Of a stretch of DNA of 35,033 nucleotides, positions 1 to 35,033 are shown piece after piece (positions within the stretch are counted from its first letter, which is position 1; every line of letters begins with the position of its first letter). The DNA lies in contig JAGQRJ010000486.1 in the NCBI GenBank assembly GCA_020425635.1, positions 1-35,033 of the forward strand, written 5' to 3'. The notes beneath the pieces are model-generated. The model was not told the origin of the DNA. It saw only the letters and a list, made by a program, of their open reading frames with translations, and did no database searches. Source of the DNA: Planctomycetota bacterium. GTDB taxonomy: Bacteria; Planctomycetota; J058. A program made the position numbers and the translations under genes.

Positions 1-134
1 ACGTCCCGCCCGAGCTCGAGGTCGCGGGCCGCGTAGACGATCCCCATTCCTCCGCGGCCGAGGACGCGGTGGACGACGAACTGCGGGCCGAGGCAGTCCG
101 CCTCTGGCGGGGAGAGGTCGTCAGCGGGGAGCAT
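1..134 (-). CDS. Ser/Thr protein kinase, N-terminal fragment (runs off the window)
   Basis: The reverse strand from ATG at 134 reads 44 codons to the window edge. It gives a short acidic leader (MLPADDLSPPEADCLGP), then QFVVHRVLGRGGMGIVYAARD. LGRGGMGIVY is the glycine-rich ATP-binding loop of Hanks-type bacterial Ser/Thr kinases, and the following ARD..LGRDV runs toward the expected beta-3 lysine just outside the window. Such kinases phosphorylate proteins at the membrane or in the cytoplasm; substrate and C-terminal domains cannot be seen here. The start is supported by a -10-like TAGGCT exactly six bases before the ATG and by the lack of a Shine-Dalgarno sequence, which together suggest a leaderless transcript. 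It is divergent from cstA, with a large palindrome between them. Confidence 0.85.
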   Translation of the reverse strand, partial: MLPADDLSPPEADCLGPQFVVHRVLGRGGMGIVYAARDLELGRD

Positions 135-147
135 GCCCCTAGCCTAG
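135..147 (-). promoter_or_regulatory. Candidate leaderless promoter of the first kinase (TAGGCT-N6-ATG)
   Basis: On the minus strand GGGCTAGGCT is followed by exactly six bases (AGGGGC) and then the kinase ATG. TAGGCT fits the TANNNT form of a -10 box and lies where transcription would begin at or next to the A of the ATG. The same GGGCTAGGCT-N6-ATG layout is found at 22861-22878. The right-hand half of the 148-183 palindrome, read on this strand, covers where a -35 or operator would be. The assignment as a promoter is inferred from sequence only. Confidence 0.5.
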
Positions 148-183
148 CCCGCAAAGCTCACCACGAGGTGGTGAGTTTGCGGG
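148..183. repeat. Near-perfect 16-bp inverted repeat between kinase and cstA
   Basis: The left arm at 148-164 (CCCGCAAAGCTCACCAC) and right arm at 168-183 (GTGGTGAGTTTGCGGG) pair over 16 bp with one bulged G and a 3-base GAG centre. It lies between two divergent genes, so it cannot be a terminator for either. The left arm directly abuts the kinase -10 hexamer (141-146). The most likely role is a regulator binding site; a structured cstA leader is the alternative. Confidence 0.75.
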
Positions 184-216
184 GTAGCCGCTCCCCTGGC
201 CGGAGGCAGGAAGCAC

Positions 217-1959
217 GTGACAGCGGGCGGGGTACGGGCGACCATGACCGCCGTGAACTCCGTCGTCCTCGCCGTGTTCGGCCTGTGCGCCTTCGCGCTC
301 GCCTACCGCTTCTACTCCCGCTTCCTCGCGACCCGGATCTTCGCCCTCGACGGCGAGCGCGAGACCCCCGCCCACACCCGCAGCGACCGGGTCGACTTCG
401 TCCCGACCTCGCGGCACGTGCTCTTCGGCCACCACTTCACCTCGATCGCCGGCGCGGCGCCGATCCTCGGGCCGGCGATCGCCGTGATCTGGGGCTGGGT
501 CCCGGCCCTGATCTGGGTCGTGTTCGGGAGCGTGTTCGTGGGCGCGGTCCACGACTTCGGCTGCCTGTTCGTGAGCACGCGCAACGGCGGAAGCAGCATC
601 GCGGACCTGACCGGCAAGATCGTCGGGCCCCGGGCGCGGCTCTTGTTCCTCCTGTTCGTGCTGTTCTTGACCTGGGTCGTGATCGCGGTGTTCGCCGTCG
701 TGATCGGGACCTTGTTCGACGCCTACCCCGCCACCGTGCTCCCGGTGAACTTCGAGATCGTGTTCGCGGTGGGGATCGGCTACCTGGTGCACAAGCGCGG
801 GGTCGGGCTCCTGATCCCCTCGCTCGTGGTCCTGGTCTCGCTCTACCTCATGATCGGGGTCGGGGTCTGGATCGGCTCCGACTGGCACCTGCCCGCGCTG
901 ATCGGGAGCCCGGTCCAGACCTGGGTGGTGCTGCTCGTCATCTACTCCTTCGTGGCCTCGGTGCTCCCGGTGTGGCTGCTGCTCCAGCCGCGCGACTTCA
1001 TCAACTCGCACCAGCTCTTCGTCGGCCTGGGCGCGCTCTACCTGGGCTTGTTGATCGTGCACCCCACGGTGCAGGCGCCGGCCTTCGACCCCCACCCCGA
1101 GGGCGCCGGGCCCTGGTTTCCGCTCCTGTTCATCACCATCGCCTGCGGCGCGATCTCGGGGTTCCACGGGCTGGTCGGCTCGGGGACCACGTCGAAGCAG
1201 GTCGACAACGAGCTCGACACCCGCCCGATCGGCTACGGGTCCATGCTCGGCGAGGGCTGCCTCGCGCTCATGGCCCTCCTCGCCTGCTGCGCCGGCTTCG
1301 AGAGCGAGGCCGAGTGGGCTCAGCACTACGCGAGCTGGAACGCCGCCAACGGGCTGCGCGACAAGCTCGGCGCCTTCGTCGAGGGCGGGGCCTCCTTCCT
1401 CCAGGGCTTGCCGCTTCTGACCCCCGAGCTCTCGCAGGCGATCCTCGCGGTGATCGTGATCAGCTTCGCGGCCACGACCCTCGACACCGCCACGCGGATC
1501 CAGCGCCTGATCGTGCAGGAGCTCGCCGCGGGCTACCAGCTCGCGCCCTTGCAGAACACCTACGTCGCCTCGGCGATCGCGGCCTTCTCGCCGCTGATCC
1601 TGGTGTTCGGCGGGAGCACGACCCCCGACGGCAAGACCAAGCCCTACTTCCTCGAGCTCTGGCCGATCTTCGGCGCGAGCAACCAGCTCCTCGGGGCCCT
1701 CTCGCTGCTGGTGCTCAGCTTCTACTTGATCCGCAGGGGCAAGAACGCGTGGTTCGTCCTCGTGCCCACGGCGCTGCTCTCGTTCATGACGATCTTCGCG
1801 CTCCTGGTGCACCTGCAGCGCTTCGTCGCCGACGGGCAGGTGCTGCTGGCCGTGCTCTCGGTCGTGCTCTTGAGCTTGGCGGCCTGGGTCCTGGCCGAAG
1901 GGGTGTTGAAACTACGCGCCTTACGGCGAGGGGAGGTCGATCAGGACGGGCTGGAGTGA
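217..1959 (+). CDS. cstA: Carbon starvation protein CstA family transporter (short form)
   Basis: This is a 580-residue polytopic membrane protein of the CstA/BtsT family, which takes up peptides or pyruvate in known members. Family signatures are visible: LAYRFYSRFLA near the N-terminus, then DFVPTSRHVLFGHHFTSIAG, GAVHDFGCLFVSTRNGG, PRDFINSHQLF, ISGFHGLVGSGTTSKQ, and a C-terminal FAATTLDTATRIQR..LW.IFGASNQL block. At 580 residues it is shorter than the ~700-residue E. coli CstA. I chose GTG 217 because GGAGG and AGGAA lie 4-10 bases upstream; ATG 244 (571 residues) is a reasonable alternative with a weaker ribosome site. It is divergent from the partial kinase and no CstA-linked regulator is adjacent. 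The substrate cannot be told from sequence. Confidence 0.93.
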   Translation: MTAGGVRATMTAVNSVVLAVFGLCAFALAYRFYSRFLATRIFALDGERETPAHTRSDRVDFVPTSRHVLFGHHFTSIAGAAPILGPAIAVIWGWVPALIWVVFGSVFVGAVHDFGCLFVSTRNGGSSIADLTGKIVGPRARLLFLLFVLFLTWVVIAVFAVVIGTLFDAYPATVLPVNFEIVFAVGIGYLVHKRGVGLLIPSLVVLVSLYLMIGVGVWIGSDWHLPALIGSPVQTWVVLLVIYSFVASVLPVWLLLQPRDFINSHQLFVGLGALYLGLLIVHPTVQAPAFDPHPEGAGPWFPLLFITIACGAISGFHGLVGSGTTSKQVDNELDTRPIGYGSMLGEGCLALMALLACCAGFESEAEWAQHYASWNAANGLRDKLGAFVEGGASFLQGLPLLTPELSQAILAVIVISFAATTLDTATRIQRLIVQELAAGYQLAPLQNTYVASAIAAFSPLILVFGGSTTPDGKTKPYFLELWPIFGASNQLLGALSLLVLSFYLIRRGKNAWFVLVPTALLSFMTIFALLVHLQRFVADGQVLLAVLSVVLLSLAAWVLAEGVLKLRALRRGEVDQDGLE

Positions 1960-2030
1960 AAGCTTAAGTTTTGTGTTGAATGGACTTGCGTCGATCCCCG
2001 CGCGTGGCGCCCCCTAGAGAAATACGTGTG

Positions 2031-2040
2031 GGCTAGACTG
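2031..2040 (+). promoter_or_regulatory. Candidate -10 region upstream of the S41 protease
   Basis: GGCTAGACTG lies 67 bases before the protease ATG. It matches the GGGCTAGRCT pattern seen before the partial kinase (minus, 141-149) and at 22862-22869, and the TAGACT upstream of the second kinase. The whole CGTGTG..GGCTAG.CTG stretch resembles 22853-22870. There is no good -35. This would give a leader of about 60 bases. Confidence 0.35.
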
Positions 2041-2106
2041 CATCTCACACCGCGCCGGCCTCCGCGTAACACCGGCGCCCGAACTCCTTGCACCGCAGAG
2101 GACCCT

Positions 2107-4575
2107 ATGCGCCTGCGAATCCTACTCAGTCTCTGCGTCGTGGCCACGCTCTCGGTCGCGCTCGCTCCCTTCGCCCCCGCCCAGGACGGCCCCACCGACG
2201 TCGCCAAGGCGCACGACATCCTGGCCCGCATGGGCGCCGCTCAGGGCGACGCGCTCTGGGACCTCTCGCTCGAGCTCGAGCAGGTCGGCGCTCCGGCCGC
2301 CGACTCGGTGTCCGACGCGCTCAAGACCGCCCGCGGCGGCCAGCGCCTGGCGCTGGCCAAGACCTTGCTCGCGATCGGCGACGACGGCAAGCAGAGCTTG
2401 GCGATCCAGTCCCTGCGCGACGTGGTCCGCGGCGACGACCCGCGGGAGCTGCGCGTGCTCGCCTGCGACCTGCTCATGGGTCACGCCCGGCGCAACGACG
2501 TGCTCGCGCTCAAGCGCGAGGTCGACGGCGTCCGCGACCCCTACGTCAAGATCGCGCTGCTGAAGCTGCTCAAGGCCAAGCGGGTCGACAAGTCCGCGGA
2601 CACCAGCCTCCGCGAATACCTCCGCTCGGAGGACGCGGGCGTGCGCTACGCCGCGGCGTTGGCCCTGGCCGAGACCGGCAACGTCGACGTGGCGAAGATG
2701 GTCCTGCACCAGCTCAAGGACGAGCCGACCCCCCGCGGGCGGCGCGCCGCCGCCTACCTCGAGCAGGAGAAGCTCCTGGCCCAAGTCGAGGAATACAGCG
2801 GGGTCGAGGGCGAGAGCGCCATCGTGCGCCAGCTCAAGCGCCAGCTCGAAGACCTCGAGGGTCAGAACGAGGAGCTCGTGGCCAAGCTGCGCTCCGGGAT
2901 CCCCGAAGGCGGGGCCCAGGGCGGCGGCGAGAGCTTCGAGGGCGCGGCCCTGCTGCGCGAGATCATGCAGCGGATCGAGGGCGAATACGTCGACGGCGAG
3001 AAGACCGACCCGCGCAAGCTGCTCAACGCGGCCGCGAGCGGCCTCGTCGACTCCCTCGACCCGTTCTCGAGCTACATGAGCAAGGAGTCGCTGGCCGACT
3101 TCAGCCAGGACATGAACCAGGAATACGGCGGGATCGGCGCCGTGATCGGCAAGGACCCCAAGACCGAGTACCTCACGATCCAGCGCCCCTTCCCCGGCGC
3201 GCCGGCCTACGAGGCGGGGCTGCGGACCCTGGACGTGATCCTCAAGGTCGGCGAGGTCGACACCCGTGAGCACACCGTGGCGGACCTCGTGGACAAGCTC
3301 AAGGGCAAGCCCGGCACGGAGGTCGAGATCACGGTCAAGCGCTTCATGAACGACGAGGAGTTCACGCTCAAGATCAAGCGCGAGCAGGTCACGATCAACA
3401 GCGTGCGCCACGACATGCTCCCGGGGCAGGTCGGCTACCTCCAGCTCACGACCTTCGGGCAGTACGCGGCCAAGGACGTCGAGGGGGCGCTCGCCGACCT
3501 CGAGGGGCGCGGCATGCGCGGGCTGATCTTCGACCTGCGCGGCAACGGCGGCGGCTACCTGCGCGAAGCGGTCATGATCGCCGACAAGTTCCTCAACGAC
3601 GATCAGCTCGTGGTCTACCAGGAGGGCCGCAAGGGGAGCCCCCACGAGCGCCGCAAGGAAGACGGCGGCCCGCGGATCGCGCCGCTCCGTCGCGCGCAGC
3701 CCAAGCACCCGGACTACCCGCTCGTGTTCCTCGTCGACGAGAACACCGCGAGCGCGAGCGAGATCGTCTCCGGGGCGCTGCAGCACCACCAGCGCGCGGT
3801 GCTCGTGGGCGCGCGGACCTTCGGCAAGGGCAGCGTGCAGAACGTCATGCCCCTCGACTCCGAGAACCAGGAGAGCGCGCTGCGCCTCACGATCGCCTAC
3901 TACTACCTGCCCGACGGGCGCTGCATTCACCGCACCCGCGACGTCGAGACCTGGCGCTTCAACACGCAGATGCGCTTCGAGATCGAGCGTTGGAAGCGCG
4001 AGGGCAAGCTCAACGCCGCCCTCGCCGACGAGCTGCTCGAGCGCTACAAGCCCGCCGCGGGCGGCGTCGAGCCCGACTACGCGGTCGAGCTCCCGGACTT
4101 CCCGCAGGCCGTGCTCCGCGCGCTGGGGCCGGTCTACGACCTGCAGCTGCTCGAGGGCTACGTGAAGGCCCAGTGGCTGGAGCACAAGGACCTGTTCCAC
4201 AGGCTCGCGCTGGGCGACGCGTTCGACCCCCACGCTTACCCGCACTTCGACGCGCTCTGGGATCAGGTCCAGGCCAAGCTCGACGAGGCCGGGCGCGAGG
4301 CGCTGAAGCCCGAGCACCTGCGTCGGGCGCTGCGGGCCATGGTGCGCCGCTTCGCCCAGGACGACCTGCAGCGCGAGCTGACCAGCGACTACCAGGAGGA
4401 TCGCCAGCTCCAGGCGGCGATCGTGGTCCTCGCGGAGGAGCTGGGCCTGAACCTCGCTGAGCAGCCAGAGATGAAGTTCATTCCCGAGCGCTTCCCCGAA
4501 GGGGTCAAGCGCACGCGCGAGATCGGCGCCGGGACCCCGGACGACAAGCCCGAGGAGGGGCGGAAGTTCAAGTAG
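2107..4575 (+). CDS. Secreted S41-family C-terminal processing protease with N-terminal helical-repeat region
   Basis: The 822-residue product starts with a signal peptide (MRLRILLSLCVVATL..., probable cut after A25 in APA|QDG), so it should act in the periplasm. Residues ~30-215 are Ala/Leu-rich helices resembling HEAT/PBS repeats, ~225-262 look coiled-coil, ~279-335 are the CTP N-domain (GLVDSLDPFSSYM), ~335-430 a PDZ domain (YGGIGAVIG, APAYEAGLR), then the peptidase core. The catalytic Ser is likely S549 in ENTASASEIVSGAL and the Lys K574 in TFGKGSVQ. Their 25-residue spacing equals that of known CTP Ser/Lys dyads. Residues ~640-822 are a helical tail without a recognised domain. ATG 2107 is chosen over an upstream in-frame start because it gives an intact signal peptide. 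These enzymes trim the C-termini of exported proteins. Confidence 0.93.
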   Translation: MRLRILLSLCVVATLSVALAPFAPAQDGPTDVAKAHDILARMGAAQGDALWDLSLELEQVGAPAADSVSDALKTARGGQRLALAKTLLAIGDDGKQSLAIQSLRDVVRGDDPRELRVLACDLLMGHARRNDVLALKREVDGVRDPYVKIALLKLLKAKRVDKSADTSLREYLRSEDAGVRYAAALALAETGNVDVAKMVLHQLKDEPTPRGRRAAAYLEQEKLLAQVEEYSGVEGESAIVRQLKRQLEDLEGQNEELVAKLRSGIPEGGAQGGGESFEGAALLREIMQRIEGEYVDGEKTDPRKLLNAAASGLVDSLDPFSSYMSKESLADFSQDMNQEYGGIGAVIGKDPKTEYLTIQRPFPGAPAYEAGLRTLDVILKVGEVDTREHTVADLVDKLKGKPGTEVEITVKRFMNDEEFTLKIKREQVTINSVRHDMLPGQVGYLQLTTFGQYAAKDVEGALADLEGRGMRGLIFDLRGNGGGYLREAVMIADKFLNDDQLVVYQEGRKGSPHERRKEDGGPRIAPLRRAQPKHPDYPLVFLVDENTASASEIVSGALQHHQRAVLVGARTFGKGSVQNVMPLDSENQESALRLTIAYYYLPDGRCIHRTRDVETWRFNTQMRFEIERWKREGKLNAALADELLERYKPAAGGVEPDYAVELPDFPQAVLRALGPVYDLQLLEGYVKAQWLEHKDLFHRLALGDAFDPHAYPHFDALWDQVQAKLDEAGREALKPEHLRRALRAMVRRFAQDDLQRELTSDYQEDRQLQAAIVVLAEELGLNLAEQPEMKFIPERFPEGVKRTREIGAGTPDDKPEEGRKFK

Positions 4576-4634
4576 GGTCGCCTCCGACCGGTCCTCAGCG
4601 GGCGCAGGCCGCCAGTTCCTGGTGAGTTTGCCGG

Positions 4635-4654
4635 CCCGATCTGCCATGATCGGG
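4635..4654 (+). other. Small palindrome in the leader of the coiled-coil gene
   Basis: CCCGATC at 4635-4641 and GATCGGG at 4648-4654 are exact inverted repeats around TGCCAT. No T-run follows, so an intrinsic terminator for the S41 gene is unlikely. It ends 25 bases before the next ATG and could be an operator or RNA hairpin. GGTGAGTTTGC just before it (4621-4631) also occurs within the 148-183 palindrome. Confidence 0.35.
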
Positions 4655-4679
4655 TCGAACCGCGAAGGAGCGCGGGGCG

Positions 4680-5747
4680 ATGACCCACGACCCCACCCCG
4701 CCCGAAGCACGGGAACCAGCCCCGACGCCGACCGCGCTGCTCGCGCTGGCGGGGCGCGTGATCCGTGGGCTGCGCGCGGCGTTGCACGAGGCCGACGGCT
4801 CGCTGCAGCAGGCGAGCGTGGCCGAGGTCGCCAGCGCCCTCGGCGAGCTGAGCGCGGGGTTGGTGCAGCTCCAGCAGGCCCCGGCGGCCGAGGGCGGGGG
4901 GGGCCTCGAGCTGGAGGAGCTGCGGGGGCAGCTCCAGGCCGCGCACCGCGAGCTGGGGCGTCTGGAGGAGCGCCGCCGGGTGGAGGCCGAGCTCCGCGAC
5001 CAGCTGCGCCTGGCGCGGGCCGACACCGCGCGCCTGCGCGCCGAGGAGCGCGGGCACCTCACCCGCACCCTGGAGCTCGAGCGGGTCCGCGCCCAGCTCG
5101 AGGAGGCGCGGAGCGAGGTCGACACGCACCGCGCCGAGGTCGATCGCCTGAGGGCCCGCCTCGAGGAGACCGCGGTCGAGGCCGGCTCGCGGGAGGAGGC
5201 GCTCAAGCAGCTCAACGCCCTGCGCCTGGCCCACGAGGAGCAGGCCGCGCGGCTGCGCTGCGCGGAGTTCCTCAACGCCGAGCTGCGCCAGGAGCTGGAG
5301 TCGGTGCGCGAAGAGCGCGACCGCCTGGTCAAGCGCGACCCCGACGCCGACGCCGAGCCCGTCGCGCGCCAGGTGCTCGAAGACCGCGCCCGCCTCGAGG
5401 GCGAACGCGACCAGCTCCGCGCCGACCTGCGGGTGCTCGAAGAGAGCCGCCGCTATCAGAGCCGACGCCTGACCCGCTACCAGCAGCGGATCCAAGACCA
5501 GGAGCAAGCGCTGCACGAGCTGTTCTCCGAGCTGCGCGTGCTGCGCGGCGCCGAAGACGGCGACGACCCGCGCGCGCGCACCGACGCCCTCAGCCGCGCC
5601 CAACTCCAAGCCGTGCTCGACAACCCGATCCACCGCCCGGCCCTGCGCCAGGAGCCCGAGGCCGTCGACCCCGAGGCCCCCGACGCGCCCCTGCGCGAGG
5701 CGCTCCCGTCCCTGGCCAAGGACGAGGACTCGGCGCGCCAGGCCTGA
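4680..5747 (+). CDS. Coiled-coil protein of unknown function
   Basis: I do not recognise this 355-residue protein. Residues ~80-290 are a nearly continuous Glu/Arg/Leu heptad-like coiled coil, with many LE..R and R..LE repeats. The N-terminus (~1-75) is Pro/Ala-rich, with a predicted helix TALLALAGRVIRGLRAALHEAD. The C-terminal ~60 residues are acidic and Pro/Ala-rich, probably disordered. There is no signal peptide or clear membrane segment, so a cytoplasmic scaffold or structural role is possible but unproven. The start is supported by AAGGAG at 4664-4669, ten bases before ATG 4680. It follows the S41 gene by 104 bases and is convergent with the kinase downstream. The base composition matches its neighbours. 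Confidence 0.75.
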   Translation: MTHDPTPPEAREPAPTPTALLALAGRVIRGLRAALHEADGSLQQASVAEVASALGELSAGLVQLQQAPAAEGGGGLELEELRGQLQAAHRELGRLEERRRVEAELRDQLRLARADTARLRAEERGHLTRTLELERVRAQLEEARSEVDTHRAEVDRLRARLEETAVEAGSREEALKQLNALRLAHEEQAARLRCAEFLNAELRQELESVREERDRLVKRDPDADAEPVARQVLEDRARLEGERDQLRADLRVLEESRRYQSRRLTRYQQRIQDQEQALHELFSELRVLRGAEDGDDPRARTDALSRAQLQAVLDNPIHRPALRQEPEAVDPEAPDAPLREALPSLAKDEDSARQA

Positions 5748-5838
5748 GCGGGCCTCGGGCTCGCTCTCGGAGCTCCCCAGCGACGGGACGCCGCAGGCGC
5801 GAGGCCAGCGTCAGCCGGCCGGACGAAGGACGCGCCCC

Positions 5839-8800
5839 TTACTGAAAGATCGACTCCAGCGGGGTCACGTTGCCGAAGCGCTCGGCGAACTGGCGCGCGT
5901 AGGCGGCCGGGAGGCGCAGCTCGGGGTCGACCTCGCGGGCGCGCGACCACACGGCGAGGACCTGCGCTTCGCCGGCGCGGGGGAGCAGCTGGGCGCCCTG
6001 GAGCAGGTGAATCTGCCCGCGCCCCGGTTCGCTGCGCAGGGCCTCGGCCAGCCAGCTGCCGGCGAGGGCCTGGGCGCCGGGTGAGCCGAGGGCCACCCGC
6101 GAGGCCTCCACGCGGGCGAAGGCGCCCGAGCCGCCGCGCAGGATCCGGTTCAGCCGGGGGCTGAGGCCGGCGAGGTGCTCGCCGGCGTCGGACTGGGCGC
6201 CCGCGCAGGAGCCCGCGCTGACCACGACCGCGGCGAGCAGCGAGTCGCTGTAGCCCTGGGCCGCGAAGACCTGGCTCGCGCTGGCCAGGGCGAGCAGGGC
6301 GTCACCGCGCGCGGCGTCGACCAGGGCCAGCAGGAGCTGGCTGGGGGCGTCGCTGGAGTCGAGGCCCAGGGCTTCCTTCGCTTCGGCGCGCGCCTCGCTG
6401 AGCTCGCCGCGGAGGTAGGCGGTGAGCGCGCGGGCCCAGCGCGAGGCGGGGCCCGAGCTCCGGGTCGCGAGGTCGCCCAGGGCGTGCAGGGCCGCGACCT
6501 CTCGGCCTTGCCGCCAGAGGAGCTCGGCCTGCAGGCGCTCGGCCTCGACGCCGGCTGCGCCCTGGCCGCGCAGGTTCTCGAGGGCGCGCTCGGCCTCCGC
6601 GTAGACGTCGCGACGCACGAGCAGGCGCGCGACCTCGAGCGCGACCCGCGGGTCTCCCGGCTTGGCGCTGCGCGCGGCGGCGCAGGCCTCGAGCAGGTCT
6701 TGGGAGGAGGCCCCGGCGGCTGCGACCACGCGGGCGCGGAGCAGGGGCTCCCGCGCGCGCTCCGGGAGCTCCTCGAGGCCGCGCTCGAGCGCGGCGCGGG
6801 TGCTCGCGTCGGGCGGCTCGGGGTTGAACGCGGGGATCAGCTGCAGCGCGCGGTCGAGGGAGCGGAAGGTCCGCGGGTCCAGCTCGACCTGGGTCAGCTC
6901 GGCGAGGATCTGGGGGGCCTCGAGCGCGCGGGCCTTGCTGAGGTGCGAGTCGGCGGCGCGGCTGTCGCCGCCGAGGAGCAGGGCGGTGCCCCACCACAGG
7001 TGCAGGCGGGGGTCGTCGAGGCCCGAGGCGCGGGCGCGGGCGAAGTCGGCGGCGACGTCGAGGGGGTCCTTGCCGAAGCTCAGGGCGAGGGCGCCCTCGA
7101 GGAGCAGCGCGCGCGGCTCGAGGTTGGGGGCGGCGAGCGCGCGGGCGCTCTCGAGCGCGCCGAGGGCCTCGCGTCGGCGCTGGAGGCGGACGAGGCAGCG
7201 CGCGTCGAGGACGAGGGCGGCCACGTGATCGGGGTGCGCCTCGAGCACCGGGGCGAGGATCGTCCGCGCTTGGCTGGCGCTGGTGCGCAGCACCGACTCG
7301 GCGAGGAGCAGCTCGGCGGGCCACCAGCCGGGGGTCCGACGCAAGCAGAGCAAGGCAGCGTAGCCGCCGAGCTGTCGGTCCGAGGCGGCGAGCGCCGTGG
7401 CGTAGGTCCGGGCCGCCGGGTCAGGGTGTTCGCTGAGGGCCGTGAGGGTCGCGCGGATCGCCTCGGGGTCCCGGGCTGCGATCCCGGCGTAGGCCTTCCA
7501 CGCGAGGTCCTCGGGGGTCTGCGCGTCGGCGAGCAGGGTCAGCGCGTCGTGGGGTCGGTTGCGGCGCAGCGCGAGCTCGGCCAGCTCGCGCCGAAGCAGG
7601 TCGCGGGTCGCAGGGCTGGCCTCGGCCTGGGCCTGCTCGAAGAGCGTGCGCACCTCGTCGTAGCCCGCGCGCTGGGCCGCGGCGGCCCGGGCCGTCTCCC
7701 CAGGGAGCACCGTCCGAGCGGCGCGGACCCCTGCCGCGGTCGAGGCGACGGGGGTCAGCCGGCTCGCCTCGGAGTCGCCTGCGAAGAGCAGCCCCAGCAC
7801 CAGCCCCGCGACGAGCGCCGCGGCGAGGCCCGCCACCAGGTGCAGAGGGCTGAGTGCGAGGCTCGTCCCGCGGACGATCGAGGCCTCGTGGGTCTGGGAG
7901 ACCTCGAGGAACGCCTCGAGCGCCTCCGCGAAGGCCCTGGCCGAGGGGTAGCGCCGCTCGGGGGAGGTCTCCAACCCGCGGAGCACGATCGCGTCGAGCT
8001 CCGGCGAGATCCCGGGGACGTGGGCGCTGGGGGGCTCCGGCGCGTTGAGCAAGCAATCGAGGAGCTCGTCGACCGACTCCGCGATGTGCGGCGGGCGACC
8101 CGTGAGCATGAAGTAGAAGGTGGCGGCGAGCCCGTAGACGTCGCTGCGCTCGCTGATCTTGTCGCTCCCGCGGGACTGCTCGGGGGCCATGAACAGCGGC
8201 GTCCCGAGCACGGCGCCGGTCTGGGTCAGGCGCCCGTGGGTGGTGTGACGCGCGAGGCCGAAGTCGAGCACGTAGGCGTGACCCTCCGGGGTGATCAGCA
8301 GGTTCGCGGGCTTGATGTCGCGGTGCAGCACGCCGTGCTCGTGGGCGTGCTGAATCGCGTGCGCGACGTCGGCCATCATGCGCGCGGCCTCGCGGGGCCC
8401 GGGGGCGGCGTCGCTCTGGCCGAGCTCCCAGGCGCACTCGCCCTCGACGAGCTCCATGACCAGGTAGGGCCGCCCAGCGCAGGCTCCGCTGTCGTGGATC
8501 CCGACGATGTGCGGATGATTCAGGCGGGCGGTGGTGGTGATCTCCCGGGCGAAGCGCTGGTAGGCCTTCCGGTCGCGACGGGAGAGCACCTTGATCGCGA
8601 CGTGGCGTTCGAGCTGCGGATCCCAGGCCTTGTAGACGCGTCCGTAGCCGCCCTTGCCGAGGGGGGAGACGATCCGGTAGCGGTCGAAGGTCGAGTCGAG
8701 CAGCGGATCGGAGCGCTTCTTCCGCTGCTCCTTCGCGGGAGCCGCCGCGGGGGGATCCTCCGCGGGGACGTGAACCGGGCGCTCGGGGCTCGGCTTCAGG

Positions 8801-8892
8801 CGCTGGGTGCTCCGTCGACGCGGCCGCGGGGGCTCCGCGAGCAGGGGGTCCGAGTCGACGTGAATCGAGTAATAAGCGACTTCCGTGTCCAC
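5839..8892 (-). CDS. Membrane-anchored Ser/Thr protein kinase with TPR-like C-terminal region
   Basis: The 1,017-residue product has a cytoplasmic Hanks-type kinase domain at ~70-330. It shows a glycine loop LGKGGYGRVYKA (78-89), VAIK with K101, the catalytic loop HRDIKPANLL (D192), DFG (D210), and APEQ of the activation segment. All catalytic residues are present. One membrane helix follows at ~349-371 (LVAGLAAALVAGLVLGLLF). The remaining ~640 residues are Ala/Leu/Arg helical repeats resembling TPRs, placing an alpha-solenoid outside the membrane. Start GTG 8892 is chosen for GAAGGA eight bases upstream; an in-frame GTG at 8916 would add eight residues. Such receptor kinases with extracytoplasmic repeats are abundant in Planctomycetota and Myxococcota. 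The ligand and targets are unknown. It is convergent with the coiled-coil gene. Confidence 0.92.
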   Translation of the reverse strand: MDTEVAYYSIHVDSDPLLAEPPRPRRRSTQRLKPSPERPVHVPAEDPPAAAPAKEQRKKRSDPLLDSTFDRYRIVSPLGKGGYGRVYKAWDPQLERHVAIKVLSRRDRKAYQRFAREITTTARLNHPHIVGIHDSGACAGRPYLVMELVEGECAWELGQSDAAPGPREAARMMADVAHAIQHAHEHGVLHRDIKPANLLITPEGHAYVLDFGLARHTTHGRLTQTGAVLGTPLFMAPEQSRGSDKISERSDVYGLAATFYFMLTGRPPHIAESVDELLDCLLNAPEPPSAHVPGISPELDAIVLRGLETSPERRYPSARAFAEALEAFLEVSQTHEASIVRGTSLALSPLHLVAGLAAALVAGLVLGLLFAGDSEASRLTPVASTAAGVRAARTVLPGETARAAAAQRAGYDEVRTLFEQAQAEASPATRDLLRRELAELALRRNRPHDALTLLADAQTPEDLAWKAYAGIAARDPEAIRATLTALSEHPDPAARTYATALAASDRQLGGYAALLCLRRTPGWWPAELLLAESVLRTSASQARTILAPVLEAHPDHVAALVLDARCLVRLQRRREALGALESARALAAPNLEPRALLLEGALALSFGKDPLDVAADFARARASGLDDPRLHLWWGTALLLGGDSRAADSHLSKARALEAPQILAELTQVELDPRTFRSLDRALQLIPAFNPEPPDASTRAALERGLEELPERAREPLLRARVVAAAGASSQDLLEACAAARSAKPGDPRVALEVARLLVRRDVYAEAERALENLRGQGAAGVEAERLQAELLWRQGREVAALHALGDLATRSSGPASRWARALTAYLRGELSEARAEAKEALGLDSSDAPSQLLLALVDAARGDALLALASASQVFAAQGYSDSLLAAVVVSAGSCAGAQSDAGEHLAGLSPRLNRILRGGSGAFARVEASRVALGSPGAQALAGSWLAEALRSEPGRGQIHLLQGAQLLPRAGEAQVLAVWSRAREVDPELRLPAAYARQFAERFGNVTPLESIFQ

Positions 8893-9148
8893 GGGGCAGG
8901 TCCTTCTTCCAACCACAGGGGTTGCATGGGACGCGCCAGCGGAGCGCTCGCGATAAGTCTATTCGCAGCAAAGGCGGAGTGCAGAAATGGCCCCGAATGC
9001 GGCTCTCCGCAAGGAAGTCAAGATCAGCATGAAAGAAAAGAAGGGGGCGCGGGGTGCCCGTCCGCCACGCAGGAGCCGCCCACGCCCAGCTTCGCGAGCA
9101 CACGGGCGACCAACTCGCCGAACCTCGCCGCGATCTTCCATTTAGACG
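8893..9148. other. Intergenic region between kinase and tRNA cluster
   Basis: The 321 bases between the kinase start (8892) and the first tRNA (9214) hold the kinase leader and candidate -10 (8956-8961, minus) and the tRNA/tuf promoter (9149-9176, plus). The central part, about 8970-9140, has no recognisable gene. A 38-codon frame from ATG 9029 encodes only an Arg/Pro-rich low-complexity peptide and I do not call it. Confidence 0.6.
8956..8961 (-). promoter_or_regulatory. Candidate -10 hexamer of the membrane kinase
   Basis: On the minus strand TAGACT lies about 64 bases before the GTG start, in a locally AT-richer patch (GCGAATAGACTTATCG). It is the same hexamer proposed for the S41 protease. 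No convincing -35 was found. Confidence 0.3.
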
Positions 9149-9176
9149 TTGCGCACGCGGCTCGACTTGTTATAAG
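9149..9176 (+). promoter_or_regulatory. Sigma-70-type promoter of the tRNA-tuf operon
   Basis: TTGCGC (9149-9154) and TATAAG (9171-9176) are separated by 16 bases. This is the best vegetative promoter match in the window and lies about 37 bases before the first tRNA. A strong housekeeping promoter is expected here. It probably drives the four tRNAs and tuf, and possibly genes beyond, because no clear terminator is seen before tRNA-Trp. Confidence 0.7.
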
Positions 9177-9213
9177 AGCGCGTTCCAGACCTCTTTGGTC
9201 TTTCACACCTTAC

Positions 9214-9286
9214 GCTAGCGTAGCTCAATTGGCAGAGCAGTGGTTTTGTAAACCACAGGTTGCGGGTTCAAGTCCCACCGCTAGCT
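9214..9286 (+). tRNA. tRNA-Thr (anticodon TGT)
   Basis: The acceptor arms GCTAGCG/CGCTAGC pair fully. The D arm is GCTC...GAGC. The anticodon stem GTGGT/ACCAC frames loop TTTGTAA with TGT at 9247-9249. The T-arm has GTTCAAG in its loop. CCA is not encoded. It is the first gene of the tRNA-tuf operon. Confidence 0.97.
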
Positions 9287-9300
9287 CCTGAACGTCGTCG

Positions 9301-9383
9301 GGGTCGATACCGAAGTGGTCAACCGGGACAGACTGTAAATCTGTTGGCTTTCGCCTTCGGAGGTTCGAATCCTCCTCGGCCCA
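9301..9383 (+). tRNA. tRNA-Tyr (anticodon GTA)
   Basis: GGGTCGA pairs with TCGGCCC (one G-U). The anticodon stem ACAGA/TCTGT encloses CTGTAAA with GTA at 9335-9337. A long variable arm (GGCTTTCGCC) makes it class II, as bacterial tRNA-Tyr should be. The T-arm GGAGG/CCTCC surrounds TTCGAAT. CCA is not encoded. Confidence 0.97.
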
Positions 9384-9449
9384 TCCAAAACAACCTAACG
9401 AACAACCCAGGTCTTCAAGAAAACAAACAAAGCATCACAAACAACATTC

Positions 9450-9521
9450 GCGGGTGTAACTCAGTGGTAGAGTGTCGGCCTTCCAAGCCGTTCGTCGTGG
9501 GTTCGAGTCCCATCGCCCGCT
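9450..9521 (+). tRNA. tRNA-Gly (anticodon TCC)
   Basis: The acceptor GCGGGTG/CGCCCGC pairs (one U-G). The anticodon loop CTTCCAA carries TCC at 9482-9484. The anticodon stem TCGGC/GCCGT has a U-U mismatch at its outer end. The T-arm is GTGGG-TTCGAGT-CCCAT (one G-U). It is preceded by a 66-base A-rich spacer. CCA is not encoded. Confidence 0.96.
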
Positions 9522-9533
9522 CTTGGAAAACTT

Positions 9534-9606
9534 GCTGCTGTGGCTCAGTTGGTAGAGCACGTCCTTGGTAAGGACGAGGTCATGGGTTCGAGTCCCATCA
9601 GCAGCT
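9534..9606 (+). tRNA. tRNA-Thr (anticodon GGT)
   Basis: The acceptor GCTGCTG/CAGCAGC pairs. The anticodon stem CGTCC/GGACG frames TTGGTAA with GGT at 9567-9569. The T-arm is ATGGG-TTCGAGT-CCCAT. Together with the upstream TGT tRNA this gives two Thr isoacceptors flanking Tyr and Gly, the same order as E. coli thrU-tyrU-glyT-thrT upstream of tufB. Confidence 0.97.
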
Positions 9607-9662
9607 CTCACACGCAAATGCGGTCTCAAAAAGACCAACCGGGTTAGAAAGCCGGAGGAGTA
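9607..9662 (+). promoter_or_regulatory. tuf leader with small hairpin and strong ribosome binding site
   Basis: GGTCT-CAAAA-AGACC at 9622-9636 can form a 5-bp hairpin between tRNA-Thr and tuf, perhaps a processing site. GGAGGAG at 9654-9660 is a strong Shine-Dalgarno sequence immediately before ATG 9663. No separate promoter is evident. Confidence 0.5.
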
Positions 9663-10859
<1,197 letters not shown>

Positions 10860-10872
10860 GGAAGCACAAGGA

Positions 10873-10946
10873 AGGGGCGTAGCTCCAATTGGTAGAGCGA
10901 CGGATTCCAAATCCGTAGGTTTAGGGTTCGAATCCCTACGCCCCTG
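10873..10946 (+). tRNA. tRNA-Trp (anticodon CCA)
   Basis: AGGGGCG/CGCCCCT pair fully. The anticodon stem ACGGA/TCCGT frames TTCCAAA with CCA at 10907-10909. The T-arm is TAGGG-TTCGAAT-CCCTA, and the discriminator is G. It sits 13 bases after tuf and before secE, an arrangement common in bacteria. CCA is not encoded. Confidence 0.97.
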
Positions 10947-10999
10947 TTAATCGATTCGGCGGCCGGCTGCACCGGCCGCTGCGTCCGTAGGTGAAACGC

Positions 11000-11452
11000 A
11001 TGGCACTAGAGCTATACAAGCCGGAAGAAGCGACGCGGTCCCGCGGTCTGCTCGCAGTGCTGCTGGTTGCCCTGCTGGGCTACGGGGTGATCTCGCTCTA
11101 CGAGTTCCTCGGGTTCGACTGGTGGCAGCAAGACCTGGCGCGTGGGGTCCTCGGCGACGAGTTCCCCTTCAGCCCGCGGGTGATCCTCGCGGGGGTCATG
11201 TTCCTGATCCTCGGCCTCGCGGTCTACCTGCTCGTGAATCATCACAAGATCGTCGACTTCCTGATCGACACCGAGGCCGAGCTGCACAAGGTGTCTTGGG
11301 CCCCCAAGCACGAGGTGATCTCGAGCTCGGTGGTGGTCGTCGTCACCACGGTCGTGATCGGCTTGTTCCTGTTCTTCGTGGACTACATGCTCAACGGCTT
11401 GCGCACGTGGCTTCCCTGGGACAACTTTTGGACGACCGTCTTCGGAGGCTAA
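11000..11452 (+). CDS. secE: Preprotein translocase subunit SecE (three-helix form)
   Basis: This 150-residue membrane protein belongs to the SecYEG channel. The SecE core is at ~85-130: an amphipathic helix (DTEAELHKVSWAPKHEV, with the typical K-x-W-P/A-x-x-E/H) followed by a membrane helix (~107-127). Two additional helices at ~16-34 and ~61-79 make a three-TM form like E. coli SecE rather than the one-TM form of most bacteria. An acidic WWQQD-containing loop joins TM1 and TM2. Start ATG 11000 is favoured over in-frame GTG 10991 because AGGTG lies seven bases before it. nusG begins two bases after the stop. Confidence 0.93.
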   Translation: MALELYKPEEATRSRGLLAVLLVALLGYGVISLYEFLGFDWWQQDLARGVLGDEFPFSPRVILAGVMFLILGLAVYLLVNHHKIVDFLIDTEAELHKVSWAPKHEVISSSVVVVVTTVVIGLFLFFVDYMLNGLRTWLPWDNFWTTVFGG

Positions 11453-11454
11453 CC

Positions 11455-12021
11455 ATGGCGAAACGCTGGTTCGTCCTCCGGGTGGGGACCAATCGAGAGA
11501 ACAAGGTCAAGAAGCAGCTCTGGACGCGAATCCAGAGCAACGACTTGCAAGAGAAGATCAGCGACATCCTCGTCGTCACCGAGCGCGTTACCGAGATCAA
11601 GAACGGTAAGCGGCGCACGGTCGAGCGCAAGGTCTACCCCGGCTACGTGATGGCCGAGATCGACGTGCAAGAGGACGGGACCGTGCCGCCCGAGGTGTGG
11701 CACCTGATCCGCGACACCCCGGGGCAGATCAAGTTCGTCACGAACGATCGCCCGGATCGCCCCGTCCCCCTCACCGAGGACGAGGTCGAGAAGATGCTTC
11801 AGCAGAAGAAGCGTCTGGCTGAAGAGACACCCGACACCGTGAACATTGACCTCGAGGTCGGGCAATACGTCCGCATCCGCGAGGGCTCGTTCCAGGACTT
11901 CAAGGGTACGGTCGAGGAGCTGCTCCCCGAGAAGAACATGGTCAAGGTATCGATCATGGTCTTCGGGCGCCCCACCCCGATCGACTTCGAGTTCTGGAAG
12001 GTCGAGAAGTTCGAGGAATAA
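11455..12021 (+). CDS. nusG: Transcription termination/antitermination factor NusG
   Basis: The 188-residue protein has the NGN domain at ~1-115 (WFVLRVGTNRENKVKK, VPTE-like VVTERVTEIKNGKRR, VERKVYPGYV) and a C-terminal KOW domain at ~133-188 (VRIREGSFQDFKGTVEELLPEKNMVKVSIMVFGRPTP). It binds RNA polymerase and links it to Rho or ribosomal S10. GGAGG at 11444-11448, inside the secE 3' end, provides its ribosome site, so the two are translationally close. rplK follows after three bases. Confidence 0.97.
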   Translation: MAKRWFVLRVGTNRENKVKKQLWTRIQSNDLQEKISDILVVTERVTEIKNGKRRTVERKVYPGYVMAEIDVQEDGTVPPEVWHLIRDTPGQIKFVTNDRPDRPVPLTEDEVEKMLQQKKRLAEETPDTVNIDLEVGQYVRIREGSFQDFKGTVEELLPEKNMVKVSIMVFGRPTPIDFEFWKVEKFEE

Positions 12022-12024
12022 GCC

Positions 12025-12450
12025 ATGGCCAAAGAAGTCAAAGGCAAGATCAAGCTCCAATGCCCCGCCGGGCAGGCGACCCCCGCCCCCCCGGTTGGCC
12101 CCGCCCTGGGTCAGCACGGTGTGAACATCGGCCAGTTCGTGAAGGCGTTCAACGACCGCACGCGCGAGCAGCAAGGGCTGATCATCCCGGTCGAGATCAC
12201 GGTCTACGGCGACCGCTCCTTCGACTTCATCTGCAAGAGCCCGCCGGCGAGCGTCCTGCTCAAGCGCGCAGCCCAGGTGGCCAAGGGCAGCTCGGTCCCG
12301 CACACCGACAAGGTCGGCTCGGTGACCCCCGATCAGATTCGCGAGATCGCGAAGACGAAGATGGAAGACCTCAACGCGTTTGACGAGGAGGCAGCCTACA
12401 AGATCATCGCCGGGACGGCCCGGTCGATGGGGATCACGGTCTCGGCGTAG
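12025..12450 (+). CDS. rplK: Ribosomal protein L11
   Basis: This 141-residue protein has the normal L11 length. The N-terminal domain carries the [22 protein letters not shown] signature (thiostrepton-contact prolines), and the C-terminal rRNA-binding domain carries [11 protein letters not shown] and [18 protein letters not shown], ending GTARSMGI. L11 forms the GTPase-associated centre with 23S rRNA. It starts three bases after nusG and 35 bases before rplA. Confidence 0.98.
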
Positions 12451-12485
12451 GCAGCCGCTAGAACTCGTCAGCAAGAAGGACGAAA

Positions 12486-13316
12486 ATGGCAGACGACGAA
12501 CAGGCACGCCGCGAGGCGATGGAGCGCGCCAACAAGGCCCGCTCGATGGAAGAGGCCCTCGAGGCCGCGAAGGCGGACTCCGAGGAGAAGAAGCCCAAGA
12601 AGAAGAAGTTCAACCGGCGCTTCCCCGCCTCGAAGCGGCACAAGAACAACCTCAAGGCCCGCGGCGATCGCAAGCAGCGCCGCCCGATCGCGGACGCGAT
12701 CAAGCAGGTCAAGGCCGGCAAGGCCGCCAAGTTCGATGAGTCGATGGAGCTGCACCTCAAGCTCGGCGTCGACGGCAAGAAGGCCGACCAGCAGGTCCGC
12801 GGGACCTTCGCCTTCCCCCACGGGGTCGGGCAGTCCAAGCGCGTGATCGCCTTCGCCGAAGGCCCCATGGCCGACGCCGCCCGCGAGGCGGGCGCGGTCG
12901 AGGTCGGCGGCGACGACCTGAAGGCCAAGATCGAGGGCGGATGGTTCGAGTTCGACGTGGTCGTGGCGCACCCCGCCATGATGCGCATCGTCGGTCAGCT
13001 CGGTCGCGTGCTCGGCCCCAAGAAGCTGATGCCGAACCCGAAGGAGGGGTCGGTGACACCTCACGTCGGCAAGGCCGTCGCTGAGTTCAAGGGCGGAAAG
13101 AGCAAGTATCGCCTGGACGACACCGGCAACCTGCACATCGTCTTCGGCAAGCGCAGCTTCGACGACCAGAAGCTGCAAGAGAACCTGGAAGCCTTCGTCC
13201 GGCACCTGCAGGCTACGAAGCCGACGGGCGCCAAGGGGACCTTCATCGAGACCGGCTCGATCGCCAGCACCATGGGTGTGGGCGTCGCGATCGACCTCGG
13301 GTTCCTGAACGCTTAG
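12486..13316 (+). CDS. rplA: Ribosomal protein L1 with lysine-rich N-terminal extension
   Basis: This 276-residue L1 forms the mobile stalk at the ribosomal E site. The family core begins near residue 66 (PIADAIKQVK...KFDESMELHLKLGVD), followed by VRGTFAFPHGVGQ, GRVLGPKKLMPNPKEGSVT and a normal C-terminus. About 46 residues at the N-terminus exceed the E. coli length. They are charged and low-complexity (KARSMEEALEAAKADSEEKK, then PKKKKFNRR). AAGAAGGA before ATG 12486 supports this start, and no internal start with a comparable site is evident. L1 commonly represses its own operon by binding its mRNA; I did not identify the site. Confidence 0.96.
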   Translation: MADDEQARREAMERANKARSMEEALEAAKADSEEKKPKKKKFNRRFPASKRHKNNLKARGDRKQRRPIADAIKQVKAGKAAKFDESMELHLKLGVDGKKADQQVRGTFAFPHGVGQSKRVIAFAEGPMADAAREAGAVEVGGDDLKAKIEGGWFEFDVVVAHPAMMRIVGQLGRVLGPKKLMPNPKEGSVTPHVGKAVAEFKGGKSKYRLDDTGNLHIVFGKRSFDDQKLQENLEAFVRHLQATKPTGAKGTFIETGSIASTMGVGVAIDLGFLNA

Positions 13317-13329
13317 GAAAGAGCGAGCC

Positions 13330-13869
13330 GTGTCGAAAGAACTCAAGAGCTTGATGATGGACCAGCTGGCCTCGCGCTTCGACGGCGTCGACGGCGGGCT
13401 CCTGGTTCGCACCACGGGCCTCAACAGCGAGAAGACCTACGCCTTCCGCAAGATGCTCAACTCCAAGGGTATGCGGGTCACCATGCTCCGCAACTCCCTG
13501 GCGCGTAAGACCTTCGAGAAGCAGGGCTACCCCACCGGGGAGCTGAAGAAGACCCTCCAGGGTCCGCTCGCCATGGTCTACGCCAAGGACGTCGAGGGCT
13601 CGGCCACCGCCGCGGCGCGCGTCGTCAGCGACTGGAAGAAGGAGACCCGCGACAAGGTCGTCGAGCTCGCTGGCGCGCTCATGGACGGCTCGGTCATGGG
13701 CCCCAAGGAAGCCGAGCAGCTCAAGGACGCGCCGACTCGTTCGGACGCCTACGCCATGCTGGCTGGGGTGCTCCAGGCCCCGATCGCGCAGCTGATGGGG
13801 ACCCTCAACGAGGTGCCTCGCCAGTGGATCGGCGTCTTCGACGCCTACAAGCGCAAGCTCGAGGGGTAG
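13330..13869 (+). CDS. rplJ: Ribosomal protein L10
   Basis: The 179-residue L10 anchors the L7/L12 stalk. The N-terminal rRNA/L11-binding domain is clear (TGLNSEKTYAFRKMLNSKGM, TMLRNSLARKTFEKQGY, LQGPLAMVYA), and the C-terminal helix that binds L12 dimers is Ala/Leu-rich (AYAMLAGVLQAPIAQLMGTLNEVPRQWIGVFDAYKRK). It starts at GTG 13330, only 13 bases after rplA, so the long L10-regulated leader that precedes E. coli rplJ is absent here. Confidence 0.96.
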   Translation: MSKELKSLMMDQLASRFDGVDGGLLVRTTGLNSEKTYAFRKMLNSKGMRVTMLRNSLARKTFEKQGYPTGELKKTLQGPLAMVYAKDVEGSATAAARVVSDWKKETRDKVVELAGALMDGSVMGPKEAEQLKDAPTRSDAYAMLAGVLQAPIAQLMGTLNEVPRQWIGVFDAYKRKLEG

Positions 13870-14044
13870 CCACCCGCTGCTCGAGCCTCCCAGCGGGCCG
13901 CGGGCGCTCGCGCTGGGGCAAGTTTGGATCGGGCGGAATTGCGCCTGGTCTTGATCGATTTTCGCCTTACACTGTGCCGCGTACGACGCGCGGACACGCA
14001 CGCATTCACGACGTAATGGTGGCCAGGGGCCACGGAGAATTGAA
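13870..14044 (+). promoter_or_regulatory. Long rplJ-rplL spacer with candidate internal promoter and RBS-adjacent hairpin
   Basis: The gap is 175 bases, long for this junction (about 66 in E. coli). TTACACT at 13967-13973 contains a TANNNT -10-like hexamer, though its -35 is unclear. GTGGCC-AGG-GGCCAC at 14019-14033 is a perfect 6-bp hairpin ending directly before the rplL Shine-Dalgarno GGAGAA (14034-14039). Both features could help make L12 in excess over L10. Function is inferred. Confidence 0.45.
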
Positions 14045-14470
14045 ATGTCTGTAGCAGAGCTGCTCGAGAAGGTCAACGGGCTCAACGCCGACGAGCGTAC
14101 GGAGCTGTTCATCAGCGCCGCGGAAAACATGAAGCTCCTCGAGGTCGTCGGCCTCGTGAAGGCCATGGAGGAGAAGTGGGACGTCAAGGCCAGCGGCGGC
14201 GGCGGCGGCATGATGATGATGGCGCCCGCGGCGGGCGGCGGTGACGACGAGGCGGAGAAGACCGACTTCGACGTCGTCCTCAAGGAGGCCGGCGACAAGA
14301 AGATCGGCGTGATCAAGGTCGTGCGCGAGCTGACCGGTCTGAACCTCAAGGACGCCAAGGCCATGGTCGACGGCGCCCCCAAGACCATCAAGGAGAAGCT
14401 GCCGAAGGAAGAGGCCGAGAAGGCCAAGGCCCAGCTCGAAGAGGCTGGCGCGGTCGTCGAGCTCAAGTAG
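14045..14470 (+). CDS. rplL: Ribosomal protein L7/L12
   Basis: The 141-residue stalk protein recruits translational GTPases. The C-terminal domain is canonical ([38 protein letters not shown]). The N-terminal dimerisation domain ends with [19 protein letters not shown] but carries an extended start ([21 protein letters not shown]). The hinge contains five Gly then four Met ([16 protein letters not shown]) instead of the usual Ala/Val/Glu run. The family is typically ~120-128 residues, so this one is long. The start is supported by GGAGAA seven bases upstream. Confidence 0.97.
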
Positions 14471-14480
14471 CTCGACAAGG

Positions 14481-14500
14481 CCTCGGGCGAGCGCCCGGGG
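14481..14500 (+). terminator. Hairpin after rplL, possible attenuator or RNase III site
   Basis: CCTCGGGC at 14481-14488 pairs with GCCCGGGG at 14493-14500 over eight bp (one U-G) with a GAGC loop, 10 bases after the rplL stop. No U-run follows, so a full terminator is unlikely. In E. coli the rplL-rpoB gap holds an attenuator and an RNase III site; this may be the analogue. Confidence 0.45.
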
Positions 14501-14660
14501 GTGCACGATCCACCGCGCCACGGTGAACCGCGCCCCCACTCTGCGCAGCACGAGGCTGCTTCGAACACAGACGAACGACAGCTCTGCGAGCGGGTGCGGC
14601 GAACGCCGTCTTACCCGGGCGAGCGGACACGAGGGAGCACGGCGCAGCTCCGAAGTGTCC

Positions 14661-14706
14661 GCAGGCCCGGGCGAGGCGCCGGGCGCCTGCCCGCTTGTTT
14701 CCATTT
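14661..14706 (+). terminator. Terminator-like hairpin before rpoB
   Basis: GCAGGC (14661-14666) pairs with GCCTGC (14685-14690), with CCGG (14667-14670) pairing CCGG (14679-14682) inside across a small bulge. A T-rich stretch follows (CTTGTTTCCATTTCT). It lies 36-82 bases before rpoB ATG, so partial termination could lower rpoBC relative to ribosomal protein expression. Confidence 0.4.
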
Positions 14707-14742
14707 CTGGCCGCTGAGGCCACCGCTACGAGGAGACGATCC

Positions 14743-17700
14743 ATGACCAGGGAGATCAAGCGTTTCGGGAAGGTCACCGAGGTGATGCCCCCGCCCAACC
14801 TCATGGAGCTGCAGACCGAGACCTACGAGCGGTTCTTGCAGGTCGACGTCCCTCAGGACGAGCGCGAGCCCCAGGGCCTCGAGGGGATCCTGCGGGAGAT
14901 CTTCCCGATCGAGGGCCCCTACGACGACGGCAAGGTGCGCCTGGAGTACCTCGGCTACGAGCTGGGGCGTCCGCGCTACTCGGCCGACGAGTGCCGCATG
15001 CTGCGCCTGACCTACGGCATGCCCTTCAAGATCCGCGTGCGCCTGATCCGCGGCGAGGAGGAAGAAGAAGAGACCGTCTACCTGGGTGAGATCCCCAAGA
15101 TGATCGGCGGCGGCGAGTTCATCGTGAACGGCGCCGAGCGCGTGATCGTCAGCCAGCTGCACCGCTCGCCGGGCGTCGACTTCGACAAGGAGATCCACAG
15201 CTCCGACCGCGTGCTGCACAAGTGCCGCGTGATCCCCGAGCGCGGCTCCTGGATCGAGCTGCTCGTGTCGCGCAAGGACACGCTCAACGTGCGGATCGAC
15301 CAGTCGGGCAAGTTCCCGATCACGACCCTCCTTCGCGCCATGTTCGAGCGCTACGACTCCGACGAGGAGATCATTCGCACCTTCTACCCGACCTCGGTCG
15401 TGAACCTCAAGGCGCGCGGCGCCTCGAAGAAGATCACCGGCAAGGTCGTCGTGCGCGACGTGGTCGACATGGAGACCGGCGAGGTGCTGCGCGCCTCGGG
15501 TGAGGAGATCCCCGAGGAGCTCGCCGAGCGCCTCAAGGACGACCCGAACATCAGCGAGATCGAGGTCATCGACGAGGTCAACGACTACCTGATCCTCAAC
15601 ACGCTGAAGGAAGAGAACCCGACCCACAAGACGCACCAGGACGCGCTGATCAAGATCTACCTGCGCCTGCGTCCGGGCAACCCGCCGAGCCTCGACAAGG
15701 CGCGCGGGCTGTTCGAGGACAAGTTCGGCAACGAGAACAAGTACCGCCTGGGCCGCGTCGGGCGCTTCCGGATCAACCGCAAGTTCAAGCTCGACCTGCC
15801 CCTCGAGCAGCAGACGCTGACCGAGCAGGACTTCATCGCGGCGATCCGCTACCTGATCGCCCTGCGCGACCCGAACTCGGGCGCCGAGCTCGACGACATC
15901 GATCACCTGGGCAACCGGCGGATCCGCACGGTCGACGAGCTCGCGGCGGAGGAGTTCCGCAAGGGCTTCCTCAAGCTCAAGCGCACCGTCCGCGACCGCA
16001 TGGGCAGCTTCGAGGAGCAGAACCTCACCCCGCGCTCGATCATCAACTCGAAGACCGTGTCGTCGGCGATCGACTACTTCTTCGGGCGCGGCGAGCTCTC
16101 GCAGGTGGTCGATCAGACCAACCCGCTCTCGCAGCTGACCCACGAGCGCCGGCTCTCGGCCCTCGGCCCTGGCGGCCTCAACCGCAAGCGCGCCTCGTTC
16201 GAGGTGCGCGACGTGCACATCTCCCACTACGGCCGGATCTGCCCGATCGAGACCCCGGAAGGCACGAACATCGGCCTGATCGCGTCGCTCTCGATCTACA
16301 GCCGGCTCGACGAGTTCGGCTTCCTCGTCACCCCCTACCAGACGGTGACCAAGGGCAAGCTGACCGGCGAGATCCAGTGGCTGCGCGCCGACGAGGAAGA
16401 CAACGCGACCCTCGCGCCGGCGGACACCGCCGTGGACACCAAGGACAAGATCCTCGGCGACCACGTCATGGCGCGGGCCCGCGGTGAGTTCGAGCTCTGC
16501 GACCCGGGCAAGCTGCAGTACATCGACATTTCGCCGCGCCAGCTGGTCGGCGTGTCGGCGTCGCTGATCCCCTTCCTCGAGCACAACGACGCGAACCGGG
16601 CGCTGATGGGCGCCAACATGCAGCGTCAGGCCGTGCCCCTGATCAAGACCGACCCGCCGCTGATCGCGACGGGCATGGAGCGCGTCGTCGCCGCCAACAG
16701 CGGCATGGTCGTGACCGCCCAGCGCGGCGGCACGATCACCCGCGCGACCTCGAACTTGATCGAGATCGACAACGACGACGTCTATCACCTGCGCAAGTTC
16801 GTCGGGCTCAACGAGCGCACCTGCCTCAACCAGAAGCCGATCGTGATGGTCGGGCAGAAGGTCAAGAAGGGCCAGGTGATCGCCGACGGCGCAGCGACGA
16901 AGGACGCCGAGCTGGCGCTGGGCAAGAACATCCTCGTCGGCTTCATGACCTACGAGGGCTACAACTTCGAGGACGCGATCGTGGTCAGCGAGGAGCTCGT
17001 CCACGAGGACGCCTTCACCTCGATCCACATCGACGAGTTCGAGATCGAGATCCGCGAGACGCGCCTCGGCAAGGAGGAGTTCACCCGGGATATCCCGAAC
17101 GTCTCCGAGAAGGCCCTGCGCAACCTCGAGGAAGACGGCGTGATCCGCGTCGGCACCCGCGTCGCCCCCGGCGACGTGCTCGTGGGCAAGGTCGTGCCGA
17201 AGTCGAAGTCCGAGCTCTCTCCGGAGGAGAAGCTGCTGCACGCGATCTTCGGTCGCATGGGCGAGGACGTGAAGAACGACTCCCTCGAGGTGCCCTCGGG
17301 CGTCGCGGGGATCGTGATCGGCACCGAGCGCTTCCAGCGCAAGACGCACCTCAAGGAAGAGGACCGCGTGCGGATCAAGCGCGAGATCCGCGCCCTCGAA
17401 GACCACTTCGAGGAGCAGATCAACCTCCAGATCGAGCGCATGGTCGTCGCCCTCCAAGACGTGGCCGGCGGCGACGTGCGGCGCAAGGACACCGGCGAAT
17501 ACGTCGAGGGCCAGCTGCTCGCGCAGCTGCCCCCGCGTGAGCTGCGGAACTTCCTCAACTTCCGCGACCTCGACTTCGACGGCCGCCCGAGCAAGAAGAA
17601 CTTCCGCGCGGTGGTCAACCGCTACGCCGACCGGATCGAGGACCTCGACCAGGAGCGCGAGCGCAAGAAGAACCGCCTGCAGCGCGGCGACGACCTGCCG

Positions 17701-18546
17701 ACCGGCGTGCTGGAGATGGTCAAGGTCTACGTGGCCACGCGCCGCACGCTCTCGGTGGGCGACAAGATGGCCGGGCGCCACGGCAACAAGGGCGTGATCG
17801 CCAAGATCACCCCCAAGGAAGACATGCCCTTCCTCTCCGACGGGACCCCGATCCAGATCCTGCTCAACCCGCTGGGCGTGCCCTCGCGCATGAACGTGGG
17901 TCAGATCTTCGAGACCCACCTCAGCTGGGCCGCGAAGGCGCTGGGCTTCCAGGCGGTGACCCCCGTGTTCGACGGCGCCAAGGAGTCGCAGATCCGCAAG
18001 ATCTGCCTCGTGGCCGACGCCTACCGCGCGGGCGAGCACACCCGCGAGGAGGCGATCGAGCAGGTCGACGCGATCGTGGCCGGCAAGGACTCGATCCCCG
18101 AAGAGGTCTGGCGCGAGAAGACCTGCAAGATGCAGCTCTTCGACGGGCGCACCGGCGAGCCCTTCGATCAGGAGGTCACCGTCGGCTACATGTACGTGCT
18201 CAAGCTCCACCACCTCGTCGACGACAAGGTGCACGCGCGGGCGACCGGCCCCTACTCGCTGATCACCCAGCAGCCGCTGGGTGGTAAGGCGCGCTTCGGC
18301 GGCCAGCGCTTCGGCGAAATGGAGGTCTGGGCGCTCGAGGCCTACGGCGCCGCGAACATTCTCCAGGAACTCCTGACGGTGAAGTCCGACGACGTCGACG
18401 GACGCACCAAGATCTACGAGTCGATGGTCAAGGGCGAGAACGTCTTGGAGCCGAGCATGCCGGTCTCCTTCGACGTGCTCTGCAACGAGATCAAGGGCCT
18501 CGCGATCAACATGGAGCTCAACAAGCGACTGGTCAGCCCGGTCTGA
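14743..18546 (+). CDS. rpoB: RNA polymerase beta subunit
   Basis: The 1,267-residue product is a complete beta subunit. Recognisable blocks include [20 protein letters not shown], the rifampicin region ([20 protein letters not shown] and SALGPGGL), [17 protein letters not shown], and the C-terminal [52 protein letters not shown]. Residues matching E. coli D516, H526 and S531 are the wild-type Asp, His and Ser. Where E. coli has F514-M515 this protein has Val-Val. ATG 14743 is chosen over an in-frame upstream TTG because AGGAG (14731-14735) is seven bases away and the N-terminus then starts normally. rpoC follows after 55 bases. Confidence 0.98.
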
Positions 18547-18601
18547 CCGAAGGGCTTTGCTATCTCTAACCTTTATTTCGCTAAGTTTTAGGAGTTAACA
18601 A
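18547..18601 (+). other. AT-rich rpoB-rpoC spacer
   Basis: The 55-base gap is about 38 percent G+C (21 of 55), in sharp contrast with the surrounding genes. It contains CTTTATTTCGCTAAGTTTTA and the rpoC ribosome site AGGAG (18590-18594, seven bases before ATG). It may simply keep the rpoC start unstructured; a weak internal promoter (TTTGCTATCTCT) is possible. Confidence 0.55.
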
Positions 18602-22795
<4,194 letters not shown>

Positions 22796-22817
22796 GTCGG
22801 CGCGGAGTTCAGCCCCT

Positions 22818-22852
22818 GGTGAGCGCGAGGCCCGCGGGTCTCGCGCTCGCTT
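22818..22852 (+). terminator. Strong hairpin terminating the rpoBC operon
   Basis: GAGCGCGAG (22821-22829) pairs perfectly with CTCGCGCTC (22840-22848). The stem continues inward with G-U and two C-G pairs and outward with wobble pairs, giving 12 or more bp around a CGCG loop. It is 25 bases past the rpoC stop. The following CTTCGTGTG is only weakly T-rich, so efficiency is uncertain. Confidence 0.7.
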
Positions 22853-22860
22853 CGTGTGAG

Positions 22861-22875
22861 GGCTAGGCTGGCTGC
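22861..22875 (+). promoter_or_regulatory. Candidate leaderless promoter of the membrane protein gene (TAGGCT-N6-ATG)
   Basis: GGCTAGGCT (22861-22869) is followed by six bases (GGCTGC) and ATG 22876, with no Shine-Dalgarno sequence. The ten bases GGGCTAGGCT and the N6-ATG spacing are identical to those at the partial kinase near position 140. Transcription would begin at or next to the ATG. Confidence 0.5.
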
Positions 22876-23313
22876 ATGACGGACCAGCCCTACACCCCGC
22901 CCCGTGGGGCGCTTAAGGACGCTCCCCTGAGCGCTCCGCCGCAGGTCGAGGGAGAGACCTCCAGCGGGCCCGACCGGCTCGCCGGGGGGCTCGCGCTGCT
23001 GGGGTGCCTGGGAGCCTTGTACTGCGCCGCGTTTCACTCGTGCATGTGCGGACACCTCGCCCACGATCGGGGTCCGCTGGACGTCCCGCTCGACCTCGCC
23101 GTCTTCGCGCTTCTCAGCGCTGCGATCGGGGTCCTGCTGCTCGCACGGAGCAGGCTGCGTGGGGTCGCGGCGCTCCTGCTCCTGACCCTCTTACCCGCGG
23201 AGGTCCGCTTCCTGAGCGTGCCCTTGGGCCTGATCGCGCTGATCCTGACTTGGATCTCGGCTCGGCGCGGCAAGGGACCTCCGCTGACCCTGGCCCGGCG
23301 GCAGCGCGGGTGA
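22876..23313 (+). CDS. Small membrane protein of unknown function
   Basis: The 145-residue protein has a ~30-residue Pro-rich hydrophilic N-terminus and about four membrane helices: LAGGLALLGCLGALYCAAF (~35-53), DVPLDLAVFALLSAAIGVLLL (~68-88), VAALLLLTLLPA (~95-107) and VPLGLIALILTWI (~115-127). It ends with a basic tail. A short CAAFHSCMCGHLAH segment after helix 1 has Cys and His residues that could bind metal or form a disulfide; this is only suggestive. I do not recognise the family. It overlaps the next gene by four bases (GTGA), so the two are probably translationally coupled. Confidence 0.7.
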   Translation: MTDQPYTPPRGALKDAPLSAPPQVEGETSSGPDRLAGGLALLGCLGALYCAAFHSCMCGHLAHDRGPLDVPLDLAVFALLSAAIGVLLLARSRLRGVAALLLLTLLPAEVRFLSVPLGLIALILTWISARRGKGPPLTLARRQRG

Positions 23314-23825
23314 ACCTCCGCTACCCGGTCTCGTCGCGCTTCGAGGGGAGCCGCGAGGCGCGCATGCGCCAACTCGTGGCCGCGCTGTGGGCGGGCCTCG
23401 CCGAGCAAGGGGTCTCCTGGGTCGGGTTCTACACGGCCCCCGGGGTCCGCTTCGTCGACGGGCGCGGGGTGGAGCAGAGCGCCGGCCCCGGCGAACTCCT
23501 GCTCGCGGTGCGCGAGCCCAAGCCCGCCTGCTCGCCGATCGGGCTCGAGGGCATGTGCGGGCGCAGCTACCTCAGCCGCGAGGCCGTGGTCGTGGCCGAC
23601 GTCGAGGCCTTGCCGCCCGAGGTGGGCTACGTGGCCTGCGACCCCCGGGACCGCTCGGAGGTCGTGGTCCCCTGCCTGGAGCTCGACGGGCGCTGCTGGG
23701 GTGTGCTCGACCTGGACTCGCTCGCGCCCGGGTGCTTCGACGCGGCCGACGCGCGCGCGCTCCACGGACTCCTCGTGGAGGCCGGCTTGAGCCACGGAGC
23801 GCCCCCGGAGGTTCAGCGGCTCTGA
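23310..23825 (+). CDS. msrC: GAF-domain free methionine-(R)-sulfoxide reductase-like protein
   Basis: The 171-residue protein matches the fRMsr (MsrC/YebR) type of GAF domain, which reduces free Met-(R)-sulfoxide. Visible family features are WVGFY (37-41), KPAC with C74, GMCG with C83, YVACD with C110, RSEVVVP (115-121) and WGVLDLDS (130-137). The three cysteines correspond to C84, C94 and C118 of the E. coli enzyme, with similar though not identical spacing (9 and 27 residues against 10 and 24). The start is GTG 23310, overlapping the preceding TGA by four bases. Pairing with a small membrane protein is unusual and could hint at coupling to a membrane reductant, but that is speculation. Confidence 0.85.
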   Translation: MNLRYPVSSRFEGSREARMRQLVAALWAGLAEQGVSWVGFYTAPGVRFVDGRGVEQSAGPGELLLAVREPKPACSPIGLEGMCGRSYLSREAVVVADVEALPPEVGYVACDPRDRSEVVVPCLELDGRCWGVLDLDSLAPGCFDAADARALHGLLVEAGLSHGAPPEVQRL

Positions 23826-23841
23826 GGCGGGAGCGAGACGC

Positions 23842-23859
23842 GCGGACCGGCGGGTCCGT
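23842..23859 (+). terminator. GC hairpin after the sulfoxide reductase gene
   Basis: CGGACC-GGCG-GGTCCG (23843-23858, extended by a G-U pair) forms a compact hairpin 17 bases after the stop codon. No T-run follows. It separates the msrC pair from the arnT-like unit whose control region begins at 23869. Confidence 0.4.
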
Positions 23860-23868
23860 CCGCCTCGC

Positions 23869-23922
23869 ATGACGGTTCGTTCACCAAAGCTTCGCGGGGA
23901 CTTCAGGAAGCCCGGCTAACGT
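23869..23922 (+). promoter_or_regulatory. Arn box and candidate promoter of the first ArnT-like gene
   Basis: ATGACGGTTCGTTCA at 23869-23883 matches ATGATGGTTCGTTCA upstream of arnB (27862-27876) at 14 of 15 positions. In each case a TANNNT hexamer follows: TAACGT at 23917-23922 after 33 bases here, TACCTT after 34 bases there. The core has a direct repeat (GTTCGTTC) and an imperfect dyad (TGA-N8-TCA). No good -35 is seen, which fits activator dependence. I infer a binding site for the neighbouring response regulator. Confidence 0.55.
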
Positions 23923-23982
23923 AAGGCCAAGTCGTGCCAGGCGCCCGTGGAGCATCGCGGGTCGCGCGCGCGAGGAGCCCCC

Positions 23983-25704
23983 GTGAACACCCCCGACGGC
24001 TACGCCGCGCTCGTCGACCCGCAGGCCACGGCCGCGGACGCGACCACCCGCAAGGTCGCCTGGGTCACGATCCCCCTCGTGCTCCTGGTGTTCCTCTTCG
24101 GCGGCGGCTTCCAAAACCTCGAGGGAGACGAGGTGCGCGTCGCCGGGATCGCCGCGGGCATGCAGGCGGGGCAGTCGTCAGTCGCGGTGCCACGCCTGGC
24201 GGGGCGCGAGTTCCTCGAGAAGCCGCCCCTCGGCTTCGCCTGCGTGGCGGCCTCCTTTCGGGTGCTCGGCACGTCGAGCTACGCCGCGCGCCTGCCGGGC
24301 CTCGTGTTCGGACTGGTCGGAGCGCTGCTCCTCGGGGTCCTCGCCTGGGACGTCTACGGATCCCGCGCGGCGGCCCTCGCCGCGGCGCTGGGCCTGCTCT
24401 TCAACGCGGAGCACTTCTGGGTCGCGCGGAAGTGCGTCGTGGACAACGCCCTGGCCGCGGGGGTGATCACGAGCGTGGTCCTGTTCTGTCGGGCCGTGGA
24501 CCGTCCGCGGCAGCGCTGGCTGTGGTTACCGCTCGCCGCCAGCGCGGTCGCGGTGGCCTGCCTCGCCAAGGGCGCGATCGGGCTCGTGCTCCCCGCGCTG
24601 GCCTTCGCCGGTGTGCTCGCCGGGCGCCGCAGCCTGGGGATCCTCAAGAGCGGGTGGTTCTGGATCTGTCCGCTGGTGGTGGCCGCCCCGCTGCTCCTCT
24701 GGCTCTACGCGGTCTACGCCGAGGGCGGCGAAGCCGCGCTGCGGATCGTGGTGGTCGACAACCACCTGCACCGCTTCTCGCCCAGCGAGGACTACCTCGG
24801 CGGACACCAGCGGCCGTTCTGGTTCTACGTCGGCAGGCTGCCGGCGGTGCTCTTGCCGGCGCTGGTGTTCCTCCCGGCCAGCCTTCGCTGGCACTGGGCG
24901 CGCCTCGAGCAGCAGCGGATCCGCGAGGTGCTCTGGTTGAGCGCGGGGTGGCTGGGCCTGGGGTTCGTGATCCTCAGCCTGGCGGGCACGAAGCGCGTGA
25001 TCTACCTGCTCCCCATCGTCGCCCCGGCGCCCCTGCTGGCGGCGGGCTGGTTGGCGAGCCTCCTCGAGCCCCGACCCCTGGACCGCCTCGAGGCCTGGAC
25101 CCTGCGCGCGCTCGTCGCGGCCGTGGTGCTCGGCGCGGTCGGGCTCCCGGTGGCGCTGGCCCTGGGCCCCGACTCCCCGCCGGTGTGGAGCGTCGCGGCC
25201 ACCGCGATCACGCTCGGCGCGGCGGGCGCGACCGCCCTCGCCTACCGCTCGGGCCCGCGCGCCGCCTTCCTCCTCGGCGCCGTGCTCAGCGGGGCGCTGA
25301 TCGTGGCGGTGGCGCTGCAGGTGGCGGGCCAGGTCGAGGAGCGGAAGAACTCGGAGCCGCGCAGCTTCTACGAGGAGGTCGCGCGACGGGTCCCTCCAGG
25401 GGCGCAGGTGCGCGTGTTCCCCGCCTCCGAGCACGGGCTGGGCGCCTTCACCTACTACACCGGGCGCGTCCCCGAGACCCTCTGGGGCACCCACGACGAG
25501 GCCATGCGGGTCAACCTCGAGCGCTGCCGCGCGGACCTGAGGGCCGCGAAGCCCCTGTTCGTCGTGGTCCTCGACAAGCAGCATCGCGCCGACGTCCCGC
25601 CCCTCTGGGAGCAGCTGCGCGAGCCGGGGGTGCACGTGCTCGCCCAGGAGACCCGAGGCCGCTGGACGAGCACCCTGCTCGCGAACCGCGCCGCTACGAA
25701 CTGA
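23983..25704 (+). CDS. ArnT-like lipid A glycosyltransferase (GT83/PMT family), first copy
   Basis: The 573-residue integral membrane protein has about twelve hydrophobic helices and a hydrophilic C-terminal periplasmic domain (~450-573). The family hallmark follows helix 1: LEGDEVRVAGIAAGM (D49-E50, the catalytic-site acidic pair) and, later, REFLEKPPLGF (E79-K80-P81). AKGAIGLVLP, SLAGTKRVIYLLPI and DYLGGHQRPFWFYV are typical of ArnT. ArnT enzymes move L-Ara4N from undecaprenyl phosphate to lipid A. Related PMT enzymes use other sugars, so the donor is not certain. GTG 23983 is chosen for AGGAG five bases upstream. It carries the shared Arn box and overlaps the histidine kinase gene tail-to-tail by 11 bases. 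Confidence 0.85.
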   Translation: MNTPDGYAALVDPQATAADATTRKVAWVTIPLVLLVFLFGGGFQNLEGDEVRVAGIAAGMQAGQSSVAVPRLAGREFLEKPPLGFACVAASFRVLGTSSYAARLPGLVFGLVGALLLGVLAWDVYGSRAAALAAALGLLFNAEHFWVARKCVVDNALAAGVITSVVLFCRAVDRPRQRWLWLPLAASAVAVACLAKGAIGLVLPALAFAGVLAGRRSLGILKSGWFWICPLVVAAPLLLWLYAVYAEGGEAALRIVVVDNHLHRFSPSEDYLGGHQRPFWFYVGRLPAVLLPALVFLPASLRWHWARLEQQRIREVLWLSAGWLGLGFVILSLAGTKRVIYLLPIVAPAPLLAAGWLASLLEPRPLDRLEAWTLRALVAAVVLGAVGLPVALALGPDSPPVWSVAATAITLGAAGATALAYRSGPRAAFLLGAVLSGALIVAVALQVAGQVEERKNSEPRSFYEEVARRVPPGAQVRVFPASEHGLGAFTYYTGRVPETLWGTHDEAMRVNLERCRADLRAAKPLFVVVLDKQHRADVPPLWEQLREPGVHVLAQETRGRWTSTLLANRAATN

Positions 25705-27103
25705 GCGGCGGAGCCGCGGAGTCCTTGAGCGCCGGGAGCGAGACGGTGAAGGTCGTGCCCGCGCCGAGGGTGCTCTCGACCGCGATCGCGCCGCGGTGTA
25801 CTTCGGCGATCCGCTTGACCAGCGCCAGCCCGAGGCCGAAGCCCCCGGCGTCGCTGCGCACGCGGAAGAAGGGCTCGAACAGCCGCTCGAGCAGCTCGGG
25901 GGAGACGCCCTCGCCGGTGTCGCGGACCACGATCTGGCAGGCGTCGTGCACGCGCTCGACCCCGACCGTGATCCGCCCCCCGGGCTGGGTGTAGTGGATC
26001 GCGTTCTCGACCAGGTTCCAGAGGAGCTGGCGCAGGAGCGGGGGATTGGCCCGCAGCTCGAGCGATTCCCAGCGGCTGCGCACGAGGGTCAGGTCCTTCT
26101 CCGAGGCGAGCACCTCGGCGTCTTCGAGGACCTCGGCGAACACGGCCGCGGGGTCGACCGCGTGCTCCGTGTCGACGCCCCCGTCGAGCCGGGCGAGGTT
26201 CAGCAGGCCCTGCACGAGCTGGGTCATGCGGTCGACCTCCGCGAGGCAGCTCTCGAGCGCCTCCTGGCTCGCGGGGGTCTCGGCCTTGGCGAGGAGCGCG
26301 TCGAGCTCGCCGCGGAGGATCGTGAGCGGCGTGCGCAGCTCGTGGGAGGCGTCGGCGGCGAAGCCGTTGAGCGCCTTGAACGCGGTCTGCATCCGGTGCA
26401 GCGCCCGATTCATGGCCGTGGCGAGCTGATCGACCTCGTCGCCCGAGCCGGGCTGGGGCAGGCGCTGATCGTGCCGCGCGGCGCTGAGGGTGTCGGCTTC
26501 ACGGACCATGCTCGCGAGCGGGCGCAGCGCGATCCCGGCCAGCCACCAGCTGAGGAAGCCGCCGAGCGCGATCGCCCCAGGCACCAGGATCAACGCCAGA
26601 CGGGTGTAGCTGGTGAGCAGCCCGTTGGCGTGCCGCCGCGACGACGCGACCACGAGGGTGCCGATCGGGCCGCCGCGCTCGGGCTGAGTCCACACCAGCC
26701 TGCGCTCCGTGGGGAGGTCGGCGTCTGCGCGCCACGCGTCGTCGTAGCGCACGCCCGAGCTCGGGGCCGGCGGCGGACGCAGGGCGGCGTCGAGGTCCGC
26801 GTTGGCCGCGAGCAGGCGACCCTGGGCGTCCCACACCGCGATCCCGACCTCGCCCTCCTCGGCGTCGACCAGCTCCTGGGCCAGCCGGGCGTCGAAGGCT
26901 CCGGAGCGCGCGCGCTGTCCGTAGGCCTCGACGAACTCCTCGGCCTCCGCGCGCAGGTGGAGGTCGAGTTCGTGGTCGAGCCAGCCTCGCAGCTGCTGCA
27001 GAAACACGGAGACCAGGGCCAAGGACAGCGCAGCGACCGCGAAGGTCCCGGCGACCCCGACCCGGCCGCGGATCGAGAGCGGCTGGGGCCACGGCGCGCT
27101 CAA
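25694..27103 (-). CDS. Sensor histidine kinase (PmrB/QseC type)
   Basis: The 469-residue inner-membrane sensor has TM1 at ~15-35, a periplasmic domain at ~36-165, TM2 at ~168-189, then HAMP (~190-245), HisKA with phospho-acceptor H254 (DASHELRTPLTILRGE), and a complete HATPase: N box NLVENAIHY (N367), RDTGEG (D395), FEPFFRV, and GFGLGLALVK. The periplasmic part is rich in Asp/Glu, with two E-x-x-E patterns (E56-E59, E82-E85); PmrB senses ferric iron through such motifs. It starts at TTG 27103 overlapping the regulator stop (TTGA), with GGAGGAG just upstream, so the two are coupled. Its position between two Arn units suggests it controls them; the signal is unknown. Confidence 0.93.
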   Translation of the reverse strand: MSAPWPQPLSIRGRVGVAGTFAVAALSLALVSVFLQQLRGWLDHELDLHLRAEAEEFVEAYGQRARSGAFDARLAQELVDAEEGEVGIAVWDAQGRLLAANADLDAALRPPPAPSSGVRYDDAWRADADLPTERRLVWTQPERGGPIGTLVVASSRRHANGLLTSYTRLALILVPGAIALGGFLSWWLAGIALRPLASMVREADTLSAARHDQRLPQPGSGDEVDQLATAMNRALHRMQTAFKALNGFAADASHELRTPLTILRGELDALLAKAETPASQEALESCLAEVDRMTQLVQGLLNLARLDGGVDTEHAVDPAAVFAEVLEDAEVLASEKDLTLVRSRWESLELRANPPLLRQLLWNLVENAIHYTQPGGRITVGVERVHDACQIVVRDTGEGVSPELLERLFEPFFRVRSDAGGFGLGLALVKRIAEVHRGAIAVESTLGAGTTFTVSLPALKDSAAPPLSS

Positions 27104-27780
27104 GGCTCCTCCTGGCCGAAGCAGTAGCCCATGCCCCGGCGGGTCAGGATCGTGCGCTCTCCGGCCGGGTCGCCGAGCTTCTTGCGGATTCGGCGCACGT
27201 GCACGTCGATCACGTTGGAGAGGATCTCCGAGCGGTAGTCCCACACGTGCTCGAGGATCATCGAGCGCGAGAGCACCACGCCGGGCCTGCGCATGAAGTA
27301 CTCCAACAGGCTGAACTCCCGCGGGGAGAGCTCGACCGGCTCCCCGGCGTGGCGCACCCGGCGGCGGGCGGGGTCGAGCTCGGTCTCCCCGACCTTGAGC
27401 ACGGCGTCGGCGCTCCCCGAGCCGCGGCGGAGCAGCGCCCGCACCCGGGCGAGGAGCTCGGCCACGGCGAAGGGCTTCACGAGGTAGTCGTCGGCCCCCG
27501 AGTCGAGCCCGCGCACGCGGTCCTCCACGCTGTCGCGCGCGGTGACGACCAGGATCGGGACGTCCCGCGTCCCGTCGGCGCGCACCCGGCGCAGGACCTC
27601 GAGCCCGGAGAGCTCGGGCAGCCCGAGGTCCACGATCAGGAGGTCGTAGGGCTCGCTCAAGGCGAGGTGCAGCCCGTCGACGCCGTCGCTGCTGCGGTCG
27701 AGGGCGTGCCCTTGCTCGCGCAGCGCGGTCGCCATGATCCGGGCCAGCTTCTCGTTGTCTTCGATCAGCAGGATTCGCAT
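27100..27780 (-). CDS. OmpR/PmrA-family response regulator
   Basis: The 226-residue regulator has a receiver domain at ~1-118, with acidic pair E7/D8, phospho-acceptor D51 (LLIVDLGLPELSG), T80 and K102 (VKPF), and a winged-helix DNA-binding domain at ~127-222 (DPARRRVRHAGEPVELSPREFSLLEYF, VWDY, NVIDVHVRRIRKKL, RGMGYCF). All phosphorylation residues are present. Its partner is the overlapping histidine kinase. It is divergent from arnB, with 165 bases between them that contain the Arn box. OmpR-type regulators bind direct repeats upstream of -35, consistent with the box position. PmrA- or PhoP-type lipid A control is the likely analogue. Confidence 0.95.
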   Translation of the reverse strand: MRILLIEDNEKLARIMATALREQGHALDRSSDGVDGLHLALSEPYDLLIVDLGLPELSGLEVLRRVRADGTRDVPILVVTARDSVEDRVRGLDSGADDYLVKPFAVAELLARVRALLRRGSGSADAVLKVGETELDPARRRVRHAGEPVELSPREFSLLEYFMRRPGVVLSRSMILEHVWDYRSEILSNVIDVHVRRIRKKLGDPAGERTILTRRGMGYCFGQEEP

Positions 27781-27861
27781 GTCCGTTCCCGCGCAGAGGA
27801 TACCTGGCGTGGCTGGCTGCTTTGAAGAAGTTTCACTCGGGCGGGCCAGGCCCCTTCGAGA

Positions 27862-27916
27862 ATGATGGTTCGTTCATTTTCGATTGGCGCGCTTGTCATG
27901 TGTCGCTGCCTACCTT
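27862..27916 (+). promoter_or_regulatory. Arn box and candidate promoter of the arnBCADT operon
   Basis: ATGATGGTTCGTTCA (27862-27876) repeats the box found at 23869-23883. TACCTT at 27911-27916 is the matching -10 candidate after 34 bases. AATGA/TCATT flank the core as an inverted repeat in this copy. Transcription from here would give a short leader of about 20-25 bases before ATG 27946, which has GAGG five bases upstream. The box also lies about 80 bases before the divergent regulator gene, so autoregulation is possible. Confidence 0.55.
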
Positions 27917-27945
27917 GTCCCCACGCCACACCGCGTGAGGAACCG

Positions 27946-29121
27946 ATGCAGACGCGAACCAAGCCGATCCCCTTCTCGAGGCCGACCATCGACGAACTCG
28001 AGATCGACGAGGTCGTCGACTCCCTGCGCTCGGGGTGGATCACCTCGGGGCCCAAGGTCGAGCGCTTCGAGGCCATGTTCCGCGAGCGGCTCGGCGTCGA
28101 GCACGCGGTCGCGGTCAACTCGGCCACCGCCGGGCTGCACCTGGCGATCGCCTGCCTCGACCTGCAGCCGGGGGACGAGGTGATCGTGCCCACGCTGACC
28201 TGGGCCTCGACCGCCAACGTCGTCGAGCTCTGCGGCGGGCGCACGGTGTTCGCCGACGTGGACCCGGGGACGCTGTGCCTCGACCCCGAAGACGCGCGCC
28301 GGCGGATCACGCCGCGCACCCGCGCGATCGTGCCCGTGCACTACGCCGGACAGCCCGCGGACCTCGACCCCCTGCGCGCCATGGCGCAGGAGCACGGCCT
28401 CGCCCTGATCGAAGACGCGGCCCACGCGCTGGGGACCTTCTACCGGGGCGAAGAGGTCGGCGCGAGCGGCGGCGTGACCGTCTACAGCTTCCACCCGATC
28501 AAGAACATCACCACCGGCGAAGGCGGCATGATCGTCCTCGACGACGAGGCCCTGGCCGAGCGCCTGCGCCTGCTGCGCTTCCACGGCGTCTCCAAGAACG
28601 CCTGGAAGCGCTACAGCGGCGGCGGGCGACCGCGCTACGAGGTGGTCGAGCCCGGCTACAAGTACAACATGCTCGACCTCCAGGCCGCCCTGGGGATCCA
28701 GCAGCTCAAGAAGCTCGAGGCCTTCAACGCCCGCCGCGCCGAGCTCGCCGAGCGCTACGGGCGCTTGCTGGCCGAGGTCCCCGAGATCACGCCCCTGGCC
28801 AGGGTCGACTACCCCGCGGTCCACTGCTGGCACCTCTACATCGTGCGCCTCGACCTGAGCGCGGTGACCCTCGACCGCGACGACTTCATGCAGGCCCTCG
28901 GCGAGGAGCAGGTCGGGACCGGGCTGCACTTCCCCCCGCTGCACACCCAGTCGTTCTTCCGCGAGAAATACGGCTACCGCGAGGGCTCGTTGCCCCACGC
29001 CGAGCAGGCCGGCGAGGAGATCTTCTCGCTCCCGCTCTACCCCCTGTTGACCGACGAAGACCAGGACGACGTCGTGAGCGCGATCAAGAAGGTCGTGGCG
29101 GCGCACCGGAGCGCACCGTGA
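27946..29121 (+). CDS. arnB: UDP-4-amino-4-deoxy-L-arabinose aminotransferase ArnB
   Basis: The 391-residue PLP enzyme of the DegT/DnrJ/EryC1 family converts UDP-Ara4O to UDP-L-Ara4N with glutamate. Typical ArnB features are IPFSRPTIDELEIDEV at the start, SGWITSGPKVERFE, NSATAGLHLA, IEDAAHALGT (PLP-binding Asp157), and SFHPIKNITTGEGGM with Schiff-base lysine K186. GYKYNMLDLQAALG and the C-terminal TGLHFPPLHTQSFF also fit. E. coli ArnB is about 380 residues. ATG 27946 is preferred over in-frame ATG 27862, which lies inside the regulatory box and lacks a ribosome site. It overlaps arnC by four bases (GTGA). Neighbouring arnC, arnA, arnD and arnT make the assignment firm. Confidence 0.94.
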   Translation: MQTRTKPIPFSRPTIDELEIDEVVDSLRSGWITSGPKVERFEAMFRERLGVEHAVAVNSATAGLHLAIACLDLQPGDEVIVPTLTWASTANVVELCGGRTVFADVDPGTLCLDPEDARRRITPRTRAIVPVHYAGQPADLDPLRAMAQEHGLALIEDAAHALGTFYRGEEVGASGGVTVYSFHPIKNITTGEGGMIVLDDEALAERLRLLRFHGVSKNAWKRYSGGGRPRYEVVEPGYKYNMLDLQAALGIQQLKKLEAFNARRAELAERYGRLLAEVPEITPLARVDYPAVHCWHLYIVRLDLSAVTLDRDDFMQALGEEQVGTGLHFPPLHTQSFFREKYGYREGSLPHAEQAGEEIFSLPLYPLLTDEDQDDVVSAIKKVVAAHRSAP

Positions 29122-30149
29122 GCCCGACGCCTCAGCTCTCGATCGTGATCCCCGTGCTCAACGAGGAGGCCAACCTCCCCGAGCTCTTTCGCCGGCTGTT
29201 CGGAACCCTCGAGGGGCTGGAGCTGAGCTACGAGGTCTTGATCGTCGACGACGGCTCGACCGACTCCAGCCTGGAGCTGGTCCGCGCCGAGCAGCGCACG
29301 CGCCCGCAGCTGCGCTCGCTGCCCTTCGTGCGCAACTTCGGCCAGCACGCCGCGGTCATGGCCGGCTTCGAGGGGGCCCGCGGCGAGTGGATCGTGACCC
29401 TCGACGCCGACCTGCAGAACCCGCCCGAAGAGGTCGCGAAGCTCGTCGAGGCCTTCCGCGCGGGCCACGACCTGGTGAACACCGTGCGCCAGGGCCGCGA
29501 CGACCCGCTGTTCCGCAAGCTCGCCTCCCGCGCGGTGAACTCGCTCGCGCGCCGCTGCTCGGGGATCCAGCTCAACGACTTCGGCTGCATGCTCCGCGGC
29601 TACCACCGCGACCTGATCGTGCCCATGACCCGCCGCCGGGAGTTCGGCACGTTCATCCCCGCCCTGGCCATGCTCTACGCGCGCAACCCGGTCGAGATCC
29701 CGGTCGCCCACGCCCCGCGCACCGAGGGCGACTCCAAGTATTCGCTGCTCAAGCTGTTTCGCCTGCAGCTCGACCTGGTGACCAGCTTCTCGCTCTCGCC
29801 CCTGCGCGCGCTCTTCGGCTTCGGCGTGGCCACCGCGCTCCTGGGGATCGGCTTCGGCCTCGTGCTGTTCGCGCTGCGCCTGATCTACGGTCCCGAGTGG
29901 GCCGTGGACGGGGTGTTCACCCTGTTCGCGGTGCTGTTCGTGTTCGTGGGCGCGCAGTTCTTCGCCTTCGGCCTGCTCGGCGAGTACATCGGGCGGATCT
30001 ACCAGGAGGTCCGCGAGCGCCCGCCCTTCCTCCTGGCGGAGCCCGCGGTCGAGGCTCCGGCCGAGGCGCCCGCCGCCGCTGAGGACGAAGCGCCCGCGCC
30101 GGCCGAGTCCGCGCGCGCGGAGGTCGAGCACCCGGTGGGGACCCCGTGA
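29118..30149 (+). CDS. arnC: Undecaprenyl-phosphate 4-formamido-L-arabinose transferase ArnC
   Basis: The 343-residue family-2 glycosyltransferase puts Ara4-formyl-N on undecaprenyl phosphate at the cytoplasmic face of the inner membrane. The GT-A domain shows SIVIPVLNEEANLPELF, DDGSTD (44-49) and DADLQNPPEE (D96, D98); then HRDLIVPMTRRREFGTFIP as in ArnC. Two membrane helices lie at ~231-253 and ~264-287, ending GEYIGRIYQEVRERP. A ~37-residue Ala/Pro/Glu-rich tail (307-343) extends beyond the E. coli protein (322 residues). It starts at GTG 29118 within the arnB stop and ends by GTGA overlap with the next gene. Confidence 0.94.
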   Translation: MSPTPQLSIVIPVLNEEANLPELFRRLFGTLEGLELSYEVLIVDDGSTDSSLELVRAEQRTRPQLRSLPFVRNFGQHAAVMAGFEGARGEWIVTLDADLQNPPEEVAKLVEAFRAGHDLVNTVRQGRDDPLFRKLASRAVNSLARRCSGIQLNDFGCMLRGYHRDLIVPMTRRREFGTFIPALAMLYARNPVEIPVAHAPRTEGDSKYSLLKLFRLQLDLVTSFSLSPLRALFGFGVATALLGIGFGLVLFALRLIYGPEWAVDGVFTLFAVLFVFVGAQFFAFGLLGEYIGRIYQEVRERPPFLLAEPAVEAPAEAPAAAEDEAPAPAESARAEVEHPVGTP

Positions 30150-31066
30150 GCATCGCGCTCTTCGCTTACCACGAGCTCGGGCACCAGGCCCTGCAGACCC
30201 TGCTGGCCGAGCAGGCTCCGGTCGTCGGCGTGTTCACCTACGAGGACGACCCCGACGAGAACTGCTGGTTCGGCTCGGTGAGCGAACTCGCCCGCGACGC
30301 CGGGATCCCGACCTTCACCCCCGCCGACGTGAACCAGCCCGAGTGGGTCGCGAAGCTCCGCGAGCTCGCCCCCGAGGTCCTGCTCAGCGTCCACTACCGG
30401 CACATGCTCAAGCGCCCGATTCGCCGCGTCCCGAGCCGGGGCTGCCTGAACCTGCACACCTCGCTGCTCCCCAAGTACCGCGGGCGCTGCCCGCTCAACT
30501 GGCAGCTCGTCCACGGCGAGCGCGAGTCGGGCGTGACCCTGCACGAAATGGTCGCGCGCGCCGACGCCGGCGCGATCGTCGACCAGGAGCGCGTCGCGGT
30601 GGGTCCCGAGGACACCGCCCTCGAGCTCTACCAGAAGCTGCTCCCCGCGGCGCGCGCCGTGCTCACCCGTCAGCTCCCCGCGATCCTCGCCGGCGCCTGG
30701 CCCCGGCGCGAGCAAGACGAAGCCCGGGTCACCAAGTTCGGCGGGCGCGGCCCCGAAGACGGGCGGATCGACTGGAGCGCGCCGGCGCAGCGGATCCACG
30801 ACCTCGTGCGCGCGGTCAGCCGCCCCTGGCCAGGCGCCTTCTGCGACGTGGCCCCCGGGCGGGTCATGGTGTGGCGCACCCGCGTCGCGGCCCTGCCGCC
30901 GAGCGCGGAGGCGCTGGAGCCGGGCGCGACCTGGTCCGACCCCGCGGGGCGCGCCTACGTGCGCGCGGGCGAGGGCTGCTTGGAACTTTTGGATTTCGAG
31001 CTCCCCGAGGGGCTCAGCATCGGTGACGGCCTCGCTTCGCAGGCCGCAGGAGTCTCTGCTTCGTGA
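30146..31066 (+). CDS. arnA: UDP-L-Ara4N formyltransferase (ArnA N-terminal half as a separate protein)
   Basis: The 306-residue protein matches the N-terminal domain of bifunctional ArnA, which formylates UDP-L-Ara4N using N10-formyl-THF. FAYHELGHQAL, the catalytic N102 and H104 in LNLHTSLLPKYRGR, and D140 in RADAGAIV fall at the same residue numbers as in E. coli ArnA (N102, H104, D140). The C-terminal OB-like region includes RIDWSAPAQRIHDLVRAVSRPWPGAF. In E. coli this domain is fused to the decarboxylase; here the frame stops at 31066 and the decarboxylase starts at 31063 in another frame. It is complete, not a broken gene. Confidence 0.93.
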   Translation: MSIALFAYHELGHQALQTLLAEQAPVVGVFTYEDDPDENCWFGSVSELARDAGIPTFTPADVNQPEWVAKLRELAPEVLLSVHYRHMLKRPIRRVPSRGCLNLHTSLLPKYRGRCPLNWQLVHGERESGVTLHEMVARADAGAIVDQERVAVGPEDTALELYQKLLPAARAVLTRQLPAILAGAWPRREQDEARVTKFGGRGPEDGRIDWSAPAQRIHDLVRAVSRPWPGAFCDVAPGRVMVWRTRVAALPPSAEALEPGATWSDPAGRAYVRAGEGCLELLDFELPEGLSIGDGLASQAAGVSAS

Positions 31067-32100
31067 AAGTCCTCATCCTCGGCGTCAACGGCTTCATCGG
31101 CCACTCCCTGGCCACGCGGATCCTCGCCGACACCGACTGGGAAGTCGCCGGCATGGACCTCGAGTCCGACCGCGTCCGGGGCCTGCTCGAGAACCCGCGC
31201 ATGCGCTTCCTCGAAGGCGACATCGCGATCCACCGCGAGTGGATCGAATACCACGTCAAGCGCTCGGACGTCGTGCTGCCCCTGGTCGCGATCGCGACCC
31301 CCGCGACCTACGTCACCAACCCGCTGGGGGTGTTCAAGCTCGACTTCGAGGAGAACCTGCGGATCATCCGCTACGCCACGGCCTACAACACGCGGGTCGT
31401 GTTCCCCTCGACCTCCGAGGTCTACGGGCTCTGCCCCGACCGGGCGTTCAACGAGTTCACCAGCAACCTCGTCATGGGGCCGATCGACAAGCAGCGCTGG
31501 ATCTACGCCTGCGCCAAGCAGCTCCTCGACCGGATCATTTGGGCCTCGGGCGAGCAAGAGGGCCTGCGCTTCACGCTCTTCCGCCCGTTCAACTGGATCG
31601 GCCCTGGCCTCGACGACATCGACTCCGCCAAGGAGGGCAGCAGCCGGGTCGTCACCCAGTTCCTCGGCCACCTGCTGCGCCGTGAGCCGCTGCAGCTCGT
31701 CGCCGGCGGTCATCAGCGGCGGAGCTTCACCTACATCGACGACGGGATCGAGGCGCTCATGCAGATCCTGCGCAACGAAAACGGCGTCGCCGACCGCCAG
31801 ATCTTCAACATCGGGCACCCCGGGAACGACTGCTCGATCCGCGAGCTCGCAGAGCACATGCGCGGGATCGTGGCCGAGCAGCCGGGCTACGAAGACGTCC
31901 GTCACGCGTCGCTGACCGGCGACGTGAGCGAGGCGGAGTACTACGGCGAGGGCTACCAGGACATGCCCTGCCGCGTGCCCGACGTGAGCAACGCGCGCAC
32001 CCGCCTGGGCTGGGAGCCCCAGGTCGACCTCGACACCGCGCTGCGCAAGACGATCGCGCACTACGTGGGCCGCGAAGCCGTCGCCTGCCCCACGGGCTGA
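31063..32100 (+). CDS. arnA: UDP-glucuronic acid decarboxylase (ArnA C-terminal half as a separate protein)
   Basis: This 345-residue extended SDR enzyme oxidatively decarboxylates UDP-glucuronate to UDP-Ara4O. The Rossmann motif is GVNGFIG (7-13). Active-site residues align with E. coli ArnA at constant offset: S118/E119 (S433/E434) in PSTSEVYG, Y148 and K152 (Y463, K467) in YACAKQLLDR, and R304 (R619) in CRVPDVSNA. The Arg distinguishes the ArnA decarboxylase from UDP-xylose synthases. It starts at GTG 31063, overlapping the formyltransferase stop by four bases. It is followed 29 bases later by arnD. The subunits may still associate, as the domains of E. coli ArnA form hexamers; that is inference. 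Confidence 0.93.
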   Translation: MKVLILGVNGFIGHSLATRILADTDWEVAGMDLESDRVRGLLENPRMRFLEGDIAIHREWIEYHVKRSDVVLPLVAIATPATYVTNPLGVFKLDFEENLRIIRYATAYNTRVVFPSTSEVYGLCPDRAFNEFTSNLVMGPIDKQRWIYACAKQLLDRIIWASGEQEGLRFTLFRPFNWIGPGLDDIDSAKEGSSRVVTQFLGHLLRREPLQLVAGGHQRRSFTYIDDGIEALMQILRNENGVADRQIFNIGHPGNDCSIRELAEHMRGIVAEQPGYEDVRHASLTGDVSEAEYYGEGYQDMPCRVPDVSNARTRLGWEPQVDLDTALRKTIAHYVGREAVACPTG

Positions 32101-32129
32101 GCCGGCCGGCGCAGGCAGAGGAGCCCCGA

Positions 32130-33050
32130 GTGAGCGAACGGCCGCTGTGCAGCCTGAAGGTCGACGTGGACACCCACGACGGCATGCGCGACGGTGTGCC
32201 CCGCCTGCTCGAGGCCTTCGCGCGCCACGGCGTGAAGGCCACGTTCTTCCTCTCCTTCGGGCCCGACAACGCGGGCAAGGCCGTGTGGAACCTCGTGCGC
32301 CAGCGCGGGTTCATGCGCAAAATGCTCAAGACCGGCGCGCCCAAGCTCTACGGCTGGCGCACGGTGCTCTCGGGGACCCTGCTCCCGGCGCGCCCGACCG
32401 CCGCGGCCATGCCCGAGCTGGTGCGCCGGATCGAGGCCGAGGGCCACGAGGTCGGGGTCCACGCCTGGGACCACCGGCTGTGGCAAGACCACCTGCACCG
32501 CCTCTCGCGCCCCCAGGTGGAGGAGCAGGTGCGCCTGGCCTGCGACGCCTTCGAGGGGATCCTCGGCCGGCGGCCCCAGGCCGTCGCGGCGCCGGCGTGG
32601 TACGTCTCGCGCACGAGCCTCGAGCTCCACGACGCCCTGGGGCTGCTCTACGCCAGCGACATGCGCGGCGGCGCCCCGGCCTTCCCCGAGCTCGAGGGCT
32701 ATCGCTCGACGACGCTCCAGATCCCGACCACCCAGCCCTGCCTGGAGGAGCTCCTGACCCTCGGGCAGCGTGACCCGGCGACGTGGGTCGACCTCGTGCT
32801 GCGGCCCCCCGCCGAGCCCGTCGACGCGCTCGTGCTCCCGCTGCACGCCGAGGTCGAGGGGGGCGTCTACGCCAGCTTCCTCGACGAGCTGCTCGAGCGC
32901 CTGACCGGCACCCACGACGTCGTGCCCCTCGAGGGGGTCGCGCGGCGCGCCCTCGCGCGGGACCCCGGGGTGCGGCCGGCGACCCTCGCGCCCTGCTCGG
33001 GCCGCGCGGGGCGCGTGTTCGCCTTCGAACCGGCCGGCGTCGAGGTCTGA
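32130..33050 (+). CDS. arnD: 4-deoxy-4-formamido-L-arabinose-phosphoundecaprenol deformylase ArnD
   Basis: The 306-residue NodB-homology deacetylase removes the formyl group from lipid-linked Ara4FN. The metal site is shown by KVDVDTHDG (D12, D14) and HAWDHRLWQ (H111, H115). Other ArnD blocks are GVPRLLEAFARHGVKATFFLSFGPDNAG, KLYGWRTVLSGT, ASDMRG, TLQIPTTQP and LHAEVEGGVY. It starts at GTG 32130 with AGGAG six bases upstream. The C-terminus (~265-306) runs beyond the E. coli enzyme (~296 residues) with a Pro/Arg-rich tail. The stop is two bases before arnT. Confidence 0.94.
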   Translation: MSERPLCSLKVDVDTHDGMRDGVPRLLEAFARHGVKATFFLSFGPDNAGKAVWNLVRQRGFMRKMLKTGAPKLYGWRTVLSGTLLPARPTAAAMPELVRRIEAEGHEVGVHAWDHRLWQDHLHRLSRPQVEEQVRLACDAFEGILGRRPQAVAAPAWYVSRTSLELHDALGLLYASDMRGGAPAFPELEGYRSTTLQIPTTQPCLEELLTLGQRDPATWVDLVLRPPAEPVDALVLPLHAEVEGGVYASFLDELLERLTGTHDVVPLEGVARRALARDPGVRPATLAPCSGRAGRVFAFEPAGVEV

Positions 33051-33052
33051 GC

Positions 33053-34924
33053 ATGACGCCCGCTCAGCCCCAGGGGGTCCGCGCGGTGCGCGCGACCGAC
33101 CCCGAGCCCCTCGGCCACGAGCGCCCCGGCCCGCAGCCGGCCACCCCCCGCCGACGGTGGCTCGGGGTCGTGGCCCTGCTCGCGCTGCTCGCGTTCAACG
33201 GCGTGGGGGCCTTCCCCCTGCACGAGCCCGACGAAGGCCGCTACGCGGACGTCGCGGCGGCCATGGTCCGCGACGGCGACTGGCTCACCCCGCGCCTGAG
33301 CGGGATCGACTACTACGAGAAGCCCGCGCTGCACTTCTGGTGCGTCGGGGCGAGCCTCGCCCTGTTCGGGCACTCGGAGGGACCGGCCCGGCTCTCGACC
33401 TCCCTCGCGTTCCTGCTCACCGCGCTGCTCGTGGGCGCCTGGGCCGGGCGGATCGGGGGCGAGCCCGCGGGGTCGTCGCCCTCGGCGCGGCCCGGCCGGC
33501 CCTTCGGCTGGCAGGCGGCGGCGGTCTTCGTCACGCTCCCGCTCGCGGGCTTCTTCGCGCACATCATTCTGGTCGACACGACCCTGACCTTGTTCACCAC
33601 CTGCTGCTTGTTCGCGAGCTACCGCGGGTTGATCGAGCCCGAACCCGACGCCCCGCCGCGGCGGCGGTGGATCCTGCTCGCCTGGGGCGCGGCGGGGCTG
33701 GCCATGCTCACCAAGGGCCCGATCGGGGTCGTGCTGCCCTTCGGCGCGGTCGGCGGGACCCTGCTCCTGACCCGCTCCTGGGGCAGGATCGGGGCGCTGC
33801 TGCGCCCCGACGGGCCGCTCGTGTTCCTCGCGGTGTGCGGGCCGTGGTTCGCGTGGATGTGCGCGGAGCACCCGAACTACGCGCGCGCCTTCTTCCTCGA
33901 GCAGAACCTCGCCCGCGCGACCACCGGCGGGAAGTTCGAGCGCGACGGCGCGCTGTGGTACTACCTGCCCGTGCTCCTGGTGGGCTTCCTCCCCTGGGTC
34001 GCCCTGCTCCCGCGGATCGTCCAGCGCACGCGCGCCAGCGGGGCCCGGCCCACCGACCTCGCGGGGCGCACCCGGCTGTTCCTCGCCTGCGCGGTCGTGG
34101 TGCCGCTGGTGATCCTCTCGCTGGCGGGCTCGAAGCTCGTCTACTACGTGCTGCCCCTCGCGCCGCCCTTCGCCCTGCTCGCGACCGACGCGCTGTTGGT
34201 CGACGCGCAGCCCTCGCCCCGCGCGCGGCGCTGGGGGGGCGCGGCGCTGCTCGGGCTCGGGGCGCTCGTCGTGCTCGCCGCGCTGGTCGCGATCCCCGGG
34301 ATCTGGATCGAGGTCGAGACCCTGCGCGGCTGGTTCGGGCGGAGCCACCTCTCGCCGCAGAAGCTGGAGCTCGAGCTGACCCGCCTGGGCGCGATCCGCG
34401 CCGCGCTCCCGGTCGCGATCCCGGCCGCGGTCCTGATCGGCGCGGGCCTCGCGCTGGCCGGGGTGGCCCTGCGCGGGGGGCAGCGCCTGAGGGCCTTCGC
34501 CGCGCTGGGCGGCTGCGTGCTGCTCGCGCAGCTCGTGACCCCCTACGTCATGGGCTTGGCGGGGCCGGCCTACTCCAACCGCCAGTTGGCGCGCGCGATC
34601 GAGGCCCACGCCGGCGCCACGGGCCCGGTGGTGTGCTTCGGCACCTTCCGCCGCTGCGTGCCCTTCTACCTCGACCGCCCGGTCTACCTCTGGGAGGCGA
34701 ACTACTCCGAGTTCGGCCACGACCTCGCGCCCGGCGAGTGCGAGTTCGCGCTGCAAGACGACGAGGCGGCCCTGGGCGCCCTGATCCGGGAGCACCCCCG
34801 GGTGGTGCTCCTGGCCAAGAACGAGGCCGCGATCGACGCCCTCCGCGCCCTGAGCCCGCTGCCTCTGCGGGTCCTGGCGCACATGGGCGGGCGCGTCCTG
34901 CTCGTGCGCGCCGACGCGCCCTGA
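33053..34924 (+). CDS. arnT: Lipid A L-Ara4N transferase ArnT (GT83), second copy
   Basis: The 623-residue polytopic inner-membrane enzyme transfers L-Ara4N to lipid A phosphates on the periplasmic side. The signature is textbook: FPLHEPDEGRYADVAAAM (D60-E61), GDWLTPRLSG, and YYEKPALHFW (E89-K90-P91), then AMLTKGPIGVVLP, FFLEQNLARATT and LSLAGSKLVYYVLPLAPPFA. It has about twelve membrane helices and a periplasmic C-terminal domain (~500-623). It is longer than E. coli ArnT (550), partly from a ~35-residue hydrophilic N-terminus. It fits the signature better than the copy at 23983. It lies two bases after arnD and closes the operon. Confidence 0.93.
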   Translation: MTPAQPQGVRAVRATDPEPLGHERPGPQPATPRRRWLGVVALLALLAFNGVGAFPLHEPDEGRYADVAAAMVRDGDWLTPRLSGIDYYEKPALHFWCVGASLALFGHSEGPARLSTSLAFLLTALLVGAWAGRIGGEPAGSSPSARPGRPFGWQAAAVFVTLPLAGFFAHIILVDTTLTLFTTCCLFASYRGLIEPEPDAPPRRRWILLAWGAAGLAMLTKGPIGVVLPFGAVGGTLLLTRSWGRIGALLRPDGPLVFLAVCGPWFAWMCAEHPNYARAFFLEQNLARATTGGKFERDGALWYYLPVLLVGFLPWVALLPRIVQRTRASGARPTDLAGRTRLFLACAVVVPLVILSLAGSKLVYYVLPLAPPFALLATDALLVDAQPSPRARRWGGAALLGLGALVVLAALVAIPGIWIEVETLRGWFGRSHLSPQKLELELTRLGAIRAALPVAIPAAVLIGAGLALAGVALRGGQRLRAFAALGGCVLLAQLVTPYVMGLAGPAYSNRQLARAIEAHAGATGPVVCFGTFRRCVPFYLDRPVYLWEANYSEFGHDLAPGECEFALQDDEAALGALIREHPRVVLLAKNEAAIDALRALSPLPLRVLAHMGGRVLLVRADAP

Positions 34925-34947
34925 GCCTCGCGTTTGGTCCCCGAGGC
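34925..34947 (+). terminator. Weak hairpin after arnT
   Basis: GCCTCG (34925-34930) and CGAGGC (34942-34947) can pair around an 11-base loop right after the stop codon. No T-run follows; Rho-dependent termination or read-through are possible. Confidence 0.3.
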
Positions 34948-34961
34948 GCTCCGGCGGTCCG

Positions 34962-35033
34962 TTACGATCGGGGCGGGCGGCCTGGGCGCCGCCCGTGGAA
35001 GGGCTGCCCGGTGACGGGATCGACTGCAACCTG
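34962..35033 (+). other. Possible promoter and start of the next gene at the window edge
   Basis: TTACGATC (34962-34969) contains a TACGAT -10-like hexamer. CGGGCGG/CCGCCCG (34974-34980 and 34989-34995) is a hairpin downstream of it. GTG 35011, with GGAAGGG about seven bases before it, opens a frame to the window end, but only seven codons are visible. GTG 34995 is an alternative. Too little is present to identify a product. Confidence 0.25.

Follow-up and report, generated by a model that had tools for sequence, protein, structure and literature searches.

A TANNNT hexamer close to start codons in a planctomycete genome as a candidate −10 box of leaderless genes

Two genes of a planctomycete contig, a partial kinase gene and a gene for a small, probably membrane-bound protein, carry the same ten bases, GGGCTAGGCT, six bases before the start codon. 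Could these bases hold a −10 box so close to the ATG that the transcript would begin at the start codon itself, and is the arrangement found at other genes? The window, by which we mean the whole stretch of 35,033 nucleotides that was analysed, corresponds to contig C153 in a draft genome of 7.46 Mb and 966 contigs, and the end of its rpoC gene is 77–85% identical to six contigs, five of them from Planctomycetota. Elsewhere in the window, at 25694–33050, a two-component pair lies beside aminotransferase, glycosyltransferase, formyltransferase, epimerase and deacetylase-like genes (labels given by eye, from translations); by the same reading, this set resembles a lipid A aminoarabinose (arn) cluster.

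The two sites in the window

The features at the two sites are the following:

1–134, minus strand: 5′ portion (44 aa) of a Ser/Thr kinase gene truncated at the contig end
141–146, minus strand: candidate −10 box TAGGCT of the partial kinase gene, with the spacer AGGGGC at 140–135 and the ATG at 134–132
22821–22848, plus strand: G+C-rich hairpin after rpoC, GAGCGCGAG..CTCGCGCTC, without a clear T run
22864–22869, plus strand: candidate −10 box TAGGCT of the membrane-protein gene, within GGGCTAGGCT (22860–22869), with the spacer GGCTGC at 22870–22875 and the ATG at 22876
22876–23313, plus strand: gene for a small protein, probably membrane-bound, 145 aa, without a Shine-Dalgarno core

The shared GGGCTAGGCT-N6-ATG arrangement, noticed in the first-pass annotation, is exact. 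The decamer occurs twice in the window, at 141–150 on the minus strand and 22860–22869 on the plus strand, so that the arrangement at the second gene is real but begins one base before 22861, the start given for it earlier. Shuffles of the window hold a mean of 0.03 copies, and none of 100 reached two. The degenerate form TANNNT-N6-ATG is found at just these two sites as well, against 0.58 expected; because 9 of 100 shuffles also reach two such sites, the window by itself is weak evidence. When the upstream sequence was read, no recognisable −35 hexamer was seen at either site.

The 44 residues of the partial kinase include GRGGMGIVYAA, a glycine-rich loop that we take to be a kinase motif and that is the sole basis of the Ser/Thr kinase label; a Pfam search with these residues returned no match. 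The membrane-protein gene was missed by the codon-usage gene caller, and its GC content by codon position is 0.75/0.54/0.87. Pfam gave nothing above the cut-off for its product and no useful ortholog was found in relatives, making it a near-orphan whose promoter therefore cannot be footprinted. Its transcript is predicted to begin with the ATG, give or take about one base. The hairpin between rpoC and the box of this gene is a possible terminator, with a fold z of −2.3 and 7 of 200 shuffles folding as well.

The hexamer at gene starts

A search of the 7.46 Mb genome gave five cases of GGGCTAGGCT-N5..7-ATG and none of the reversed control. The pattern GCTAGNCT-N1..26-ATG has 50 matches, of which 16 fall at N = 6 or 7 (binomial p 6e-7). 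Since the same pattern reversed, as a control, has 68 matches overall, the evidence lies in the spacing and not in the total. Thirteen distinct sites at N6–7 were read (12 of the 16, and one more at N7), and every one of them opens a frame whose third-position GC is at least 0.87.

Genes were called by a codon-usage score and their starts picked by coding score alone, without the motif; frames with no stop inside the stretch were not called. An unbiased own-genome sample of 73 genes was taken from contigs at regular number steps, while a larger own-genome set of 308 genes is biased: it takes in the window, and 15 of 20 stretches come from contigs picked for a GCTAGNCT match. A relative, G006, contributed 211 genes. 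A gene was kept only if it had at least 60 bases upstream, which removed 3 of 76, 11 of 319 and 4 of 215, respectively. TANNNT stands 6–8 bases before the start in 8 of the 73 genes of the unbiased sample, against a shuffled mean of 0.59 (maximum 3), and in 18 of the 211 genes of G006, against 0.98 (maximum 6); none of 300 shuffles reached either count. The enrichment over shuffled upstream regions on which the first-pass annotation had made its reading depend is thus present at starts chosen by coding score. With starts allowed up to 60 bases from the score start, the genes bearing the motif number 33 of 308 in the own genome and 21 of 211 in G006.

In the larger own-genome set, TAGNNT was found 16 times against 2.8 expected, and ATNNNT 0 times. 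A confounding effect of the upstream gene's stop codon, in which its TAG would lie at a fixed distance, is not supported, as TAGNNV is flat (2 against 2.5 expected). TAYNNT, a form that excludes stop codons, reached 11 against 0.7 expected in G006; in the unbiased own sample, TAGNNT makes up 7 of the 8 cases and TAYNNT has 0 and no peak. Motif genes seldom follow within 25 nt of the preceding gene (own genome, 2 of 26 against 76 of 229 others, p 0.006; G006, 1 of 15 against 51 of 160, p 0.04). No excess of kinases among motif genes was detected with a catalytic-loop pattern in the larger own set (2/33 against 3/275, p 0.09), the unbiased sample (1/10 against 0/63) or G006 (1/21 against 3/190, p 0.34), and the N-terminal hydrophobicity of motif genes was no different from that of others.

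When 54 motif genes were aligned on TANNNT, two further signals appeared that had not been selected for. At −23 to −21 the bases T, T and G reach 33%, 33% and 65%; a TTG there corresponds to a 17-base spacer, right for a −35 element. At −2, G reaches 65%. At least four of the six bases of TTGACA were found at spacers of 16–18 in 13 of the 54 genes (3, 6 and 4, respectively), and at any other single spacer from 8 to 33 in 0–3. Pyrimidines at −1 show only a slight excess (p 0.02 and 0.22). By these features, the hexamer in the 54-gene set behaves as would be expected of a sigma-70 promoter with a −35 element at 16–18 bp.

The lack of a Shine-Dalgarno sequence, which had also been put forward for these genes, is true of the motif genes: a core (GGAG, GAGG or AGGA) precedes 2 of 33 in the own genome against 156 of 275 others, and 1 of 21 in G006 against 87 of 190. 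This contrast is, however, mostly forced, because the hexamer occupies the place of the core. When TA...T was imposed on the other genes at N 6, 7 and 8, the core was kept in 39, 43 and 71 of the 275 own genes and in 24, 27 and 27 of the 190 in G006, and of these six comparisons one still gave a significant difference. For the unbiased own sample, 2 of 10 motif genes have a core, against 9–16 of the 63 others treated in this way. As independent proof of leaderless starts, the contrast was dropped after this control.

How widely is the spacing shared? We counted TAGNNT-N7-ATG against TAGNNT-N13-ATG, which has the same reading phase, in 58 planctomycete genomes. The seven genomes of the window's family together have 509 against 97, and the excess is significant after Bonferroni correction in 17 of the 58 genomes, including all seven of the family; it is also significant in two of three other members of the window's order. 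Genomes with very high counts show no excess (764 against 748 in G034, and 372 against 373 in G063); these two are presumably richer in A+T. Outside the family, many genomes have more matches to the reversed control, whose composition is not matched, than to the forward pattern, so the spacing control alone was used. The strict form CTAGNCT-N6-ATG was found 15 times against 5 for its reversed control in the own genome and 26 against 7 in G012, but does not beat that control in four of the other five family genomes listed (G007 6/6, G009 5/4, G010 15/29, G011 5/5; G008 has 5/4). The decamer form is thus mostly a property of this genome, whereas the general TANNNT is shared by the family.

The comparison of orthologs covered one gene only, that of thymidylate kinase, picked for its motif in G006 (identical with G011). 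This gene is present in six of seven family genomes searched, and five of the six (G008, G009, G010, G011 and G012, from three genera) have TANNNT at N6–8, as do G015 from the order and G019 from the phylum. Fifteen of 20 loci were read; the motif is present in seven and absent from six, and in two the P-loop pattern was not found. In the own genome, the sequence is TATAAC-N6-ATG at an inner ATG, with a Shine-Dalgarno-like core before the outer ATG, and in G010 the box itself contains a Shine-Dalgarno-like AGGA. At the orthologs of this single gene, the architecture of putative −10 box and start codon appears to be kept.

Taken on the spacing, the enrichment, the TTG of the −35 region and thymidylate kinase, sequence statistics support the leaderless reading of the first-pass annotation, and a TANNNT hexamer adjoining the start codon, as at both genes noticed in the window, is very probably a −10 box giving a leaderless mRNA. 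The box GCTAGGCT, or more generally TANNNT, frequently accompanied by G at −2 and by a weak TTG-type −35, would be the −10 box of a sigma-70-type promoter, placed 6–8 bases before the start codon in about 8–11% of the sampled genes of this planctomycete and one relative. The transcript would begin with the start codon, or about one base from it, and this leaderless mRNA would need no Shine-Dalgarno sequence. The promoter of the membrane-protein gene would sit behind the hairpin at the end of rpoC, and that of the kinase would have been put together where a lineage-specific REP-like palindrome ends, the CTAG at this end giving the TAG of the −10.

The alternative that survives best is that TAGGCT is an ordinary −10 box and that the true start codon lies further downstream, in which case the mRNA would be leadered and the ATG at N6 misassigned. 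Boxes of the GCTAGNCT type do also occur at least 15 bases before starts, some with Shine-Dalgarno-like cores in between, and the missing core before the ATG is not independent evidence. Against this, it is the coding-score start itself that has TANNNT at N6–8 in the 8 of 73 and 18 of 211 genes, and in most genomes that have the motif at thymidylate kinase, only a few residues separate the start from the conserved P-loop. We regard such a misassignment as improbable.

Leadered use of a similar hexamer could nonetheless occur alongside the leaderless boxes, at two places in the window:

2034–2039, plus strand: TAGACT of GGGCTAGACT, candidate leadered promoter, 67 nt before ATG 2107 of an S41-type protease gene
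8956–8961, minus strand: TAGACT, candidate leadered promoter, about 63 nt upstream of GTG 8892, the coding-score start of a membrane kinase gene

The first-pass annotation had listed these hexamers as related to the boxes at N6. They exist, at distances that are those of leadered promoters. AGAGGA precedes ATG 2107 of the protease gene (the S41-type label is that of the first-pass annotation, and the coding-score start of this gene is 2140), and AAGGA precedes GTG 8892 of the membrane kinase, which has a Pkinase match (E 1.6e-43). Both are candidates for the same kind of box in leadered use.

A dispersed palindrome at the kinase site

The kinase copy of the decamer adjoins a further feature:

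144–187, no strand assigned: REP-like palindrome, CTAG-CCCGCAAA..TTTGCGGG-GTAG, with a z of −6.9 when folded as DNA

The palindrome reads CTAGCCCGCAAA..TTTGCGGGGTAG and has a stem of 16 bp with a bulge. On the kinase side, GGGCTAG is its edge, and the CTAG end at 144–147 supplies the TAG of the candidate −10 box. The window has one palindrome core only, and none at the membrane-protein site. As the kinase decamer is a repeat edge and the membrane-gene decamer stands without a repeat, the two decamers differ in origin.

The core has 210 strand matches in its own genome, against 0 for the reversed control; the 100 matches listed of these 210 fall in 68 distinct places (hand count). None was found in six other genomes of the family, and the seven more distant genomes searched gave one stray match. 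Searches of Rfam with the palindrome from three loci returned 0 matches. In several copies (including L068, L073 and L075) the palindrome belongs to a conserved stretch that is longer, about 210 bases, and has CTAG-type ends. Contig ends lie within about 150 bases of a number of the copies listed, so the palindrome may break the assembly. No copy was found within about 1.5 kb of the one Y1 transposase gene found in the genome; with no link to a Y1 (RAYT) gene, the palindrome is therefore named REP-like only. That Y1 gene, which is IS200-like and lies on L103, is flanked by three exact copies of another GTAG-tagged palindrome, an arrangement as described for RAYT genes and their REPs:

L103, 1169–1193, 1270–1294 and 1960–1984: GTAG palindrome copies flanking the Y1 gene

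Repeat copies were drawn from the 100 matches listed of 210, and those with identical 43-base cores were merged, leaving 48 for the edge reading and tag count and 46 for the coding-frame test. L003 entered the repeat-edge and tag counts through the motif search, and L101 and L102 through a separate search. Of the 48 copies, 19 have CTAG and GTAG ends, 6 GTAG alone, 8 CTAG at both ends, 12 CTAG alone and 3 neither. With untagged edges left out (24 of 96), 72 edges were readable, of which 7 read TANNNT, no excess over chance, and 65 do not. A start codon lies 4–30 bases from each of the seven TANNNT edges (L003, from the motif search, among them) but from only 18 of the 65 others (one-sided p about 3e-4, by hand). 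It is at N6–7 in four of the seven and at N15–25, behind Shine-Dalgarno-like leaders, in three. Among edges with a flank of 250 bases or more that were put through a coding-frame filter, three of four that read TANNNT open a gene, against 1 of 52 others (p 6e-4); these are small numbers, from 56 edges, and the window kinase stands outside the count because the contig ends too soon. The fourth TANNNT edge (L160, N6) failed the filter, and the lone other edge that opens a gene is that of the window gene at about 217–1959 (CstA-like by eye).

The kinase gene probably takes part of its promoter from the edge of the palindrome. A more speculative extension, which we put forward only tentatively, is that the palindrome spreads half-built promoters, its CTAG tag becoming a −10 box wherever the next bases fit, whether leaderless or leadered, and here before a signalling kinase. 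A literature search for REP edges as −10 boxes gave nothing among the matches listed. Apart from this palindrome, a stretch with GCTAGGCT-N19-ATG is present in four near-identical copies in the own genome (C495, C684, C783 and C957), which are perhaps a further repeat family with a GCTAGGCT edge.

Could the shared ten bases then be a regulator's binding site or the end of a mobile repeat, and not a promoter box at all? That the kinase copy is the edge of a palindrome with 210 strand matches, and that 65 of 72 readable edges do not read TANNNT, would fit such a view, but the membrane-gene copy has no repeat in a window with a single core, the signal across genes is a degenerate TANNNT at a fixed distance from the start and with a −35 element, and it is also present in relatives where the palindrome was not found. 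We consider this explanation very unlikely. Least probable of all is a chance placement of two G+C-rich decamers before two ATGs in one window, which the window count would allow (0.58 sites expected, and two reached in 9 of 100 shuffles) but which the genome-wide spacing peak and enrichment contradict.

Comparison with known systems

Leaderless genes with a TANNNT signal were reported in 207 of 953 bacterial genomes (PMC3160421), with averages of 19.2% in Actinobacteria and 39.4% in Deinococcus-Thermus; in both groups, the TANNNT −10 box lies about 12 bp before the start (PMC3160421, PMC12340547). The pattern known from Deinococcus and Actinobacteria had been invoked for the two genes of the window, and the same hexamer and distance are indeed found here, although the organism is a planctomycete and belongs to neither group. 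A high-G+C genome and the restriction to a minority of genes are further likenesses, while the share of about 8–11% of sampled genes, the G at −2 and the frequent TAG are differences. The string "planctomycet" is absent from the main text of both papers; the per-phylum survey of PMC12340547 is in a supplementary figure, which may include planctomycetes. In PMC5397173, one Planctomycetes species is flagged with an upstream bias of the leaderless or ribosomal-protein-S1 kind. The phylum and the presence of non-Shine-Dalgarno genes with upstream compositional bias are common to that case and ours, but it concerns one species in which leaderless and S1 were not separated, whereas here there are a positioned hexamer, a −35 signal and one ortholog set in several genera. 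Our literature search, which was thin on subscription journals, found no study mapping leaderless transcripts in planctomycetes.

For the palindrome, the closest comparison is with the GTAG-tagged REP repeats of PMC3733652, where Planctomycetes are among the phyla listed. Both are short dispersed palindromes, and GTAG stands at one end in 25 of the 48 copies here. The stem of 16 bp with a bulge differs from the 5–13 bp given in the table of that paper, CTAG is the commoner tag here, and the palindrome is not beside the Y1 gene, which has a different GTAG palindrome.

If the transcripts were mapped accordingly, leaderless expression, of which there have so far been hints in this phylum, would become one of its regular modes. 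The result would matter for annotating the start codons of perhaps a tenth of the family's genes, and would provide another phylum for asking how bacteria translate leaderless mRNAs. At the repeat edge, the origin of new promoters from a dispersed palindrome could be tested. Leaderless starts were already known in other phyla, and one planctomycete had earlier been flagged with a leaderless or S1-type bias; judged from sequence, the arrangement in this planctomycete holds beyond the two genes, with repeat edges that may serve as −10 boxes as a side finding.

Follow-up and report, generated by a model that had tools for sequence, protein, structure and literature searches.

Control of the arn genes of the L-Ara4N lipid A pathway is known mainly from Proteobacteria, via PmrA and PhoP. 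In a search of an open-access subset of the literature, none of the titles and passages retrieved described an arn operon under a Pho box, nor did any paper treat aminoarabinose and lipid A in planctomycetes. Pho boxes consist of 11-nt units, namely CTGTCAT-N4-CTGTCAT in E. coli and GTTCACC-N4-GTTCACC for PhoP of S. coelicolor (PMC4415409, PMC4832192). In addition, E. coli PhoB/R controls the LPS-modifying genes eptC and waaH (PMC6358824).

The arn locus described here belongs to an uncultured planctomycete with a genome of 7.46 Mb in 966 contigs (89% complete). The window, i.e. the whole stretch of DNA that was analysed, comprises 35,033 nucleotides and corresponds to contig C153. The following genes are of importance:

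23983..25704, + strand: first ArnT-like glycosyltransferase (PMT_2; best NCBIfam match ArnT, under the cut-off)
about 25694..27100, − strand: sensor histidine kinase (HK) with HAMP, HisKA and HATPase_c domains
27100..27780, − strand: OmpR/PhoB-family response regulator (RR) with the recognition helix DVHVRRIRKKLG
27946..29121, + strand: ArnB-like aminotransferase (DegT/DnrJ)
29118..30149, + strand: ArnC-like GT2
30146..31066, + strand: ArnA formyltransferase half, as a gene of its own
31063..32100, + strand: ArnA decarboxylase half, as a gene of its own
32130..33050, + strand: ArnD-like deformylase
33083..34924, + strand: second ArnT-like glycosyltransferase

ArnB, ArnC, both ArnA activities, ArnD and ArnT are co-encoded, with ArnB, ArnC, ArnD and ArnT scoring under the equivalog cut-offs. 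LpxC is found in the same genome (312 bits) and therefore lipid A, the substrate of the pathway, can be made. ArnA is split over two genes (window 30146-32100), an ArnT-like gene is present on each flank of the arn cluster, and the cluster is located shortly 3' of rpoC. As an earlier note on this DNA had pointed out, the genes of the regulator and its kinase, a two-component system (TCS), lie exactly between the two arn units.

Both arn units are preceded by the same promoter architecture, comprising three units TTCAY-N6 and then a TANNNT hexamer, with the final TCA 14-15 bp upstream of the hexamer. All elements are on the + strand:

23869-23883, + strand: box 1, a 15-mer ATGACGGTTCGTTCA whose final four bases TTCA are the start of array 1
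23880..23912, + strand: predicted operator 1, three 11-bp units TTCACCAAAGC TTCGCGGGGAC TTCAGGAAGCC, then CGGC TAACGT
23917..23922, + strand: −10 hexamer TAACGT, 14 bp past the last TCA of site 1
27862-27876, + strand: box 2, a 15-mer ATGATGGTTCGTTCA ending in the first TTCA of array 2
27873..27905, + strand: predicted operator 2, three 11-bp units TTCATTTTCGA TTGGCGCGCTT GTCATGTGTCG, then CTGCC TACCTT, the middle unit being degenerate
27911..27916, + strand: −10 hexamer TACCTT, 15 bp past the last TCA of site 2

The cores of the units are TCA, TCG and TCA at 23881/23892/23903 in site 1 and TCA, TGG and TCA at 27874/27885/27896 in site 2. Both sites show the head-to-tail 11-bp units with a conserved TCA-containing 7-mer that characterise a Pho box. 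The distance from TCA to TANNNT (14 and 15) agrees with that in Pho-gene promoters across the phylum, and a −35 element is missing. With TTGG as its middle unit and a spacing of 15 to the −10, site 2 falls far short of site 1 in strength. The three-unit 11-bp period of site 1 has a p of 0.017. A direct repeat GTTCGTTC with a 4-bp period had been proposed instead, but this period reaches only p values of about 0.69 and 0.07 at the two sites; the actual repeat is TTCA/TCA with an 11-bp period. The expected OmpR-type direct-repeat site upstream of a −10 that lacks a −35 element is supported; no sigma-70-type/TTGACA-type promoter was found in the region. Furthermore, the box is, as claimed, unlike PmrA or PhoP sites: TTAA and GTTTA are absent on either strand of both upstream regions, so that neither the TTAA-type direct repeats of a PmrA regulon nor the GTTTA-type repeats of an enterobacterial PhoP regulon are present. 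A LexA-like reading of GTTCG was dropped on inspection.

The earlier note had started from the two 15-mers at 23869-23883 and 27862-27876. They differ by one base, their positions are exact, and a third copy is indeed absent, the window holding no further match even at 3 mismatches. As reported, 33 and 34 bases separate the boxes from their TANNNT hexamers (TAACGT starts at 23917, TACCTT at 27911), each of which is the sole TANNNT in the 111 bp counted from the box start. Genome-wide (7.46 Mb), the exact 15-mers occur only in these two copies; at 2 mismatches three additional matches appear, with none for the reversed control. For the two upstream regions as prespecified, a 14/15 match was obtained in 10 of 3000 shuffle pairs (p about 0.003). 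Any intergenic pair reached 14/15 in 27 of 60 shuffled windows, two other intergenic pairs of the real window do so as well, and the whole window contains 827 direct pairs of 15-mers that differ by no more than one base. Taken alone, the 15-mer match is weak evidence. Moreover, the syntenic arn locus of a genome of the same family (G002) has no 15-mer match within 4 mismatches and the matches in 148 relatives are scattered, which rules out the 15-mer as a conserved box. The core GGTTCGTTCA was rejected too; its 6 genome-wide copies are about what we estimate from base composition, and of the four further copies three or more fall within coding frames or at their edges. A longer duplication spanning both promoters was looked for and none was seen. 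The significance rests in the larger array of which the 15-mer is the edge.

The frequency of 14/15 intergenic matches and the missing conservation of the 15-mer would both fit a likeness of the two promoters that is due to chance or neutral. Against this stands the ranking by a Pho-box model derived solely from other Planctomycetota genomes, namely from 11 of their pstS/phoB/phoU/oprP promoters. Among 69,966 window positions it places 23880 first (31.2 bits) and 27873 second (16.5 bits), hexamer included; rank 3 again falls on site 1, in a shifted, overlapping register, and the best independent position after these has 0.9 bits. The shared operator postulated before both arn units is supported in the form of this Pho-type array. 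With a second model, built from nine units of the perfect arrays in RR-homolog promoters of G007 (two) and G009 (one), site 1 comes out at rank 1 and site 2 at rank 3 among 70,002 window positions. In Markov-resampled windows the score of site 1 was reached in 0 of 300 and that of site 2 0.01 times per window. The seeded models are not fully independent, because the 11-bp TCA register was first spotted by eye (site 1, G007); matrix-type ranking refers to the window, scans of the own genome to pattern matching. The ranks under the other-genome model and the Markov control largely refute the chance explanation, which together with the recurrence of arrays before arn units elsewhere makes it hardly credible.

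A search of the own genome with TTCAYN6TTCRN7TTCA, allowing up to one mismatch, yields just two matches, both exact: site 1 and an array in front of a phosphate permease gene of the PHO4 family. The latter is the best array of this genome (L198:6756-8334, G000:C938) and consists of TTCACGCGCCC TTCACGCGCCC TTCATGCACCC and TACGCT. Among 392 genomes of the phylum about 50 matches were found versus about 4 for the reversed pattern, and downstream of them lie, among others, five pstS genes, four genes for regulators of the phoB type, phoU, and the genes of a phosphate-selective porin and a PHO4 permease. A regulon confined to lipid A genes, as predicted, is not supported: the one further strong array of the own genome precedes the phosphate permease, and the motif marks Pho-regulon genes phylum-wide. 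Pho-type arrays were also noticed before other genes: in family f28 they precede prepilin-like genes by about 150-230 bp (L234-L238; two consecutive arrays in G384), and in five related genomes of this family they stand before DUF5690 membrane transporters (L223-L227; Pfam checked for L223 only).

These data raise the question of whether the arn units are members of the Pho regulon itself. In that case PhoB (G000:C185) would bind in response to phosphate starvation, and the TCS next to the units would be otherwise engaged or PhoB-controlled. The sites have the same architecture and unit consensus as the Pho boxes of pstS, phoB, phoU, oprP and the PHO4 permease, and the companion site in the own genome is a phosphate permease. 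However, PstS (TIGR02136) was not found in this genome, which does encode the PHO4 permease and a PhoB-like regulator; incompleteness may be the cause.

Conservation before the arn operons of relatives, which the earlier note would have counted as support, applies to the TCA array but not to the 15-mer itself. In G027 and in the Brocadiales-type loci L120, L123, L125 and L139, ArnT genes have an array 48-103 bp upstream, with a weaker one in L141; L118 has an 8/9 array. In G027 the only two perfect matches genome-wide belong to phoB and to the arn operon. The arn arrays of G027 and the Brocadiales lack an adjoining regulator (the nearest in G027 is about 8 kb off), which fits PhoB better. A different picture is seen in family f45 (G127, G216, G315, G357, G381, G078, G369), where the top match of each locus lies directly behind an RR-HK pair, just past the HK gene. 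The array reads TTAATTTTGYG TTCATCTCCCG TTCATNTGCC ... TATAAT and in the alignment the array and its TATAAT −10 element make up the invariant block. Downstream of the array, G127, G216, G357 and G381 have LAB_N or GT2 genes, two ArnT-like genes, and arnBC together with genes for ArnA, and G369 has efflux genes; in G315 and G078 the contig ends there. The sequence GATTACAAAAAA just upstream of the f45 array (alignment A3, columns 33-48) is equally conserved.

Among the closest RR homologs, from the same order, perfect 11-bp TCAx3 promoter arrays occur twice in G007 and once in G009, while none of the other homolog promoters examined reached 9/9. The pattern TCAN8TCRN8TCAN11TANNNT gave 8 matches versus 0 for the reversed one in 12 genomes; three of these matches lie no more than 6 kb from the G007 RR pair and its ArnT-like gene. 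The G007 pair has six arrays within 8 kb, four with TANNNT at +14. At this locus (L109, G007:C33:44000-63999) the six Pho-type arrays have C-type units (CTCAY) and surround two divergent RRs, a kinase, an ArnT-like protein, a sulfatase-fold protein, a GtrA and a GT2. The pstS box of the same genome is T-type (TTCAC), which suggests a divergence in specificity between PhoB and its paralog at unit position 1. Since the units of the window are T-type (TTCA) as in Pho genes, this point speaks for the Pho regulon, whereas the arrays directly behind the RR-HK genes of the seven f45 genomes and around the G007 pair speak against it. So does the arn locus of the same-family genome G002, which has neither a TCS nor an array. 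Arrays are also missing at the arn loci L111 and L113. In the deltaproteobacterial clusters L143, L148, L155 and L159 an OmpR-type RR and a kinase adjoin ArnT-arnBCAD without a TTCA array; these clusters probably use a different operator and were dropped for footprinting, and their lack of the array counts against the reading that favours the local TCS.

The RR of the window has its best curated match in the heavy-metal RR subfamily (TIGR01387, 226 bits versus a cut-off of 279). It scores 204 bits against the PhoB equivalog TIGR02154 (cut-off 296), where RRs encoded under Pho boxes of the phylum also score only 236-265 bits, and 199.7 bits against PmrA (PRK10643, cut-off 330). In its recognition helix, DVHVRRIRKKLG, the window RR comes close to planctomycete PhoB (DVHVRSIRKKLG); its nearest homologs by overall identity have DVYVNYLR. 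A perfect TCAx3 array is present in 6 of 62 promoters of homologous RRs and in 0 of 62 coding controls. No ortholog above 55% identity was found in the 392 genomes, so that the pairing of RR and operator is not traceable by strict orthology. The own genome encodes dozens of response-regulator genes, with G000:C185 as the best PhoB-model match, and arrays stand before other CusR-like regulators in relatives as well. An unlinked OmpR/PhoB-family paralog with TCA-repeat specificity might accordingly be the physiological regulator. The RR between the units is more parsimonious and its helix fits, leaving such a paralog very improbable.

The PhoB-like helix of the window RR, the arrays at homologous RR promoters, the f45 and G007 neighbourhoods and the G002 locus favour the local regulator. 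PhoB is favoured by the T-type units, the phosphate permease and the pair of phoB and arn operon in G027. On balance, the local TCS probably acts on PhoB-type predicted operators before each arn unit, possibly sharing them with PhoB. A control by the Pho regulon proper appears rather unlikely. Both regulators may act on the arn operators, and it is tentatively conceivable that Pho-box-type arn operators in Planctomycetota are read by an in-locus PhoB-like TCS as well as by PhoB, with phosphate status and an envelope signal converging.

As to binding, activation, signal and the acting regulator, we infer the following for the local TCS. Each arn unit would be driven by a PhoB-type activator-dependent promoter with three units, a −10 and no −35 element. 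The phosphorylated OmpR/PhoB-family RR would bind the units as tandem protomers and stand in for the −35 contact. Most likely this is the RR encoded between the units, together with its kinase. The PhoB of the genome would likely provide a second layer of input, because the sites are indistinguishable from Pho boxes. Autoregulation of the RR is possible as well, because site 2 sits in the divergent RR/arnB intergenic region. Several planctomycete lineages thus have arn units with Pho-box-type operators, often beside a dedicated TCS (with a PhoB-like helix in the case of the window). Phosphate signalling or a PhoB-like regulator would then be linked with the charge modification of lipid A, and the resulting site model is usable for scanning other genomes.

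In comparison with known systems, the arrays resemble Pho boxes in their 11-bp head-to-tail units with a TCA core, the lack of a −35 element and the TANNNT that follows the last unit at a constant distance; site 1 contains the S. coelicolor GTTCACC exactly (23879-23885). They differ in having three units instead of two, in standing before arn genes and in adjoining a non-PhoB regulator. With PmrA/PmrB (BasR/BasS) the locus shares an OmpR-family TCS beside, and probably controlling, arn/ArnT genes. However, its operator is a TTCA array without TTAA and its RR, with a PhoB-like helix, lies far under the PmrA cut-off. The CusR/CopR/CzcR group (TIGR01387) comprises the best curated match of the RR, and array-bearing homologs also occur beside efflux genes, but the score below the cut-off, the recognition helix and the arn neighbours set the window RR apart. 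As with E. coli PhoB/R, LPS-modifying genes would stand under a Pho-type regulator; there phosphoethanolamine and glucuronate are added to the inner core, whereas here it is the arn pathway.
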